Shown: one piece after another, positions 1 to 64,000 of the stretch
Layout of the letters: each line of letters opens with the position of its first letter
Position numbering within the stretch: the stretch's first letter is position 1
DNA from: Bacillota bacterium
GTDB taxonomy: Bacteria; Bacillota; UBA994; PWPR01
Assembly (NCBI GenBank): GCA_028280325.1
Contig: JANQLZ010000067.1
Coordinates: 1 to 64,000 of the forward strand
Length of the DNA: 64,000 nt
Direction: 5' to 3'
The notes under the pieces: generated by a model
The model's database searches: none
The model's input: only the letters and a program-made list of their open reading frames with translations
Told to the model about the DNA's origin: nothing
Program-made: the position numbers and the translations under genes

Positions 1-70
1 CATTCTATCACTATTTAATTCTCAATGTTCTGTCCTCTCTCTATCAACGCCGTTTCTAAGGCGCTTGTAT

Positions 71-99
71 ATATTATCACCGCCAGTTTCCAAAGTCAA
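71..99 (-). promoter_or_regulatory. Leftward sigma-A promoter at window edge
   Basis: On the minus strand a TTGACT -35 box (94-99) and a TAATAT -10 box (71-76) are separated by exactly 17 bp. It points out of the left edge, so the transcript it drives lies outside the window. Bases 1-134 hold no convincing ORF. Confidence 0.55.
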
Positions 100-164
100 T
101 AGCCTTTTAAAATTTACCTCATACATTTTCTGATTTGCCCAATACTATTGTTGGAGGTGGTTTT

Positions 165-347
165 ATGAAGAAGAAGATCCTGACGAAAGTTGAACATCAG
201 AACACCGGATTAATAGTTGCCGGTTTAGGTGCAGCTGTTTCTGGACTTGGCGCCGTACTGGCGCGCAAGAACAAATTTGGTGCTGGCATTCTTGGTTTTG
301 GTCTTGCCCATGTAGCTTTAGGGCTATTGGATTCAAGACGAGATTAG
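165..347 (+). CDS. Small glycine-rich membrane protein, unknown function
   Basis: A 60-residue protein. The start is the ATG at 165, not the TTG further upstream, because GGAGGTGG ends a few bases before it. After a basic N-terminus (MKKKILTKVEH) there are two short hydrophobic Gly/Ala-rich segments (about residues 14-28 and 36-52) around the basic loop ARKNKFG, then a charged tail. This suggests a hairpin-like membrane peptide. I do not recognise a named family. It is monocistronic and followed by a perfect stem-loop. Confidence 0.6.
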   Translation: MKKKILTKVEHQNTGLIVAGLGAAVSGLGAVLARKNKFGAGILGFGLAHVALGLLDSRRD

Positions 348-362
348 CCCCTCCAAAACCCG

Positions 363-385
363 GGAGATGAGTTATGCTCATCTCC
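363..385 (+). terminator. Stem-loop after the small membrane protein gene
   Basis: Perfect 9-bp stem GGAGATGAG/CTCATCTCC around a TTATG loop. No good T-run follows, so its terminator function is uncertain. Confidence 0.4.
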
Positions 386-410
386 TACCTATTATAATGT
401 AAAATAAACA

Positions 411-474
411 GACTGCTGAGCATGTAATACTAAATGATAGATTACATGTTGTCAACAGTCTTCTTTTAATCTTT
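411..474. terminator. Bidirectional terminator between convergent genes
   Basis: The inverted repeat GACTG-TGA-CATGTAAT / ATTACATG-TCA-CAGTC is followed by a T-rich stretch (461-474). It lies between the convergent 165 and 1188 genes and can serve both. Confidence 0.6.
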
Positions 475-486
475 AATTAGGCAGAG

Positions 487-1188
487 CTAGCTGGTTGCCA
501 ATTCCACTGCAGACTGGGCCAATACCAGAGTAGCATCAATTAACGGAACCTTGACATCGCCTGATTTCATTGCTAAGGGTATCTCTGTACAGCCCATAAT
601 AATAGCTTCAGCTCCCTGAGCCATCAATTCGTTACCCACTTCAATTAGGTATTGACGGGCCTTAGCATACTTACCGGCCTTTATGCCCCAGGATGAGTAA
701 ATGGCTTCCATAACCTTGTCTTGCAGATCTGGCTCAGGAGTAATGGGGATTAAACCTTGTGCTTCTAAAGCCTGATGGTACATGCGGGTTGTTATAGTGC
801 CGCTGGTAGCCAGTATTCCGACCTTCTTTACTTTGGGGTAATGTTTGACAATGTGCTTTACTGTCTCTCTCATCATATGCAGGAACACCAGCTTTTCGTC
901 TGTGACAATGCTGTCATAGAAATAATGGGCTGTGTTGCAGGGCATTACCAGGATATCCGCTCCCGCATGCCTGAGCTTGCTGACAGTACTTTTAATCTCA
1001 GTCACAGGGCTAACCCCCTGTCCCAATATGGCTTTAGTTCTGTCGGGAATGTTGGTATTATTGTCAATAATCACTCGCAAATGATCCTGATCTTTTTCAG
1101 CCGGTGTAGCTTTTATTATCTTCATGAATAAATCAGCAGTCGCTTCCGGTCCCATACCGCCTACTATTCCTATTATCTTTTTACCCAT
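487..1188 (-). CDS. Aspartate/glutamate (amino-acid) racemase family protein
   Basis: A 233-residue PLP-independent racemase of the aspartate/hydantoin racemase superfamily. The reading frame is open upstream to 1359, but the ATG at 1188 is preceded by AAGGAG and gives the canonical start MGKKIIGIVGGMGPEA. The two catalytic cysteines are visible in MPCNTAHYF (first half) and MGCTEIPLA (second half). The family interconverts L- and D-amino acids (Asp, Glu or broad specificity) in the cytoplasm, for peptidoglycan or D-amino-acid pools. The exact substrate cannot be read from the sequence. It is divergent from the deformylase gene starting at 1352. Confidence 0.85.
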   Translation of the reverse strand: MGKKIIGIVGGMGPEATADLFMKIIKATPAEKDQDHLRVIIDNNTNIPDRTKAILGQGVSPVTEIKSTVSKLRHAGADILVMPCNTAHYFYDSIVTDEKLVFLHMMRETVKHIVKHYPKVKKVGILATSGTITTRMYHQALEAQGLIPITPEPDLQDKVMEAIYSSWGIKAGKYAKARQYLIEVGNELMAQGAEAIIMGCTEIPLAMKSGDVKVPLIDATLVLAQSAVELATS

Positions 1189-1351
1189 TTTTCTACTCCT
1201 TATTATATGCGTAAAACCTGACTTGTTTTTATCAAGTTCTGTCAGACCCCTGTTGATTTCTTTTTGGCCCTTGTAGTATAGCATAATTAACAAAGGATTT
1301 GTTACTTCCATAAAGAACTTATATACATTGAGAATAGCGAGGTTAATTATT

Positions 1352-1858
1352 ATGTCCATAAAATCAATCTTATTACTGGGGAATCCTGTTTTGCGCCAAA
1401 ACTCTGAGGATGTCAGTTTTCCATTATCGGCCGAGGATCAGCAGCTGCTCACAGACCTTAACGACACTATCAAAGATTTTAAAATAAAAAACGGTTTCGG
1501 TCGGGGTATTGCTGCGCCGCAAATTGGGGTATTAAAAAGGGTAGTATGTGTCAACATCGATGGCCCTCAATATTATATTAATCCCAAAATAGTGGAGTAC
1601 AGTGCAGAAAAATATCGGCTATTCGATGACTGTTTCAGCATGCCGGAAATTATGGTCAATATTGAACGAAGCAAAAAAATTACCGTAGAATTTTATGATC
1701 AAAATGGAGAAATACATGTTGAAAACTTTGAGGAGGGCATGAGCGAATTATTGCAGCATGAGATCGACCACTTGAATGGTATAATGGCAATCGATAGAAT
1801 TACTTCAACTAAAGACATTTGGTCCCGAAAACAGTGGCATTTTAAACAAAAACAGTGA
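1352..1858 (+). CDS. def: Peptide deformylase
   Basis: A 168-residue metalloenzyme that removes the formyl group from the N-terminal methionine of nascent proteins. Motif I is GFGRGIAAPQIG (about 48-59). Motif III is HEIDH (136-140), giving two metal-binding His and the catalytic Glu. Motif II is DDCFSMP (92-98), where EGCLS is usual. The Cys ligand (94) is kept, but the neighbouring Glu-Gly is Asp-Asp and Leu is Phe. The start is the ATG at 1352; the TTG upstream adds eight residues foreign to the family. It is monocistronic, not next to fmt as often seen, so it may be a second deformylase of divergent type. Confidence 0.85.
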   Translation: MSIKSILLLGNPVLRQNSEDVSFPLSAEDQQLLTDLNDTIKDFKIKNGFGRGIAAPQIGVLKRVVCVNIDGPQYYINPKIVEYSAEKYRLFDDCFSMPEIMVNIERSKKITVEFYDQNGEIHVENFEEGMSELLQHEIDHLNGIMAIDRITSTKDIWSRKQWHFKQKQ

Positions 1859-1922
1859 ATACATGTATATCTTTTGCTTTTTTATCTCAAAATAGAGGTA
1901 AACAGGAAAAGGAGATGGCTAT

Positions 1923-2123
1923 ATGAACGTATTAGCTTTGATACTTGTTATTGTCGGAGCAATAAATTGGGGATTAATAGGGTTATTAGATTTTGATCTC
2001 GTCGCTACTTTGTTTGGCCAGATGAGTACATTTAGTCGGATAGTATATGCGTTAGTCGGATTAGCAGGTTTATGGAGTATTACCTTTCTGTTTAACGAAA
2101 AACGCAAACGTACACTTGAATAG
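1923..2123 (+). CDS. DUF378 family membrane protein (YuzA-like)
   Basis: A 66-residue protein with two predicted membrane segments: about residues 3-22, including the family hallmark VGAINWGLIGL, and about 35-58. A short basic tail (NEKRKRTLE) follows. AAGGAGATGG precedes the ATG. The family is widespread in Bacillota and has no established function. Confidence 0.8.
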   Translation: MNVLALILVIVGAINWGLIGLLDFDLVATLFGQMSTFSRIVYALVGLAGLWSITFLFNEKRKRTLE

Positions 2124-2131
2124 CTTGGATA

Positions 2132-2160
2132 TACAAGCAGGCTAATTGGCCTGCTTGCTA
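2132..2160. terminator. Terminator at the end of the cobalamin operon
   Basis: The inverted repeat AAGCAGG-ctaattgg-CCTGCTT sits between the convergent DUF378 gene and cobC. It overlaps the 3' end of cobC and can end transcription from both sides. Confidence 0.5.
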
Positions 2161-2726
2161 TAGTTTAAAGGTATACTATCTACTTTAAATTTGCCCTCAA
2201 TCCAGTCTATGGCAATGCACTCTGAGTTTTTGGGCAGCAAATTCCAGTAATCTTCATCGACAATCATTTTTAGAAAAGCAGCAATAACTCCCCCGTGGGT
2301 AATAACAATTGCATTTGCCCTGGTTTTGCCCTGTTTAAACTGGCTACACCTTTCCTGAAGCTGCCGCAGGGTTTCACCCTCCACAGGGGCATTCTCCCAA
2401 GGGTTCTCCAGCCACTTTTCGATTTCATTCTGGTATTCTTGATTTAAATCAGCATAGCTACGGCCATGCCACTGGCCAAAGTTCAGCTCTCGCAGCGCTG
2501 TTGTGATGGTTAACGGGAGCTGTAATTCCTGAGCAATTCTTCTGGCCAGGAGCTCACAGCGTTTTAAATCGGAGCTGTAGACAAAATCAGCCTGCAGATT
2601 TAATGCGTATTGGGTAATGGCCTGAAACTGCTTAATACCTAAATCAGTGTATGGCGCATATTCCCAGCCATGATACTTTTTTTGCAGGTTCAGTTCTGTT
2701 TGAGGATGCCTGATCAAGTACCACAT
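2142..2726 (-). CDS. cobC: Histidine phosphatase, probable alpha-ribazole phosphatase
   Basis: A 194-residue phosphoglycerate-mutase-like (histidine phosphatase) protein. The N-terminal motif is RHPQTELN (residues 6-13, catalytic His7), the Glu motif is LRELNFGQWHGRSY, and the second His is in ITHGGVIAAF. The usual RHG is RHP here, which is tolerated in the superfamily. As the last gene of the cobalamin operon, overlapping cobD by 13 bp, it most likely dephosphorylates alpha-ribazole-5'-phosphate or adenosylcobalamin-5'-phosphate. The function is inferred from family plus context. Confidence 0.8.
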   Translation of the reverse strand: MWYLIRHPQTELNLQKKYHGWEYAPYTDLGIKQFQAITQYALNLQADFVYSSDLKRCELLARRIAQELQLPLTITTALRELNFGQWHGRSYADLNQEYQNEIEKWLENPWENAPVEGETLRQLQERCSQFKQGKTRANAIVITHGGVIAAFLKMIVDEDYWNLLPKNSECIAIDWIEGKFKVDSIPLNYSKQAN

Positions 2727-3787
2727 CGCAAAACCTCACTCATGACCCGGATCAACCTCTCATTTTGCTGTTGGTTTTTGACAGCTATCCTGATGTAGTC
2801 TTGCCCCAGACCAATAAAATTACTACAGTCACGAACCTTTATTCGGTGTTCCTCCAGCCGGTTATTCAGTTCAAAACCGCTCAAACCGGTATTAGCGATA
2901 TTTAGCAATAGAAAATTTGCCTCTGAGGGATAGACCACAACATTTAAAGGCTTTAATCCCTCGCCCAGAAACTGGCGCTGGAGCCTGTTTTGCTTAACCG
3001 AGTCCTTCTCAAAGATTCGAGCCTCCGAGGAATTAAGGGTTAAAGCTACCGCCTGAGCAAACAGGTTAAGGTTCCAGGGCAACAGGTATTTTTCAAATCT
3101 TTTGATCAGGGGGCTGGCTGCTGAGAGATAGCCTAAACGAACCCCCGGAACAGCGTATATTTTGGTTAAAGACCCGACGATTATCAGGTTTTGATACTGG
3201 CCAATCTGCCTGATCATAGTCTTGTCTGGGCAATAGTGAATAAATGCTTCATCCAAGATTAGTAAGGCCTGATTAACAGCGCACAAGTTCAGTAATCGCT
3301 GCAGGTCAGAGGTGTTTAAGGCATGTCCTGTAGGGTTAGAAGGATTGCACAAAAACACAACCTCAGCCTTTGCTAAACCTTTTTCTAACTGTTCCCAATC
3401 TAAACTAAAACCCTCGGCCTGGTCAAATGCCAACAGATGTTGATAGCTGTTGCTGTAGATCATTGCCAGCCTTTCGTATTCCACAAAACCAGGTTGAATA
3501 ATCAAGGTATGGCTGGGCAGCAGGACTCTCATTACCAACTCCATAGCCTGGATTCCTCCGCTGGTAGGCAAAACCAAATCCACAGTAATCCCTAAATACT
3601 CGGCCAACTCTGCCCTGGACCTCAGACTGGAAGGCTCCGGGTAAATGTTGATCAAGCCCAGGCACTCTTCCAGGGCGTTAATCACAAACGAAGGTGGGCC
3701 ATAGGGATTGATATTGGCGCTGAAATCCAGCCAGGAACCAGGATCTTTATGGTGCCACAGATTACCGCCATGTTCAAATCTCTTCAT
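2714..3787 (-). CDS. cobD: L-threonine-O-3-phosphate decarboxylase
   Basis: A 357-residue fold-type I PLP enzyme. It shows the CobD N-terminal signature HGGNLWHH...LDFSANINPYGPP, the NPSNPTG motif (148-154) and the PLP lysine in SLTKIYAVPGVRLG (Lys209). It makes (R)-1-amino-2-propanol phosphate, the linker that CbiB attaches to cobyric acid. Its ATG overlaps the cobS stop (ATGA-type coupling), and cobC starts inside its 3' end. Histidinol-phosphate aminotransferases are related, but the N-terminus and operon favour CobD. Confidence 0.92.
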   Translation of the reverse strand: MKRFEHGGNLWHHKDPGSWLDFSANINPYGPPSFVINALEECLGLINIYPEPSSLRSRAELAEYLGITVDLVLPTSGGIQAMELVMRVLLPSHTLIIQPGFVEYERLAMIYSNSYQHLLAFDQAEGFSLDWEQLEKGLAKAEVVFLCNPSNPTGHALNTSDLQRLLNLCAVNQALLILDEAFIHYCPDKTMIRQIGQYQNLIIVGSLTKIYAVPGVRLGYLSAASPLIKRFEKYLLPWNLNLFAQAVALTLNSSEARIFEKDSVKQNRLQRQFLGEGLKPLNVVVYPSEANFLLLNIANTGLSGFELNNRLEEHRIKVRDCSNFIGLGQDYIRIAVKNQQQNERLIRVMSEVLRCGT

Positions 3788-4518
3788 CTGAAGACCCCCA
3801 CCAGCATTAAAAATATCAGTTGAGCTATTTCATGCAGGGCCCCGTAGCAATCGCCGGTTAACCCCTGGTATCTGCTGCTGATTAACGCCGCAATAACAGT
3901 AGTTATCAAAAACGCGATTGCCAGCGGCAGCAGTAAGGCCGGCTGCAGCAGCTTGGCTGCCCCCAAGGCCATCAGCCAAATTAGGGACAGCAGCACATGT
4001 CTGTAATTAACTTTCTGCAGCAGCTTTCCGGTACCCTGCACCCGGGCATATGGAAAAAGCCAGACAGTCAGGACAATTATCTGTTTGCCAATCAAGCCAT
4101 AAGCAATTAAAATACCTGCTGAGTCCTGAAACTCGGACAGCATAATAACCTTACCTAATAGGATCAGGATCAAGACAGTAATACCCATAACCCCAGATCG
4201 ACTGTCTTTCATAATAGCCAGCTGTGCAGCAGTATCCTTTCCGGAGAACCAGCCGTCAGCAAAATCGCTTAGACCATCGTAGTGTAGCCCACCTGAGACT
4301 AAAAACTCGGCAGCCACCAATAGAATACCAGCTGCTAAAACAGGCAAACTGGCTGGAAGCACCTTGCCAATTGCCAGTAAAAGCAGTCCGTAGCCTATCC
4401 CTACCAGGGGATACCAGACCACACTGTTAGCCATATCCTGTTCACTGACATTCTGATAGGTAATTACGGTCGGCAGCTTACTCAAAAATTGTATTGCCAG
4501 GTTCAATGACTTCACCAC
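3784..4518 (-). CDS. cobS: Adenosylcobinamide-GDP ribazoletransferase (cobalamin synthase)
   Basis: A 244-residue polytopic membrane protein joining activated cobinamide to alpha-ribazole(-phosphate), the last ring-assembly step. It shows the conserved SGGLHYDGLSDFADGWFSG with acidic metal-binding residues (about 75-93), KDSRSGVMG, and GLTGDCYGAL near the C-terminus. There are about six hydrophobic helices. It begins with a GTG (4516-4518, with a second GTG directly after) overlapping the end of cbiB. Confidence 0.93.
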   Translation of the reverse strand: MVKSLNLAIQFLSKLPTVITYQNVSEQDMANSVVWYPLVGIGYGLLLLAIGKVLPASLPVLAAGILLVAAEFLVSGGLHYDGLSDFADGWFSGKDTAAQLAIMKDSRSGVMGITVLILILLGKVIMLSEFQDSAGILIAYGLIGKQIIVLTVWLFPYARVQGTGKLLQKVNYRHVLLSLIWLMALGAAKLLQPALLLPLAIAFLITTVIAALISSRYQGLTGDCYGALHEIAQLIFLMLVGVFR

Positions 4519-5471
4519 AATACCACCCTCAATATTAATCCTGTTATTGCAAATAGCATACTTGTAGCCAGCATTAGTTTATTGGCCAATTTAATGTGTT
4601 CAGCATTCAGTTGAACCAGTTTATCACCGAGCACCCCTCTCTCGGATACCTGCCCCTGATAATAGTTGGTACCCCCTAAGCAAACCCCCATGGCTCCAGC
4701 AAAACCGGCTTCGGCTATGCCGCTATTGGGGCTGGGATGTTTTGGACTGTCTCTGAAGATTATCTGTAGTGATCTCCGGGCATTGAACTCCGGAAAAATT
4801 GCACTGGCACTGATAATGCAGATAGCTGTTAACCTGGCTGGAATATAATTGACAAGGTCATCTAATCTGGCAGCAATTCGGCCAAAAAGATAAAATCGCT
4901 GATTCCGATAGCCCCACATCGAGTCTAGGGTATTAATTGCTTTATAGATTAGAGCCCCCGGCAAACCAAAGATCAGCAGATAAAACAGCGGAGAGGTAAC
5001 CCCATCGACGGTGTTCTCAGCAATAGTTTCAACAACTGCTCGAGTTATCTCCGCCTGATCCAGCTGTTCGGTATCCCGTCCAACAATCAGTGATGTAAAG
5101 CGACGAGCCTTTGGCAAATCGTTTTTGGCCAGCGGGTAGTACACTCGCAAAGTGTGGTCAACCAGGCTTTTAACAGCCAATGTCGATGACATCAGCCATA
5201 CAGTCAGGATTTGCCCACTGATTATCAGCTTTCTGGAAGCCAAATCGACGATAAAGCTGAATACGGCAACCAGAGCTAAAAGGATAGTCACCCCGATCAG
5301 ACCTTTCAGGATTTTTTGCTGACCCTGATTTAGCCTCTTTTCCAAATAATTAATAATCTTTCCGTAGTAAACTACAATATGCGGTAATTGTTGTGGATCT
5401 CCAATAACAAGATCAATGATGATAGCCAGAATTATCTGGATATCTAAGCTGTTAAAGACCCACAATCTCAT
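4512..5471 (-). CDS. cbiB: Adenosylcobinamide-phosphate synthase
   Basis: A 319-residue membrane protein of the CbiB/CobD family, which couples adenosylcobyric acid to aminopropanol phosphate. Family hallmarks are DLVIGDPQQLPH (about 21-32), ETIAENTVDGVTSPLFY and DSMWGYRN, plus the C-terminal SPNSGIAEAGFAGAMGV. There are several predicted membrane helices. The start overlaps the end of cobQ by 20 bp, pointing to translational coupling. Confidence 0.93.
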   Translation of the reverse strand: MRLWVFNSLDIQIILAIIIDLVIGDPQQLPHIVVYYGKIINYLEKRLNQGQQKILKGLIGVTILLALVAVFSFIVDLASRKLIISGQILTVWLMSSTLAVKSLVDHTLRVYYPLAKNDLPKARRFTSLIVGRDTEQLDQAEITRAVVETIAENTVDGVTSPLFYLLIFGLPGALIYKAINTLDSMWGYRNQRFYLFGRIAARLDDLVNYIPARLTAICIISASAIFPEFNARRSLQIIFRDSPKHPSPNSGIAEAGFAGAMGVCLGGTNYYQGQVSERGVLGDKLVQLNAEHIKLANKLMLATSMLFAITGLILRVVLW

Positions 5472-6975
5472 TCAACTTCTCCAGGTCCAGGTGTTTTCTT
5501 AAATGAGCGGCCAGCTTGTCAAAGGCTTGTTCCTGGGCCAGCTGCTTATCATAGACAGGCTCGGTCAGACGATTCAGACCTTTTTGGGTTCGGATATAGT
5601 TGATAAGTTCTCGGCGTAAAAAACCATTATCAAAGATCCCATGAAAATATGTTCCCCAGACTCTACCTCCGTCAGCTACTGCCCCATCAGCTTCATTGAC
5701 AGCCAGATTGGATCGTCGGACCACCCGCATTAAAGAACTGTCCGCTGCGACCTCACTGCGGCCCATATGGATTTCATAACCCTGGACAGTCAGCTGCTTA
5801 TTCACATAAGGCAGGGTACCCGCCTCCAGACAGGCCTCTGAACGGGTCGTCAGCTTATTGCTCTGAAAGGTCGTGTTCAGCGGCAATATCCCGATTCCGT
5901 CAATCTGTTGCAGTGAAGACTCCACTGCCATTGGATCTGAAATGGACATCCCCAGCATCTGCAAGCCGCCACAAATGCCGACCACCAGGCCCCCAGCGGC
6001 AGCATAAGCCTTAATCCGGGCTGAGAGCCCGGTTTGCTGCAGGTATAACATATCAGCCAGGGTATTCTTACTGCCGGGGATGATAACTAAATCCGGAGAT
6101 CCAAACTGATTGAGGCTGGAAACAAAATAAATATTACAGCCCGGCTCCTGATGCAGGGCATCGATATCTGTAAAATTACTGATCAGCGGCAGATGAATCA
6201 CCGCTATCTGCACCTCAGCAAAATCCCCATAGCCATGTTTTATACTGGAAAGCACTACGGAATCCTCGGCATCGATAGCTATGTTTTTCAGGTACGGAAC
6301 CACCCCTAGAACCGGCTTGCCGGTGTAGTTTTCCAGCCATTTGACACCTGGCTCCAGCAACGCTACATCCCCTCGGAATTTGTTGATTATTATTCCTTTT
6401 ACTCGGTCCCGTTCTGAGTCAGTCAGCAGTGTCAGGGTTCCGACAATAGCGGCAAAAACCCCTCCCCGGTCAATATCGGCCACTAAAATCACCGGGGCAT
6501 CGGCCATTTCAGCAGCTCGCATGTTGACAATATCTTTATCCTTTAGATTAACTTCTACCGGAGACCCGGCCCCTTCCATGATCATCAGATCATGCCGGCT
6601 TTGCACCTCAGCCATAGCTTTTTGGACAATTTGCTGGGCAGTAGTCAGAAATTCAGACCGATAACTGCTTGCACTCATATTCTTCAGCGGCCGGCCTAAG
6701 ACCACTACCTGAGAATGCATTTCACCTGTTGGCTTGAGCAGGATCGGGTTCATGTTGACCTCAGCGGTTACCCCTGCCGCTTCAGCCTGAATCCCCTGAC
6801 TGCGGCCAATCTCCTGGCCGTCTAGCGTTATATAAGAGTTTAAAGCCATATTCTGGGCCTTAAACGGACTGACCCGATACCCGTCCTGTTTAAAAATACG
6901 ACACAGCCCTGTACATATTATGCTTTTTCCTACGTCAGAAGCTGTGCCTAAGATCATTACTGCTTTATTCTTCAT
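5452..6975 (-). CDS. cobQ: Cobyric acid synthase, glutamine-hydrolysing
   Basis: A 507-residue enzyme (CobQ/CbiP) that amidates four side chains of adenosylcobyrinic a,c-diamide. The N-terminal dethiobiotin-synthetase-like ATPase has GTASDVGKS (about 10-18) and KAQNMALNSY. The C-terminal class I amidotransferase has GICGGLQMLG (nucleophile about Cys335) and a His in GTYFHGIFDN. The start is the ATG at 6975, with AAAGGAGGG at proper spacing; a GTG six bases upstream is too close to that site. The gene overlaps the end of cobU by 11 bp. The rest of the corrin-ring pathway is not in the window. Confidence 0.94.
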   Translation of the reverse strand: MKNKAVMILGTASDVGKSIICTGLCRIFKQDGYRVSPFKAQNMALNSYITLDGQEIGRSQGIQAEAAGVTAEVNMNPILLKPTGEMHSQVVVLGRPLKNMSASSYRSEFLTTAQQIVQKAMAEVQSRHDLMIMEGAGSPVEVNLKDKDIVNMRAAEMADAPVILVADIDRGGVFAAIVGTLTLLTDSERDRVKGIIINKFRGDVALLEPGVKWLENYTGKPVLGVVPYLKNIAIDAEDSVVLSSIKHGYGDFAEVQIAVIHLPLISNFTDIDALHQEPGCNIYFVSSLNQFGSPDLVIIPGSKNTLADMLYLQQTGLSARIKAYAAAGGLVVGICGGLQMLGMSISDPMAVESSLQQIDGIGILPLNTTFQSNKLTTRSEACLEAGTLPYVNKQLTVQGYEIHMGRSEVAADSSLMRVVRRSNLAVNEADGAVADGGRVWGTYFHGIFDNGFLRRELINYIRTQKGLNRLTEPVYDKQLAQEQAFDKLAAHLRKHLDLEKLNEIVGL

Positions 6976-7528
6976 GACCACCCTCCTTTAAGAGAACTGG
7001 TATTCCACTTACACACCAGTAAGCCAGGTTTGCTGCAGCTGCAATTCTTTGATTGCAGAGTCCCAGGCAATCCCGGTATAAACGAGCCAACGGCGATACC
7101 GGAACGATTCCGCTGCCAACCTCATTGGAAACAATAATTAAGGTCCCTTGATAAACCGCTGCTGCTGCCACCAGTTTTTTCACCTCTGATAGAACCCTGG
7201 CTATCAGGTCTGGTGCTGAACAGAGAAAGCCCTGCTGATCATCCCAATACTGCAACACCAGGTTTGAAACCCAAATTGACAGGCAATCTAACAGAATGGC
7301 GTCTGCCTCAGACTCAGTTATGCTGACATAGGGCTGATATTGCTCCTCGATAGTCTGCCAGTGTGCTGGCCTTTGCTGCCGATGCCTGTTGATTCTGACC
7401 GACATTTCCTGGTCAGTGCATTTGGCAGTGGCAATATAGGCTACGTTTTTATACTTTGACGCCTGTTGTTCTGCAAAACTCGATTTGCCGCTTCTGGCTC
7501 CGCCAGTTATATAAATTAATTTCGCCAT
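6965..7528 (-). CDS. cobU: Adenosylcobinamide kinase / guanylyltransferase
   Basis: A 187-residue bifunctional enzyme that phosphorylates adenosylcobinamide and then forms adenosylcobinamide-GDP. The P-loop GGARSGKS is at residues 9-16, followed by YIATA, the guanylylated-His region RINRHRQQRP, the LLDCLSIWVSNL motif and IIVSNEVGSGIVP. The frame is open for another 105 codons upstream, but those overlap btuC in another frame. The ATG at 7528, with a GGAG-type site, matches the family start. Confidence 0.93.
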   Translation of the reverse strand: MAKLIYITGGARSGKSSFAEQQASKYKNVAYIATAKCTDQEMSVRINRHRQQRPAHWQTIEEQYQPYVSITESEADAILLDCLSIWVSNLVLQYWDDQQGFLCSAPDLIARVLSEVKKLVAAAAVYQGTLIIVSNEVGSGIVPVSPLARLYRDCLGLCNQRIAAAANLAYWCVSGIPVLLKEGGHEE

Positions 7529-7545
7529 AACAAGCCCTCCACTCC

Positions 7546-8568
7546 TTACAGCCAATACTTTCCCTGCTGTTTTTTCAATAAGTAAATGAAAAATGGTCCA
7601 CCACACAACGAGGTAATTATACCAACCGGCAGCTCTGCCGGGCTTAAAACAGTGCGAGCCAGAGTGTCGGCCAAGATTAAGAAGTTGCCGCCAAAGATCG
7701 CCGACCGCCAGCTGAGCTGACGGTTCTGGGGGCCATAAATCAGCCTGACAATGTGGGGAACTAATAGACCAACAAAGCCTATAACCCCACTTACTGAAAC
7801 AGCTGCAGCCGTTAATAAGGCGGAAACGATAAGTAAAATCCACTTCTCTCTTTCCACGTTGACCCCAAGCTGTTTGGCCTTACTTTCACCCATAGCAAAA
7901 ACATCGAGCACAAAAGATTTCTTGAAGATAATTGCAAATCCAATAATTGGATAGGGCAGAATAGCTGCAACATGAACCCAGCCACGGGCATTGAAGCTGC
8001 CCATCAGCCAATACACTAAGGGCTGAACAATATCGTCGCTTAAATAAAGGATCAACGACATTAAGGCGCCGAGCACCGTGCTTAAGGCAATACCGGCTAA
8101 CAACAGAGTTACTACCGGAACTGTATTGCCAAACTTGGAGATTCTGTACACCAACAGCACGGCTGTGACAGAACCGATAAAGGCAAGGACTGGGGTTATT
8201 CCTAATCCAAAAAAGGTGTTGTAGCCAATGCTGAGCTCAGCCAAAAAGATAATAGCAACAGCAGCTCCAACCGAGGCTCCCGACGACGAACCGATGATAT
8301 AGGGGTCGGCCAGTGGGTTCCGGAGAATACCCTGCAGCACACAGCCAGATAAAGACAATGCCCCTCCGACCAGAAAGGCCAGCACAATCCGGGGCAGCCT
8401 ATAGTTTAGAATAATAGTTTCAGCCACAGTGGAGGTATTGGTGCCCCCCTGAAAGAGGATATTGAAAATCTCGGCAACGCTTATTTTTACTGCCCCGACA
8501 TGCAACGCTATCACAAAGCAAACTGCCGTAACAATAAATATTAAGATATAGTTCTTGGCAGCCTGCAT
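7546..8568 (-). CDS. btuC: ABC transporter permease for cobalamin/corrinoid (BtuC-type)
   Basis: A 340-residue FecCD/BtuC permease with about ten hydrophobic segments. It shows the family motifs RLPRIVLAFLVGGALSLSGC, GILRNPLADPYIIGSSSGAS, SGVIGFVGLLVPHIVR and ELPVGIITSLCGGPFF. It should import corrinoids together with BtuF. No ATPase gene (btuD) is adjacent: cobU follows 17 bp downstream. The ATP-binding subunit must therefore be encoded elsewhere or shared with another importer. Corrinoid specificity rests on the riboswitch-controlled operon; siderophore permeases look alike. Confidence 0.88.
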   Translation of the reverse strand: MQAAKNYILIFIVTAVCFVIALHVGAVKISVAEIFNILFQGGTNTSTVAETIILNYRLPRIVLAFLVGGALSLSGCVLQGILRNPLADPYIIGSSSGASVGAAVAIIFLAELSIGYNTFFGLGITPVLAFIGSVTAVLLVYRISKFGNTVPVVTLLLAGIALSTVLGALMSLILYLSDDIVQPLVYWLMGSFNARGWVHVAAILPYPIIGFAIIFKKSFVLDVFAMGESKAKQLGVNVEREKWILLIVSALLTAAAVSVSGVIGFVGLLVPHIVRLIYGPQNRQLSWRSAIFGGNFLILADTLARTVLSPAELPVGIITSLCGGPFFIYLLKKQQGKYWL

Positions 8569-8582
8569 TGGTCTCCCCCGCT

Positions 8583-9482
8583 TTACTTAAATAATTCAGG
8601 ATACATGTATTCGGCAAGAAACTGGATAGCATCGACAATGCGCGGTCCGGGTCTGCTGAATACATCAGGATCAACCGCAACAACACGGTTATTTTTAACA
8701 GCACTGATGATTTCCCAGCCGGTTCTCTCAGCCACTTCGGCTACCTGTTGTCCACCGTGCCCCAATAGAATTACATCCGGGTCTCTACTTAAAATTTCCT
8801 CAATGCTGTAGCTGGGCCAGTCGGTATCGGCATCGGCCGCAATGTTTTTACCGCCAGCTGCAACAATCACATCGCTTAAAAAGGTATTGGGGCCAACTGT
8901 CATCGGCGGGTCATGCCAGATCTCATAGAAAACAGTCTTTTTGTCGGCATCGGCAATACCTGCAACAATATCATTGACTTCAGTGATTCGAGCCTGCAGG
9001 TCGTTGACCAGCTGATCTGCCTCTTCAACTGTCTCGCAGGCTTCGCCGATAATTTCAATAGCATCAAAAATGCTCTCAGTTTTCTTAGCATCTAAAACAA
9101 TAACTGGAATACCCGCTTGATCCAGAGCCTCAACTGATTCCTGAGAGATGGTAGTAGAAAAAACCACATCTGGTTCAGCTGCAATGATCAGCTCAATATT
9201 GGGTTCACTGAAGGTACCAACCTTCTCGATATTCTCAGTTTCCGGGGGATAATTGCAAAATGCTGACACCCCCACCAATTTGTCTCCTAAACCCAGTTCA
9301 AACAATATCTCAGTATTGCTGGGGGCAATTGATACGATGCGCTCCACTGCGCCGTCAATCGCTATTTCTCGGCCCTTTTGGTCAACAATAGTTCTGGATT
9401 CAGCATTATCGCTTGGGGTACATGCCGCTAAAACTGTAATGCTAATCACTAACAGCAACAATATTTTATATATTCTTTTCAT
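8583..9482 (-). CDS. btuF: Corrinoid-binding lipoprotein (BtuF-type)
   Basis: A 299-residue periplasmic-binding-protein-like lipoprotein. The signal peptide ends in lipobox VLAAC (lipidated Cys21). The mature part is a helical-backbone BtuF/FhuD-type binding protein with VERIVSIAPSNTEILFELGLGDKLVG and RPGPRIVDAIQFLAEYMYP. AAGGAGG precedes the ATG. The start overlaps the end of cblS by 17 bp and btuC follows 14 bp later, so the two are expressed together. Its likely role is capture of cobalamin, cobinamide or other corrinoids. Confidence 0.88.
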   Translation of the reverse strand: MKRIYKILLLLVISITVLAACTPSDNAESRTIVDQKGREIAIDGAVERIVSIAPSNTEILFELGLGDKLVGVSAFCNYPPETENIEKVGTFSEPNIELIIAAEPDVVFSTTISQESVEALDQAGIPVIVLDAKKTESIFDAIEIIGEACETVEEADQLVNDLQARITEVNDIVAGIADADKKTVFYEIWHDPPMTVGPNTFLSDVIVAAGGKNIAADADTDWPSYSIEEILSRDPDVILLGHGGQQVAEVAERTGWEIISAVKNNRVVAVDPDVFSRPGPRIVDAIQFLAEYMYPELFK

Positions 9483-10215
9483 TTTTCCTCCTTAAATATC
9501 CAACATAGTTAACTGGCTCTGACAGCCTGGAGCTCAGGGTTTGGTAATCGAGCTCTCCGATAGCTATCAAGCAGGAAGCTGGTCCAGCTGATTTGGTTAA
9601 ATTAATCGAACAGTGATGCTGTTCGGTAATCGACCACCCATTGTTTTCAGTGAGCCGCTGCAGCTCAGCTCTGATACCCTGTGAACCACAGGGTATTACT
9701 TCGTGCAGACCAGCCAGTGCAGTCAATTTTTTCAGGGTTTGATTATCAGGCAATCTGCTTAAATTGGCAATTACCTCCTGTCCAACATAGGGTCTGCCAA
9801 TGATAAATATTGAATCATTTTCCTGCAGCTTATTTAACAGCAGGCGGCTTTTCTCAACCCAGCTGATGACAGTAATGCCCACAGCTGTTACGGTAGCCGG
9901 GAAGTTAGATTCTGAGCTGCCGGTAATCTTTGTCTCAGCGAGATTGAATCTGCTCATCTCAGCTTTAACACCTGCTACAACAGCCTGCCCCATTTCAGTT
10001 GCAAAAGGAAAGGACAAGGTACATGAAACGGCCTGAGGCCATGCGCCTAAAGATACCGATTCTAACAGTGCCACTCGGGCAGTCAAAGCCCCGACCAGAT
10101 CAGGATCAGCCTCCACAATGTCGTTGGTCCGCTGGCCGATTCCCGCAGAATTATCAGCAGTAATCACCAGCAGTTTGTTATTAACCTCAGTTATCAGGGC
10201 ATCGCGATGATCCAT
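9466..10215 (-). CDS. cblS: Probable alpha-ribazole kinase (CblS-like, AIR-synthase fold)
   Basis: A 249-residue protein related to the PurM/ThiL (AIR synthase) superfamily. The N-terminus has HRDALITEVNNKL and TADNSAGIGQ, as in the acidic metal/ATP-binding start of that fold, and further along ITGSSESNFPATVTAVGITV. It starts 2 bp after the cblT stop and overlaps btuF. In Listeria and Geobacillus a riboswitch-controlled pair, CblT (alpha-ribazole transporter) and CblS (alpha-ribazole kinase), makes alpha-ribazole phosphate without CobT. The arrangement and sequence character here match that pair. The assignment is by recognition and context; no alignment was run. Confidence 0.72.
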   Translation of the reverse strand: MDHRDALITEVNNKLLVITADNSAGIGQRTNDIVEADPDLVGALTARVALLESVSLGAWPQAVSCTLSFPFATEMGQAVVAGVKAEMSRFNLAETKITGSSESNFPATVTAVGITVISWVEKSRLLLNKLQENDSIFIIGRPYVGQEVIANLSRLPDNQTLKKLTALAGLHEVIPCGSQGIRAELQRLTENNGWSITEQHHCSINLTKSAGPASCLIAIGELDYQTLSSRLSEPVNYVGYLRRKNEKNI

Positions 10216-10217
10216 TA

Positions 10218-10709
10218 TCAGCCGACCCTCTTCAGCGATTCAGGCAGGGCCAGGGCCACACCGACAGCCAGCACTACATTTGCTGCTGTGGCAAAAATCA
10301 GTACCGGCACTAATGACCACAAAAAGGCCCAGGTAAAGTCGGGAAATATCACTAATGACAGAGGTGAAATGACCCCATTTAGCACTATTGCCAGCACAAC
10401 AGCAGCCAATTTAGACCTAGCCCAGAGCTTACCAAACAGCAGGCATATAATGGCCATCTCCACAGAAATAAGCAGATGCACTGGCAAGCTAAACGGGAAC
10501 CCGCGTAGCAGAGCTGAAAAAAAATGTCCAATTGAACCCACTATTCCCCCACTGACAGGTGAAATCCAGACTGCTGCAAAAAAACCCGGCATCGAATCAA
10601 ATGCGGCTGTACTTAGAATACCCGGAAACGGGGTCAGGTAAGAACCTAAATAGGTTAGGGCAATCAAAATAGCAATTCTGGTCAGCTTTTTAGTATTGAT
10701 ATCCTTCAC
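10218..10709 (-). CDS. cblT: ECF-type substrate-binding membrane protein, probable alpha-ribazole transporter (CblT-like)
   Basis: A 163-residue membrane protein with five to six hydrophobic helices and a short cytoplasmic N-terminus (KDINTKKLTRIAILIALTYLGSYL), typical of ECF S components. It is the first gene after the cobalamin riboswitch and directly precedes the cblS-like gene, as in the CblT-CblS salvage pair. The start looks like GTG at 10707-10709 with AGGAA almost touching it, so the exact start is uncertain. Alternatively it could take up cobalamin itself (CbrT-type). The ECF energising module is not in the window. Confidence 0.7.
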   Translation of the reverse strand: MKDINTKKLTRIAILIALTYLGSYLTPFPGILSTAAFDSMPGFFAAVWISPVSGGIVGSIGHFFSALLRGFPFSLPVHLLISVEMAIICLLFGKLWARSKLAAVVLAIVLNGVISPLSLVIFPDFTWAFLWSLVPVLIFATAANVVLAVGVALALPESLKRVG

Positions 10710-10721
10710 TTCCTATACAGT

Positions 10722-10749
10722 AAAACCTCTACCAATTGGCAGAGGTTTA
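10722..10749 (-). terminator. Riboswitch expression-platform hairpin
   Basis: AAACCTCTGCC-AATT-GGTAGAGGTTT followed by TTACTG on the minus strand lies between the B12 aptamer and cblT. It resembles an intrinsic terminator, so control is probably by premature termination when cobalamin is bound. The T-run is short, and sequestration of the adjacent start region is an alternative. Confidence 0.55.
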
Positions 10750-10801
10750 CATATTTAAAATTAAATATGCTCGACCTCTTTCCTCGAAGGCATTAGCAAA
10801 T

Positions 10802-10905
10802 GTATTTAGGCAGGTCTCCTGGCTTGCAGACTAAACTGCTTACAGTGGCGGGCCCGCTCAGGATTCTCACCTGATTCCCTATTCTCCGTTTAGGCACCTA
10901 AATAC
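10802..10905 (-). promoter_or_regulatory. Cobalamin (B12) riboswitch aptamer
   Basis: On the minus strand the aptamer runs from P1 strand GTATTTAGG (10897-10905) to its partner CCTAAATAC (10802-10810). Between them lie the class hallmarks: the AAGGGAA-like element, GGTGAGAATCC, the B12 box CCCGCCACTGTAA (core at 10843-10849) and GCCAGGAGACCTGCC. It should repress the ten-gene operon when adenosylcobalamin is plentiful. Confidence 0.95.
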
Positions 10906-10925
10906 GCTTTATTTGATTTGCTCCT

Positions 10926-10954
10926 ATTATAGACCACACAGACTCAATTGCCAA
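10926..10954 (-). promoter_or_regulatory. Promoter of the cobalamin operon
   Basis: On the minus strand TTGGCA (10949-10954) and TATAAT (10926-10931) are 17 bp apart. The predicted transcript starts a short distance ahead of the B12 aptamer, as expected. Confidence 0.7.
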
Positions 10955-11118
10955 CCCCTCGTTGAACTCAATTACACGCCAATAGCCACAGGCAGATTTT
11001 TGTTATAACTATATTTTAAATGGTAATGTCTCATATTACTAATACTGAGGAACAACAAGCTATCTTTTGTACTCTAATGAAGTATAGGAATCAGTAGTAA
11101 TTTGGATGGAGGGAAAGA

Positions 11119-11637
11119 ATGAATAAATCTAAGATTAAACTGACTGTTGCTTTGATACTATTAACAGTTTTCATAGTACATTCTGTTGCAGTTCACCAAA
11201 GAATGCATCGGCTTATACAAAGAAATATAGAGGAAACAGGTGACCTTATCTTAAATTACGGTGCTTATTTAATTAGATTAAGGCTATCAGAGCTAAATGA
11301 GGACGTGAAATCAGCTAACTTAGGCTATGCCCACACTCTTTATGCCAGGATAAAGAGGCATATATATAATTCTACTCCGCTCCAAATCGAAGATCGGCAT
11401 GATTTTAATAATTACATAGCTGATTTGCACACTATGTTGACTGAGGCTGTTAATGAAAATAGTGCAGAAAAGTATGTAATAGTTGAGAGCCAGCTGCTTA
11501 ACATGGCTACTGAACTCGATAATTTAAATAAGGCAATTCAAGAAAAGATCATAATCAAGATTCCCTTTATTGGAGAATATGCCATGAAAAATGAGTTAGC
11601 AAATACGATTAAGCTGATTATAGACTCAAATAATTGA
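11119..11637 (+). CDS. Membrane-anchored protein of unknown function
   Basis: A 172-residue protein. One N-terminal membrane segment (about residues 8-25) is followed by a predicted extracytoplasmic, mostly alpha-helical region rich in Leu, Asn and Glu. There is no lipobox and no recognised domain. GGAGGG precedes the ATG. The next gene (11749) encodes a protein of the same design, an N-terminal anchor plus a helical outer domain. The two probably form one transcription unit and may work together. Confidence 0.6.
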   Translation: MNKSKIKLTVALILLTVFIVHSVAVHQRMHRLIQRNIEETGDLILNYGAYLIRLRLSELNEDVKSANLGYAHTLYARIKRHIYNSTPLQIEDRHDFNNYIADLHTMLTEAVNENSAEKYVIVESQLLNMATELDNLNKAIQEKIIIKIPFIGEYAMKNELANTIKLIIDSNN

Positions 11638-11748
11638 CATATCCTATTGACGTATAACCGTAGCTGGACAATGGTCTGGAATTGTAGTGCTATGGCAGTT
11701 GGTTGGGGTATTAGTGTTACAGAACAGGGCTGACGGGAGGACAGAGAA

Positions 11749-12405
11749 ATGAAAAGCATGCCAAAAGTAATAATAATTGTGTGTGTTGCAAGTCTGATAG
11801 CAAATGGTATTTTCTTAAATAATTTTGTCAATCACAGACGTGAAGTGGCAAGACATCATCAAGGCTTTTTTTCACAGGTAAATTATTATACCGAAAGAAT
11901 TACTGACAATCTCAATGCTATTATCAGTAATGAATATGATGACCTGAATAATAGCTTAAATTATCTGGCGATAAACTTAAGACACCTTAACCAGGAAATC
12001 GATGCGATTCAAAGATATACCAGCACAAACGTCTTGCATACAATGGAGTTTCAAAAGATAGCATCAACAATTCAATATGGGAAACTGTTAACTGAAACTA
12101 CCCAAATAGAAGTTGAGTCTGGTAAACCTAATCAAAGCGGAACAGGAGCAACGGTTGAACTTATCGGCAATTTGCCCCCTTTCGGCGATAATAACAACTT
12201 ATCAGAAAGCGAGATTACTTTTTTAAGGACCTTGAAAGAAGATATTGAAATAATCAGGACAGCTATCCTGGGTACAGATAATGTAAATGTAAAAGATGAT
12301 TTAACTATAAAAGAATTAACTAAAGAGCTAAGAGATTTTTCCGAAAAATGGAGAGGCAGTAGCCCTTTAAATGATTACCTAAACCCTTTTGATATTTTGC
12401 AATAG
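11749..12405 (+). CDS. Membrane-anchored helical protein of unknown function
   Basis: A 218-residue protein with an N-terminal membrane segment (about residues 5-24) after MKSMPK. Then comes a long helical, coiled-coil-prone stretch (about 30-110: YYTERITDNLNAIISNEYDDLNNSL) and a low-complexity Gly/Ser/Glu part before a second helical region. GGGAGG precedes the ATG. The layout resembles a sensor or adaptor ectodomain without any cytoplasmic output domain. The function is unknown. Confidence 0.6.
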   Translation: MKSMPKVIIIVCVASLIANGIFLNNFVNHRREVARHHQGFFSQVNYYTERITDNLNAIISNEYDDLNNSLNYLAINLRHLNQEIDAIQRYTSTNVLHTMEFQKIASTIQYGKLLTETTQIEVESGKPNQSGTGATVELIGNLPPFGDNNNLSESEITFLRTLKEDIEIIRTAILGTDNVNVKDDLTIKELTKELRDFSEKWRGSSPLNDYLNPFDILQ

Positions 12406-12584
12406 GTGTTTCTTAACTGATTAATTCTCTATAGTCTTTTCTTCAACTGCCCATTACAAGAGGTGAACCAGTGTCCAAAGTACTTGCCAGCAGAACCGTC
12501 CCTATGGCTGGTTTAGCCACTGTATTTTGCCCTTAGTAGCCTTCGTAAAAAGATTTAATAATGACGAAACATAAGGCAATACCG

Positions 12585-12708
12585 AGGCTTTCAGAATTGA
12601 TGCTAGATCAAGGCGTAGCTAGAATTTTTCACATGGATAATACGAGGCAGTATATCTATGGAAAAATTTTAGCGAACAACGCAGAGATAGCATTAATTAT
12701 GAAAGCCT
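12585..12708 (+). repeat. Dispersed ~124-bp imperfect palindrome, copy A
   Basis: The outer stem is AGGCTTTCA (12585-12593) with TGAAAGCCT (12700-12708). The middle stem is AATTTTTC (12623-12630) with GAAAAATT (12661-12668), capped by GATAATAC / GTATATC. Between the stems lie the conserved arms TCAAGGC and AACGCAGAGA. TGACGAAAC occurs 14 bp upstream (12562-12570). It abuts the stop codon of the methyltransferase gene. Related copies are near 19.9, 24.9 and 48.7 kb. The rest of the 12406-12709 gap shows no gene. Confidence 0.85.
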
Positions 12709-12709
12709 A

Positions 12710-13330
12710 TTAAGTTCGAAGCCGCAGACTCACCAACAGCCCATCATCAACCGGTATAATCGTAGAAACCAGCTGCTGGTGATTGTATACCCGTTGATTG
12801 AACCGCTCCATTTCAGCTGCCATTTCCGGTGGGGCTGACAGTACTGGGAGCAGGGCATCATGGGTTATAAGAGCCTTGCCTGGTTTTAACAGCCTGATAC
12901 AATCCTCTAACATCTCATTATAAAGCCTGGGATAGGTGTCCTGTAGTATCAGATCAACACTGCCTGGCTGGCTGGCAGCCCATTCCCTGGCATCTGCCAA
13001 TACAAAAACTACTGTACTGCTCAGTCCGGCCTGGCCAACATAGTTACTGGCCATATTCAACATCTGCTCGGAATGTTCCACTGTCGTGATCTTTCCTCCA
13101 TAGCTTGCAGCTGCAAGCGCCAACCAAATTGTAGCATAACCAGTTCCAGTACCCAGTTCTATTATGTTCATCGGTCGTGTTGCCAGAACATAATTATAGA
13201 GAAAACGCCCGGCATTAGGGCCGATATAAGGGTACAGACAACTTCCGGTAACATTCTGCTGCTCAATTTCATGTAGAACAGCCGGGCTCCGGCCATGATA
13301 GCTGTTAATATATTGATTGATCCTGTTCAT
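12710..13330 (-). CDS. O-methyltransferase family protein (class I SAM)
   Basis: A 206-residue protein of the catechol-O-methyltransferase-like family (YrrM/TrmR type). The SAM-binding motif I is IELGTGTGYATIWLA (about 57-71), motif II is the acidic TTVEHSEQML, and DLILQDTYPRLY carries the metal-binding Asp region. The family methylates small phenolics or tRNA 5-hydroxyuridine (TrmR). The substrate here is not determinable. The start is 14 bp beyond the end of the 14238 gene, so the two form an operon. Confidence 0.78.
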   Translation of the reverse strand: MNRINQYINSYHGRSPAVLHEIEQQNVTGSCLYPYIGPNAGRFLYNYVLATRPMNIIELGTGTGYATIWLALAAASYGGKITTVEHSEQMLNMASNYVGQAGLSSTVVFVLADAREWAASQPGSVDLILQDTYPRLYNEMLEDCIRLLKPGKALITHDALLPVLSAPPEMAAEMERFNQRVYNHQQLVSTIIPVDDGLLVSLRLRT

Positions 13331-13344
13331 TTACTTTACCCTTT

Positions 13345-14238
13345 TTATTCAGTCAGTATCTCGGTTATCCAATCGTAGCATTCCTGAAGCTGCTGCTCAT
13401 TGACAGCATTGGACCAGTGCTCAAACAAGAGCTTAAACTGATTATTTTCTGACTTGATTTTTTGCAGGTACATCTTAATATCAGCCCAGCCTTCATCTGG
13501 GTTGAGGGTGGGCAGTGCCGGATAGTGGTTGATTTTTTTCTTTACACTGACATTTGATAAATGCACTAAATAGGTGTGCCTGGCATACTGTTTGATAAAA
13601 CAGTCTACCGGAAAATACTTGTCCAACACACGTTGCACATGCAAACGGGCAATATCTAAACACACCTTTATTTCAGGATAAGCAGAAAACAGTTGATAAA
13701 ACTCTTCATTATTATAGATATACTTGTTTACTAAATCGAACTCTAAAACCGGCACAAACTTGTAAAGCTCAGCCTGCCTGCGCAACCAGGTAAAAAACTT
13801 ATTGCATTCTTCCAAAAAAAGCTGATATGGGTATTCATTTTCCCAATAGTGCTCAGAACTGTCAGCAAACCTCCAGCTGCTCCAATCCACCCTGGTATCT
13901 AACAGCATTGGCTTGGGAAAGTGGAATAAAATATAATCCGGGTGATATTTGCAGGCATAGGCAATCTCATCTTCCATGTACGAGTAAGACTCTTTTTGAC
14001 ATTGCGAAGATTTGGACAAATACTGCGCATCTCTCAATCTCCACCTGCCAGACCTCAACGGCAGATGAATACCATAGTTAAAATTTTGAGCAGCGGCGTC
14101 TTTAACTATAGCTTTAATATCTTCCTCATTACTAAAGGAACAGAGTTCTACCCCATAAAACCCCTGCCTGAAATCTCGTGTTTGCTTTTGTCTATCATAT
14201 CGCCCATAATGCCCTATTAAGAATCTGTTATTAACCAT
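13345..14238 (-). CDS. TIM-barrel protein, sugar phosphate isomerase/AP endonuclease-like
   Basis: A 297-residue protein of the xylose-isomerase-like TIM-barrel superfamily. Typical strand-end residues are GYDGVE-like YGVELCSFSNEED, GIHLPL, ILFHFPKP, PVLEFD, VCLDIARLHV and LVHLSNVS, giving the usual His/Glu/Asp metal ligands. The substrate is unknown. It is the first gene of a two-gene unit with the downstream methyltransferase. Confidence 0.6.
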   Translation of the reverse strand: MVNNRFLIGHYGRYDRQKQTRDFRQGFYGVELCSFSNEEDIKAIVKDAAAQNFNYGIHLPLRSGRWRLRDAQYLSKSSQCQKESYSYMEDEIAYACKYHPDYILFHFPKPMLLDTRVDWSSWRFADSSEHYWENEYPYQLFLEECNKFFTWLRRQAELYKFVPVLEFDLVNKYIYNNEEFYQLFSAYPEIKVCLDIARLHVQRVLDKYFPVDCFIKQYARHTYLVHLSNVSVKKKINHYPALPTLNPDEGWADIKMYLQKIKSENNQFKLLFEHWSNAVNEQQLQECYDWITEILTE

Positions 14239-14360
14239 CTTTTTTACCTCATCAAGCTTATTATATTTTTGTCAATTATAATATCACAGTCTGACAGCAT
14301 GTCCTGGCGGCTGCCAGACTGCTTTAATCATAGCCATAGTATACCTTACTGATATACATC

Positions 14361-14390
14361 TTGTCAGATACAAAACTAAAATGATATAAT
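14361..14390 (+). promoter_or_regulatory. Promoter of the aldo/keto reductase gene
   Basis: TTGTCA (14361-14366) and TATAAT (14385-14390) are separated by 18 bp. The transcript would begin about 45 bp before the ATG. Confidence 0.6.
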
Positions 14391-14441
14391 TATTTAGATA
14401 GGCTAAATAACCTGTATTTTAGCTGTCAAAGGAGGATTAAT

Positions 14442-15584
14442 ATGCATTATCGTCACTTCCCCTGTGCTCCCGAAGCAAAGATTTCAATTCTGGGCTTTGG
14501 CTGCATGCGAATGCCATATTTCAACAATGATTCAGGCCAAATTAATGAAGAAGAGTCGATTAAGATGATCCGCTATGCCATTGACAACGGGGTTACTTAT
14601 GTAGATACGGCTTACCCCTACCATAAAGGTAATAGCGAGTTACTGGTAGCCAAAGCTTTAAAAGACGGCTACCGAGAAAAGGTTTACCTGGCCACAAAAC
14701 ACCCTGTTTGGTTGGTTGAAGAGTTTTCAGATTTTGAAAAATACCTGGACGAGCAATTAGCCAAGCTGGAAACTGACCATATTGACTTTTATATGCTGCA
14801 TGCTCTAAATAAGAACCGGTGGAATAAGATTAGAGATCTGGGGGCTATCAAGTTTTTAGAAGAGGCCCGAGCCAAAGGCAAAATTAACTATTTTGGGTTC
14901 TCGTTTCACGATGAGCTGCCTCTCTTTAAAGAGATTATCAACACTTACCCGTGGGATTTTACTCAAATTCAGCTCAATTTTATGGACACTGAGTATCAGG
15001 CAGGTATAGAGGGTTTGGAATATGCTGTCGACCGTGGAATCGGGATTATAGTTATGGAACCACTGCGAGGTGGCAGTTTAACCAAGAGTGTACCTGAAGA
15101 TGTCCAAAAGATTTGGGACAAGGCAGAAATCAAAAGAACCCCTGCAGAATGGTGTTTCCGTTGGGCGGCCAATAACCCCCATGTCGTGACAATTTTAAGC
15201 GGAATGAGTACCATGGAACAGGTAGAAGAGAATGTTGAAAAAGCTGATGCCATGCTGCCCAATTCTCTTACAGCAAAAGAGCTCGCCCTAATCGAGCAGG
15301 TAAGGAAAATATATGTTGAAAGAACTAAAGTGAACTGCACCAATTGCAAATACTGTATGCCCTGTCCGGCTGGAGTAAACATTCCTGGAGTTCTCACCCA
15401 ATACAACAATGGCAACATCTATGATAACCGAGAAGGAGCTGCGCGCTCGTACCAGGCCTTTATGATAAACAACAATATTGATGCCAGTAAATGTACTGAA
15501 TGTGGGGTCTGTCTGAGTGCCTGTCCCCAAAATATTGAGATTCCGGAAGTCTTAAAAACGGCACATTCCTATCTAACAAAATAA
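14442..15584 (+). CDS. Aldo/keto reductase with C-terminal 4Fe-4S domain
   Basis: A 380-residue protein. Residues 1-~285 form an aldo/keto reductase barrel with the catalytic set Asp/Tyr (VDTAYPYHKGNSE), Lys (LATKHPVW) and His (YMLHALN). The C-terminus adds a ferredoxin-like domain with NCTNCKYCMPCPAGV and CTECGVCLSACPQNI, each carrying CxxCxxC..CP ligands. Such proteins are common in anaerobes and probably couple NAD(P)H and iron-sulfur electron transfer. The physiological substrate is unknown. AAGGAGG precedes the ATG. Confidence 0.88.
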   Translation: MHYRHFPCAPEAKISILGFGCMRMPYFNNDSGQINEEESIKMIRYAIDNGVTYVDTAYPYHKGNSELLVAKALKDGYREKVYLATKHPVWLVEEFSDFEKYLDEQLAKLETDHIDFYMLHALNKNRWNKIRDLGAIKFLEEARAKGKINYFGFSFHDELPLFKEIINTYPWDFTQIQLNFMDTEYQAGIEGLEYAVDRGIGIIVMEPLRGGSLTKSVPEDVQKIWDKAEIKRTPAEWCFRWAANNPHVVTILSGMSTMEQVEENVEKADAMLPNSLTAKELALIEQVRKIYVERTKVNCTNCKYCMPCPAGVNIPGVLTQYNNGNIYDNREGAARSYQAFMINNNIDASKCTECGVCLSACPQNIEIPEVLKTAHSYLTK

Positions 15585-15596
15585 AATAAAATTAAA

Positions 15597-15645
15597 GGGC
15601 CGCTCAAATGTACCTTATCAATAGTCATACTGAGCGAGCCCTTTA
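15597..15645 (+). terminator. Terminator after the aldo/keto reductase gene
   Basis: The inverted repeat GGGCcGCTCA...TGAGCGaGCCC is followed by TTTATTAA. Confidence 0.65.
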
Positions 15646-15654
15646 TTAACATAA

Positions 15655-15737
15655 TTAACTAACCTGCGTCTATAACTAACTGCAAGAGCTTGCAGTTCGT
15701 GCTGTCACACAGCAAGCAGGAAGGCCAGGTTAGTTAA
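15655..15737 (+). ncRNA. Multibranched structured leader upstream of a dehydrogenase gene
   Basis: A perfect 12-bp closing stem (15655-15666 with 15726-15737) encloses two hairpins. One is AACTGCAA-gagc-TTGCAGTT (15678-15697). The other is TGCTGT-cac-ACAGCA (15700-15714). CCTGC/GCAGG offers an alternative pairing. It ends 12 bp before the AAGGAG site of the 15762 gene. It matches no riboswitch class I know; a cis-regulatory leader is the likeliest role. Confidence 0.5.
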
Positions 15738-15761
15738 AAAGTATTAACAAAGGAGTAAAAA

Positions 15762-16754
15762 ATGAATGTATTATGTGCCTGGGTTGTCCCCGATGCGCTG
15801 AGAGAGCGCTTTAACAGCAGGCTGCCAGATAATATTAAAATGATTTTTCCCGATCAAAAAGAAGAGCAAATCCTGATTGAGTTAGCCAGAGAAAATCAGG
15901 TTGAAATGATTATCGGCTGGAGGCCGACTAAGGAGCTGTTAAAAGCCTCGCCCCACCTCCGGCTGATGCAGAACCCTGGAGCCGGGGTACAGCATTTAAT
16001 CGAACTGTTTAGGGATTTTCCGACAGTTAAACTGGCTAATTGTCACGGCAATGCTTATTTTACTGCACAGCATGCCACAGCCTTATTACTGACTTTATTA
16101 AATAATGTCATTTCTCACCATCACAATATCCGGCAAGGTTTGTGGAGAAGCAAAACTAAATCCGCAGAAAATGTTCCTTTGCGTTCCAAAAAAGTAGGCA
16201 TTTTAGGCTACGGCAGTGTCGGAACCCACCTTGCCAAATTTTTGTCCGGTTTTGACATTGAGATTGTCGCCTGCAAAAGAAAAGCTTTGACCCAACCATA
16301 CCCAAATGTTACAAAAATATTTAGTCATCGGCAAATGCCCACTTTTTTTGATTATTGTGATATCATTATCGTAACTCTTCCTTTGACCCCAGAGACAAAA
16401 GGCTTAATCGACCAGCAGCTATTGCGTTTATTAGGTCCAGAAGGTTTTATTGTCAATATGGGACGGGGTGAGGTAATTGTTGAGGAAGCTCTGTTTCAGG
16501 CTCTGAAGAATAAGTCAATAAAAGGCGCTGCTATCGATGTCTGGTGGAACGAAAAAATTCGCCCTGTTGACAATAATCCGGTCTACCCTTATCAATTGCC
16601 TTTTCATACCCTTGATAATATTGTGATGAGCCCTCATCGGGCTGCTTCCCCAATGAGCGACCTGGATCGCTGGGATGATGTTATCACCAATATTATTAAT
16701 CTTAGTGAAGGGATGCCGTTATTAAATTTAGTAGACATAAATAATGGTTATTAA
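15762..16754 (+). CDS. D-isomer-specific 2-hydroxyacid dehydrogenase family protein
   Basis: A 330-residue NAD(P)-dependent dehydrogenase. The Rossmann motif is GILGYGSVGTHLA (about 145-157). The substrate-binding Arg lies in VNMGRGEVIVEEAL and the catalytic His in MSPHRAA. The substrate (glyoxylate, pyruvate derivatives, phosphoglycerate or phosphonate analogues) cannot be told. It is preceded by the structured leader at 15655-15737 and followed 17 bp later by the twin-cyclophilin gene. Confidence 0.85.
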   Translation: MNVLCAWVVPDALRERFNSRLPDNIKMIFPDQKEEQILIELARENQVEMIIGWRPTKELLKASPHLRLMQNPGAGVQHLIELFRDFPTVKLANCHGNAYFTAQHATALLLTLLNNVISHHHNIRQGLWRSKTKSAENVPLRSKKVGILGYGSVGTHLAKFLSGFDIEIVACKRKALTQPYPNVTKIFSHRQMPTFFDYCDIIIVTLPLTPETKGLIDQQLLRLLGPEGFIVNMGRGEVIVEEALFQALKNKSIKGAAIDVWWNEKIRPVDNNPVYPYQLPFHTLDNIVMSPHRAASPMSDLDRWDDVITNIINLSEGMPLLNLVDINNGY

Positions 16755-16771
16755 ACAAGCAGGAGATTGAA

Positions 16772-17959
16772 ATGTATAGGAGATTTTTAGTAGTTTTAAC
16801 CGCAGTTCTGCTGTTGTCAGCAATTTTCACCGGATGTCAGCAGCAAACTGAACCGCCAGTAGCTGATGATACTAAACCGATTGTCACCTTTACCATGCAG
16901 AATGGTGATGTGTTTAAAGCAGAGTTGTATCCAGAGATAGCTCCGGAAGCAGTGAACAACTTTATATATCTGGCCAATCAAAAATTCTATGATGGCTTGA
17001 CCTTTCATCGGATAATGCCCGAATTTTTAGCTTTTGGAGGATGCCCAAAGGGTGATGGAACCGGCGGTGCTGGCTATACTATTCGTGGTGAAGTCCCGGC
17101 CAATGGTTTTGATAACAGGTTGATGCATACTGAAGGAGTCCTGTCCACGGTAACCAGTTATTTTCCCAATTCCGCCAGCTCTCAGTTTATTATTATGGAT
17201 ATCGATGTGACGAATCCACAACATGAATTAAATATCTACTATGCCTCCTTTGGCAAAATCATTGAGGGGCTGGATAAATTCAAAAATGTTATGGCAACCG
17301 AAATTACTGAGGATACAGATGCGGAGGGTAATAGCCTTGGCATACCGGTCGACCCACCAGTGATTGAATCAGTTACGGTTGATACCCATGGACAAGAATA
17401 CCCAGAGCCGAGAAAATTTGTTTTTACAACTGAGGTGCCTGATTACGATCAGGAGTTACCCGTTGTCACCATAGAAATGGCAGATGGAAAAACAATAAAG
17501 GCAGAGCTGTATCCCCAGATAGCACCGAATACCGTCAATAATTTTATCAGCTTAATTGAACAGGGCTATTATGACGGTTTGACTTTTCACAGAATTATGG
17601 AAGGATTCATGATTCAGGGAGGCTGCCCTTTGGGCGATGGCTCAGGGGACCCCGGATACAGCATTAAAGAGGAATTTAATAATTTGATGCATACCACCGG
17701 GGTGCTGTCTATGGCCAGATCGGCAGTTTTAGATTCGGCAGGCTCACAGTTTTTTATCATGGACGAGGATTCCCCGCATTTAGATGGCAGTTACACTGCT
17801 TTTGGCAAAGTTATTGCTGGAATAGAGCATGTCAAAGAGCTTGCTGCTGTCCCGCTTGCTAATGTACAGTATGGTCTGCCTGTTGAACCTCCGGTTATCA
17901 GCAAGATCACCGTGGATACTAACGGTGTTGAATATCCGGAGCCCGAAAAAATAGAATAG
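16772..17959 (+). CDS. Lipoprotein with two tandem cyclophilin domains
   Basis: A 395-residue exported peptidyl-prolyl isomerase. The signal peptide ends at lipobox IFTGC (Cys22). Two cyclophilin domains follow, about 35-200 and 226-386. Domain 2 keeps the active-site pattern TFHRIMEGFMIQGGC and is close to the separate cyclophilin at 19296. Domain 1 has TFHRIMPEFLAFGGC: the Arg remains, but the conserved Gln of FMIQGG is gone, and NSASSQFIIM is only partly canonical, so domain 1 may be catalytically weak and act in binding. It likely assists folding of exported proteins at the outer face of the membrane. Confidence 0.88.
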   Translation: MYRRFLVVLTAVLLLSAIFTGCQQQTEPPVADDTKPIVTFTMQNGDVFKAELYPEIAPEAVNNFIYLANQKFYDGLTFHRIMPEFLAFGGCPKGDGTGGAGYTIRGEVPANGFDNRLMHTEGVLSTVTSYFPNSASSQFIIMDIDVTNPQHELNIYYASFGKIIEGLDKFKNVMATEITEDTDAEGNSLGIPVDPPVIESVTVDTHGQEYPEPRKFVFTTEVPDYDQELPVVTIEMADGKTIKAELYPQIAPNTVNNFISLIEQGYYDGLTFHRIMEGFMIQGGCPLGDGSGDPGYSIKEEFNNLMHTTGVLSMARSAVLDSAGSQFFIMDEDSPHLDGSYTAFGKVIAGIEHVKELAAVPLANVQYGLPVEPPVISKITVDTNGVEYPEPEKIE

Positions 17960-17994
17960 TAATATTAACTGAGTTAGTACCTGTAACTTTGGAT

Positions 17995-18022
17995 AAAAGG
18001 CTGGTTAACCCAGCCTTTTAAT
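17995..18022 (+). terminator. Terminator after the twin-cyclophilin gene
   Basis: AAAAGGCTGG-ttaa-CCCAGCCTTTT gives a strong symmetrical hairpin ending in T residues. Confidence 0.75.
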
Positions 18023-18055
18023 ATTTATTGCAAACCCTTTTTAGGAGGTGATAAA

Positions 18056-19156
18056 ATGTGCCGTGTAATTACCGATATTGGACAAATAACACCTGAGTGG
18101 CTGACTGAGATTATGTACAAAAATGCAAGACTGACTGAAGGTCAGGTAACTGATGTTGCCGTCAGTTTTAAAGAAGGTAACTCTGCCTATTTTGCATACC
18201 TGCAGCTAACCTACTCAAATGAAGTTGGCCTGGCACCTGAAAGACTATTACTTAAAATGACCAAGCCGCTGGACTGGGCTCGTGAGGAAGCCAAACAGGA
18301 GGTGGAGTTTTATCAGTATATCGCCCGACAGAGCGATAACCTGCCTTTTTTTGTTCACTGTTACGATGCCCAATGGCATCCTGATACCCTGCTTTCCCAC
18401 ATCCTGCTCGATGATCTTTCTGAAAGCCATTATACTCCAGTTACTGCGCAACAGGCCAAGCAGGGCAACTCTGTACCGAGCGAACAGCAACTGCTGGCAA
18501 TGGTTTCATGTATCGCCGGCTTTCATGCTTACTGGTGGGAACATCAGCAGCTGGGCAGTAAATTATTGCCTTGGGCGCATTGGTTCAGAAACGAAGATAC
18601 TTATCGAGAGCTGATGGCCAAACGAACTAGCGAATTAGATTATTTTTTGGCGCAAACTACCCTGCCCCCAGACGATCTGCTGGCCTATCAGAAATGTTTA
18701 ACAGAGCTTAAAACATCCTGGCCTCAAATCGGGCAGCGAATAGACCATAACCGACAGCTGACGCTCATTCATGGCGACAATTATTTTTCGCAATACCTCT
18801 GCCCTCATGACCCGTCAGCGCCAACCTATATCATTGACTTTGGCAACCGTTGTGTTTTTTTACCGGCCATGGATCTGGTATATATGATGGCGACTTTCTG
18901 GTCTCCGGCTCAACGCCTGGCAGACAACAGAGAGAGACGGCTGCTTGATCACTATCAGAACACTCTGCTCAAACAAGGGGTCGACAACTACAGCCATGAT
19001 CAGCTGATGCAGGACTATATCCTTTCGCTTAAACTGATCTTATTCAGTACAATCTGGGACATGGTCTCAGGGGCGTCTGAAGCTTACTGGCGACGCAAAC
19101 TATATTGCGTGACTGGAGCACTAAAAGATCATTGCCCGGAGTTGTTTGGCAACTGA
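18056..19156 (+). CDS. Phosphotransferase of the aminoglycoside/choline kinase-like fold
   Basis: A 366-residue protein of the APH/CHK-kinase superfamily. It has the catalytic-loop motif LIHGDNYFSQYL (about 236-247; the usual Asn of HGDxxxxN is Gln) and the metal-binding YIIDFGNRC with downstream PAMDLVYMM. The family phosphorylates small hydroxylated molecules. The substrate is unknown, and neither resistance nor choline metabolism is indicated by neighbours. AGGAGGTG precedes the ATG. Confidence 0.68.
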   Translation: MCRVITDIGQITPEWLTEIMYKNARLTEGQVTDVAVSFKEGNSAYFAYLQLTYSNEVGLAPERLLLKMTKPLDWAREEAKQEVEFYQYIARQSDNLPFFVHCYDAQWHPDTLLSHILLDDLSESHYTPVTAQQAKQGNSVPSEQQLLAMVSCIAGFHAYWWEHQQLGSKLLPWAHWFRNEDTYRELMAKRTSELDYFLAQTTLPPDDLLAYQKCLTELKTSWPQIGQRIDHNRQLTLIHGDNYFSQYLCPHDPSAPTYIIDFGNRCVFLPAMDLVYMMATFWSPAQRLADNRERRLLDHYQNTLLKQGVDNYSHDQLMQDYILSLKLILFSTIWDMVSGASEAYWRRKLYCVTGALKDHCPELFGN

Positions 19157-19295
19157 TATCTTGTGATTTTTACCTGCTGGAGTGAACTGCTTGGGGAATT
19201 TCTTGTCTTGATTAGGGGAAATGAGCATTTTGTTTTAAATTATTACAGCTTAATGATACTATAGTAGGGCAAATAAACTATGGGAGATTAATTCT

Positions 19296-19835
19296 ATGAG
19301 TAATACCAACCCAGTTGTCACTCTAACTATGGATAATGGCTCTATTATAAAGGCCGAGCTTTATCCCCAGATTGCACCGAACACTGTCAATAATTTTATC
19401 AGCTTAACCAAGGCAAAATTCTTTGACGGCCTCACTTTTCATCGCATTATTCCAGGATTCATGATTCAAGGAGGCTGCCCGACCGGGACCGGAACCGGTG
19501 GACCAGGTTACGGAATTAAAGGAGAGTTCAACGAAAACGGCTTTCAGAATGACCTGAAACATACCCCGGGGGTTTTATCCATGGCTCGGGCTCAACATCC
19601 GGATTCGGCAGGATGCCAATTCTTTATTATGGATCAGCCTGCCCCTCATTTAGACGGCAGTTATGCTGGTTTTGGCCAGGTTATCGAGGGAATGGATACT
19701 GTCCGACAGATTGTCGCAACTCCGTTAACCAATCCGCGCATGGGTACACCAAAGGTTGCTCCGGTGATTAAATCTATTACTGTGGATACTAAAGGGGTGG
19801 AGTATGCGGAACCAGAAACAAACAACATGAGGTAG
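19296..19835 (+). CDS. Peptidyl-prolyl cis-trans isomerase, cyclophilin type
   Basis: A 179-residue single-domain cytoplasmic cyclophilin without a signal peptide. The active-site string TFHRIIPGFMIQGGC (catalytic Arg and Gln both present), SMARAQHPDSAGCQFFIM and HLDGSYAGFGQVIEG are all intact. It closely resembles domain 2 of the lipoprotein at 16772, which suggests local duplication. The gene is followed directly by palindromic repeat copy B. Confidence 0.92.
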   Translation: MSNTNPVVTLTMDNGSIIKAELYPQIAPNTVNNFISLTKAKFFDGLTFHRIIPGFMIQGGCPTGTGTGGPGYGIKGEFNENGFQNDLKHTPGVLSMARAQHPDSAGCQFFIMDQPAPHLDGSYAGFGQVIEGMDTVRQIVATPLTNPRMGTPKVAPVIKSITVDTKGVEYAEPETNNMR

Positions 19836-19836
19836 A

Positions 19837-19965
19837 ATTCTGAGAATGAACGTTCTCGGCGTTATACGGAAATTTACAACCTCCGGAGTACTACTTGTAC
19901 GCCAAAGCCTGCAAATTTCCTAGTGCCTTGACAGCGAAACATTCTTGAAAATTTACGGATCTCAG
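19837..19965 (-). repeat. Dispersed imperfect palindrome, copy B (divergent)
   Basis: Stems AGAATG/CATTCT (19843-19848 with 19940-19945) and GGAAATTT/AAATTTCC (19868-19875 with 19913-19920) surround a GTAC-containing apex. Read on the minus strand it keeps the family arms TCAAGGC and AACGCnnAGA in the same positions as copies A and C. It starts two bases after the cyclophilin stop codon. It is more divergent than the other copies. Confidence 0.65.
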
Positions 19966-19981
19966 CAGAGTATATTCAAGA

Positions 19982-20012
19982 GTCACCGGAAACATAAGTG
20001 GCTCTTTTTTAT
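19982..20012 (+). terminator. Probable terminator
   Basis: GAGTCACC-ggaaacataa-GTGGCTC is followed by TTTTTT, downstream of copy B. Confidence 0.6.
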
Positions 20013-20033
20013 ACCTTTTATGATCTCAATAAT

Positions 20034-21140
20034 TCACACCTTAGCACGAGGTGTTTTCTGACTTTTCTTATTTTTTTGCATACTTGCCAGCTCGCTGTCG
20101 AGCCATATTTCTAAATCCTGACTTATATCAAGCACTGATTCATTCAAAGAAAAACGAAACCCTTCACAACCTCTTTGGCAACTGCCGTGACCAGTGCTGT
20201 CACATCCATATCCTTTAGAGATTTTTTCCTGTAAAAACTCAGAAAAACTCTCAATCACATCAGTATATTGTGAAGTATTCTTGGTTTTAAGGATGATACG
20301 GTAGCCGTTATGAAAAGATCTCGAAAACCGCCATATTGCTTTGCGTTTATACGAGTAAATCAAATGAACATAGAACATCCTTAACTCTGCATTACATTCC
20401 ATTCCCAAATCGAGATAATGTTGATGAAATTTTAAGACGAATTCCTGCAAAGGAGCAGACAACGGGTAGACAAACTCTTTCAAAACAGAGTCTACTTCTG
20501 TATCTTCGTTTTTCAGTGCCCGGTAATCGCATCGGAGTAAAATATCGTCATTTTTACGGGATGACAGCTGATGCTGGGCAATTCCCAAAGCTTTCCAGCC
20601 TGCTAGCATAAGCGGATTATCAGGATATGAAATCTGCACTGCTTCAATTTTTGATATATCAGGTTTTTTCAGGCTCAAGTCAATACCTACAAAATTAATA
20701 CCGCATTCAGCCAGAAATCGCATGCTTTCAATCATTTGCGAAACAGAGATTTTTGCGGTTGAATTTTTTTTAAGAGATTTTTTGAGTCTGATCATTTCCC
20801 AGCTTCTAATCAACAGGGAATCACCTTTCTCGGATATTATACCATGCTGACCTATGTTTATTAAGATGCTCCTAATGTTGCCTAGAAATGGAAACTCTAC
20901 TGTCAAAGTTGTTTTGTCTGAAAACTTTTTCTTGCCTTTTTTAGGTTCATCACATAAACTTTTGTCAGCTACTATATAATCGCAAAGTCGATATAGGAAA
21001 TCTTTGAAAGCAAGAACGCCTTTGCGGATGTCCTCTTCGTCTGAAATGGTTTTAAACATAGAATTAATTGGATATGCTTCAGGGATATTCACTGGTATTA
21101 GTTGCTTCAAGAATCTGGCCATGTCCCCCATTGTTTGCAT
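20034..21140 (-). CDS. Conserved-looking protein of unknown function with C-terminal Cys cluster
   Basis: A 368-residue soluble protein with no signal peptide or membrane segment and no domain I recognise. Near the C-terminus is a cysteine cluster, GCDSTGHGSCQRGCEGFRF (Cys at about 313, 321 and 325), that could bind a metal. The middle is rich in basic and aromatic residues (YKRKAIWRFSRSFHNGYR), and the tail is Lys-rich. The short leading residues contain Met at 1, 4 and 7; the first has the better upstream AAGGAGAG-type site. Confidence 0.55.
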   Translation of the reverse strand: MQTMGDMARFLKQLIPVNIPEAYPINSMFKTISDEEDIRKGVLAFKDFLYRLCDYIVADKSLCDEPKKGKKKFSDKTTLTVEFPFLGNIRSILINIGQHGIISEKGDSLLIRSWEMIRLKKSLKKNSTAKISVSQMIESMRFLAECGINFVGIDLSLKKPDISKIEAVQISYPDNPLMLAGWKALGIAQHQLSSRKNDDILLRCDYRALKNEDTEVDSVLKEFVYPLSAPLQEFVLKFHQHYLDLGMECNAELRMFYVHLIYSYKRKAIWRFSRSFHNGYRIILKTKNTSQYTDVIESFSEFLQEKISKGYGCDSTGHGSCQRGCEGFRFSLNESVLDISQDLEIWLDSELASMQKNKKSQKTPRAKV

Positions 21141-21255
21141 AAGAAACTCTCCTTACATTTTGGTTATTCCTTAAATTAGATTATAGATCAGGATTAAGCA
21201 CTCTGACAAATTTTGTTGTCAAGTAAAGTTAATATCATAAACTGAAAATCCACAA

Positions 21256-23169
21256 TTATATAACCAAATTGTTCCTGCCTGAATGTTTGGCCTGATACAG
21301 TTTTTTATCGGCAGCCTTGATCATTTGCTGAGGATTCTGAAATGAGCGTGAATATTCCACTAAGCCACCACTGATAGTTACATAATTATAAGTGCTCTTT
21401 TTGTGTTTAATCCTCTCTGCTTTAATGTTATTGAGAATTCTCCTGGCAACTGAATGGGCTGTTTTCAGGTTTGTATTGGGAAAAACAACGGCGAACTCTT
21501 CCCCGCCATAGCGGTACACACGATCACTGCCCCTGATACTGTCTTTAATCAGCTTGGCTATTTCTCTCAACGCAGAATCCCCTTCAGCATGACCATAACT
21601 GTCATTATACAACTTAAAAAAGTCTATGTCGGCCATTAAAATAGAAAACACACCTTCGGTACTTTGGGCTGCACTAAATATTTTTTCAATATCAATTTCA
21701 AAAGAACGTCTATTATATACCTGAGTTAACCCGTCCAGTGAGCTAATCTGCCGGAGTGTAAGATTCGCTTTTTCCAGCTCTGCCGTTCTTTCATCAACAA
21801 TTTTCTCCAGGTTTTGCTTGTTATTTCTGATCCGAGTTGACATTTCCTTAAATCTTTTAGCCAAAACCCCAATCTCATTATTTAATCCAAGCGGCAATCT
21901 CATAGCTTTTGCGGTGGCACTGCTGTAATCTCCCTTTCCAATGGCATCAGCAGCATTCCGCAACAGCTTCAGTGGCTTCGATACCTGATTATGCATTACG
22001 TAAAATACCAGGGATAGTGTTGAAAGCAACGCAAAAACACCTCCAAGGCCAATTAATGCCGCTGACCGCTTGGCAGCATTCTGCACCAGACCTTTAGGTA
22101 AGACCGTAACAAGCCACCAGTCCGGCCCCTGGATTTTTCCTACAATCAGATAGCAGTGATCATCTGTATTCTCTATCACCTTAACACCGGTAAAATCAAA
22201 GCCAACAGCATCTTTAATTAAATAGTAGGCCCTGGTCACTGAAGGTATATTGGCTTTTTCCAGAGAGATATGCCCCATAAGCTTTTGCTCATGCGTCGGC
22301 TCGCCAGGATAGGCAATTAGGTATCCATCCTGATTTAAGACAAAATTATAGGTATTACTGATTTTGTTGGATATCAGATTATTTAAAAATTCCTTTAAAT
22401 AGATATCATGGCTCGGATTTATCAAATGCTTTCCTTCAAAATCCACTGGCAACTGGTAAGTTATTACCCAATCTCGGGCTGTTTCATCATAATACATGGC
22501 AGACCAGACCGGTTTGCGCTCAGGATTTTCTTTCTGGGTAGTAGCTTTGATTGTTTCTAACTCATTCATGGGCAAATCAGCCTGAGATTTTAAACCCCAG
22601 GGCTGTTGCGGCCAGTAAACTGAGATGGCATTTTCAGGATAAGACACATGTACATTGGCAAAATTATTCTGCCAGGCTGGCCCAAATTTTTGTAGCAGTT
22701 TATAAGAAATCATTAAGCGGCGCTGAAAATCCCAGTCATCGATTTTTTGATTGCTGCCAATAAAGCTGGTTATCGCCTCACTGTAAACTCCATTTGAGTT
22801 AAGAACTCCGTTAAAGTATTTTGGTTTCATCCTTATAGCACCATCATCATCTAAAAAGTAATACTCCCAAAACTCTTCTTCAGTTATCTGGTAATCAGAA
22901 TTATATATTCTTAAAAACTCTGATTTAAATATATTTAAATTGCTTTCAGCTGTTTTAAAAAAACTGCTTAAATTAAGTAGTTGATACTTTACGTAATCCT
23001 TTACTTCCTGGATTTTTTGCTTTTTTCTACTGCTTAAAACAATTACATACGAAAAAATTGAGCCTATACTAACTACTAAGGAAACGGCTTTAGTTATGCC
23101 CCAAAGTACCCCTCTGATTAACGATTTAGATTTTTTTTCCGGTTGTAATGCTTTTCTCCTTCTCACCAA
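21256..23169 (-). CDS. Membrane-bound diguanylate cyclase with extracytoplasmic sensor
   Basis: A 637-residue protein. It has a basic N-terminus, a first membrane segment (about 24-48), a large Cache-like outer sensor (about 60-360), a second membrane segment (about 368-390), a HAMP-like linker (about 391-445), a short coiled coil and a C-terminal GGDEF domain. The active site is GGEEF. A product-inhibition I-site RGSD lies five residues before it. The cyclase makes c-di-GMP from two GTP. It is not operonic with the 20034 gene (about 115 bp gap). Confidence 0.9.
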   Translation of the reverse strand: MVRRRKALQPEKKSKSLIRGVLWGITKAVSLVVSIGSIFSYVIVLSSRKKQKIQEVKDYVKYQLLNLSSFFKTAESNLNIFKSEFLRIYNSDYQITEEEFWEYYFLDDDGAIRMKPKYFNGVLNSNGVYSEAITSFIGSNQKIDDWDFQRRLMISYKLLQKFGPAWQNNFANVHVSYPENAISVYWPQQPWGLKSQADLPMNELETIKATTQKENPERKPVWSAMYYDETARDWVITYQLPVDFEGKHLINPSHDIYLKEFLNNLISNKISNTYNFVLNQDGYLIAYPGEPTHEQKLMGHISLEKANIPSVTRAYYLIKDAVGFDFTGVKVIENTDDHCYLIVGKIQGPDWWLVTVLPKGLVQNAAKRSAALIGLGGVFALLSTLSLVFYVMHNQVSKPLKLLRNAADAIGKGDYSSATAKAMRLPLGLNNEIGVLAKRFKEMSTRIRNNKQNLEKIVDERTAELEKANLTLRQISSLDGLTQVYNRRSFEIDIEKIFSAAQSTEGVFSILMADIDFFKLYNDSYGHAEGDSALREIAKLIKDSIRGSDRVYRYGGEEFAVVFPNTNLKTAHSVARRILNNIKAERIKHKKSTYNYVTISGGLVEYSRSFQNPQQMIKAADKKLYQAKHSGRNNLVI

Positions 23170-23421
23170 TCTACACTCCCTTGAGGCATTTTACTCCAAT
23201 CTCACGGAGATCCATACGTCATTCTATTACCTCAATTATATTATAAGTTTAGTATTTTAACATTACCAAAACAACTTTTTTTATGTCAATTCCAACCAAT
23301 GCAATACAAAAAACAAGCATCTATGTTTAAAATGCCTGTTAATTGATTATTTAAATAAGAATATGGGGACAGAATAACTGAAAGAGGAGCCTGCAATTGA
23401 TTAATGTTAATCTGAGGGAGG

Positions 23422-24510
23422 TTAATCTTTGAAGTCTGTCAATTTGAACTGAAGCTTTTCTTTGTAGTCTCCACTCATGCAAACCCTAATACTGCCAGTT
23501 TCTTGATTATAAACTGCTGACCACTGGGTACGCTCATTGCAGCTAACCTGTTTTAGCAAATCCATAGCATTGTCCTCACCGACTATACCTTTCGAATCTG
23601 TGAGATACTGGCTAATGATATCATACCTCTCAAACTCATCTGCACCTTCGCCAATATTGAGATTATTGTAACTGATAAAGTTAGAGGCAATTTGATAGCT
23701 TTCTTTAACCTCAATAAACTTGACTTCATTTTCCATAAATTCAACCAGCACTGTTTTACCTTTGCTGTCTGCTATCAGGTAATGGCAATCAATACCTCCA
23801 GAAAAGTAGTAATTATATTGCTTTAATAAATCCATCGCTTCCTCTGTATTTTTTGCTTTATCTAAAACTAATCGTATTGCAGTGGTTGTATTAAGGGTAA
23901 TCTTTTCAGGATCTTGAGGTGGCTCCGAATACGGTACCGCCAGCAAAGCAATAGCCACACCTTTTTCATTCATACCATCAAATGGCAAGTATGGTGCTGC
24001 CAAAGTCAAAAAACTATTGAATGAATACTTATGTGGCAACTTATTCTTACCATAGCCTGCAAAGGCAAGGTTAACCATAGATATTGATTCATACCCATTG
24101 TTTGGTTTTGTGGTAAGCAAAATAGCCGGGGCATAATCAAAATCAAAGTTTCTGCCAAAAATTCGTTCTCCATTTTCGTTTTCTGCAGCAAAAACTGTAC
24201 ACCCGGCCGAGGTTAGCTTTAAATCGATATTGAGGCCTTTTAAGAGTCTCTTGATCACAAATTCTTCTATATCTTGATCACTGCTTGCTCCAATCTTTAA
24301 AAACTCATCAAAGCCATAATCTCCTTTGTATGTCATGGTATAAAGGGGATGCTGATTGACTTCCTTTAATGATGATAAGGTTATAAGTTCATTTCTGTAC
24401 ATGCCAAGCATTACTATAATTATCACAATTAGGACAAAGGCCGTGATCTTTAAAATATTTTTGAACATATTCCCTTTATGCGTTCTTTTCGAGTATTTAA
24501 ATTCACTCAT
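23422..24510 (-). CDS. Membrane-anchored Ntn-hydrolase (choloylglycine hydrolase / C45 acyltransferase-like)
   Basis: A 362-residue protein starting at the ATG at 24510, chosen because GGAGGG precedes it. An N-terminal basic stretch and membrane segment (about 22-40) place the rest outside. The core shows the linear-amide C-N hydrolase pattern: SAGCTVFAAENENGERIFGRNFDF with the candidate nucleophile Cys and following Arg-Asn-Phe-Asp, then FDGMNEKGVAIALL. As in C45 relatives, the Cys is internal, so activation would need cleavage or the enzyme works without it. The substrate (peptide, bile-salt-like amide or lactone) is unknown. Confidence 0.7.
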   Translation of the reverse strand: MSEFKYSKRTHKGNMFKNILKITAFVLIVIIIVMLGMYRNELITLSSLKEVNQHPLYTMTYKGDYGFDEFLKIGASSDQDIEEFVIKRLLKGLNIDLKLTSAGCTVFAAENENGERIFGRNFDFDYAPAILLTTKPNNGYESISMVNLAFAGYGKNKLPHKYSFNSFLTLAAPYLPFDGMNEKGVAIALLAVPYSEPPQDPEKITLNTTTAIRLVLDKAKNTEEAMDLLKQYNYYFSGGIDCHYLIADSKGKTVLVEFMENEVKFIEVKESYQIASNFISYNNLNIGEGADEFERYDIISQYLTDSKGIVGEDNAMDLLKQVSCNERTQWSAVYNQETGSIRVCMSGDYKEKLQFKLTDFKD

Positions 24511-24604
24511 GACTGACCCTCCAATGATCACCACAAATTTTTACCTTCACATCATACCTTACATCAGTAGAAATAAGCAATAACCTGGTGGGTTTACTTT
24601 GTAA

Positions 24605-24775
24605 ACGTGGTGGAATTGCTCCTACAATGGCTGAACAATTGTCAAACAATTGCTGGAACAATAGTTAAACACTTGTTGGCAAGAGGCTAATGGCTGGTCA
24701 ACCCCCTTCCTTTCACCCTACAACTGCCAAACAAACGCCAAACAATTACCCAACAATTGCCAACCTATTGCATAT
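24605..24775. repeat. Degenerate 11-bp periodic repeats, array 1
   Basis: A run of units such as CAATTGTCAAA, CAATTGCTGGA, CAAACGCCAAA, CAATTACCCAA and CAATTGCCAAC recurs at 11-bp steps, clearest at 24717-24775. Read on the minus strand the consensus is TTGGTTGGCAA. It lies directly before TGACGAAAC (24779-24787) and palindrome copy D. Confidence 0.7.
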
Positions 24776-24778
24776 GAC

Positions 24779-24866
24779 TGACGAAACGCAGGGCCTAAAT
24801 GGCTCACAGAATTGAGGTGACCACAAAAAAACCTTCTACCTAACTGACGCAGAGCCCGTTGCACCT
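24779..24866 (+). repeat. Decayed partial copy of the palindromic repeat
   Basis: It contains TGACGAAAC, then GGCTCACAGAATTGAGGT, comparable to the start of copy C (GGTTCACAGAATTGAAGC), and GACGCAGAG like the family arm. It looks like an eroded copy interrupted by or adjoining copy D. Confidence 0.45.
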
Positions 24867-24989
24867 AGGCTTTCAGAATTATGCCCAGCTCCAGGAATAG
24901 AAGAAATTTTCTACAACGATAATACATGAGTATATCTTTGAGAAAATTTCTTCGTATGACGTAGCAGATGGGTATGATTATGGAAGCTC
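24867..24989 (+). repeat. Dispersed imperfect palindrome, copy D
   Basis: The outer stem AGGCTTTCA with TGGAAGCTC pairs at 8 of 9 positions, counting G-U. An inner stem ATGCCCA/TGGGTAT, a middle stem AGAAATTTTCT/AGAAAATTTCT and the apex GATAATAC-atga-GTATATC follow the family plan. It ends 17 bp before the stop codon of the 25320 gene. Confidence 0.75.
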
Positions 24990-25005
24990 AGTAAATCCGA
25001 AGGCT

Positions 25006-25320
25006 CTACCCTTCATAGACTTCTAGCAGCAGCACCCGCCCATCAAAACCGCCGTTGGTCTCAAGCTTAGTTTTTCTGATGGTTTCAAACTCTTCAAGGC
25101 TTATTTCCCGAAACTTGAGCAAGGCATAGATGACCTCTACTACATCAGCTAAATCGTCGGGGTTTTGGCTCTCGTAGTATTCGTCCATTTCTTCTTTCAG
25201 TTTAAGATTCAGATACCGCAGATACTCGGTTTCATTGAGTACTTTGGTATTGCAGCTTTTGCCCTGTTTTTTTATCAGATCAGGAACTTTATCTCTTATT
25301 AACTTATTAAAAATCAGCAT
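25006..25320 (-). CDS. MazG-like nucleotide pyrophosphohydrolase
   Basis: A 104-residue all-alpha NTP-pyrophosphatase of the MazG/HisE-like superfamily. It begins with the typical FNKLIRDKVPDLI. The metal-binding helices LKLKEEMDEYYES and DDLADVVEVIYALL supply the ExxE and DxxD acidic residues. The group hydrolyses (d)NTPs or related pyrophosphates, often house-cleaning modified nucleotides. The exact substrate is unknown. Confidence 0.85.
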   Translation of the reverse strand: MLIFNKLIRDKVPDLIKKQGKSCNTKVLNETEYLRYLNLKLKEEMDEYYESQNPDDLADVVEVIYALLKFREISLEEFETIRKTKLETNGGFDGRVLLLEVYEG

Positions 25321-25470
25321 TTGCTTTCCCCTTCAGTACGTCTTTAGTTACATTTATTCTTAGCAACCAAAGGTAAAATATACTGTTGGGCTCTATCATA
25401 CGATTGGGAAATACGATTGTGGCTGCGGGCCTGTCAGTTAAAAATAAAAAGAAAACATAGTGGTTATAAG

Positions 25471-25525
25471 TTGACTTCAGCAAAACATATCACTATAATA
25501 AAGCATAATTAGATAAACATCTAAT
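25471..25525 (+). promoter_or_regulatory. Promoter and operator of the ArsR-type regulator gene
   Basis: TTGACT (25471-25476) and TATAAT (25494-25499) are 17 bp apart. Just downstream is the perfect inverted repeat ATTAGAT-aaac-ATCTAAT (25508-25525), a good autoregulatory operator candidate, followed by AAGGAGG and the ATG at 25541. Confidence 0.75.
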
Positions 25526-25540
25526 AAGGAGGTTAGATTA

Positions 25541-26563
25541 ATGTCTAACACAACTATTAAATACAACATCTGTTATGAATTTTTCAGCTCTCTCGCCAAC
25601 TTAATCAGTCGCCGGCAAGGTATAAAACCTCGGCAGGTTGATAACGACGAGATAAAACGAATTGAAAATTACTACGACACATTAGAACAAGAGATGAATC
25701 CTATTATGAAACAGGACTTTGATTTGGCCCTGCTCAATTTTTCGGGAATATTTATTGCTTTTTACGAAATTGCCACTAAATTTATCGAGGTTGAAGACTG
25801 TTTGCAGGAGTTGAAATCAATAACAACTCATGAACTGCTGAATAGGTACCTGCGAAGAATCCATGTAGACCTGAACGTATCTGATGCTGACAGTGATCTG
25901 ATTGCTGCTATAAATAAAAACCCGATCACCGATACCAAATCGGCAGATGCCGAGAGCTTTATGCTGTACAAATACCATGCAGCCGAAATAAAACACAGGT
26001 ATTGTTCTTTGCTGGAAAGCTACTATCATAAATTCTTTAAGAAATTTAGTCCCCATCTTCAGCAGTTTATGGATAAAACCGTGCAAATACATCAGCAAAG
26101 CTATGACTCGAACCCCAATCGGTTTATGAATGAGCTAATTTGGTACAAGTCAGAATATGAATTAGAACATCATAAGCCTGTCTTCATCTATACCCTGTAC
26201 TTTTCTTATGCCGGTCAGGCCCTATGGAACTTTGATGATGGCTACTATCACCATTATGGATTCACACTTCTGGAAAGGTTAGATAACCAGAACGAAAAAC
26301 AATTGGCTTTACTTTTTAAAACTCTGGCTGACTCCAAGCGTTTGCAAATGCTAAAACTTTTGTCAAGGAAAAGTCTATACAGTAAAGAGCTGGCGGAGTT
26401 ATGTCAGTTAACCCCTGCAACTACCAGCTACCATATGAGTAAAATTGTTGAATCCGGCTTAGCTAAAATTGAATGGCGTCAGAATAACAAGGTCTACTAT
26501 TCATTAAACAAAGAAGCTGTCCGATCCAAGCTGAGAGAAGCAGCAATGTTAATAATTAACTAA
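25541..26563 (+). CDS. ArsR-family transcriptional regulator with long N-terminal domain
   Basis: A 340-residue protein. The C-terminal ~90 residues are a winged helix of ArsR type (LFKTLADSKRLQMLKLLSRKS ... ELCQLTPATTSYHMSKIVESGLAKIEWRQNNKVYYSL). The N-terminal ~240 residues are helical, without a domain I can name, probably for effector or dimer functions. It lies 59 bp upstream of an MFS transporter on the same strand, and a palindrome overlaps its own leader. It likely represses itself and the transporter. Confidence 0.82.
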   Translation: MSNTTIKYNICYEFFSSLANLISRRQGIKPRQVDNDEIKRIENYYDTLEQEMNPIMKQDFDLALLNFSGIFIAFYEIATKFIEVEDCLQELKSITTHELLNRYLRRIHVDLNVSDADSDLIAAINKNPITDTKSADAESFMLYKYHAAEIKHRYCSLLESYYHKFFKKFSPHLQQFMDKTVQIHQQSYDSNPNRFMNELIWYKSEYELEHHKPVFIYTLYFSYAGQALWNFDDGYYHHYGFTLLERLDNQNEKQLALLFKTLADSKRLQMLKLLSRKSLYSKELAELCQLTPATTSYHMSKIVESGLAKIEWRQNNKVYYSLNKEAVRSKLREAAMLIIN

Positions 26564-26622
26564 TCCATGCAGTAATTAGTTATTATTCACCCAAAAGAAA
26601 TCATTTACAGGATGATCTAAAT

Positions 26623-27921
26623 ATGAAATTAACACACCTTCGAAGCAAAAACTCTATCTTACTGTTAACAGGACAGCTGGTATCCATGCTGGGCACTTAT
26701 ATGCAGTTATTTGCCTTGTCTTTATATGTACTTGATATTACTAACTCGGCAACTAAATTCTCATATGTGATCCTGCTGGGAATGATCCCCCGTATTATTT
26801 TGGGTCCATTTGCTGGAGTGTTGGCCGATAGAGTCAGCCGCAAAAAGTTAATTGTCTCTCTCGATATGCTGTCTGGAGCCATTACTTTTATGTTTGTCGT
26901 TTTGCTTTATCGCAATCAGGGTTTAAACCTGACTCAAATATATATTTTTACTATCCTGCTGGGCACAATAACCGTTTTGTTTGAGCCAGCAACGGCAGCC
27001 CTGATACCGGATATTGTAGAAAAGAAAAGGTTGGGAACAGTAAATTCAATGAGACATTTAATCATGACTTTTTCCACAATACTTGCGCCACTGTTGGGCG
27101 GTATTCTTTATCCTCTGTTAGGTCTCATTATGGTAATGATTATCAACGGAATCAGCTTTGTACTCTCTTCTGTTTCTGAAATGTTTATCACTCCCCCGCA
27201 GGAAAGCCTGCGCAGTTCTAAACAAAAAGAGCCATTTTTTAAATTACTTGCTGAAGGTATAGTATTTTTAAAACACAATCCCATTATCTTGATTTTAACT
27301 GTATCACTGGTTATTATGAATTTTACTGTTGCTCCGGTATCAATGATTGCTTTTCCTTATATTTTAAGGCAGGATTTGCAGATTGGAGATTATCTATTTG
27401 GCATTGCTCGTTCACTAATGATGGTCGGGCCAATTCTAGGCTCTTTATTAGCTGGTAGGCTGATGGCTAAATATGATTTTAAAAAAACTATTCCTGTACT
27501 CATTTTTATATCGGGAATATCATTTATTTTAGCCGCAGTTACGGTCATGCCCAATATGCCATTCGGGATTTGGGTAGGTTATTTTGGAATCATTTTTTCC
27601 TCATTTGTGCTGGGCGCATCGGTAGCCATGGCCTCAATTATTTCAGTTACAACCAGACAGAAATACATACCGGGCCAGATGATGGGAAGAATATCGGCGG
27701 TAATCAGCACCTTTTTGCTGTCGTCGATTCCGATCGGCCAGGCATTAATGGGTAGAATGCTGGATAGCATACCAGCCTATATCTGCATCATGATTTTTGC
27801 GGTTTTAGTACTGCTATCCAGTTTGATTGCATCAGTTCTATTTAAAAAGACCTCTTCCAGTGGCTCTATGGGAAGCTTACTCTGTCAACCCCAACAATCT
27901 AAATGGATAACAAAATCTTAG
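26623..27921 (+). CDS. MFS efflux transporter
   Basis: A 432-residue major facilitator protein of the MFS_3 (macrolide/enterobactin-exporter-like) group with about 12 hydrophobic helices. The loop 2-3 signature is FAGVLADRVSRKKLIV. It is probably a drug or metabolite exporter under control of the upstream ArsR-type protein. The last four bases overlap the convergent gene at 27918. Confidence 0.85.
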   Translation: MKLTHLRSKNSILLLTGQLVSMLGTYMQLFALSLYVLDITNSATKFSYVILLGMIPRIILGPFAGVLADRVSRKKLIVSLDMLSGAITFMFVVLLYRNQGLNLTQIYIFTILLGTITVLFEPATAALIPDIVEKKRLGTVNSMRHLIMTFSTILAPLLGGILYPLLGLIMVMIINGISFVLSSVSEMFITPPQESLRSSKQKEPFFKLLAEGIVFLKHNPIILILTVSLVIMNFTVAPVSMIAFPYILRQDLQIGDYLFGIARSLMMVGPILGSLLAGRLMAKYDFKKTIPVLIFISGISFILAAVTVMPNMPFGIWVGYFGIIFSSFVLGASVAMASIISVTTRQKYIPGQMMGRISAVISTFLLSSIPIGQALMGRMLDSIPAYICIMIFAVLVLLSSLIASVLFKKTSSSGSMGSLLCQPQQSKWITKS

Positions 27922-28481
27922 TCCCTGACTACTCTCAGCTTAGGCCATCTCTGTTTCATTTTTTTACTGGCCAGCCGAGCTTCAAACGTCTCCTTGGTTA
28001 CCCTGGTAGGGTTTCTGCGCAAGGTAATGTTGAATAAATCTTCTAAGCCAAAAGGAGCAATAACCTGCATGTTATGATTATTATCAAGATAAACTGCGAC
28101 ACTGGTGGCCAGTTCCGGCCAGGAACCTATGGCTTCATGCAGATTATTATAGGGCTCTACAGCTATGCCAAATTTCTGCTGATACCACTCGTGGACGAGG
28201 GCCTGATTTTTGACATCCCACTCAACACCATAACCATAGCTGTCTAATTGCTGTTCATATTCTTTTTCCTGGGCACGGGTTTCATTTTTGCTGTAGTAAA
28301 CGACATCGATATCTCGATATCGAACCGTAACCATATTGTGCAGGTGAGCCCACACAGTATCTCTGACTGCTCCAGCACCTACACAATAGTTTTTGATATT
28401 TAAACTATGAGCCGCTTCCAGGTAGTTCATAAATCTTTTATTTGAACTCAGTATTGTTATCAGTTCTTCCCGGTATTTCAT
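27918..28481 (-). CDS. Nucleotidyltransferase family protein (NTP_transf_6 / DUF925)
   Basis: A 187-residue protein beginning at the ATG at 28481 (GGGAG upstream). The core motif CVGAGAVRDTVWAHLHN followed by RDIDVVYY resembles the Gly-Ser/acidic centre of nucleotidyltransferases. The WPELATSVAVYLD and APFGLEDLFNITLRRNPTR segments are typical of this family. Its substrate is not known. It is 42 bp downstream of the helicase gene, likely co-transcribed. Confidence 0.82.
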   Translation of the reverse strand: MKYREELITILSSNKRFMNYLEAAHSLNIKNYCVGAGAVRDTVWAHLHNMVTVRYRDIDVVYYSKNETRAQEKEYEQQLDSYGYGVEWDVKNQALVHEWYQQKFGIAVEPYNNLHEAIGSWPELATSVAVYLDNNHNMQVIAPFGLEDLFNITLRRNPTRVTKETFEARLASKKMKQRWPKLRVVRD

Positions 28482-28523
28482 ATTTCTCCCTCTATTTTCC
28501 AAGCTAACACCAGCGGAAAACGA

Positions 28524-30518
28524 TTAGATATCTCGAATATCTCTTTTCAATGGAATCTCAGGCAGGGCCTGAATAAAGCTTTGGCCATATCTTTTCGATA
28601 ACATTCGTTTGTCGGTGACAATCACTAAACCGGTATCACTTTTGCTGCGGATTAATCTGCCAAAGCCCTGTTTAAAATGCAGTACAGCCTGAGGCAGCAT
28701 ATAATTCATAAATGAGTTGCCGCCAGCCTGTTTAATACGATCCATACGGGCAGCAGCCAGCGGATCATCAGGTACCGGAAAAGGAAGTTTGGTGATAATG
28801 ACACAACGCAGGCTGTCACCCACTACATCTACGCCCTCCCAGAACGAAGATGTGCCAAATAAAATGGCATTGCCTTCCTGTCGAAAGCGCCTTAATAACT
28901 CACTACGGGAGGTCTGTCCCTGTTTAAGAATAGTTTTACTATTGGTTAAAATCCTGCTTTCAATTTTACTGTAAACACTGTCCAGCATTTTGTACGAGGT
29001 AAACAGTACAAAAATACCCCCTTTAATCCTGTTGCTGGCTTCCAGTACAGCACCACCGACATAGTTTTCATACTGATCGATATTCTTGTAATCTGGCTCT
29101 AGAGCCTGCTCTGGGATTATCAGCCTGGCCTGTTGCAGGTAATTAAATGGAGAATAAATAATTTTAGAGGTAAAATTATCTACGCCGAGCCTTTGAGCAA
29201 AATAGCCCATATCCGGCACTGCCAAAGTAGCTGAGGTACAGACAACTGGCAGCGATTTTGAAAATATCTTTTCATTCATCATTTCAGCTATGTTTAACGG
29301 AGCCGCAAATACAGCTGGCTGATGACGCTGCTCAACCCAGTAAACATACTCTTCCCCCTGGGCCTTTAGTACAAAATCTAAATTACTGGCTATATTCTGA
29401 AAACACAGATTTAACTTGTCGAGCTCTGCAGCAGTTATATCGTCGAGGCTAATGTTTTTACTCATTTTTTCGATTAATTCTGCCAGTTCACTCAATGGGT
29501 CCTTTAACCGGTTTTCTATTTTCTCCAGTTCGTGCGGAAACACCCGGGTACTGATCGAATTGCTACTCAGGCTGCCAATATTCTGCAACAGGTCAGATAC
29601 CTGGGCAAAGTACTGCTGGTTTAGAGCGGTAGCGTGGTTTAAATTGCTGCCTACCTCAGTTAAGGCAGTCCTGATGGTCTCTCTCTTCAGCATATTCTGC
29701 AGCCAGGCCGCTGGCTGATTTAAGCCTTTAGCTTCCAGTTCAATAGAAAACGCACTGGTAGCTGCATTTTCGACATGATGGGCCTCATCAAATACAACAT
29801 AATTATAAGCAGGCAGGATTCCGCCTTCTTCTTCTGTAGTTCCACCCCTTAGCATTAAATCGACAAAAAATAGGGCATGGTTGCTGATGATTAAATCTGC
29901 TTTATGTAGTTCTCTCCGAGCCTGTCTGAATGGGCATTGAAAGTCATATGGGCAGTTATCTTCTAAACAGGTTTCTTTACTGGAACAGATTTCACTCCAG
30001 ACTCCAGGTAAGATAGAGGTCTTTATTTTTGCTTTATCTCCAATAGCAATTTTAATGCCATCATAGACCTCGTCCAACACCTCACGATAATTTAAGGCCT
30101 GCTCTGCCGAAGAAAACACCCCTGCAATACTGGTCAACACATTCATAAACCGCTGTTGACAGACATAGTTATTTCTACCCTTGGCGATTGCCACTATAAA
30201 ATTATCATCAAGGATTTGCTGTAAAAGTGGAATATCTTTTTCAATCAGTTGCTGCTGCAGGTTAATAGTATAAGTAGAAATTACGGCCCGTTGTTTTGCT
30301 GCTCCAGTGCGCATTACAGCCAGTAACGCTAAAATATAAGCCAATGACTTTCCTGTACCGGTTCCCGCTTCAATTAAGATATGCTGCTTTTTGTAAAAGC
30401 CATTTAATATTGCTCGAATCATTTGATTTTGCTCAGGGCGTTCCTCATAATTCGGAAAATAATTCTTGATTCGCTCCAGATATTTATCCAGGTTTTGCTT
30501 TACTGCTTTAACATCCAT
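28524..30518 (-). CDS. DinG/XPD-family ATP-dependent DNA helicase
   Basis: A 664-residue superfamily 2 helicase. Walker A is EAGTGTGKS (about 50-58) and the DEAH box is VVFDEAHHVENAA. Four cysteines in CSSKETCLEDNCPYDFQC, between motifs Ia and II, are a probable 4Fe-4S ligand set. Motif VI is FKQGFGRLIRSKSDTG. The family unwinds DNA with 5'-3' polarity in repair or R-loop and damage processing. It lacks the exonuclease domain of Bacillus DinG. Confidence 0.9.
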   Translation of the reverse strand: MDVKAVKQNLDKYLERIKNYFPNYEERPEQNQMIRAILNGFYKKQHILIEAGTGTGKSLAYILALLAVMRTGAAKQRAVISTYTINLQQQLIEKDIPLLQQILDDNFIVAIAKGRNNYVCQQRFMNVLTSIAGVFSSAEQALNYREVLDEVYDGIKIAIGDKAKIKTSILPGVWSEICSSKETCLEDNCPYDFQCPFRQARRELHKADLIISNHALFFVDLMLRGGTTEEEGGILPAYNYVVFDEAHHVENAATSAFSIELEAKGLNQPAAWLQNMLKRETIRTALTEVGSNLNHATALNQQYFAQVSDLLQNIGSLSSNSISTRVFPHELEKIENRLKDPLSELAELIEKMSKNISLDDITAAELDKLNLCFQNIASNLDFVLKAQGEEYVYWVEQRHQPAVFAAPLNIAEMMNEKIFSKSLPVVCTSATLAVPDMGYFAQRLGVDNFTSKIIYSPFNYLQQARLIIPEQALEPDYKNIDQYENYVGGAVLEASNRIKGGIFVLFTSYKMLDSVYSKIESRILTNSKTILKQGQTSRSELLRRFRQEGNAILFGTSSFWEGVDVVGDSLRCVIITKLPFPVPDDPLAAARMDRIKQAGGNSFMNYMLPQAVLHFKQGFGRLIRSKSDTGLVIVTDKRMLSKRYGQSFIQALPEIPLKRDIRDI

Positions 30519-30802
30519 ATTTTTCTCCCGTAGGGTTAGTGTCCTTTAATTTTAACAGAATAACCTGGCCAGCGGAATTTGTTTTTACAAAAATTACAGC
30601 AATGTGCGCATGGTATTCTAAACCATCAACCCATAGCACTCGGGTCAATAGTTTGTCATAACTAGACATAATATTTTAATCATTGTCATTAGCCGCACTT
30701 AGATTCTTAATATTTTATTTAATTGAGTTTTTTTGGCAATTGTTTCATTGTATAACAGTTAATTTTGTGCTATGCTTGTAATACCGAAGGGCAGGTCTAA
30801 CG
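30519..30802. other. Intergenic region before the toxin peptide
   Basis: AT-rich, with no gene. TTGTAT and TATGCT, 17 bp apart at about 30748-30776, could be a weak promoter for the small peptide that follows. Confidence 0.3.
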
Positions 30803-30820
30803 CTCCTTGATTTCAAGGAG
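30803..30820 (+). promoter_or_regulatory. SD-sequestering hairpin of the toxin mRNA
   Basis: CTCCTTGA (30803-30810) pairs perfectly with TCAAGGAG (30813-30820). The right arm is part of AAGGAGGTGATC, an almost full complement of the 16S rRNA 3' end. Occlusion of this very strong ribosome site would keep translation low until the mRNA is processed. Confidence 0.65.
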
Positions 30821-30829
30821 GTGATCCTG

Positions 30830-30901
30830 ATGACAGATTATCAGATTCTGATGCTCGTCATTGGTATCATTGGATTGGTAATTGCAGCTCGAAAGAGATA
30901 A
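30830..30901 (+). CDS. Small hydrophobic toxin-like peptide (holin-like, type I TA)
   Basis: A 23-residue peptide: MTDYQILMLV, a hydrophobic Ile/Gly/Leu/Val core, and the basic end AARKR, which would form one membrane helix. It has an exceptionally strong SD (AAGGAGGTGATC) held in a hairpin, and a terminator 14 bp after the stop. Size, sequence style and mRNA layout match the putative holin-like toxins of type I toxin-antitoxin systems (TxpA-like) in Bacillota. The antitoxin RNA is not directly visible; it would be expected antisense to the 3' end. Confidence 0.7.
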   Translation: MTDYQILMLVIGIIGLVIAARKR

Positions 30902-30914
30902 TATTACATATGTT

Positions 30915-30948
30915 AAGACCGCCCTGATAGCCACAGGACGGTCTTTGT
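30915..30948 (+). terminator. Terminator of the toxin gene
   Basis: AAGACCG (30915-30921) pairs with CGGTCTT (30939-30945), with an inner CTG/CAG pairing, followed by TTG. A type I antitoxin RNA usually overlaps this part. Confidence 0.65.
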
Positions 30949-30973
30949 TGAAAAGCTAAGTTCTTGGTGCGTC

Positions 30974-31020
30974 GGGCTCGCGCCCTCGGTACGGGTTGTT
31001 GTGTAGCAGCACAACAACCC
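30974..31020. repeat. Two adjacent GC-rich hairpins
   Basis: GGGC-tcgc-GCCC (30974-30985) is followed by the perfect 11-bp stem GGGTTGTTGTG/CACAACAACCC with a 6-base loop (30993-31020). They stand out against AT-rich surroundings. The rest of 30902-31219 shows only a weak CTACAG/CTGTAG hairpin near 31129-31157. Confidence 0.5.
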
Positions 31021-31219
31021 ACTATTATTATATATAATATTATATACAGAATACAACCCTTATTTTACCATGATTTTAAGTTTATTTTTAATAAATGTCT
31101 CTTTTTTTCAATAATATTACCCAAATCTACAGTATGACTACGAAATCTGTAGTTTTCTCTTCAGCTCAAGACCACACTGTATAGTATATGTCATTATGAT
31201 AATTGTTAAACTAAAAATG

Positions 31220-31708
31220 TTATTTTTTTATAACGAAAATATACACCGCAGCCAGAGCAATCGCTAAAACCAAAGCTAAATAGTATGGCACATCATCTAC
31301 TCCCTTGGTTATAAAGTTAATCTCCATATCTTCTCCCAGAGTCTTACCATCCATTGACTTCAATTTGCTGGTAATTACCAGCCTGTAATTTGCTTTCGGT
31401 TTTAGTTGGTTTAAAGGTATAATCTTAACGCTGTTTTGCTGCTCACCAGCCAATTGAGCTGTGAACTCAATCTTTTCCGGTTCTGTGCCCTGCAGATAAA
31501 AATGAAAGTAATCGCTGAGAGACTCTGAGTCAGGGTATAGCTTATCGCTGAATTCCAACTCAACAGTTATGTCCTGATCAACCATAATTGACCCATCTTG
31601 AATATTAGAATTAACCAGCTCCAAATATTCAGTATCAGCCTGGCTGCAAACAGTTGGCCCACCAATAGCCAATAACAGCAAAAAAATCAACATTATCCTG
31701 GCCCGCAT
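31220..31708 (-). CDS. Surface protein with Ig-like domain and C-terminal anchor
   Basis: A 162-residue protein. A signal peptide (about 1-24) is followed by one beta-sandwich Ig-like domain of the SbsA/Big_5 type (INDGSIMVDQDITVEL-like start, LKPKANYRLVITSKLKSMDGKTLGEDMEINF end), then a C-terminal membrane segment (about 142-160) and KK. It would sit on the outer face of the membrane. It is monocistronic and its partner is unknown. Confidence 0.7.
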   Translation of the reverse strand: MRARIMLIFLLLLAIGGPTVCSQADTEYLELVNSNIQDGSIMVDQDITVELEFSDKLYPDSESLSDYFHFYLQGTEPEKIEFTAQLAGEQQNSVKIIPLNQLKPKANYRLVITSKLKSMDGKTLGEDMEINFITKGVDDVPYYLALVLAIALAAVYIFVIKK

Positions 31709-31928
31709 TTATAATCCCTCACAAACTATTTAGCTTTAATAGTTTTATTATATCTTAGCTGAGCTTTTGTTGTAACAATTTTATTATAAATTATTAGAAT
31801 TTAACCATGAAGATTTATTGCTACAGTATATTAAGTCAATGTAATCCTGTTGAGTAGTGATAGCCTGAAAACGGAGATATGTTATGGTATTGATTTTAGA
31901 TTATTGTTAAATTGTTACTATATTAGCT

Positions 31929-32162
31929 TTAAACGATATCTTCCTGATTAAAATCCTGATACATTTCAATGGCTGCAGCCAGTTCATCGTAAAGTTCATA
32001 GCAACAGTTCCTGCAAATATCTATCGTGTAAATTTGATTGCAATCCAAAGAGATTAATGTCAGATGAAATAGAATAGCATCTTTCTTCCAACCGCACAAA
32101 AGACAGTCAATATTGCTTTCATTTCTGATGACAGATATGCCTGTTGTGATAATATTTAACAC
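31929..32162 (-). CDS. Small protein with two CxxC pairs, unknown function
   Basis: A 77-residue protein starting at GTG 32160-32162, with GGAGG seven bases before. CLLC (about 20-23) and CRNCC (about 50-54) could form a zinc ribbon. The tail is acidic. It starts 20 bp after the XRE regulator gene on the same strand, so it is probably co-expressed with it. No family is recognised. Confidence 0.6.
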   Translation of the reverse strand: MLNIITTGISVIRNESNIDCLLCGWKKDAILFHLTLISLDCNQIYTIDICRNCCYELYDELAAAIEMYQDFNQEDIV

Positions 32163-32182
32163 TTTCTAACCTCCGAATCTGC

Positions 32183-32389
32183 TCATTTAATCTTCCAGCT
32201 AAAATTAACGAACAGTTCATCAATACTAACCTCTAAAATATCTCGAATCTTATTGGACAGTTCCAAGGTAGGGTTTCTACTGCCTGCCTCAATTTTATAG
32301 TAGTACGATGTTGAAATTTTTAATTTCCTGGCCATGTCCGCTGGGGTATAGCCCTTTTTTTTTCGCTGCCTTTTTAATACATACCTCAC
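32183..32389 (-). CDS. XRE-family transcriptional regulator (short)
   Basis: A 68-residue helix-turn-helix protein. The GTG at 32389 is chosen because AAGGAGGAGG precedes it; the upstream open frame would run through the promoter. The HTH is YTPADMARKLKISTSYYYKIEAGSRNP. It is transcribed divergently from a second XRE protein at 32534, and the two share an operator region. Confidence 0.82.
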   Translation of the reverse strand: MRYVLKRQRKKKGYTPADMARKLKISTSYYYKIEAGSRNPTLELSNKIRDILEVSIDELFVNFSWKIK

Positions 32390-32408
32390 TATAAACCTCC
32401 TCCTTGCT

Positions 32409-32507
32409 TGGACATTTTGTCTTAATAATATCATACTGGACTTATTGTACAGTGTCAACAATTGCTTCCCATTTTGTCAAAACTATTTTTTTGTGGACTA
32501 TTTGTGC
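32409..32507. promoter_or_regulatory. Divergent promoter with repeated operator boxes
   Basis: For the leftward gene TTGACA (32453-32458) and TATGAT (32430-32435) are 17 bp apart. Four related boxes lie in the region: TGGACATTTTGTCT (32409-32422), TGGACTTATTGTAC (32437-32450), CCCATTTTGTCA (32468-32479) and TGGACTATTTGTGC (32494-32507). The first is a dyad, GAC-N5-GTC. They probably bind one or both XRE proteins. Confidence 0.6.
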
Positions 32508-32533
32508 TAAACTATAGCTGGAGTGATTGCTAT

Positions 32534-32947
32534 ATGACTTTTGGAGAGAAGATTAAAGAGCTTCGTAAGCAGAAAAATTTAAGCCGAAGTGACGTGGCTA
32601 AAATGCTGGGCGTCACTTATTGGGCTTTAGCTAAATATGAGTTGGGTGAACGTAGCCCTGACCATGCCTTATTGGTCAAGTTTGCCAATTTCTTCGATGT
32701 TTCAATTGATTATTTACTGGGCAATACAGATATTAGAAACCCAATTAAGGAACTGGTTCAGGAATCCGTTACCGGCTATGATGAAAACTATTTGCTGTAT
32801 AAAACTCTCTTATCGCCTGAACTGCAGAGCCTTAATCCAGAGTATTTTCGTCTGGCATTAGAAATGCAACGGGAAAAGATTAGTATTGAAAGCATTTGGA
32901 AAATTATCGATGTGATGAAGTCTGTTAAAACCTCAAGCAAAAAGTAG
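32534..32947 (+). CDS. XRE-family transcriptional regulator
   Basis: A 137-residue protein. The start is the ATG at 32534 (GGAG upstream); the frame before it adds a spurious hydrophobic leader. The N-terminal HTH is MTFGEKIKELRKQKNLSRSDVAKMLGVTYWALAKYELGERSPD, closely like SinR/Xre repressors, with FANFFDVSIDYLLGNTD closing the domain. The C-terminal half is helical and of unknown role. It is divergent from another XRE gene. Confidence 0.85.
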   Translation: MTFGEKIKELRKQKNLSRSDVAKMLGVTYWALAKYELGERSPDHALLVKFANFFDVSIDYLLGNTDIRNPIKELVQESVTGYDENYLLYKTLLSPELQSLNPEYFRLALEMQREKISIESIWKIIDVMKSVKTSSKK

Positions 32948-32987
32948 GATTGAGTCATTCAAAAATAGATTATACATAATAAATTTT

Positions 32988-33030
32988 AAAAGCCTAATTC
33001 TTTAGAGATACTCTGGAATTAGGCTTTATA
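32988..33030 (+). terminator. Terminator after the XRE gene
   Basis: AAAGCCTAATTC...GAATTAGGCTTT forms a long stem with T residues after it. It lies 46 bp before the stop of the convergent methyltransferase gene. Confidence 0.75.
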
Positions 33031-33075
33031 TTTACTGTCTTTTCTTAACTAAATGACATTGGTTGCTTAATGATT

Positions 33076-33570
33076 CTACAAACGGTTACTGGACTTTGTG
33101 ATGTTGAGATTATACCCTTCAAGCTTTAACATCTGCTGCTTTAAGTCAAGTCCACCGCCTGCCGAAAATCCACCAGCACCCGTGCTGGATAAGACGCGAT
33201 GTCAGGGAACAAACAGCGGCAGCTGATTACGTCTCATAACCTGGCCAACTGCTCTGGAAGATTTAGGCCGGCCAATTGCTTTGGCTACCTTACCATAAGT
33301 AGTGACCTGACCCCATTGGCAATTGTGCTGCAACCAAATCATAACCTGCCGAGTAAACTGAGGAAAATGATCTGCCTTCAGCATTTCAAAAAAGTTCACT
33401 TCCTGCCCTCTGCCATAAGCCTGTAATTTCTCGGAAAGCTCCGGCCACTCCCCGGTAACAGCCCCTTCAGGGACCTCTCCAGTTAAAGAGGCATAGGTTA
33501 TCTGTTTGTATTTGTTAAACGCTACTGAAATCCTCCCCCATGGCATTTGCTCAATTAAATAAGAGTTCAT
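33076..33570 (-). CDS. ogt: O6-methylguanine-DNA methyltransferase, probable selenoprotein (TGA at catalytic Cys)
   Basis: Read through an in-frame TGA (33202-33204), the gene encodes 164 residues, the normal size for Ogt/MGMT. The N-terminal part has VTTYGKVAKAIGRPKSSRAVGQVMRRN. The active-site PCHR appears as VP-TGA-HRV, so residue 123, the alkyl-accepting cysteine, is encoded by TGA. The family C-terminus follows in frame: LSSTGAGGFSAGGGLDLK and LKLEG, ending at TAG 33076-33078. A hairpin just downstream fits a bacterial SECIS. The protein transfers alkyl groups from O6-alkylguanine to its own active residue. The start overlaps the upstream aminotransferase stop (ATGA). The alternative is a recent nonsense mutation, which the intact frame argues against. 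Confidence 0.85.
33169..33190 (-). promoter_or_regulatory. SECIS-like hairpin downstream of the in-frame TGA
   Basis: On the minus strand CCAGCA pairs with TGCTGG around a CGGG loop, extendable by neighbouring A-U pairs. The stem begins 13 nt after the TGA and the loop lies about 20-23 nt after it, with G in the second loop position. Spacing and loop G agree with the bacterial SECIS model bound by SelB. No folding program was run. Confidence 0.65.
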
Positions 33571-34730
33571 TTATTATACTCCTTTGCCAGTTCGGTAATA
33601 GCTTGTACGGTATAGCTGATATCTGCTGGGGTATTAAAATAACCGATACTTAAACGGATTGTTCCCAACGGAAAAGTGCCAATAGTTTGATGGGATATTG
33701 GTGCGCAATGGATACCTGAGCGAGTCATAATTCCATATCTTTCGTCCAGCAGGATACTTGCTTCACCCATATCCAGGTTTTCAATAGTAATTGAAATGGT
33801 CGGCACCTGTTTCTCAGTATTACCCGAATAATATATTGTTACAAAAGGTATTTCTCTCAAACCTGCGACCAGCTGTTCTAGTAATGCCTGTTCATGCCTG
33901 CGGATATTTTCTAAACCGATGTCCAAAACAAATTTCACCCCAGCTCCTAATCCGGCAATGCCAGGGGTATTGTGGGTACCGCTCTCAAATTTCTCCGGCA
34001 TCATCTCTGGCTGTAACTGACTGGCAGAGCTGCTTCCGGTACCACCCTGAATGACCGGCTTGATTTCCCTGGCAGCCCTCTCACTTAAGATCATACCGCC
34101 TGTACCGGGTGGGCCATACAGCGCCTTGTGGCCGGTAAAAGCCAAAATATCTAAACCCAGATTTTGAAAATCCAGATCACAGTATCCCGCTGTTTGAGCG
34201 CAATCAGCCATTAACAACACCTTGTTCCTCCTGGATATCTCTGCGATCTCAGCTAAAGGGAGGATAGTACCGATAATGTTTGAGGCGTGATTGACAAGAA
34301 TCAGCCTGGTCTTTGCCCTGATTTCCTGTTCGATTTGCCCTGGGTCAATCTGCCCTAAAGCATTAGCCTTTACCCAGGATACTTCAATCTGCTTCTCCTG
34401 CTCTAAACAGCGCAGGGGTCTGGTAACAGCATTATGCTCCATACTGGTGGTAATAACATGATCGCCCTCTTTTAACAGGCCCAGCAGTACCATATTTATG
34501 GACCAGGTAATACCTGGAGTAAAGACAATGTATCTACTGTCTGCTACATTAAACAGTCTGGCAAGTGCAGATCTGGCATCTAATATTTTTCTTCCCGCTT
34601 CTATAGCACAGCCATAACCACCTCGGCTCGGGCTGCAGCCATTATGCTGCATAGTATCGTTAACTGCCTGATAAACACTGGCAGGCTTGGTCTGGGTTGT
34701 TGAAGCATTATCTAAGTAACATTTCTTCAT
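33567..34730 (-). CDS. Class V aminotransferase, cysteine desulfurase / selenocysteine lyase-like
   Basis: A 387-residue PLP enzyme of the NifS/CsdB superfamily, resembling the subfamily TIGR01977. The N-terminus is CYLDNASTTQTKP. The PLP lysine is in FTGHKALYGPPGTGG (Lys202). The catalytic Cys is in RSGIHCAPISH (Cys342), a loop shared with selenocysteine lyases. It would release sulfur or selenium from Cys or Sec. Its stop overlaps the start of the selenoprotein-like ogt by four bases, so the two are translated as a pair. This fits a link to selenium use, but the substrate is inferred. Confidence 0.82.
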   Translation of the reverse strand: MKKCYLDNASTTQTKPASVYQAVNDTMQHNGCSPSRGGYGCAIEAGRKILDARSALARLFNVADSRYIVFTPGITWSINMVLLGLLKEGDHVITTSMEHNAVTRPLRCLEQEKQIEVSWVKANALGQIDPGQIEQEIRAKTRLILVNHASNIIGTILPLAEIAEISRRNKVLLMADCAQTAGYCDLDFQNLGLDILAFTGHKALYGPPGTGGMILSERAAREIKPVIQGGTGSSSASQLQPEMMPEKFESGTHNTPGIAGLGAGVKFVLDIGLENIRRHEQALLEQLVAGLREIPFVTIYYSGNTEKQVPTISITIENLDMGEASILLDERYGIMTRSGIHCAPISHQTIGTFPLGTIRLSIGYFNTPADISYTVQAITELAKEYNK

Positions 34731-34806
34731 TTTATTGCCCTTCCTCTAGCGCATTATAAGTTATCCTTATTATACCATTAAAAAAATTAAATGAACAAAA
34801 AACTAA

Positions 34807-34854
34807 ACACAAAATGTTGTATGACCGATAGTAATAATGTACAATATATAGTAC
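34807..34854 (+). promoter_or_regulatory. Two NrdR boxes upstream of nrdD
   Basis: ACACAAAATGTTGTAT (34807-34822) and GTACAATATATAGTAC (34839-34854) match the NrdR box (ACACWATATnTWGTGT-like). They are 32 bp apart, about three helical turns, as is usual for NrdR tandem sites. They should repress nrdDG when dATP is high. Confidence 0.8.
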
Positions 34855-34883
34855 ACCACCAAATTTGTTAGGAGATATTACCA

Positions 34884-36965
34884 ATGATAACAAAAATCAT
34901 AAAACGTGACGGCCGTGAAGTGGATTTCGATATTACTAAGATTTCAGAAGCTATCTTCAAGGCAGCACGAGCAGTAGGGGGCCATAATCGAGGGCTTGCT
35001 GACAGTTTGGCGCAGCATGTCGTCGACATTTATCAGCAAACTCATCAACCAAATGATATTCCAACTGTGGAAGAAATTCAAGACATAGCTGAAAAAACAC
35101 TGATTGAATTAGGACATGCCCGTACGGCTAAAGCCTATATTATATACCGCAAACAGCGCAGTGAGATTAGAAACCTGAAAAATTCACTGCTGAACATTGG
35201 CAGCCTCATTGATGATTATCTCGAGGATAACGACTGGCAGGTAAGAGAGAATTCTAACATGGGCTACTCCCTGCAGGGATTAAACAACCACATTGCTACC
35301 ACCATCACCAAGAAGTACTGGTTAGAAAAGGTTTATCCCCATGAAGTCAGCCGCGCCCATATTAATGGTGACTTACATATCCATGACTTAGGTCTGTTAT
35401 CTGTCTATTGCTGTGGCTGGGATATCAGTGACCTGCTAAAAAATGGTTTTACCGGGGTCACAGGAAAAATCCAAAGTAAACCGCCCCGCCATTTCAGAAC
35501 AGCTCTGGGCCAGATAGTTAACTTCTTTTATACCCTGCAGGGAGAAGCTGCCGGGGCTCAGGCTTTGAGTAACTTTGACACCTATTTGGCGCCCTTTGTC
35601 AATGCCGACAATCTGACTTTCCCGGAGGTCAAACAGGCAATGCAGGAATTTATTTTTAATCTCAACGTGCCGACCAGGGTCGGTTTTCAAACCCCATTTG
35701 TCAATATTACAATGGATCTTCAGTGCCCAAAATCATTAGAGTCCTTGCCGGCAATTATTGGCGGGGTAGAACATCCTCAAAAGCTGGGACAGTTCCAAAG
35801 AGAAATGAATTTAATTAATAGAGCCTTCTGTGAAATAATGACTGAGGGAGATGCCAGCGGCCGGATATTTACCTTTCCGATTCCAACATACAATATAACA
35901 CGAGACCTGGACTGGGATAATCCGATTATTGATTTGGTTATGGAAATGACTATGAAGTACGGACTGCCCTATTTCTCGAATTTTATCAATAGCGATCTCG
36001 ACCCGGATGATGTGCGAAGTATGTGTTGCCGGCTGCGTTTAGATAACAGAGAACTGCGCCGTCGAGGAGGGGGATTGTTTGGCGCGGCACCTTTGACGGG
36101 CTCTATCGGGGTGGTAACAATTAATCTACCTCGGATTGGCTATACAAGCACTACAAAACAGGAATTCTTAGCCCGAGTTGGGGAGCTAATGGATATCGCC
36201 TGCACCAGTTTAGAAATTAAGAGAAAAATACTGGAAGATATGACTGATAATGGCCTATACCCTTATGCCCGATTTTACTTGAGGAATATCAAAGAGCAGA
36301 ATGATGAGTTCTGGGCTAATCATTTTAATACTATTGGCTTAATCGGCATGCATGAAGCCCTGCAGAACTTCATGAATAAAGGGATTGAAACACCTGAAGG
36401 CCAAAAATTTGCCATTGAAATTCTAGATTACATGAGAGCCAAACTGCAGGATCTTCAGGAAAGCTCTAATATGATGTACAACCTGGAGGCTACCCCTGGT
36501 GAAGGGACAACCTATCGCTTAGCTAAACTGGATAAAAAACGCTATCCCGATATCGTTACCTCTGGAAAAAAGGAACCGTATTATACTAATTCGACTCAAC
36601 TGCCTGTCGATTTCACAGAAGATATCTTCACTGCCTTTGAGCTGCAGGATGAGCTACAGACCCGTTACACTGGAGGAACAGTGCTGCATGGCTTTATCGG
36701 CGAGGCTCTGAGTGACTTGAATGCCACTAAACAGTTGATTAAAACTTTGGCGAGCAACTTTAGATTACCATACTTTACGCTGTCTCCTACTTTTTCGATC
36801 TGCCCTGAGCATGGGCATCTCAAGGGAGAACATTTTACCTGTCCTGATTGTCAGCAAGCCTGTGAGGTATGGAGTAGGGTAGTTGGCTACTATCGCCCTG
36901 TTCAATGCTGGAACGATGGCAAGCAGGAAGAATTTAAAGAGCGTCAAGAGTACATTATTGCTTAA
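34884..36965 (+). CDS. nrdD: Anaerobic ribonucleoside-triphosphate reductase, class III
   Basis: A 693-residue glycyl-radical enzyme reducing NTPs to dNTPs without oxygen. An N-terminal ATP-cone (about 1-90: ITKIIKRDGREVDFDITKI) is followed by the catalytic barrel, with LHIHDLGLLSVYCCGWDI near the active site. The C-terminal glycyl-radical motif is RVVGYYRP (Gly about 668). The zinc site reads CPEH...CPDC, with His in place of one of the usual four Cys. NrdR boxes lie upstream and the activase gene follows 14 bp later. Confidence 0.96.
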   Translation: MITKIIKRDGREVDFDITKISEAIFKAARAVGGHNRGLADSLAQHVVDIYQQTHQPNDIPTVEEIQDIAEKTLIELGHARTAKAYIIYRKQRSEIRNLKNSLLNIGSLIDDYLEDNDWQVRENSNMGYSLQGLNNHIATTITKKYWLEKVYPHEVSRAHINGDLHIHDLGLLSVYCCGWDISDLLKNGFTGVTGKIQSKPPRHFRTALGQIVNFFYTLQGEAAGAQALSNFDTYLAPFVNADNLTFPEVKQAMQEFIFNLNVPTRVGFQTPFVNITMDLQCPKSLESLPAIIGGVEHPQKLGQFQREMNLINRAFCEIMTEGDASGRIFTFPIPTYNITRDLDWDNPIIDLVMEMTMKYGLPYFSNFINSDLDPDDVRSMCCRLRLDNRELRRRGGGLFGAAPLTGSIGVVTINLPRIGYTSTTKQEFLARVGELMDIACTSLEIKRKILEDMTDNGLYPYARFYLRNIKEQNDEFWANHFNTIGLIGMHEALQNFMNKGIETPEGQKFAIEILDYMRAKLQDLQESSNMMYNLEATPGEGTTYRLAKLDKKRYPDIVTSGKKEPYYTNSTQLPVDFTEDIFTAFELQDELQTRYTGGTVLHGFIGEALSDLNATKQLIKTLASNFRLPYFTLSPTFSICPEHGHLKGEHFTCPDCQQACEVWSRVVGYYRPVQCWNDGKQEEFKERQEYIIA

Positions 36966-36979
36966 CGGACTGTGGACCG

Positions 36980-37666
36980 ATGATTGTTGATTTTATGCCC
37001 GTATCTCTTGTCGATTTCCCGGGAAATATAGCGACAACAGTCTTTATCGGCAGTTGTAATCTGAGATGCTGCTACTGCCATAATGCCAAACTGCTTCAGG
37101 CAAATACCCCGCCTGGCAAAGAAGAGGAGCTGTTTCACTACCTGGAAAGCCGTAAAAAACTGATTAACAGCGTCTGTATCACCGGTGGCGAACCCACCCT
37201 TTGGCCGGGCTTAATGAATTTTATCTTAAAGTTAAAGTCACTCGACTACAATGTTAAGCTGGATACAAATGGTACTAACTTGAGGGTGTTAAAGCAGCTA
37301 TTAGCCGAAAACCTGGTAGATTACATCGCCATGGACATTAAAACTACACCAGCCAAATACGCTGACTTTGGAGCGAGCAAATCAGATATTGAGAACATTA
37401 AGGGCTGTGTCGAGCTGCTCAAAAACAGCGACATTAACTATGAGTTCAGGACAACTGTAATTGAGAGTCAATTCTCCACTGCAGATGCCCTGGAGACAGG
37501 TCAATGGCTTGAAGGGGCGATGAATTACGTTCTGCAGGGCTTTAAATACAGCGACCAGTTATTAATGCCGGAAAGATGTCCTCAGTCAAATTGTCAGCTG
37601 GGTTATTTGGAACATTTGCAGGAAGTATTACGTCAGTATTTTAGAAACATAAAAATACGATACTAG
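36980..37666 (+). CDS. nrdG: Anaerobic ribonucleotide reductase activating protein
   Basis: A 228-residue radical SAM enzyme with CNLRCCYC (Cys26, 30 and 33 binding the 4Fe-4S cluster) and the SAM-binding CITGGEPTLW. It installs the glycyl radical on NrdD. It lies 14 bp downstream of nrdD in the same operon, with a weak ribosome site, so translation may be coupled. Confidence 0.93.
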   Translation: MIVDFMPVSLVDFPGNIATTVFIGSCNLRCCYCHNAKLLQANTPPGKEEELFHYLESRKKLINSVCITGGEPTLWPGLMNFILKLKSLDYNVKLDTNGTNLRVLKQLLAENLVDYIAMDIKTTPAKYADFGASKSDIENIKGCVELLKNSDINYEFRTTVIESQFSTADALETGQWLEGAMNYVLQGFKYSDQLLMPERCPQSNCQLGYLEHLQEVLRQYFRNIKIRY

Positions 37667-37747
37667 CAGATATTTGAAACCAGTGGCACTGTGACCCGCT
37701 ATGTGGTATGATATGCGAAGGTAATTAGTAATGGAGAGATTAAACAT

Positions 37748-38425
37748 ATGAAAAAAAGAGCTGTTATTTTTATATTAATGTTGTCCTTAGTTTTAACTAT
37801 GTCTGCCTGCCAGCAGGAGAGTGCGCCTGATCCCAATCGGACGTTGGTGCTTGTCAATGATGAAGCAATTATTCAATCTGAATTTGATATAGAATACACC
37901 AAAAGTGCCGACTATATCGAGTCCCTGGGCTCTACTATAACCCCTGAAATGGAGACTCAGCTCAAAAACGACGTTTTACAGTCGATGATCAGAGACTTAT
38001 TGTTAAAACAGTACGCCAAGAAGGACGATTACGAACCCACTGCAGAGAACATTGAGAACTTATATCAACAATATGTTACTCAACATGAAACCGAAGACAA
38101 ACTTAAGGCTGCCCTGGAAGAAAGAGGTTTTACTGTTGAAGACTTTCGCAGTGATCTGGAACTGCAGTTGGATATTGATTACTATCTGAATCAATACGTC
38201 AAGGACAATGATTTGGTCAGTATGACAATTGTTACCGACAAAGAAGTTGAGGATGAGTTTTTGCGTTATGTTTTAGAAACCGGGAATGAAACCCTCAAGC
38301 TGAGTGATGTTGAAGCGCAGATTAAATCGTCTTTAGGTCAGCAAAAAATGCGGACGCTGATAACTAAAATAACAGACCAGCTGATGATCGAAAGCAAAAT
38401 AGAAGACAAGGTTGTTTTTGAGTAA
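37748..38425 (+). CDS. SurA-N-domain lipoprotein (chaperone-like)
   Basis: A 225-residue lipoprotein. The signal peptide ends in TMSAC (Cys21). The rest matches the SurA/PrsA N-terminal chaperone domain (LVLVNDEAIIQSEFDIEY ... LKNDVLQSMIRDLLLKQYA, then the helical pair with FRSDLELQLDIDYYLNQYV). The parvulin isomerase domain found in PrsA is absent and the protein ends soon after the C-terminal helix. It probably binds exported unfolded proteins at the membrane surface. Confidence 0.8.
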   Translation: MKKRAVIFILMLSLVLTMSACQQESAPDPNRTLVLVNDEAIIQSEFDIEYTKSADYIESLGSTITPEMETQLKNDVLQSMIRDLLLKQYAKKDDYEPTAENIENLYQQYVTQHETEDKLKAALEERGFTVEDFRSDLELQLDIDYYLNQYVKDNDLVSMTIVTDKEVEDEFLRYVLETGNETLKLSDVEAQIKSSLGQQKMRTLITKITDQLMIESKIEDKVVFE

Positions 38426-38473
38426 AACCTCCTGGTTTCGTTCAGCATTAAAACATACCATAGTTAAGATGTA

Positions 38474-38516
38474 AAAAGCCTAATAACTGAGTTAAAGCTC
38501 AGATTATCAGGCTATT
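38474..38516. terminator. Bidirectional terminator
   Basis: AGCCTAATAA-CTGAG ... CTCAG-ATTATCAGGCT forms a long stem between the convergent SurA-N lipoprotein gene and rsgA. Confidence 0.7.
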
Positions 38517-38525
38517 GTATTTAGC

Positions 38526-39566
38526 TCAACTGCTTTTGTTTTTTATCTGTTTAATTCTGTTCTTTCTCTCCATATAGGCGGCTTCTTTCTGCAGCTTAAA
38601 GTAATTGCCAAGTCTTTTGGCTGACAGCTCTCCACTTTCGACAGCCTGCTTTACCGCACAGTGGGGTTCTGTCTGGTGCCGACAATCTCTAAACCTGCAG
38701 CTACGGGCCAGTTCTTCAATATCTTTAAACGTACTATTAATTCCCTGGTCTACATCCATGATATGCAGCTCTCTCATACCCGGAGTATCTATGACAATAC
38801 CCCCGTCCTTTAGCATAACCAATTCCCGGTGTGTTGTCGTATGTCGGCCTTTACTATCGCTACGGCGAACCGGGCTGGTAGATAGTATTTCTGACCCTGC
38901 TAAATAATTTATCAATGTTGATTTGCCCACCCCCGAAGAACCGATTAAAGCCACTGTCTGGCCTGTCTTGAGGTATTCTTTCAATATAGCTAATCCTTTT
39001 TGAGATACAACACTGACAACATGGGTGTTTACACCCAGAGCCGCGGTTTGAACCTGGCTCAATTTTTGAGGGATGTCTGCGCATAAATCCGCTTTTGTCA
39101 AAGCAATAACCGGACATGCTCCTCCTTCCCAGGCCATGATCAGGTAGCGTTCCAGTCTTCTGATGTTAAAATCCTGATTAAGCGAGATACAAATAAAGAG
39201 GTAATCAATATTGGCCGCCAAAATCTGCTCGCTTGTTTTCCGGCCGGCAACCTTTCGAGAAAACCTGCTTTTACGGGGAAAGATCTCATTAATAACAGAA
39301 TGGCCCAAGGCTGAATCTGCGGCATTGACAATAACCCAATCTCCAACCACCGGGTATTGATCCAGGCTATCAGTTCTGTGCTGCATTTTGCCAGATATAG
39401 CAGCTAATACTTCACCTTCTGCTGTGAACACTTTGTACAAGCCTCTATTGACAACCGCAACCCGACCCGCCAGGTAATCGCTGTTGTTTTTGCCGTTGTA
39501 CACTGTCAAGTAGTCTTGCAGCTTATCATTATAACCCAAACGTAATAAACGATCGTTAATCTTCAA
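38526..39566 (-). CDS. rsgA: Ribosome small-subunit biogenesis GTPase RsgA
   Basis: A 346-residue circularly permuted GTPase with the order G4 (ALTKADLC), G1 (GSSGVGKST, about 209-217), G3 (DTPGMRE). An N-terminal OB fold precedes these and a C-terminal zinc knuckle follows (CRFRDCRHQTEPHC, Cys/His ligands). It helps late maturation of the 30S subunit. The transcription start is not evident; a strong terminator of an upstream small unit lies 50 bp before the ATG. Confidence 0.93.
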   Translation of the reverse strand: MKINDRLLRLGYNDKLQDYLTVYNGKNNSDYLAGRVAVVNRGLYKVFTAEGEVLAAISGKMQHRTDSLDQYPVVGDWVIVNAADSALGHSVINEIFPRKSRFSRKVAGRKTSEQILAANIDYLFICISLNQDFNIRRLERYLIMAWEGGACPVIALTKADLCADIPQKLSQVQTAALGVNTHVVSVVSQKGLAILKEYLKTGQTVALIGSSGVGKSTLINYLAGSEILSTSPVRRSDSKGRHTTTHRELVMLKDGGIVIDTPGMRELHIMDVDQGINSTFKDIEELARSCRFRDCRHQTEPHCAVKQAVESGELSAKRLGNYFKLQKEAAYMERKNRIKQIKNKSS

Positions 39567-39613
39567 CTAAGAACCTCCATAATTTTTGTTGTTCCCAGCT
39601 CAAAATGTTTAAA

Positions 39614-39645
39614 ATAAAAACCCCTCATTTGATTAAGGGGTTTAT
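39614..39645 (-). terminator. Terminator of the small orphan transcription unit
   Basis: On the minus strand AAACCCCT-taatcaaat-GAGGGGTTT is followed by TTATTTT, a strong intrinsic terminator. It also forms on the plus strand, though with a poorer tail. Confidence 0.75.
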
Positions 39646-39792
39646 TGTCAAAAATGAATTTCTTGCTACCATGTTTTAACGTAGTGTAAAACTAAGCTAT
39701 AAACGTTGTAACAGCATCAACAATATCAAAATTTAAAATAATAAACCCTTAAAGCCAGGACCTGCTTTAAGGATGGCAACTGCTGATAGATA

Positions 39793-39849
39793 CTATCCTA
39801 AAGAGCAGGTGTTAAATGCAGCTGATGTTGACAAATACTGTTTATTCAT
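39793..39849 (-). CDS. Candidate 18-codon ORF in an orphan transcription unit
   Basis: The ATG at 39849 has AAGGAG nine bases upstream and encodes MNKQYLSTSAAFNTCSLG before a TAG. The frame stays open after the TAG for another 19 codons (to TAA at 39733), reading YLSAVAILKAGPGFKGLLF. A 9-bp hairpin CCTTAAAGC/GCTTTAAGG lies in that second part. The unit has its own consensus promoter and terminator (about 270 nt transcript). It could be a leader peptide, a dual-function small RNA, or the precursor of a small secreted peptide. No family is recognised. Confidence 0.4.
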   Translation of the reverse strand: MNKQYLSTSAAFNTCSLG

Positions 39850-39883
39850 GAAACACCACTCCTTTACTGAAATATCACCATTA

Positions 39884-39912
39884 AGTATAGTATTGTTCTT
39901 TTCAGTTGTCAA
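39884..39912 (-). promoter_or_regulatory. Near-consensus sigma-A promoter of the orphan unit
   Basis: On the minus strand TTGACA (39907-39912), a 17-bp spacer and TATACT (39884-39889) make one of the best promoters in the window, about 35-40 bp ahead of the small ORF. The remaining part of 39567-40050 shows no other gene. Confidence 0.75.
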
Positions 39913-40050
39913 TTAACCGCTGGTATTTTAAAATGGTGAATATAGATAAACTAAAACAGTGCAGATATGCAATCAAGCAATACTGTATGTTTATGAAGGT
40001 AATATTTACCTTAGCAGATCGTTAATAATACTGAGATAAGGAGCAAAACC

Positions 40051-41322
40051 ATGCCTGCTTTAAGTCTGCCATATGGTCACAAGTCGATTGATTTTTACAT
40101 TCCGGAACATAATTTGCTGGGTATAATCGAGCAGCAGAACACTTTACCGGTCTCTTCACCGCTGGAAGCAATTATTGACTCGCTGAACAGCCCGATAGCA
40201 TCCCCAAAACTTGGGGAACTGGTCAGCTTAAAGAATCCCCAAAAAATTGTTATTGTTGTCAACGATATTACCCGCCCCACACCCTACAACTACATGCTGC
40301 TCCCTCTGATTGAGACCCTTGCTCGAGCGGGCATTGCCGACAGTCAAATTACCCTGGTTGTTGCTACTGGCATTCACCGGCCCAACACTGCTGCTGAAAA
40401 TGAACAGGCCTACACCAAATCTATAACTGAGCGCTTTAAGATTATAAATCATAATCCCGATGCTGGCTTACAATATGTCGGCCAGCTCAGGGATGGTCAG
40501 CGCCTGCTGATAAACGCAGAGGTTGCTCAGGCTGACTTGCTGATAACCACCGGTTTAATTAACCTGCACTATTTTGCCGGCTACTCCGGTGGCAGAAAAT
40601 CCATTTTACCTGGCGTGGCAGCCAGGGAGCTAATCACCTATAATCATTCTCGCATGAATGAGCCGGGATGCAGCAGTGGCAGTGTTGACGATAACCCCGT
40701 ACACCATACCATGTTGGAGGCTGCCCGTTTAGTAAATGTCGACTTTATGCTCAATGTCGTGGTTAACGACAATAAGCAAATTGTTGAGGTTGTTTCAGGT
40801 GATATTGAGCAGGCCTGGCTTGAGGGTGTGCGGCGATGTCAAAAACTGTTTACCTACCCTCTGGGTCAAAAGGCAGATGTCGTCATTGCCAGTGCCGGGG
40901 GATATCCCAAAGATATCAATGTTTACCAGGCCCAAAAAGCTATCGAACATGCCGCTCAGGCTGTGAAACCCGGCGGGGCTATTGTCCTCTGCGCCTCTTG
41001 CAGTGAGGGCTATGGTGAAGACACCTTTGAACAGTGGATGAACCGTGCTGCCAGCTGGCCTGATATAGTAGCCCGTTTTCATCAAAAATTTGAGCTGGGC
41101 GGACACAAAGCTTTTGCCCTGGCTCGCTCCCTTGCCGACAAACAGCTCATTTTGATATCTGATCTGGCTGAGCCAGTTGTAAAAAATCTGTTAATGACAC
41201 CTGCCCAGTCTGCAGCAGAGGCTCTAAACCTAATCCACAACCAATACGGGCCAAACTGGTCAGGCTATATTATGCCCAATGCCAGCGGGGTCCTGCCTGT
41301 TAAGGAGGTAAGTTATGAGTAA
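40051..41322 (+). CDS. larA: Nickel-dependent lactate racemase family protein
   Basis: A 423-residue protein of the LarA (DUF2088) family, which uses a nickel-pincer nucleotide covalently bound to a lysine to racemise lactate or related 2-hydroxyacids. Recognisable segments are VNDITRPTP, VATGIHRPN (His ligand), and LINLHYFAGYSGGRKSILPGVA with His and the cofactor-binding Lys. The cofactor genes larB, larC and larE are not in the window. The true substrate could be another 2-hydroxyacid. It overlaps the next gene by 8 bp. Confidence 0.9.
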   Translation: MPALSLPYGHKSIDFYIPEHNLLGIIEQQNTLPVSSPLEAIIDSLNSPIASPKLGELVSLKNPQKIVIVVNDITRPTPYNYMLLPLIETLARAGIADSQITLVVATGIHRPNTAAENEQAYTKSITERFKIINHNPDAGLQYVGQLRDGQRLLINAEVAQADLLITTGLINLHYFAGYSGGRKSILPGVAARELITYNHSRMNEPGCSSGSVDDNPVHHTMLEAARLVNVDFMLNVVVNDNKQIVEVVSGDIEQAWLEGVRRCQKLFTYPLGQKADVVIASAGGYPKDINVYQAQKAIEHAAQAVKPGGAIVLCASCSEGYGEDTFEQWMNRAASWPDIVARFHQKFELGGHKAFALARSLADKQLILISDLAEPVVKNLLMTPAQSAAEALNLIHNQYGPNWSGYIMPNASGVLPVKEVSYE

Positions 41323-42040
41323 ACAGAATGTCTACGATAATCAGGTATTTTTTGAGGGGTACTGTCAGACCCGCGCTAAAGCTGTAAACTATAATGATCT
41401 GCTGGAAAAACCAGCTGTAATAAAGCTTTTGAGCTCCAAACACTACGATAGAGTGCTGGACCTGGGCTGTGGATTTGGCACTTATTCTGGATATTTAGCT
41501 GATCGAGGCTCAAAGGTTACGGCAGTTGACATCTCCCGAAAAATGATTGATAAGGCCAGGTTAGAAAACTACCATCACAATATTGAATATCGGCAAGCCA
41601 CTATGGAAGATTTTAATTACCCCAGCAACACGTACAACCTGGTGTTGAGCACCTTAGCCTTGCATTATATCCAAGAACTGGACCCAGTAATTCATAACAT
41701 AGCAAACTCCCTGACAAATGATGGAGATTTTATATTTACTGTCGAACACCCGTCAGCACGGGCAGCCAAAGATATGGGCTGGGAAAGAGATGAAAGAGGA
41801 GAAAAACGCCACTGGCGGCTGGCTAATTATTTTGAAAGAGGAGAGCGCCAGGAACACTGGATAGTTGACGCAGTTATCAAGTATCACCGGACAATATCCG
41901 ATTATTTTTATCTGCTGAAAAACAATGACTTTATTGTCCGGGATCTCATTGAAATCGAACCGGATGCTGATACTGCCAAACTGTTGCCGGAAGCAGTGCA
42001 GCGGCCTTCTTTTTTGCTGATTAAAGCCGTCAAGCTCTAA
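41315..42040 (+). CDS. Class I SAM-dependent methyltransferase
   Basis: A 241-residue methyltransferase. Motif I is VLDLGCGFGTYSGYLADRG (about 48-66), then VTAVDISRKMIDKA and LVLSTLALHYI. It belongs to the UbiE/Methyltransf_11-25 type. It starts inside the end of larA with AAGGAGG, so the two are co-expressed. The substrate is unknown. Confidence 0.85.
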   Translation: MSKQNVYDNQVFFEGYCQTRAKAVNYNDLLEKPAVIKLLSSKHYDRVLDLGCGFGTYSGYLADRGSKVTAVDISRKMIDKARLENYHHNIEYRQATMEDFNYPSNTYNLVLSTLALHYIQELDPVIHNIANSLTNDGDFIFTVEHPSARAAKDMGWERDERGEKRHWRLANYFERGERQEHWIVDAVIKYHRTISDYFYLLKNNDFIVRDLIEIEPDADTAKLLPEAVQRPSFLLIKAVKL

Positions 42041-42057
42041 ACTGGCATACTGCTGGC

Positions 42058-43071
42058 CTACTTGGAGGAATAAAACCGCCCTCCAGGCCTCAGAACGGCA
42101 AAATAAAATCCATAGCCAGCAGCAATATGAGCCACCATAATTAGAATATTGGGCAGGATTCGAGTCAGGTTGCTGCCATTTGAAATAGCTATGATACCAT
42201 CGAAAATCGGATAACTGGGTATCAGGTTAAAAAAGGCTTTGATATGTTCCAGGTTTGGCGGCATGATGAACGCAATAATTGGAACAAAGATCAACACCAG
42301 TAAAACTACCTTAGTGGTTATGATGGCCACCACCAAATCTGGAGCCAAAGACCCGACTACCAGACCTATAATTGAAACATAAGCTGCAGCAATAGTTAAG
42401 AACGGCAGTAAATAAACCAATTTACCGCTGCTAAACAGCATAAAGCCGATCACAAACGTTATGACCACCGTTCCCAGAAAACCCAGGATAATTTTTTGCA
42501 CGGCATACTGAGTTGGCGATATTGGCATGATCTGATTTAGGACTGCTATTCCTTCTTCCTTTTCAGATACCATGGTGAAAATGATAAAAGTACTGCCTAG
42601 ATACAAGGCCATCATCATCGTGATAGCTATGATTAAACTGATCATCTGATCATGGTTAGCAGTTAAGATTTCGCTCTCCGCTGGATCAGAGGAAGCATTT
42701 CCTGAAAGAACGCTGGCCATAACAGCTGTCAATTTGTGGGTCAGAGTTGTTTCATTACCTTCAAGAAAAAAATTGTATTTGCTCGATTCATTATCGTAAA
42801 CTACCCCTATTACCTCATCAGTATTATTTAACACCCTGGCTTTTAAATCTGCTACAGTGGGATATTGCTCAATTTGGGCTAACTCCCTCAGTTGTTCTAG
42901 CTGTTCACCTGCTAGATTGCCCTCAACAACAGCCAGCTGAGGCTCCAGCACTATAACTGAAGGAACATAAAATTTCAGGACTAAAGCCACTACTACCGGC
43001 AGACAGATTGATAGAACTATTATTTTGTCTCGCAGTGAATTTTTTAACTGCAATTTTAAGATATCTAACAT
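42058..43071 (-). CDS. ABC-2 type transporter permease (second subunit)
   Basis: A 337-residue permease. An N-terminal membrane segment (about 17-38) is followed by an extracytoplasmic domain (about 45-155) and five C-terminal helices, including FTMVSEKEEGIAVLNQIMPISPTQYAVQK, the typical ABC-2 exporter coupling region. It pairs with the permease at 43076 and the ATPase at 44061. It is the last gene of the operon that starts at 48564. Confidence 0.85.
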   Translation of the reverse strand: MLDILKLQLKNSLRDKIIVLSICLPVVVALVLKFYVPSVIVLEPQLAVVEGNLAGEQLEQLRELAQIEQYPTVADLKARVLNNTDEVIGVVYDNESSKYNFFLEGNETTLTHKLTAVMASVLSGNASSDPAESEILTANHDQMISLIIAITMMMALYLGSTFIIFTMVSEKEEGIAVLNQIMPISPTQYAVQKIILGFLGTVVITFVIGFMLFSSGKLVYLLPFLTIAAAYVSIIGLVVGSLAPDLVVAIITTKVVLLVLIFVPIIAFIMPPNLEHIKAFFNLIPSYPIFDGIIAISNGSNLTRILPNILIMVAHIAAGYGFYFAVLRPGGRFYSSK

Positions 43072-43075
43072 AATA

Positions 43076-44068
43076 CTAACTTCTCTTCATTTCTCTATTG
43101 ATCATTTTTAGATTGATCAAATACAAAATTATCAGGGTAGCACCACAAACCAGGTAATATCCGGCACTGGGTGTGGCCCTGTTAAAGAATACCTGACGCA
43201 GATTGTTATATAGATGATAGGTGGGAAAATATCTGATACCTCTCCAGTTCAGCTGGGTGTTAACAAATAGAAAAACCGGTGAAGTAAAGGCCACGATTAT
43301 CACCGTATAGGCAAAAACAAATTGCTTAAAATTTCGATACTGCAGTGAACACATAAAACCCAGTAATACCATCAGCGGCGATAAAACTAAGATCTGAGTC
43401 ATAACTTTTAGTACTATTTGCTGAAAATAAGCGATATCAAGATTGAGCAAACCCATTAACAGGACAAAACATATTTTCAGAACTAAAAATACGACGATCT
43501 TTGATAACACCAGCATCGATTTTTTAACTGGAAGAATGCTGTATACTTTAATTATCCCCATCTGCTTTTCTTTAAAAAACAGGGCTGCAATGCTGAGAAA
43601 GCTAATGGCCGTTATTTCAAAAAAAACTACCACACTGGTCATTTCAATCCTTTTCTGCTCCGACTGAGTAATTGACCCCAGTATTTGAGTATTATAATCT
43701 GCTGATTCCCGGCCTGTTGCCTGCCAGGCATAATAGTATTTTAGGTTGTTAAGCCTGGGGCTGCCGGTATCATTATAGATAATTTTAGACCCGGATTTAC
43801 TTTTAACCACACCGATCGCTTCCCGGTCCATGTTCAGCATGTCATATAAACCCTGCTCACTATTGACCTGAGTTATCTCAGCAGCTGAACCTGACTGAGT
43901 GAGTGCATCATAAACATAAACCTGATACCCCGGGATATCACCCTGGCTGTAAATAAAATTTATATAGAAACTGTAAAGCAACAGCGAACCCAATAAGATC
44001 AGGTACTGCTTGCTTCTGAACACTGCCTTAAAATCATTCCTTAGAACTGCCAAAAACTGTTTAATCAT
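43076..44068 (-). CDS. ABC-2 type transporter permease (first subunit)
   Basis: A 330-residue permease of the same design as the next gene: one N-terminal helix (about 22-41), an outer domain, then five to six helices, with FFKEKQMGIIKVYSILPVKKSMLVLSK as the cytoplasmic coupling helix. The start overlaps the end of the ATPase gene by 8 bp. The transported substrate is unknown; lipid-active or peptide antibiotics are usual for such operons. Confidence 0.85.
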   Translation of the reverse strand: MIKQFLAVLRNDFKAVFRSKQYLILLGSLLLYSFYINFIYSQGDIPGYQVYVYDALTQSGSAAEITQVNSEQGLYDMLNMDREAIGVVKSKSGSKIIYNDTGSPRLNNLKYYYAWQATGRESADYNTQILGSITQSEQKRIEMTSVVVFFEITAISFLSIAALFFKEKQMGIIKVYSILPVKKSMLVLSKIVVFLVLKICFVLLMGLLNLDIAYFQQIVLKVMTQILVLSPLMVLLGFMCSLQYRNFKQFVFAYTVIIVAFTSPVFLFVNTQLNWRGIRYFPTYHLYNNLRQVFFNRATPSAGYYLVCGATLIILYLINLKMINREMKRS

Positions 44069-44912
44069 TGGAAAGCCTCTTGCCTGTCAGCTTAATAAAA
44101 ATATCCTCGAGGGTCTGTCCCCGGGTTTTAATACTGACGATTCGATCATTGCTAAACCTTAAGTTTTTATTAAAATCCTGAGCATCAAGCGAAATCTGCT
44201 TTTTTTGACCGCGATCAAGATACTCTATTTCCACGATACTGTCGGAATGGGAATGTTTCAACTTGTCAGGCGTGTCGATGGTGTTAATCCTGCCTTCAAC
44301 GATAAAGGCCACGCGATCGCACAACTCATCGGCTACAAACATGTTATGAGTCGTCAGAAATATCGTCGTTCCCCTGCTTTGTTCCTGTTTAATGATTTGC
44401 TTAACCAATACTGCGCCAGCTGGATCCAGGCCGCTGACCGGTTCATCCAGGAACAGCGTTTGCGGACTGTTCAGTAGACAACGGGCCAGGCTCGTGCGCT
44501 GCCGCATTCCCTTAGAATAATGCTTGACCTGTTTATGACGAAAACCTCGTTCCAACCCGACCAGGTCCAATAGCTCATCGATCTGTCTGACCCGATGCCG
44601 AGGATAAAAATTAGAAAAGTATTTTAGGTTATCTACAGCACTTAAGGTACTGTAAAGATAGGGCATCTCAAATAAGACCCCGATATCTTCATAAAACCCA
44701 CCGGCAACCTCTTTAATATGGTAATCATTGATGATAACTGAGCCCTGATAATCAGGTAAAATGCCCAGCAATACCTTCTGAGTGGTCGACTTGCCTGAGC
44801 CGTTTGGCCCCAGGAACCCGAATATTTCACCTCGATTTACAGTAAAATTCAGCTGATGCAAAACATTATCGGGGGGTTTATAGGCAAAGCTCAGCTGTTC
44901 AACTTTAATCAT
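44061..44912 (-). CDS. ABC transporter ATP-binding protein
   Basis: A 283-residue ATPase. Walker A is GFLGPNGSGKST (about 33-44), the signature is YSKGMRQR, Walker B is LFLDEPVSGLDP and the switch His is in LTTHNM. The C-terminal ~60 residues resemble the accessory part of CcmA/DrrA-type exporters. It drives the two permeases downstream. The ATG overlaps the stop of a 43-residue ORF. Confidence 0.92.
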   Translation of the reverse strand: MIKVEQLSFAYKPPDNVLHQLNFTVNRGEIFGFLGPNGSGKSTTQKVLLGILPDYQGSVIINDYHIKEVAGGFYEDIGVLFEMPYLYSTLSAVDNLKYFSNFYPRHRVRQIDELLDLVGLERGFRHKQVKHYSKGMRQRTSLARCLLNSPQTLFLDEPVSGLDPAGAVLVKQIIKQEQSRGTTIFLTTHNMFVADELCDRVAFIVEGRINTIDTPDKLKHSHSDSIVEIEYLDRGQKKQISLDAQDFNKNLRFSNDRIVSIKTRGQTLEDIFIKLTGKRLSND

Positions 44913-45036
44913 TTTTCTGCTTGTTTTTCTGTTTATTCTTCGACAGATTTCTCATAAACCTGATTTTTAACGGAATAGAGATAATAAACACGGCTATCAG
45001 GATAAGCCACCAGTACCACTGCATACCCCATAACAT
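44905..45036 (-). CDS. Small single-span membrane protein in the exporter operon
   Basis: A 43-residue ORF with AAGGGG before its ATG. MLWGMQWYWW leads into a membrane helix, and the second half is strongly basic (RNLSKNKQKNKQKND). Its stop overlaps the ATG of the ATPase gene, which argues that it is translated. It may be an accessory subunit or act only in coupling. No family is known to me. Confidence 0.6.
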   Translation of the reverse strand: MLWGMQWYWWLILIAVFIISIPLKIRFMRNLSKNKQKNKQKND

Positions 45037-45094
45037 AAGAACAACCCCTTCACTTAAAGTAAGTTAAAGATAACAAAAACTTTAGTAAAGGAGT

Positions 45095-45111
45095 TGTCAT
45101 ACAGATGTCAT
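45095..45111 (-). promoter_or_regulatory. Direct-repeat site, candidate response-regulator box
   Basis: On the minus strand ATGACA occurs twice at an 11-bp step (45106-45111 and 45095-45100), just after the kinase gene and 60-75 bp before the small ORF. This spacing is typical for OmpR-type regulators, which suggests an inner promoter for the exporter genes. Confidence 0.4.
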
Positions 45112-45120
45112 CAGTGTGAA

Positions 45121-46188
45121 CTATTTGACGATAATGTAGAATCTCAGGCCTTTTTCCTCATTCACTGCCCCATACTCGTAGCCATGAAGATCAAATATCT
45201 GAGCTGCAGTGGCCAGACCCAAGCCACTGCCACCAGTTTTTTTGGCTCTTGACTCATCTGCCCGGTAAAACCTCTGCCAAATATGCTTGAGCCTGTCTTC
45301 TGGTATTGGGGGACAGGTGTTGTAGATATTGACTTCTACCAGCTCAGCCTGCTGTAAAACGCCGAGTTTAATGACCCCCACATCAGAGACATACTGATAA
45401 GAATTAAGGATTAGATTAGTAAAAGCCTGGGTCAGTTTTCGGCGATCTGCCGAGATGAGCAGTTGCTTCTCCGGAAAGTCACACTGAACGGTAAAATCTT
45501 TATTGGCGGTATCAATTAAGATTCTGCCGGCAATTTCTTCAATCAGCTCTATTAAGTCAAATTCCTGATATTCGAGCTGAACCCTGCCAGACTCCATTGC
45601 TGATAGATTTAATAACTCAATTAATAAGCCGTTCAGTTTTTGAGCTTCCTGATTGATAGTTATCAAATATTGACTCTGCAACTCAGGATTCAGGTTATCT
45701 GTCAGCGCCTCAGTGTAGGCCATAATAATGCTTAATGGGGTTTTTATTTCATGGGACAGGTCATCAGTGAAATCCTTTTGCTGGGCTAACAGTTTAATAT
45801 TTTTAGCCAGCTCCGCTTCCACTTGAGCTATAGTAGTAGACAGCTTATCGGATAAAACCATCAGGTTACGCGACAACTCACCCAGTTCGTCGTCTGAAGT
45901 AAGATTTAAATTGACATTGAAATCCAGGTTTGCCAGTTTGGCGACGGCCTGATTAATTTTAATCAGGGGTAGGGCCAGCATTCTGTTATAGCTGTAGGAC
46001 AGAATCACAACAAAAACAATGCTTAAAATTGCCATCAGGTTAATCCTTGTATTCAGAATCTTAATTTCCATTAATCTGGGATATAAACTGAAAAACAGGA
46101 GTATGCTGATAAAAACCTTGGCTAGTACAAACAGCTTGACAGAGATACCATAAAAATATCTTTGCTTAATCATCTCTATCAGCTTCAT
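45121..46188 (-). CDS. Sensor histidine kinase
   Basis: A 355-residue kinase. Two membrane segments (about 17-35 and 51-67) with a short outer loop are followed by HAMP (about 68-120), HisKA with FTDDLSHEIKTP (phosphorylated His146), and HATPase with the N box (LTQAFTNLILNSYQY), G1 and G2 (SGLGLATA). The tiny outer loop suggests sensing within the membrane or via the ABC transporter. The ATG overlaps the regulator stop (TAATG). Confidence 0.92.
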   Translation of the reverse strand: MKLIEMIKQRYFYGISVKLFVLAKVFISILLFFSLYPRLMEIKILNTRINLMAILSIVFVVILSYSYNRMLALPLIKINQAVAKLANLDFNVNLNLTSDDELGELSRNLMVLSDKLSTTIAQVEAELAKNIKLLAQQKDFTDDLSHEIKTPLSIIMAYTEALTDNLNPELQSQYLITINQEAQKLNGLLIELLNLSAMESGRVQLEYQEFDLIELIEEIAGRILIDTANKDFTVQCDFPEKQLLISADRRKLTQAFTNLILNSYQYVSDVGVIKLGVLQQAELVEVNIYNTCPPIPEDRLKHIWQRFYRADESRAKKTGGSGLGLATAAQIFDLHGYEYGAVNEEKGLRFYIIVK

Positions 46189-46859
46189 TATCTCACCTCA
46201 AATTTATACCCTGATTTTATCAGTGTAACTATATGGCGAGCCTCACTGCCCAGTTTAGCTCTGACTCTTTTGATGTGGGTATCGACCGTTCTGGTATTAC
46301 CAGTGTAATCGTAGCCCCATATTTTAGACAGTAATTCTTCCCTTGAGAATACCCTGCAGGGATTGGTCATTAATATCTCCAGCAACTTATATTCCTTATG
46401 GGTAAAATCTATGTGCAAGCCATTTACGGTAACTGTCTGGGCAGCCTGATTGAGGCTGATATTACCCGATTCAATAACCCCGGCGCTGTCAGTTCCTTTG
46501 CTCCTTTTCAGCAAAGCCCTGACTTTCGCTACTAAAACCTTAGGACTGAAGGGTTTAACCATGTAATCATCGGCACCCAGTTCGTAGCCCTTAAGTTTAG
46601 CTGTTTCTGCACTTTTTGCTGTCAACATTATTATGGGTACAAAGCTATGCTCTCTGATGTATTTGCATACAGTAAAACCATCCAGGTAAGGTATCAGAAT
46701 GTCGAGTATTACCAGATCCACTGGCTGGTTCTTGACAATTACCATCGCTTCGAGTCCGTCTGAAGCAGTCAATACCTGAAAGCCACTCTTAATTAAATAG
46801 CTGCTGACAATCTCCTGAATGGCCTGATCATCTTCGACCAGCAAAATATTATGTTTCAT
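46188..46859 (-). CDS. OmpR/PhoB-family response regulator
   Basis: A 223-residue regulator. The receiver domain has acidic ED residues 9-11, phospho-acceptor Asp53 (LVILDILIP) and the Lys of LTAKSAE. The C-terminal winged helix has FTHKEYKLLEILM and TRTVDTHIKRVRAKLG. It starts in an ATGA overlap with the TOPRIM-like gene upstream. It likely controls the downstream exporter genes. Confidence 0.94.
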   Translation of the reverse strand: MKHNILLVEDDQAIQEIVSSYLIKSGFQVLTASDGLEAMVIVKNQPVDLVILDILIPYLDGFTVCKYIREHSFVPIIMLTAKSAETAKLKGYELGADDYMVKPFSPKVLVAKVRALLKRSKGTDSAGVIESGNISLNQAAQTVTVNGLHIDFTHKEYKLLEILMTNPCRVFSREELLSKIWGYDYTGNTRTVDTHIKRVRAKLGSEARHIVTLIKSGYKFEVR

Positions 46860-47473
46860 AATTCTTCTTCCTTAACGTTCATAAATAACAGGTTCTCCAG
46901 CGGCTTGAGCTCCTGGTGCAGCTGATTATAGATTAAACCGATATTCAACTCGTCTAAGAATCTTTTGGTGTAATGCCCTTTATAGTAAATTCGGTTGGCC
47001 CTGGAGAACAGCTGCTGCATCTTTTCATTGGCGTTTCTGCCAGCGGGCATTACCGTGTTTAATGGCAAACCCAAATATCGGCACAGACCTATTAAATCTA
47101 TCAGAAACCAATCCTCGATCATGCGCTGTTGCTTAATATGCAAAACATCGGCAGCGCCATAGGCTCGAAAAACATACTCAACCTTCTGCCAATCAACTGG
47201 AGGCTGCCCACTGTACTCAAACACATCTGTATCATAGGCTAACACTACATAAAATCTTCTGGCTTGTTGCTGAGGCACTATTTTGGTTAGATAATACCGG
47301 AGAGCTATCCGTTTAAAACCGCCAATTCCATGAAGATTTTTAATAATGACCGGGCCAACTGTTTTAAGCTTTCTACCTTGAAGTTTAAGCCATGCTATTA
47401 AGTATCGGTAAAACTCCTCTTCCGTATCTCCTTCAACAAAAAGGATAACTCCGTAGTTCTCGATAGTGGTCAT
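46856..47473 (-). CDS. TOPRIM-like protein partnered with an ATPase (RloB/AriB/DUF4276-like)
   Basis: A 205-residue protein. The ATG at 47473, two bases after the ATPase stop, is preferred over an earlier ATG that touches the AAGGA site. ILFVEGDTEEEFY (Glu14 in VEG) and VVLAYDTDVFE (DTD at 81-83) form a TOPRIM-like acidic set for divalent metal. QRMIEDWFLIDLIGL resembles the IE-W-LAD segment of DUF4276/RloB proteins. With the SMC-like ATPase it forms a two-gene module like those of defence systems (PARIS AriA/AriB, RloA/RloB). Nuclease activity is inferred. Confidence 0.6.
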   Translation of the reverse strand: MTTIENYGVILFVEGDTEEEFYRYLIAWLKLQGRKLKTVGPVIIKNLHGIGGFKRIALRYYLTKIVPQQQARRFYVVLAYDTDVFEYSGQPPVDWQKVEYVFRAYGAADVLHIKQQRMIEDWFLIDLIGLCRYLGLPLNTVMPAGRNANEKMQQLFSRANRIYYKGHYTKRFLDELNIGLIYNQLHQELKPLENLLFMNVKEEEL

Positions 47474-47475
47474 AA

Positions 47476-48564
47476 TTACAACCATTCCTTCAATAGTTCA
47501 GGTTCATGTAAGGACTCGATCAACAAATCAAATAGATACACTCCCAAAGAAATATCCAGTTCCTGCGCTTGAAGGAGGAGCTTATTCTGCAAGGCAGGAT
47601 TAATAGTTTTAAAGCCAGCAACACCTGCAACCTGAGGAGTAGCAATATAAATGCTTTTGAGAGGCAGATGCTGAATCAAATAGGGAGAGTGGCTGGTAAT
47701 AATTATTCTGCTGCCCTTAGCCAGCCGGCTTAAGGAGATCAGCAGCAAAGGGATAAGCCGGGGATGCAGACAGGTTTCGACCTCTTCAAATACTAATACC
47801 TGATGGCTTTCAGCCTTTATTGCCAGAAAAAGCAGGGCCAGCAACCGCCTGGAGCCCATTGAAAGGTACTCAAACGGGGTGGGGTCTTTAATGTATTTCT
47901 CCTTGGCTTGGAGGGAATAGTTATCATCTTTGTTTATCGCTTTTATCCATTCTATTTCAGGCAATAAGGAACAGTAGGCCTCTGTTAACAGCTGAAAATT
48001 GCTTAGGTCCTCGGTTTGAAGCCGGTAAACAGCTGCCGCCAGAGACAGGTTTGCAGATTGACAGATAACACTGCCAGATGTCACGTTATGAAGCAAATCA
48101 ATACCAAAGGTAGATATGGATTTCAGCCATTGATAAACCTCTGCCAGGCTGCTGTTTTGCTTATCTATCAGCAGACTTAAATTAGGTACCACCTGGGTAT
48201 CCTGCTTTCTGTTGTGAATGACAACATTATCTCTGGACAGCACTTCGCTGCTGATCTGGCTGTCACGCCAGTGCCAGGAGTACGAATAATGCCAATGTTG
48301 GCTGTTATAGTAAAATTTCAATGCAAACACAAAAGGTTTATTCAGCAACGACTCTCTCAAAGGGGCATTAACCTGGGAATGCATCATTAGCCTTCTTTCC
48401 TCTGAGCTTTCCTTAATAAACTGCAAACCGAAAGCTATGCCAGTCAGCAGATTTGACTTGCCATAGTTATTGAATCCAATTAAAGCACTAATCTGCTCCG
48501 GAAACTCCAGAGTAACCAGATCAATATTTTTAAAGCCGCCAATCGTAATGCCTGTTATTTCCAT
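47476..48564 (-). CDS. AAA/SMC-like ATPase (AAA_15/AAA_21, OLD/AriA-like)
   Basis: A 362-residue ABC-fold ATPase. Walker A is GFNNYGKSN (about 30-38). The signature-like part is YLSMGSRRLLALLFLA, Walker B is VLVFEEVETCLHPR and the His switch is IITSHSPYL. It lacks the coiled coil of RecF/SMC length and has no TOPRIM domain of its own; the next gene supplies that. GAGGTGATGTA precedes the ATG. It is the first gene of an operon running to 42058. Such ATPases often sense phage or DNA signals and control an attached effector. Confidence 0.82.
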   Translation of the reverse strand: MEITGITIGGFKNIDLVTLEFPEQISALIGFNNYGKSNLLTGIAFGLQFIKESSEERRLMMHSQVNAPLRESLLNKPFVFALKFYYNSQHWHYSYSWHWRDSQISSEVLSRDNVVIHNRKQDTQVVPNLSLLIDKQNSSLAEVYQWLKSISTFGIDLLHNVTSGSVICQSANLSLAAAVYRLQTEDLSNFQLLTEAYCSLLPEIEWIKAINKDDNYSLQAKEKYIKDPTPFEYLSMGSRRLLALLFLAIKAESHQVLVFEEVETCLHPRLIPLLLISLSRLAKGSRIIITSHSPYLIQHLPLKSIYIATPQVAGVAGFKTINPALQNKLLLQAQELDISLGVYLFDLLIESLHEPELLKEWL

Positions 48565-48664
48565 TACATCACCTCTGATTAATTTCTGCCTAATCTTATG
48601 TGTTTATTATAGTTAAGCTGGGTGTGATTTTAAAGCCCTCTTTAGTTAATGCTTCTTTCCACTG

Positions 48665-48788
48665 TGGTTCACATAATCAATGCTATCTCTGCGTTGTACA
48701 CCAAAATTTTTCCATAGATATACTGCCTCGTATTATCTATGTTAAAAATTTTGGTTACGCCTTGACCTAGCTTCAATTCTGTGAACCA
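48665..48788 (-). repeat. Dispersed ~124-bp imperfect palindrome, copy C
   Basis: It has the same length as copy A and is similar to it over its whole extent on the opposite strand. The outer stem is TGGTTCACA / TGTGAACCA, so both arms differ from copy A in a matching way. The apex GATAATAC-gaggca-GTATATC is identical to copy A. TGACGAAAC (48802-48810, minus strand) again precedes it by 13 bp. Confidence 0.88.
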
Positions 48789-48823
48789 TGGTTAATGATA
48801 CGTTTCGTCATTTATTCAACGAT

Positions 48824-48873
48824 TGTTGGGCAATTGGCTGGCAATGGTTTGGCAATTGGTTGGCAATTGTATT
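48824..48873. repeat. Degenerate 11-bp periodic repeats, array 2
   Basis: Consecutive 11-bp units include TTGGCTGGCAA, TGGTTTGGCAA and TTGGTTGGCAA. It lies next to palindrome copy C in the same order as array 1 and copy D. Confidence 0.75.
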
Positions 48874-49538
48874 TAGAAGGGCAAAACAGCGATAGTGGCT
48901 TGGGATATTGCATAGCTTGACATAACTTCTTAACAAATGTTCCATGCGGCCAACAACTTACCTTAAAAAACTCCAGATAAAAGAGTACCATTAAACCTCC
49001 AAGGATGGGACTGATCTTGACTACTAGCTGAGAGCATAAAAACACGATCAATTTAGTTTAATTCTGTGAGTGGTGGTGGCTGTAAACCGAACGACCTGTC
49101 CCGTCAAAGAACTGTATCCTGGCTCAGCATCACCAGGCATAACTACACGGTATCTTTCCTTAGTCGGCTAGCAAGTTCTGCCTGATAGGATTTTCGAAAT
49201 GTGACTGGTTGTTTTATTATGTATCAATTAAGGATTTTACGCTCTAACTTGTCCGATTTTTATTCTAGCAGCAATCGCCCAAAGATAATGCACGTTTGTG
49301 TGTGATATTACCTTTTAGTAGTAATATTCATCTGTCAGTGAGAGAGAGCAGACGGGCCGCCTGAAACATTGGGGACGATTCTTTTTGTTGCAGCTATAAC
49401 GTTTTTTACATAGACAAATAAGCAAAATATCCTCTATCTACCCATACGGAACAGCCTGGAAGCAGCACCACAAAACAATTGTTCATCAATTGTAAAGAAG
49501 CCCTGCATGACAGGTCTTTCGAAACAAATGTGTGGACA

Positions 49539-49596
49539 ATGGGGGGCTGAGCTTTAATATAGTGCTGTAAACTCTGCTTTCAGCCCCTTAGTTCTT
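49539..49596. terminator. Hairpin downstream of the lipoprotein gene
   Basis: GGGGCTGA ... TCAGCCCC with TTTA/TAAA inside, followed on the plus strand by TTAGTTCTTTTT. Confidence 0.5.
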
Positions 49597-49601
49597 TTTA
49601 T

Positions 49602-50378
49602 TTACTTTATCGGTATAGCTTTCTGCTTAACTTCATCAGGCACAATAATTTCACTAACTTCATTAAAGTTTGATACTGCTCCCGTTAAATTTGACTCAAA
49701 CTCCAAGCTTTGGCCCATCATCGACATAGCGAAATCCATCTCAATTTTAAACTCTTTGGTAAGATAAGTGTCTTTTTCAATTGTAAAGCTGTACTTTAAG
49801 GTTTTAACAGAAATGTTCTCCAGCGTCTCGCTGTCTTCTTCTTGCAGTGTTGCCATCAACTGCTCATTGATAACTTCTGAAAACTTCTCATCAGAGGCAT
49901 CAACATGTAACAGGTAGCTACTTTCTGTCTCCTTTAAAGAAATATCTTCCACAAAATCCTGCAAGTTACCTAACACTTCAGTAACATTAGCCTGTGATTG
50001 AGCACTTCTCACTACTTCAGAGTAAGAGGGGCTTAAAACTAGCCACTGACCTGATTCATCCATTGTGTAGATTCCATCCTCTGTAACGTACATCTCCGTA
50101 TTAAAACTAGCCTCTTCATTGGTAATGATTTGATACATGGAGAGTGGCTCAATTATGATGTCTGCCTCAACAATTGTTTGAGTCTTCATAGGATCTTCTT
50201 CACCCATTTTTATATCTTGATCTATTACCATTGATAAATGCATACTGTTCAAATCACTGGATACCTGATGCGATTTCTCTAGAATATCCCCGACACTGAC
50301 ACCATTTACCTTTGTATCACAGCCTCCAAACATTGCGACCATAGTCAATACTAATAATACTAATCCCCATCTTTTCAA
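49602..50378 (-). CDS. Lipoprotein, DUF6612-like
   Basis: A 258-residue lipoprotein with lipobox MFGGC (Cys20). The mature part begins DILEKSHQVSSDLNSMHLSMVIDQDI and alternates beta-strand segments with repeated threonine/serine and acidic residues (EVIVEADIIIEPLSMYQII-like). This layout is typical of LolA-like/DUF6612 lipoproteins of Bacillota. AGGAGGAA precedes the ATG. The function is not established. Confidence 0.7.
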   Translation of the reverse strand: MKRWGLVLLVLTMVAMFGGCDTKVNGVSVGDILEKSHQVSSDLNSMHLSMVIDQDIKMGEEDPMKTQTIVEADIIIEPLSMYQIITNEEASFNTEMYVTEDGIYTMDESGQWLVLSPSYSEVVRSAQSQANVTEVLGNLQDFVEDISLKETESSYLLHVDASDEKFSEVINEQLMATLQEEDSETLENISVKTLKYSFTIEKDTYLTKEFKIEMDFAMSMMGQSLEFESNLTGAVSNFNEVSEIIVPDEVKQKAIPIK

Positions 50379-50678
50379 GCTGCATTCCTCCTAAAACTTT
50401 TTCTGTTGATATTACCCTGCTCTTCCTTAAAATTATATCATTTATGTGCTAGCTAGTTATATTTCAAACATACTTATTTTTTGTAAAATATTAATTAATA
50501 AATATCAAGTATTGCAAATTATTCAATTCACCAGTATTTCTTAATGCAAATTTAATATATTTAGATTGACTTTTGAAATATTACTCGGTATGACTTACTT
50601 TGTTATTTATACTGCCCCTAGAGTTCAACATTGCAACTAAACTCTAAGTATAGTAAATTGTCTATGTAGAGTTATGAG
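50379..50678. other. AT-rich intergenic region
   Basis: It holds the divergent promoter area of the lipoprotein and methyltransferase genes. No gene or convincing structure is seen. Confidence 0.4.
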
Positions 50679-50687
50679 GTGAATAGA

Positions 50688-51416
50688 TTGAGTTTTTATT
50701 TTGACTTAGGGAGTTTTTATGAAGGGATTTTTCCTCTTAACCAGTATAAGCTAAGATTTATGCTGGATAATCTTGAAAATAACGGATTAATTATCGATAT
50801 TGCCTGTGGCGTTGGCACAGATGTTATTGAGCTATACAAGCAGGGTTTTCAGGTCGAGGGTCTGGACTTGGAGCCATTAATGATAGCTCAAGCCAGGCAA
50901 AATGCCGAAAAGCAAAATCTCCAAATTAAGTTCAGGCAAGGGAACATGCTAAGTATCCAGCAGCTTTATCAGCAAGATACTGTCTCAAATATTTTGTGTA
51001 CCGGTAACTCATTGGTACATTTAGCAAGTACTAAAGAAATTAAGAGCTTTCTGGAGCAATCATATTTCTTACTCAAAAAGGAAGGTAATTTGGTAATTCA
51101 AATTATTAATTTTGATAGAGTACTGGATGACCAGGTAACCCAGCTTCCGACAATTATCAATGATAAAGAAAACCTGACTTTTGTGAGAAACTATGAATAT
51201 GATGCAGCAAAACATAAAATAAAGTTCATTACCCAACTGCTTGCCGACAAAGAATACTGTAACACTATCGAGCTTATCCCCCTGAGAAAACACGAACTGG
51301 ACTTCTTTCTTAAGCAGATTGGATTCACTAATTTGAAATTCTATGGCAGTTTTAAAGGTGAGCATTATCAAAAAGGTAGTTATGCTACTATTGTCAGAGC
51401 TCAAAAAAGTAATTAG
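50688..51416 (+). CDS. Class I SAM-dependent methyltransferase
   Basis: About 242 residues. The TTG at 50688, spaced six bases from GAGGTG, is a better start than the GTG at 50679, which lies within that site; an extra three residues are possible. Motif I is IIDIACGVGTDVIELYKQG, followed by VEGLDLEPLMIAQA and ILCTGNSLVHL. The substrate is unknown. It is convergent with the acetyltransferase gene. Confidence 0.8.
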   Translation: MSFYFDLGSFYEGIFPLNQYKLRFMLDNLENNGLIIDIACGVGTDVIELYKQGFQVEGLDLEPLMIAQARQNAEKQNLQIKFRQGNMLSIQQLYQQDTVSNILCTGNSLVHLASTKEIKSFLEQSYFLLKKEGNLVIQIINFDRVLDDQVTQLPTIINDKENLTFVRNYEYDAAKHKIKFITQLLADKEYCNTIELIPLRKHELDFFLKQIGFTNLKFYGSFKGEHYQKGSYATIVRAQKSN

Positions 51417-51426
51417 CAACTACTTA

Positions 51427-51915
51427 TCATCTTAAGCCAGTTGGCTCAATTACAAACACAGATTGATCTTCATTAAATCTTCTAATATTTGCAGATAAGC
51501 TAAACCCAACTTTCTCAAGTAACAAACAGGAATAATGATTTGCTGTTTGGGTTTCTGCATAAATCTTTTTTAGACCCAGATCAGTGAATGCAAACTCTAA
51601 TACTGCCTGTAATGCTTCGCTGGCCAAGCCTCTACCCCAAAACTCAGGAAGAATCTGATACGAAACCTCGATGTTTACTCCATCGTAATACTTGCATAGA
51701 GAGATTAAACCTACAAACTGCTCTGTATTTTGTAGCTTTACTACAAAATAGTCTGCTTCTGAGCCATACATAGTCTGAAAGCGTTTGAAAAACTCGGCAT
51801 CGTTTACAATGCCTCCTAAATACTTGCGAACCCTTATATTCTGATACAACCGTTTGATATTGCCTCTATCATCTTCAGTAAGTCTCTTTAATACGCAGCG
51901 CTTTGTTTTAATCAT
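51427..51915 (-). CDS. GNAT acetyltransferase (RimJ/RimL type)
   Basis: A 162-residue acetyltransferase. The ATG at 51915 has GAGG at good spacing. It begins MIKTKRCVLKRLTEDD and carries the acetyl-CoA pyrophosphate loop LPEFWGRGLASEALQAVLEFAF, followed by AETQTANHYSCLLLEKVGF. It acetylates a protein N-terminus or small amine; which one is unknown. Confidence 0.85.
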   Translation of the reverse strand: MIKTKRCVLKRLTEDDRGNIKRLYQNIRVRKYLGGIVNDAEFFKRFQTMYGSEADYFVVKLQNTEQFVGLISLCKYYDGVNIEVSYQILPEFWGRGLASEALQAVLEFAFTDLGLKKIYAETQTANHYSCLLLEKVGFSLSANIRRFNEDQSVFVIEPTGLR

Positions 51916-52106
51916 TCTTATCCTCATTAAATCTTTACCTTACAAATTTATAATATTAGGACAGGCTTTCTAATTGATGCCTACTACCACTCTAAACTTA
52001 AATTAAGTTAATGCTTCTTTGATAATTTTCTATACACAGGCAAGGTTTGTCCCATCCTGAACTATTATTCTTAAGTAAAGAATCCTAAAAAAATGACGTA
52101 AATTAC

Positions 52107-52213
52107 AAGCAATAAGTGAGGTAATAATTCCACATAAGTAACTGATTGAACAAGGAACTGACGAAGTGAACCAGGTATGTTGTGGATTATTACCAGATTA
52201 TTATTTATTGCTT
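52107..52213. repeat. Long inverted repeat
   Basis: AAGCAATAA (52107-52115) and GGTAATAATTCCACA (52120-52134) pair with TGTGGATTATTACC (52181-52194) and TTATTGCTT (52205-52213). About 23 bp of stem flank a 46-base centre. It lies in the 51928-52272 gap, which holds no gene. It may be a small mobile element or an RNA structure. Confidence 0.6.
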
Positions 52214-52272
52214 AACTGCAACTATTAAAGAAAAAGCTACGTACTATTTTCTTAATACGACAGCCCCCACAG

Positions 52273-52923
52273 CTATCCTCTATACAGGTTTTTAGGCTTG
52301 GGTGCAAAAACTCTGATTAGCACCATTCCAGCAATGAATCCACCGATATGGGCCCACCAGGCTACAGTTGTAGCTCCGCCTAATGCTGAGACGCCATTGA
52401 TGAACTGTAGTGCGAACCACCCTAACAGATATATGTATGCTGGTATCTCCACAAAGGTAAAAAAGAAAAAGATCGGAATTAAAGTCACCACTTTTGAACC
52501 GGGACTGACAATAAAATAGGCCCCTAAAATTCCAGCAACTGCCCCGCTGGCGCCAATCACCGGAATCACACTGTTAACATCAGTAAATATCTGTACTAAA
52601 CCGGCCAACATAGCCATTAGCAGATAAAACAATAGAAATTTAGCATGGCCTGTTTTATCTTCAACATTGTCACCAAAGATCCAAAGATAGAGCATGTTAC
52701 CCAATAAATGGCCCCATCCTCCGTGTAAGAATGCCGCTGATATTAAACGCCAGGGTTGAAAAAAGCCTAAGGCAGGTATTATTGCATATCTGGCAATAAA
52801 CATTTGATAAGCTCGCTGTCCTAATGAGTTTTGATATAAGAAAATCAAGATATTGAGGACGATTAACAGGATAGTTATGACTGGCTTTCTGCGAGAACGA
52901 ATCGTGTCTCTTAGTGGTATCAA
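52273..52923 (-). CDS. Rhomboid-family intramembrane serine protease
   Basis: A 216-residue protein with six hydrophobic helices. The loop motif SAAFLHGGWGHLLGNMLYLWIFG is typical. The catalytic Ser is in GASGAVAG and the catalytic His in WWAHIGGFIAG. It cleaves membrane-spanning substrates. No partner is evident; the gene is monocistronic. Confidence 0.92.
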   Translation of the reverse strand: MIPLRDTIRSRRKPVITILLIVLNILIFLYQNSLGQRAYQMFIARYAIIPALGFFQPWRLISAAFLHGGWGHLLGNMLYLWIFGDNVEDKTGHAKFLLFYLLMAMLAGLVQIFTDVNSVIPVIGASGAVAGILGAYFIVSPGSKVVTLIPIFFFFTFVEIPAYIYLLGWFALQFINGVSALGGATTVAWWAHIGGFIAGMVLIRVFAPKPKNLYRG

Positions 52924-53038
52924 GACTCCACCTCAATTCATTACACCTTTTAATTTGTTTTCGTATATAGTATATCATATTACTATCAGCTTATTATTAT
53001 ACGATTATGTCACTTCGTTATTTTTGAGCCTTTGAAAA

Positions 53039-53078
53039 TGAAAAAGGACTTGCCCAGTTAAAAGTGGGCTGTCCTTTA
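53039..53078 (-). terminator. Terminator of the permease/thioredoxin/CMD operon
   Basis: On the minus strand AAAGGACaGCCCA ... TGGGCaaGTCCTTT is followed by a T-run. Confidence 0.8.
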
Positions 53079-53098
53079 TAGGCTTATTTAAGTATGCT

Positions 53099-53431
53099 CT
53101 ACTTCGGGCAGTCGCAATCTACCTCACCACGGAGAATCTCCTGCCAGTCACCCAGTATATCATGGGTCCAGCAATCATCTGCACCGGCAGCTTCACGCAT
53201 CGTTAAAGCCAAGATATAACTCAACTCTTTTACAGTCGCCCCCGCTTCCAATGCACCTTTAAAATGCTTCAGGACACAGGGCTTAGAGCGTGCTTTAATG
53301 GACAGTGCGAAACATATAAATTGATAAGTTTTTTCATCGATAGTTTTTTTCTCGGCATAAAGTTTGTCCATATCATCTAACATATTGGAAAACTCCGGAA
53401 AAAACTGAGCCAGCATTCTCAATGATATCAC
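53099..53431 (-). CDS. Carboxymuconolactone decarboxylase (AhpD-like) family protein
   Basis: A 110-residue small helical CMD protein. The motif RSKPCVLKHFKGALEAGATVKEL keeps the C-x3-H part, but the first Cys of the usual CxxC pair is not present at its place. The C-terminus adds CDCP. AhpD-like proteins act in thiol-disulfide chemistry. It is the last gene of the cluster with the thioredoxin-like protein (3 bp apart) and the permease. Confidence 0.8.
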   Translation of the reverse strand: MISLRMLAQFFPEFSNMLDDMDKLYAEKKTIDEKTYQFICFALSIKARSKPCVLKHFKGALEAGATVKELSYILALTMREAAGADDCWTHDILGDWQEILRGEVDCDCPK

Positions 53432-53434
53432 CTC

Positions 53435-53668
53435 TTATAATTTAATTATACTCTGCAGTTCTTTAAGTGACGGAACCCTGCCCACCACAACTATCTCTCC
53501 ATCTACGGCCAAGGCCGGAGTTTTCATAACCCCGTAAGCGATGATGTCTTCCATTTTATCAACCTTTACTACCTCGGCTGCAATACCGGATTCATTCACT
53601 GCTTTCTGAACTCTTTCATAAAGTCTTTTACACTTGGGGCATCCGGTACCTAGAATTTCAAGCTTCAT
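53435..53668 (-). CDS. Thioredoxin-like small redox protein
   Basis: A 77-residue thioredoxin fold of the redox-active disulfide protein 2 family, with TGCPKCKRLYERV (CxxC) at about 8-20 and cis-Pro in MKTPALAVDGE. It usually occurs beside DUF318 permeases and ArsR regulators, as here. It may reduce or pass on a metal(loid) or thiol substrate of the permease. Confidence 0.88.
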   Translation of the reverse strand: MKLEILGTGCPKCKRLYERVQKAVNESGIAAEVVKVDKMEDIIAYGVMKTPALAVDGEIVVVGRVPSLKELQSIIKL

Positions 53669-53680
53669 GCTATCACCTCC

Positions 53681-54640
53681 TTATAAAAGCCATGTGCTCA
53701 TAAAGTTCATATAGTAGCCAACAAACACTATTGCAACACCAGTAATGATTACAAACGCTGTAATCAACCTGGGCTTGATGACCTTTCTTAATATCACCAT
53801 CTGCGGCAAAGACAGAGCTGTAACTGCCATTACAAAAGATAAAGCTGTCCCCAGGCCAACCCCCTTGGCGATCAAGGCTTCAGCGATTGGTAGTGTTCCC
53901 ATTGCATTGGAGTAGAGCGGAATGCCAGCTGCCACACCTACCAGTACTGCAAATGGATTATCTGGTCCGGCATTAGCCTCTAAGAAAGACTGAGGAACCC
54001 AGCCATGAATATAGGCTCCTATTCCAATACCGACAACAACATAGGGCCAAACAGTTTTGACAATATCAAGGACATTATCCCGGGCGAATACCAGCCTCTC
54101 TCTGAAGCTCAATTGCTGATCCTGATATTCTCCTGTTTTCATCCGATAGACATACTCTTCTACATATTTTTCCAGCCCCAACTTTTCAATTATAATACCA
54201 CCCACTACTCCAATTACCACCCCAGCAATGATATAGGTGAGAGCAATTTTCCAACCAAAAGCCAAAAATAACATGCCCATTGCAAACTCATTGACTATGG
54301 GTGATGTTATCAGAAATGAAAATGTCACCCCTAAAGGAATTCCGGCCTCGACAAATCCAATAAACAATGGTACTGAAGAGCAAGAACAGAATGGAGTTAC
54401 AATACCAAACAGTGAAGCTGCAATATGGGCTTTTACTCCACTTATTTTTTCTAATATTTTTTTGGTTTTATCCGGTGAAAAATAGCTTCTGATATATGAT
54501 ATGACGAAAATCATACAACTCAGCAATACTAATATCTTGGTTACATCCCAGACAAAAAAGTGAACAGCTTCTCCCCAACGCGTACCCAGATCCATTCCAA
54601 AAACTGTTCCTACCAGCCAATCTGCAAATGCCTTAAACAT
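53681..54640 (-). CDS. DUF318 permease (ArsP / SO_0444-like)
   Basis: A 319-residue permease with about eight hydrophobic helices. The hallmark FGIVTPFCSCSSVPLFIGFVEAGIPLG contains the vicinal Cys pair required in ArsP, and the second half repeats AGIPLYSNAMGTLPIAEALI. It exports organoarsenicals or other metal(loid) species in characterised relatives. The ArsR-type gene is divergent and the thioredoxin-like gene follows 12 bp later. Confidence 0.88.
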   Translation of the reverse strand: MFKAFADWLVGTVFGMDLGTRWGEAVHFFVWDVTKILVLLSCMIFVISYIRSYFSPDKTKKILEKISGVKAHIAASLFGIVTPFCSCSSVPLFIGFVEAGIPLGVTFSFLITSPIVNEFAMGMLFLAFGWKIALTYIIAGVVIGVVGGIIIEKLGLEKYVEEYVYRMKTGEYQDQQLSFRERLVFARDNVLDIVKTVWPYVVVGIGIGAYIHGWVPQSFLEANAGPDNPFAVLVGVAAGIPLYSNAMGTLPIAEALIAKGVGLGTALSFVMAVTALSLPQMVILRKVIKPRLITAFVIITGVAIVFVGYYMNFMSTWLL

Positions 54641-54673
54641 CAGCTTACCTCCATATCAACCCAGCATTATATG

Positions 54674-54750
54674 CGTATTTTCTTATATTACGTTATCATT
54701 ATATTAATAGCGTATTGCTTTGTCAATATAAAAAAGCTATAATATAAGAA
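54674..54750. promoter_or_regulatory. Divergent promoter/operator of the ArsR cluster
   Basis: For the rightward gene TTGCTT (54715-54720) and TATAAT (54738-54743) are 17 bp apart. The distant inverted repeat TTCTTATATTA / TAATATAAGAA flanks the region and could bind the ArsR protein. Confidence 0.5.
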
Positions 54751-54764
54751 ATTAATTATATAAG

Positions 54765-55133
54765 GTGATTATTATGATAACAGCCGATTTTGTCAGTGTA
54801 TTTAAGGCCTTAGGCCAGCCTACACGCTTGCATATATTGCGACTATTATCCGCCAGGAATCTCTGTGTTTGTGAGCTGGTAGAGGTGTTGCAAACCAGCC
54901 AACCCCGTATATCGCAGCACCTTAAGGTTTTAAAAAACGCAGGTCTGGTCAAAGAAAGTATTGATGGCTCCATGCGGATTTACCATTTACAGCGTGAAGC
55001 ACTGAGGCATTACCTTAGCTCTTTCAATGATTTTTTAACCGACTATGATAGTCAGGATCAGGAGATAAAAACATATCTCCGCCATTTAGCAGAGATCGGT
55101 GACGAATACAGATCCAGCAGAAGGCAGTCATAA
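54765..55133 (+). CDS. ArsR-family metalloregulator
   Basis: A 122-residue winged-helix repressor: FKALGQPTRLHILRLLSARNLCVCELVEVLQTSQPRISQHLKVLKNAGLV. The Cys pair in NLCVCEL matches the ELCVCDL metal-binding box of ArsR/CadC. It probably represses the divergent permease operon until arsenite or another soft metal binds. The start could be the ATG at 54775, ten bases further on but out of frame, so 54765 (ATT/TTG region) or an internal codon remains open. Confidence 0.85.
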   Translation: MIIMITADFVSVFKALGQPTRLHILRLLSARNLCVCELVEVLQTSQPRISQHLKVLKNAGLVKESIDGSMRIYHLQREALRHYLSSFNDFLTDYDSQDQEIKTYLRHLAEIGDEYRSSRRQS

Positions 55134-55138
55134 ATTAT

Positions 55139-55198
55139 TAAAAACCTTTCACTTTTACAGTTAATATCGATCATTAACTGTTCCGGTGAAAGGTTTTA
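55139..55198. terminator. Strong bidirectional terminator
   Basis: AAAACCTTTCAC ... CAGTTAAT-atcgat-ATTAACTG ... GTGAAAGGTTTT forms a long stem between the convergent arsR-like and DUF3992-like genes. Confidence 0.85.
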
Positions 55199-55235
55199 AT
55201 CATAGCTAATTTATAATACTGTCTTTATTACAAAT

Positions 55236-55556
55236 TTAGCTGCATTCAGTATCGCAGGGACATAGCGCAGCACAGCAGATGCATCCTCTGTAACTAATGA
55301 TATAATTACCTGCGTCTGTAAAATCGATCTCTATTGAGCATATTGCTTCTCTAGCAATTGACAACCTGCATCCTGCACCCAAAGTTATAGGATTCCCGAT
55401 TACTCCGTTGATAATTATGCCTACGGAATTTGTACTGCAATTGAAGAAGGTCACTGAACCGAAGCAATCACCTGTACCAGAAAAAATAGTTCTGGTTTCC
55501 GCGGCGGCCACTGTCACATCACATGTGCCACATACTGGAGTTTTTATAGTAGCCAT
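55236..55556 (-). CDS. Cys-rich S-Ena/DUF3992-like endospore appendage protein
   Basis: A 106-residue protein. A short N-terminus with VCGTCDV is followed by a beta-rich jelly-roll-like core (FGSVTFFNCSTNSVGIIINGV, ITLGAGCRLSIAREAICSIEIDF, GNYIISYRG), then a Cys-rich end CICCAALCPCDTECS. The core pattern resembles the Ena1 subunits of spore appendages (DUF3992). In those, cysteines cross-link subunits into fibres; here most sit at the C-terminus. The gene is divergent from a related Cys-rich protein. The assignment is by pattern only. Confidence 0.55.
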   Translation of the reverse strand: MATIKTPVCGTCDVTVAAAETRTIFSGTGDCFGSVTFFNCSTNSVGIIINGVIGNPITLGAGCRLSIAREAICSIEIDFTDAGNYIISYRGCICCAALCPCDTECS

Positions 55557-55787
55557 TTAATCACACCTTTATATTATTAAGAATTTGGAAAAATGGTATG
55601 TCCACTTTCGAAATAGTATATGAGACTTGTCTTAAAGTTGTTCAAGATTAAGAGGTGAAAGCTTCCAGCCAGATTATTAACTTATACTTAATGCAGAGTA
55701 ATCTGATTCTTTGTACATAAAATGAAACAACCTATCGCTTGTATCATAATATATAGTATGTTAGCAAGGGCTTAGGGGGGCTGTGGA

Positions 55788-56288
55788 ATGAAAGAGTGCG
55801 TGGATATTTTACCACAGAAGAAATGGTGCAAAAAAATTCCTTTACATGGTGTGATTAAAACAAATAGCAAAGAAAGATTGGCAATCTATGATTCCCAATG
55901 CTTTGAATCCTTTGGTACAATTCATTTTAAGAATAAAGGCTCTTTTGAAATTAAAGTATATAAAAACAATTTACCTGACCCGGTAGCTGTAATTAAGCCA
56001 AATTCCAGCTTTACTTTAACCTCGGAGCCATTCTACAGAATAGAAGTGCAGTGTAAACCTCCATGCAAAAAGCAGTACAAAGAAATCTGGCACAGTAAAA
56101 GTCACAGTACCAGATCTAAAAGATATAATAGAGTTTGCAGGCCATGCAAGCCAAAGTATAAATGCAAATTATGCTATCAAGGCTTTGTGTGTGTAAAAGT
56201 TGCCTGTGATTTTTGTTGCGATATTAATGACCCCTTATCAGAAAAAAACGATAGTTTGGCAATTGACGAGCAGTTATTGCAATTATAG
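55788..56288 (+). CDS. Cys/Lys-rich protein with Ena-like jelly-roll domain
   Basis: A 166-residue protein. Residues about 35-90 (SFGTIHFKNKGSFEIKVYKN, VAVIKPNSSFTLTSEPFYRIEV) match the core of the divergently encoded DUF3992-like protein. A strongly basic, cysteine-rich extension follows (VCRPCKPKYKCKLCYQGF, VACDFCCDI) and then an acidic tail. A role in a disulfide-linked spore surface structure is plausible but inferred. GGGGGG-type purines precede the ATG. Confidence 0.5.
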   Translation: MKECVDILPQKKWCKKIPLHGVIKTNSKERLAIYDSQCFESFGTIHFKNKGSFEIKVYKNNLPDPVAVIKPNSSFTLTSEPFYRIEVQCKPPCKKQYKEIWHSKSHSTRSKRYNRVCRPCKPKYKCKLCYQGFVCVKVACDFCCDINDPLSEKNDSLAIDEQLLQL

Positions 56289-56333
56289 GATTTTCTCTTC
56301 TAATCAATTAGAGATTTGAGTGGGCCCGTTCAA

Positions 56334-56657
56334 TTACTCTGGTTCTTTATCCTCTATATCAGAGCCCTCTTCAGTATTGCCTGAAGGTTCATCATTAGCT
56401 TCTTGGCCAGCATCAACATTGCTTTCTGCTTGTCCTTCAGCTGATCTTTCTTCTTCATCTAATTCTTTTTCTAAACGGGCATGCAGTTCTGCCAATTTTT
56501 TACGCTTAACTGCTCTCTTATTCATAAACGTGGCTGCAAACAAGATGCAGGCAATTATAAACATCCTGATAAATCTGTCCTGAGTCATTTGAACAAGAAC
56601 TATTCCGCCGGTTATAACCAGTAAAGCAGCTAACAGACGTTTAACATTTTTTGACAC
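56334..56657 (-). CDS. Small membrane protein with acidic tail
   Basis: A 107-residue protein. Two membrane segments (about 7-25 and 30-46) are followed by a basic stretch (NKRAVKRKK) and a long acidic, Glu/Ser/Asn-rich disordered tail. No family is recognised. The tail composition suggests a cytosolic interaction arm. Confidence 0.6.
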   Translation of the reverse strand: MSKNVKRLLAALLVITGGIVLVQMTQDRFIRMFIIACILFAATFMNKRAVKRKKLAELHARLEKELDEEERSAEGQAESNVDAGQEANDEPSGNTEEGSDIEDKEPE

Positions 56658-56770
56658 TAACGCGCACTCCCTTTAAGTTTATCCCAGTTAGATTCTAGAC
56701 TGTTGCTATAATTCCTGCTCTTCTCAGGCAGCAAACAGCCTCTCATATATTTTCAATTTATCTAAAACCG

Positions 56771-56923
56771 TTATTTGTCCTGGTAGCGTAAACAAGCCGG
56801 ATAATTGCCTTTCTGACGATGATTAGCAACGCATTCGCAGCAAATGCCATGATTGGCGCAGTCAGATTTTTTACAGCTACACTCAACTTTGTTATTTGCT
56901 TTATTGGTACATTCTATACTCAT
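56771..56923 (-). CDS. Small Cys-rich protein, DUF6485-like
   Basis: A 50-residue protein: MSIECTNKANNKVECSC, then SDCANHGICCECVANHRQKG and PACL. The spacing of nine cysteines and two histidines matches the DUF6485 family of anaerobes, probably metal binding. The ATG at 56923 is preferred because AGGAGAGG lies nine bases before it; an earlier ATG at 56932 touches that site. Confidence 0.7.
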   Translation of the reverse strand: MSIECTNKANNKVECSCKKSDCANHGICCECVANHRQKGNYPACLRYQDK

Positions 56924-56992
56924 TACTGTCATCCTCTCCTCTGTTACTCAATATAATTTAGTTTTAAAAGGATGTCAAGATTATGAGTATTA

Positions 56993-58213
56993 TTACTGGG
57001 CCAAGGCAATGTCTTCTCTCAACTCTTCAATTTTATAGAATGTAATTCCATTGTAGATCATCGGAGCACCACATATTGCAAAAACATATCCAACATTGAT
57101 AGTATCGGCTATGACACTGAATACCCCCTGTGACAATGGCTGCAGCCCGCCGGTTAATGAACCCATCAGACCAAAAACCTTGCCCAACATATTGGGTTGA
57201 ATAATTTTTTGCAGGATCGTATCGAGATAGATATTTACTATTCCCACGAAAAAACCCATCATAAACAGTAAAAATCCATGCAGGTACCAGGCTTTTACCG
57301 GCAACGCCAGAGCCATTAAGGCTATACCGGTGATCAACACGCTGACCCTGCTTAAGGTATAAAATTTATCCTTTAGCTTGAAAAAGGCTATCAGAACAGT
57401 GGCTAATAAAGTTCCGGCCATTATTGAGCTCAACAATATCCCGTAAATGTTACTGCCTGCCTGCAAATTGTCATTGACAAATTTAGGGAGCAAGACCATC
57501 AGCGGGGCAATAAAGAGGTTGGCGCTAATTGATATTTTAATGACCTTTATCAGCAATGAATGATCTTTGATATAAGCTAACCCAGCTTTTAAATCACTGA
57601 CAAATACTTGCTTGTTAAAGGTTCTGCCCTGCTTATTAACCGAAGGGATATCGATGAAAGCTTCTGAGATGGCTGAGATAATATAAGATATACCGTCTAA
57701 GAATAACAGCGCAGGAATCCCGATAGTTATTATTAAAATTCCTCCTACCGCGTAGCTTAAAATATTGGAAATCGTTCCCGTCATTTGCCGAAAAGAATTA
57801 GCCCGCGACAGCTCTTCCTTAGGTACAATAGAGGGGATAGAAGATATAATAGCCGGTGTAAACAGACTATGTAAAGCCGTTGTCAGTACTCCGGCAATCA
57901 CTACCTGATAAAACTTCAAATAGCCGTAATGCGCACTGTAAGCCAAAGCCAGATAAATAAAACCGCGCAGTAGATCAGCCCAGAAAATCAGCCACTTGCG
58001 ATTGAGCCGATCCGCTATCACCCCGGTAAACGGACCCAGCAATACTCTGACAGAACTCTTGGACATCGCTAAGACCCCTAAAGCAACGGCAGAACCTGTT
58101 GCACTTTGCACCCACCAGATTAAAGCCACGTAGCCTGCCCCGTCACCTATCTGAGACACAGCCTGTCCCAACCATAACAACACAAAATTCTTATTAAATA
58201 ATTTACTCTTCAT
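56993..58213 (-). CDS. MFS efflux transporter
   Basis: A 406-residue major facilitator protein (MFS_3 group) with about 12 helices. The N-terminus FNKNFVLLWLGQAVSQIGDGAGYVA and the loop FTGVIADRLNRKWLIF are typical of macrolide-efflux-like exporters. It is related in type to the transporter at 26623. No regulator is adjacent. Confidence 0.85.
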   Translation of the reverse strand: MKSKLFNKNFVLLWLGQAVSQIGDGAGYVALIWWVQSATGSAVALGVLAMSKSSVRVLLGPFTGVIADRLNRKWLIFWADLLRGFIYLALAYSAHYGYLKFYQVVIAGVLTTALHSLFTPAIISSIPSIVPKEELSRANSFRQMTGTISNILSYAVGGILIITIGIPALLFLDGISYIISAISEAFIDIPSVNKQGRTFNKQVFVSDLKAGLAYIKDHSLLIKVIKISISANLFIAPLMVLLPKFVNDNLQAGSNIYGILLSSIMAGTLLATVLIAFFKLKDKFYTLSRVSVLITGIALMALALPVKAWYLHGFLLFMMGFFVGIVNIYLDTILQKIIQPNMLGKVFGLMGSLTGGLQPLSQGVFSVIADTINVGYVFAICGAPMIYNGITFYKIEELREDIALAQ

Positions 58214-58369
58214 TTTTACCTCGTTAATTTTTATACATATAATAATACCATAAAATTACTAATTAAAATGTTAAGATTTCTATTTTGACCGGCGTTTATT
58301 GCTTTTTTACCAGTCCATTTCAGAGATTCTTAAACTATCAGTTTTCTTATATGCCCTAACTTGGCAGGT

Positions 58370-58398
58370 TTGACTTTTAAGTTTAAATGCCATATAAT
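58370..58398 (+). promoter_or_regulatory. Promoter of the leuS T-box transcript
   Basis: TTGACT (58370-58375) and TATAAT (58393-58398) are 17 bp apart, right ahead of the T-box leader. Confidence 0.8.
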
Positions 58399-58407
58399 TA
58401 CCGTTAA

Positions 58408-58652
58408 AGCTACGAAAAGAAGTAGTATGTGATTGCAGCTGTTTAGAGAGTTGCCGCCAGGTGAAAGGCAATCAGCTAAAGCACAGAACTCGTCTTGGAG
58501 CCAGTGATATGAAAGGCCATAGTATCACTCGTTTTATCTGCGTTAAGGATCGACAGCTTACACTGTTTAAGAGCTGGGCACTATAAACCAGTGCTCGGAA
58601 TTAGAGTGGTACCGCGGAAGCTAACCTTTCGTCTCTATTTAGAGATGAAGGG
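58408..58652 (+). promoter_or_regulatory. T-box riboswitch (leucine) with terminator
   Basis: The leader carries the T-box core AGAGTGGTACCGCGG (58603-58617), which binds the uncharged tRNA acceptor end. A CTC codon (58489-58491), in the ACAGAACTCG context of a specifier loop, selects tRNA-Leu. The terminator AACCTTTCGTCTCTA-ttt-AGAGATGAAGGGTT with a T-run (58623-58656) is the OFF state. It raises leuS expression when leucyl-tRNA is short. Confidence 0.95.
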
Positions 58653-58678
58653 TTTTTAATATTTAAGGAGGATCACAT

Positions 58679-61135
58679 ATGGAAAAAAGCTATTCTCGAC
58701 AAACTGATTTAAAATGGCAGCAAAAGTGGCACGAAACTGAACTTTACAAATTTAACGTGGACAGAATCGATGACAAGCTGTATTGCCTGGAAATGTTTTC
58801 TTATCCATCGGGTTCTCAGCTGCATATTGGCCACTGGTACAACTATGGCTTAACCGATTCCTGGGCCCGCTTTAAGCGCATGCAGGGCTATGAAGTTTTT
58901 GAACCGATGGGTTTCGATGCCTTCGGTTTACCAGCGGAGAACTATGCCATTAAAACGGGAATCCATCCCAAAACATCTACAGATAATAATATTAAGACAA
59001 TGCAACAACAATTGCGGTCGATGGGCGCGATGTTTGACTGGGATTATGAGCTGGCAACTTGTGATTTAAGCTATTATCGCTGGACACAATGGCTGTTTTT
59101 GCAGCTTTACAAGAGCGGCCTGGCCTACAGGTCAGATGCCCCTGTTAACTGGTGCCCCTCGTGTCAGACTGTTTTAGCCAATGAACAGGTCGTATCCGGC
59201 CAGTGCGAGCGATGCGATTCTGAAATTGTTCGCAAAGATATGAATCAATGGTTTTTCCGAATTACCAAATATGCTGATGAGCTGTTAGCTGATTTGGACA
59301 GTTTAGACTGGCCTTCGCGAACTATAGCAGCTCAAAAAAACTGGATTGGCAAATCAGTAGGGGCTGAACTTACGTTTTTCGTGAGTGATTCTGAACTGAG
59401 TTTTACGGTCTTTACGACCAGAGCTGATACATTGCTGGGAGCCTCTTATGTGGTACTGGCCCCAGAGCATAAATTAGTTGAAATAATAACCACGCCCGGC
59501 CAGTCAGCAGCTGTTCAGGAGTATCAGCTTCAGGCCCGCAAGCAGAGCGAAATAGAGAGATTAGCTACTGACAAGGAAAAAACCGGGGTATTTACGGGAG
59601 CTTATGCCATTCATCCCATCACCAATGAAGAGATTCCAATCTGGATAGCCGATTATGTTTTAGCCAGCTACGGCACCGGTGCTGTGATGGCCGTACCAGC
59701 TCATGACACCAGAGACTTTGAGTTTGCCAAGAGGTTTAATCTGCCTATTCCCAGGGTTATCAAAGCAAAAGATGGCAGCGATGACAGCCTTCCTTACACC
59801 GACTATGGAATTATGGTAAACAGTGGACAGTTTAATGGATTGAGCTCAGAAGAAGGCAAAAAAGCTGTGGTTGAAAAACTGGCTGAGACAGATGCCGGAA
59901 AGTTTTCTGTTAATTATCGCCTCAGAGACTGGTTGGTTTCCCGCCAGCGTTACTGGGGGGCGCCTATTCCGATGATTCACTGTGACAAGTGCGGTATTGT
60001 GCCTGTTCCAGAAAGCGATTTGCCAGTAGAGCTGCCTTTCGATGTAGATTATAAGCCCAAAGGCAAAGCCCCACTGACGACCAATGAGAGTTTTTATTAT
60101 ACTACCTGCCCTACCTGTGGCGAGCCAGCTAAGCGGGACCCAGACACTTTGGATACCTTTGTGGATTCCAGCTGGTACTTTCTGCGCTTTCCAGACAGCA
60201 ACAATGAGCTGGAGCCCTGGAATCGTCAGCTAATCAATAAAATGCTGCCGGTTGACAAGTATGTTGGCGGACCTGAACATGCCTGTATGCATTTGCTTTA
60301 CGCCCGATTTATAACTAAAGCATTCCGGGACATGGGCTATTTAGATTTTGACGAGCCGTTTCTGTCTCTAACTCATCAGGGAATTATCTTAGGTCCCGAT
60401 GGGAAACGAATGAGTAAATCTAAGGGCAATACCATTTTGCCGGATAGCTATATTGAAGAGCATGGCTCCGATGTTTTGCGGCTGTTTTTAGCCTTTGGCT
60501 ATGCCTACACCGAGGGCGGGCCTTGGGATGAGAAAGGTATTAAAGCGGTAGCACGCTTTGTTGAAAGAGTAGAGCGGCTTGTAAAGCATGTCAATCAGCT
60601 CAAAAAAACGGCCTCAAAGGTAACAACTGAAGTTGGTAAGGCTGAAAAAGATTTAAACTATGTTCGTCATTATGCCATTAAAGGCGTTACCCAGGATGCT
60701 GAACGAATGCAGTACAATACCTGTGTTTCACGGATGATGGAACTGACCAATGCCTTATATAAATACGATTTAAACACTGAAGTTAAAAATGTTCAGCTAA
60801 TGATCGATTGCATCCGAGACCTGATGTTAATCATGGCTCCTTTTGCTCCCCATTTTACTGAGGAAATGTGGCATCAGTCGGGCTATGAATACTCGATCTT
60901 TAATCAGCGCTGGCCGAAATATGACGAAGCTGCTCTGGTGTTGGATACTATAGAAATTGCTGTGCAAATTAACGGCAAGATCAAAACCAAATTAGATGTA
61001 GACACCTCATTGAATAAGGCTGAACTGGAGAAGCTGGCCCTGAGTGAACCGCAGGTAATTAAATTTATTGGCGATAAATCTGTAGTAAAAGTTATTGTCG
61101 TACCGAAAAGATTAATTAATATTGTGGTTAAATAA
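58679..61135 (+). CDS. leuS: Leucyl-tRNA synthetase
   Basis: An 818-residue class I synthetase of normal bacterial length. HIGH is intact (residues 49-52 in [13 protein letters not shown]) and KMSKS appears as RMSKSKGN. The zinc-type insert has [21 protein letters not shown]. The editing domain includes [19 protein letters not shown] and [15 protein letters not shown]. It charges tRNA-Leu and is controlled by the leucine T-box upstream. GGAGGATC precedes the ATG. Confidence 0.97.
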
Positions 61136-61150
61136 AGTCATTGTTGAGGC

Positions 61151-61216
61151 TTGCCTTTGGCAAGCGGTTGGCAATAGGCTGGCAGTTGGTGGGCGATAGG
61201 TTGGCAGTTGGTTCTC
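61151..61216. repeat. Degenerate 11-bp periodic repeats, array 3
   Basis: Six consecutive 11-bp units: GCCTTTGGCAA, GCGGTTGGCAA, TAGGCTGGCAG, TTGGTGGGCGA, TAGGTTGGCAG, TTGGTTCTCTC. Same consensus as arrays 1 and 2, but no palindrome copy is adjacent; it begins 15 bp after leuS. Confidence 0.8.
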
Positions 61217-61273
61217 TCAATAGCTAACGATTGCTGGAACGATATAATGACATAATAGCCAGTTTAGTATTAG

Positions 61274-61302
61274 TAAGGGCGAACCTCGTGTTCGCCCCCT
61301 TA
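61274..61302 (+). terminator. Terminator-like hairpin downstream of leuS
   Basis: GGGCGAAC-ctcgt-GTTCGCCC with flanking TAA/TTA pairs. The T-run is weak. Confidence 0.55.
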
Positions 61303-61338
61303 ATGGCGTGTTCCAAGAAATACAAGCATAATAACTTT

Positions 61339-61896
61339 TTAGTCTATCTTAACTATCCACTGGCAGGAATCTGAACCATTTAGGATAGATTGCTTTAATT
61401 CTATTGATTCAACATTAAAAATGGAATCAAAAAAACTTAAAAAGTGACCTGTACTGCACTCGCAATACAGATTTGATTCAAATTTATTTTTAGCTTTATT
61501 TACTAAGCCGCACAGGCATTTGCTTCTATTAATGAATATGGATTTCTCATCTTTGTTAAAGGTAAATGATGTTTGAAAAGGCTCTTCTCTTTTATTAAGC
61601 AGTTCAAAGAAGTCTTCAATTGTATCAGTTTCCTCTTTAATATCTCGTGTGAACTTAGTCCATGATTTTCCACAGCATTGTTGACCACAGCTCACTAACA
61701 CTTTTTTAGTGTTCTCTCTGCCCAGCTGCTTTTCCATTCTATTGATAACTTCTTCAACATATTCAGCACTTCTCTTTTTACTTAAACTGGCAAAATCCAT
61801 GGAATCATAAAGCACCTTTTCCAATGAATCTTCAAAGCCCTCCTTAATAGCATTTTTAGTAATCCTGCCAAACCTACCTGATTTATAATATTCCAA
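61339..61896 (-). CDS. Cys-rich soluble protein, DUF6144-like
   Basis: A 185-residue protein without signal peptide. Motifs are VLVSCGQQCCGKSW (about 68-81), RSKCLCGLV and YCECSTGHFLSFFDSIF, ending in SDSCQWIVKI. The C-terminal CxCSxGH...F pattern resembles V4R/ATC-hydrolase-related proteins (DUF6144). Cysteines suggest metal or small-molecule binding. GGAGAG precedes the ATG. The function is unknown. Confidence 0.6.
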   Translation of the reverse strand: MEYYKSGRFGRITKNAIKEGFEDSLEKVLYDSMDFASLSKKRSAEYVEEVINRMEKQLGRENTKKVLVSCGQQCCGKSWTKFTRDIKEETDTIEDFFELLNKREEPFQTSFTFNKDEKSIFINRSKCLCGLVNKAKNKFESNLYCECSTGHFLSFFDSIFNVESIELKQSILNGSDSCQWIVKID

Positions 61897-62416
61897 TTAA
61901 TTTCTCTCCTTTTTAGCGATGTAGATTATAACTTATTGAGAAAAGCTTTAATACATTTTATTATAACTGTTTATGGGAAAAAATACAATACTTTTCTTTT
62001 ATAAATATTTATGGATTTACAAACTTTACAGAGAGTCTGCTATATAAACTCTTCTTAACCCAACTCTCTATCCATAAAAAAAGTTTAAACTTAAATAAGA
62101 CTCTCTTTCTGAGTCTTGTTTGTCGGTTGGGATTAGCTGCTTACGAGATTGAGCTTAAGGCAAGCACTTTGAAATACGAACTAAGTTTATGGTAAGTGAA
62201 ATTGAGATGAGGTTCTTTATGGTGAGAGACTGAGCAATGCTTAAGATGATTGTTTGCTGTTTTAAGTGCCTGGAAGAAAGTTTATTAGCAACTTTAGGCT
62301 CTCCACAGTACAAAATTTGCCATAGTCTTTGATTTTACACGTAAAGTGGATTATGGCAAACTATGCTTTTTAAAAACACATAAATATTTACATTGTCATT
62401 ATTGCTACACTTTGTG
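61897..62416. other. Intergenic region with two hairpins
   Basis: It contains AAGACTC-tctttct-GAGTCTT near 62095-62118 and a longer hairpin, TTTGCCATA ... TATGGCAAA (62316-62360, with TTTTAC/GTAAA near its tip). On the minus strand the latter could terminate the araC-type transcript. No gene is visible. Confidence 0.45.
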
Positions 62417-63577
62417 TTATATATTTTTTCTGTAATGCGACGGAACACAGTGGTATTTTTTTTTAAATGCCTTTACAAAGTTACTATGACATGAAAAACC
62501 TATGCTTGAATATATGCCAGTAATTTTAAGATCGCTTTCTTCCAAAAGCCTTTTGGCTTCCGCCAAACGCTTATTTAAATGATGTTGGTAAGGTGATAAA
62601 CCGTATTGTGCTTTAAACGCACTTTTCAGACTGCTTAGACTTATTGTAAACTTTTGAGCAAGAAAAGGCATAGTATAATATGCGTCCAGATTATTATCCA
62701 GAAATTCCTTGACTTCATTCGCAATTTTCAATTGAGTTTCACTGCATTTTGTTTTCTTTTTATAGTTGTACTTTTTATAGCTCAATGAAGATACAGCAAG
62801 AAGTTCTAAGGCTTTGGCCTTTATTAATATTTTATTATCATTGCAAACAGCATCATTTAAGTTATCTATAAGTGTATCTATCTGCACATCACCTCTGTAC
62901 ACAATTCCATTTTGAACAGGTTTATCATGATAGAATTCTTCAAGAAAGCTGTTATCCCATTCCATTTTCTTAACAGCATCAATCATTTTTTGATAATAAC
63001 AAATCAGCCCTGTTATTTTTGTATTTTGACCAATACTGTAATATTTGCTTATTGCGTAATTCCCCGAAGCGTTCAAAATGTCACCCTGACGTAGATGAAG
63101 TTGAACTCCATTTGTTAGTTTAACCTTTATTTCTCCGGCAAAAAGCTTATATATTACCAGAGCATTATCAATATAGGACTTTTTTCCACACCAGTCTATG
63201 TCATTATACCTACAGTCAGTCTTAAAAACATAAATACCATCCAGAATTTTATATTTAATAACCGAGCCTGTTGCACAAGTTAAATCCGCTGCAAGTTCAA
63301 GCCTGTCTCCTCTTTCACTTTTTACATCAAAAGTTTTAACAAAGTCATTATTGCGGGCATGAATGTATCTAAAATAATCTATGTCTACCAAATTATTTTT
63401 CCTGTTTTTTTTAGTATCTCTTATTTCTAAGCTTTTCATAGCTTCATTTATGTAACCTTTCAAACACTTGTAAGACCACTGGAGTCGCATAACTGAAATT
63501 CTTATTAAGTATTCAATCTCCATGTCAGTCTTTGTTAAAACGTCCTCTTCCTCTTTCAAAACAGTCCAGTATTTCAC
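62417..63577 (-). CDS. AraC-family transcriptional regulator
   Basis: A 386-residue regulator. The C-terminal ~100 residues hold the double HTH: IANEVKEFLDNNLDAYYTMPFLAQKFTISLSSLKSAFKAQYGLSPYQHHLNKRLAEAKRLL, then ITGIYSSIGFSCHSNFVKAFKKKYHCVPSHYR. The N-terminal part is a cupin-like sensor (VKLTNGVQLHLRQGDILNASGNYAI). Such regulators often control adjacent iron/siderophore or other transporters in clostridia. The ABC ATPase ending at 63867 is on the same strand upstream. Confidence 0.88.
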   Translation of the reverse strand: MKYWTVLKEEEDVLTKTDMEIEYLIRISVMRLQWSYKCLKGYINEAMKSLEIRDTKKNRKNNLVDIDYFRYIHARNNDFVKTFDVKSERGDRLELAADLTCATGSVIKYKILDGIYVFKTDCRYNDIDWCGKKSYIDNALVIYKLFAGEIKVKLTNGVQLHLRQGDILNASGNYAISKYYSIGQNTKITGLICYYQKMIDAVKKMEWDNSFLEEFYHDKPVQNGIVYRGDVQIDTLIDNLNDAVCNDNKILIKAKALELLAVSSLSYKKYNYKKKTKCSETQLKIANEVKEFLDNNLDAYYTMPFLAQKFTISLSSLKSAFKAQYGLSPYQHHLNKRLAEAKRLLEESDLKITGIYSSIGFSCHSNFVKAFKKKYHCVPSHYRKNI

Positions 63578-63714
63578 AAAATACCATTGTTAGCTGTGAC
63601 TAACTCAGTCTATCACGTTTTTTACTCTTATTCAACTACAACTGACGATAGCATATCTATAATCTGTACACTTTTAGCAAAGTTGCAATACTGGAAGAGG
63701 GAGATGCAATAACT

Positions 63715-63736
63715 AAACGCTGTATTTACAACGTTT
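63715..63736. promoter_or_regulatory. 22-bp dyad upstream of the araC-type gene
   Basis: AAACG-c-TGTA-tt-TACA-a-CGTTT is nearly perfectly symmetrical. It could be an operator for the AraC-family protein or part of a terminator for the ATPase gene upstream. The rest of 63578-63866 shows nothing else. Confidence 0.45.
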
Positions 63737-63866
63737 TTCGCTTATTTCACCCCTGTTTGAGAGTTACTGTTTTATTCGTGCCTAAGGTCGCGATGGTGTG
63801 ATGGGAACAGGACTTATTGTTAATACCCTCGCCTCCCTCTCACTTTCAAAATGGCGTTGCAGTGTT

Positions 63867-64000
63867 TCAGTTGTCACTTAATGAAATAACCCGATCGCAA
63901 CAAAGGTTTATCAGTTCATAATCATGGGTTATGATCAGGATCAGCTTATTTTTTGTTTTCAGGATCTTTATTATTTCTGCGAAGGCTTCCATATGGACGT
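63867..64000 (-). CDS. ABC transporter ATP-binding protein, C-terminal part (runs off the window)
   Basis: On the minus strand the frame entering from the right edge reads HMEAFAEIIKILKTKNKLIL, then IITHDYELINLCCDRVISL and ends at TGA 63867-63869. ITHD is the switch-histidine loop after Walker B, and CDRVISL is the usual end of cobalt/ECF- or importer-type ATPases. The Walker motifs lie outside the window. It is upstream of the araC-type gene on the same strand. Confidence 0.7.
   Translation of the reverse strand, partial: VHMEAFAEIIKILKTKNKLILIITHDYELINLCCDRVISLSDN

Follow-up and report, generated by a model that had tools for sequence, protein, structure and literature searches.

A predicted selenocysteine-containing O6-alkylguanine-DNA alkyltransferase in a Bacillota genome and its homologues with UGA at the alkyl-acceptor codon

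The ogt gene and its product

The window analysed here is the whole 64,000-nucleotide stretch of a Bacillota contig; its features of interest, an ogt gene with an in-frame TGA, a hairpin behind that codon and an upstream NifS-like gene, are collected in Table 1. The NifS-like gene ends in an ordinary TGA stop that overlaps the start of ogt by 4 nt (ATGA). Translation of ogt with TGA as selenocysteine (Sec, U) gives a single frame in which U is residue 123 and the stop is TAG (...NQLPLFVPUHRVLSSTGAGGFSAGGG...LKLEG...*); the only internal TGA occupies the place of Cys in the PCHRV motif.

Table 1. Features of the ogt locus (positions in the window).
Feature	Position	Strand	Basis and remarks
NifS-like PLP enzyme gene	33567..34730	-	TIGR01977 cysteine desulfurase family; conserved in the congener
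Predicted Sec-containing O6-alkylguanine-DNA alkyltransferase gene (ogt)	33076..33570	-	164 aa including Sec123; frame, profiles, alignment with human AGT, structural model
TGA at the alkyl-acceptor position (human AGT Cys145), predicted to be read as Sec	33202..33204	-	Alignment; same codon in 8 other genomes
SECIS-like hairpin CCAGCA[CGGG]TGCTGG	33173..33188	-	Loop 33182-33179; comparison with homologues

The translated frame passes the profile cut-offs of PF01035 (E 1.2e-24; 86.4 bits, cut-off 27) and TIGR00589 (79.4 bits, cut-off 46.4). In the alignment U123 falls on Cys145 of human O6-alkylguanine-DNA alkyltransferase (AGT), and N115, H124, R106, Y92 and E151 correspond to human N137, H146, R128, Y114 and E172, all of which are kept. 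Seven aligned sequences were the input to an AlphaFold model (mean pLDDT 74, with low confidence at residues 129-140), which matches solved two-domain AGTs (E ~2e-9, TM 0.77); the structures of alkyltransferase-like (ATL) proteins match it far less well. Alignment and model thus place the product in the AGT fold family by its two-domain structure and its base-flipping and active-site residues. It shares this fold and these residues with the classical AGT/Ogt proteins (human MGMT, E. coli Ogt/Ada-C), from which it differs in having TGA instead of a Cys codon at the acceptor site. A sequence-only reading of the window had put the TGA exactly at the alkyl-acceptor Cys, within a full-length 164-residue frame running to TAG, and the alignment and the translation bear out both claims.

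A UGA at this site might also be read as another residue, for instance as Trp by a near-cognate tRNA-Trp, which would turn the product into an ATL (PWHRV) that flags damage without repairing it. ATL proteins do carry Trp at the acceptor site, TGG is one step from TGA, and the same genome has a separate PWHRV protein. We nevertheless consider this reading highly improbable: ATLs are single-domain proteins of ~110 aa with a non-nucleophilic residue such as Trp at the acceptor site, whereas the 164-residue window protein includes an N-terminal domain and its model is that of a full AGT, nine genomes keep the UGA, and there is Sec machinery as well as a hairpin in position.

Sec decoding and the hairpin downstream of the UGA

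The source genome carries the complete Sec-decoding trait, namely tRNA-Sec (73 bits, cut-off 47; also found by ARAGORN), SelA (606 bits), SelB (390 bits) and SelD, whose own frame contains an in-frame UGA (GGGUASK). In its glycine reductase cluster, GrdA (CFVU) and GrdB (UGTC) likewise have in-frame UGA codons. All the standard sequence signs thus agree that this organism decodes UGA as Sec. GrdA, GrdB and SelD (L087:4187-6023; L009:13592-14629) share one contig with tRNA-Sec. The sequence-only reading had inferred a selenoprotein and named a search for the Sec machinery as a check; all four components are there, and the conservation of the TGA, the hairpin comparison and the frame after the TGA add to the support for that inference.

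The loop of the hairpin in the window gene starts 19 nt past the TGA, close to the distance of about 20 nt at which a G-loop hairpin had been noticed earlier. Hairpins were scored by a criterion of our own, distinct from bSECISearch, that requires a stem of at least 5 bp and a G-containing loop, with loop starts of 17-19 nt allowed in the Cys genes. All nine TGA genes described below have such a hairpin (loop start 18-19 nt after the UGA) versus 1 of 31 Cys homologues (Fisher p 4e-8, a value that weighs less than it appears to because it ignores the relatedness of the sequences). The first seven TGA genes served to tune the criterion; the last two (from genomes G207 and G087), found later, were a fresh test and both have such a hairpin. 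Under synonymous recoding a hairpin is expected in 2.5 of the nine TGA genes. It appears in 0.9% of recodings of the window gene, in 3.3% of those of its congener and in 21-54% of those of the homologues outside the genus; part of the signal thus stems from the Gly-rich coding sequence. What lifts the window hairpin above chance is the homologue comparison (9/9 seen, 2.5/9 expected, 1/31 among Cys genes).

The fold energy of the single sequence is not significant (z -0.18 for 45 nt), and a local 30-nt piece alone gives z -1.97. Folding of 33150-33204, proposed with the sequence-only reading, gave a nonsignificant z of -0.84, with another fold winning. Covariation among the five sequences in the same register shows two pairs with double changes and a score above that of every slid register; pair counts are limited to these five because the two f1 genes use a shifted register, and on this ground a base-paired structure homologous across all nine genes was rejected. 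Elsewhere in the genome, GrdB has a hairpin (CGTTGC[GGT]GCAACG) at 18 nt and SelD one at 17 nt; GrdA was expected to have one at the shared position, but its best hairpin lies 25 nt downstream. The NifS-like gene next to ogt ends in an ordinary TGA, and no hairpin follows it.

Homologues with UGA at the acceptor codon and their gene neighbourhoods

About 400 genomes of the phylum were searched with profiles and patterns, and in nine of their genes the acceptor codon is TGA: those of the window's own genome and a congener (G000, G001); G006 and G010; G037; G061 and G099; G207; and G087. The alignment of homologues that had been suggested as a check for Cys or TGA at this site thus returned TGA in the congener and in seven further genomes, which belong to other families. 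SelB is present in 7 of the 7 TGA genomes tested (G207 and G087 not among them), which is consistent with Sec decoding without being discriminating, since the Cys-AGT genomes tested alongside also have SelB. Two further pattern matches (G100/L059 and G251/L089) lie outside any ogt frame and were set aside as chance. A search of the genome contigs for related loci returned only a distant archaeal match.

The congener gene keeps the TGA and is 63% identical overall to the window gene, with amino acid identity of 58% before the TGA and 85% after it and pN/pS of 0.34 before and 0.18 after (synonymous sites being saturated). The two genomes also have in common the gene order NrdD, NifS-like, ogt, DinG-like. 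Decay of the frame past the TGA in close relatives, which would have counted against a selenoprotein, was looked for and is not seen. The retained codon, together with the higher identity and lower pN/pS behind it, is strong evidence that the TGA is neither a random nonsense mutation nor a read error. The UGA could instead be a true stop, leaving a functional 122-residue N-terminal part, or the gene could be a pseudogene or carry a sequencing error; standard gene calling would end the frame there, and the neighbouring gene does use TGA as an ordinary stop. We judge this a highly unlikely account, given that an independent congener has the same TGA with conservation stronger after than before it, that seven further genomes repeat it, and that the part beyond it holds the equivalents of H146 and E172 and Gly residues shared by every aligned sequence.

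A tree of the nine TGA and 31 Cys proteins was calculated from an alignment whose acceptor column had been masked. Five changes of the TGA label are required on it, and a single TGA clade is rejected (p-AU 0.0018; 0.008 with seven TGA genes). The nine genes accordingly fall into about five lineages and not one clade; the number is an estimate in view of the long branches and weak deep forks, and gains and losses of the TGA cannot be told apart with certainty on this tree. The G207 gene (L098:3006-3550) comes from a different family and yet nests among the G006 and G010 genes, which suggests horizontal transfer or contamination of the G207 genome.

In G006, G010, G061 and G099 the TGA gene is presumably the repair enzyme of the cell, since it is the only PF01035 protein found there. 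The Sec form is not the only AGT of the window's own genome, which also has a gene for a fusion of a Cys-AGT with an HhH-GPD domain, overlapped by one for an AraC-HTH and AlkA protein (contig C109, L020:164-2367); these two form an adaptive-response-like pair. The PWHRV protein mentioned above, encoded on contig C11 (L021), is the third AGT-family gene of this genome.

The NifS-like protein beside ogt scores 468 bits against TIGR01977 (cut-off 377); its nearest alternative family is the SclA selenocysteine lyase, for which it stays below the cut-off (413 bits, cut-off 525). Methionine gamma-lyase takes the neighbouring place in G010 and G006 and CysK in G061 and G099, so that in three lineages a sulfur amino-acid PLP enzyme gene adjoins the Sec-ogt or, in one genome, is separated from it by one gene. 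In G037 a D-cysteate lyase-like gene lies farther off, and a DNA-3-methyladenine glycosylase-like gene follows the TGA gene. A sulfur/selenium PLP enzyme is found within 1.5 kb in 3 of the first 4 lineages versus 1 of 31 Cys loci; none stands beside the G207 and G087 loci found later, which rules out that such an enzyme always accompanies Sec-ogt. The idea arose from the very data that speak for it and fails at the two later loci, and we therefore treat it as a lead only. The partner enzyme (NifS-like and SclA-related here, methionine gamma-lyase or CysK elsewhere) might supply selenium for the costly acceptor or recover it from Se-alkyl-selenocysteine, so that selenium would cycle locally around a suicide enzyme; we regard this as improbable. 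Between ogt and the DinG-like gene the window also has two small, divergent XRE/RstR-like repressor genes (32183-32947), and the congener has no ORF of at least 60 aa in this interval.

The same PLP neighbours in three lineages could point to another main role for an inserted Sec, such as accepting other alkyl groups or metal/metalloid groups, or redox sensing, and redox proteins make up the majority of prokaryotic selenoproteins with a known function (PMC2398784). Against such a role, which we hold to be very unlikely, stand the full set of AGT active-site residues, the four genomes with no other PF01035 protein, the glycosylase-like gene in G037 and the lack of a CxxU or UxxC motif.

Proposed mechanism and place in the family

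We propose that the window gene very probably encodes an O6-alkylguanine-DNA alkyltransferase with selenocysteine as its alkyl acceptor, produced by SelB-dependent recoding. SelB would bind the hairpin just past the UGA and deliver Sec-tRNA-Sec, so that the ribosome would read through UGA123 to give the full 164-residue protein; this would flip out O6-alkylguanine, and a one-step transfer of the alkyl group to the selenolate would yield Se-alkyl-Sec, so that the protein would be spent after a presumed single turnover. Reactivation, raised as a question by the sequence-only reading, and multiple turnover gained nothing in support, engineered Sec-AGT being known only to be active. In that engineered human protein, Sec145 repairs DNA and protects E. 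coli from MNNG, and it tolerates the N137A change that the Cys form does not (PMC4150793). It shares the acceptor site with the window protein and is active in vivo; it differs in being made by EF-Tu-dependent UAG decoding and in not being natural. A likely benefit of Sec would be a low-pKa selenolate that is already deprotonated and hence relies less on activation by the active site. The window protein keeps the equivalent of Asn137, so its Sec does not make up for a loss of that residue.

A Sec "methylated-DNA-protein-cysteine methyltransferase" was listed with one GOS sequence in a 2008 GOS table (PMC2398784), the same family appears with Carboxydothermus ABB14497.1 in a 2022 review (PMC9312934), and a 2026 review lists a Sec-AGT family and credits it to Zhang and Gladyshev 2007 (PMC13188914). 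The open-access literature searched held no biochemical study of a natural Sec-AGT. Sec-AGT is therefore a published predicted selenoprotein family (since about 2007), so far uncharacterised, and the window gene is well supported as a member of it. Like the predicted methyltransferase of Carboxydothermus (COG0350/PF01035), it is a predicted UGA-encoded Sec AGT in a Sec-using bacterium. As in the published family, its acceptor codon is an in-frame UGA between conserved flanks, its homologues include Cys forms and, by our own hairpin criterion, it has a bacterial SECIS-like hairpin with G in the apical loop shortly past the UGA. The G061 protein has PUHRV at the same codon; the window gene represents a separate lineage (35% identity) with a NifS-like partner gene instead of CysK. 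The algal MDP (PMC7539508) is likewise an AGT-family selenoprotein and differs by its eukaryotic SECIS and decoding. Two findings, the occurrence in several lineages and the comparison of hairpins, are additional to what was found in the text of the published Sec-AGT papers.

AGT is a one-shot DNA-repair protein that removes alkyl groups from damaged guanine, and Sec is costly and usually reserved for enzymes that turn over. To spend it on a single-use protein is odd; if a selenium cycle did operate at these loci, the selenium of the spent protein would not be simply lost. The TGA set corrects gene models that end at the UGA and would otherwise be called truncated. With nine natural cases in an estimated five or so lineages, and Cys relatives at hand, it becomes testable whether Sec brings faster repair, a wider substrate range or some other gain.
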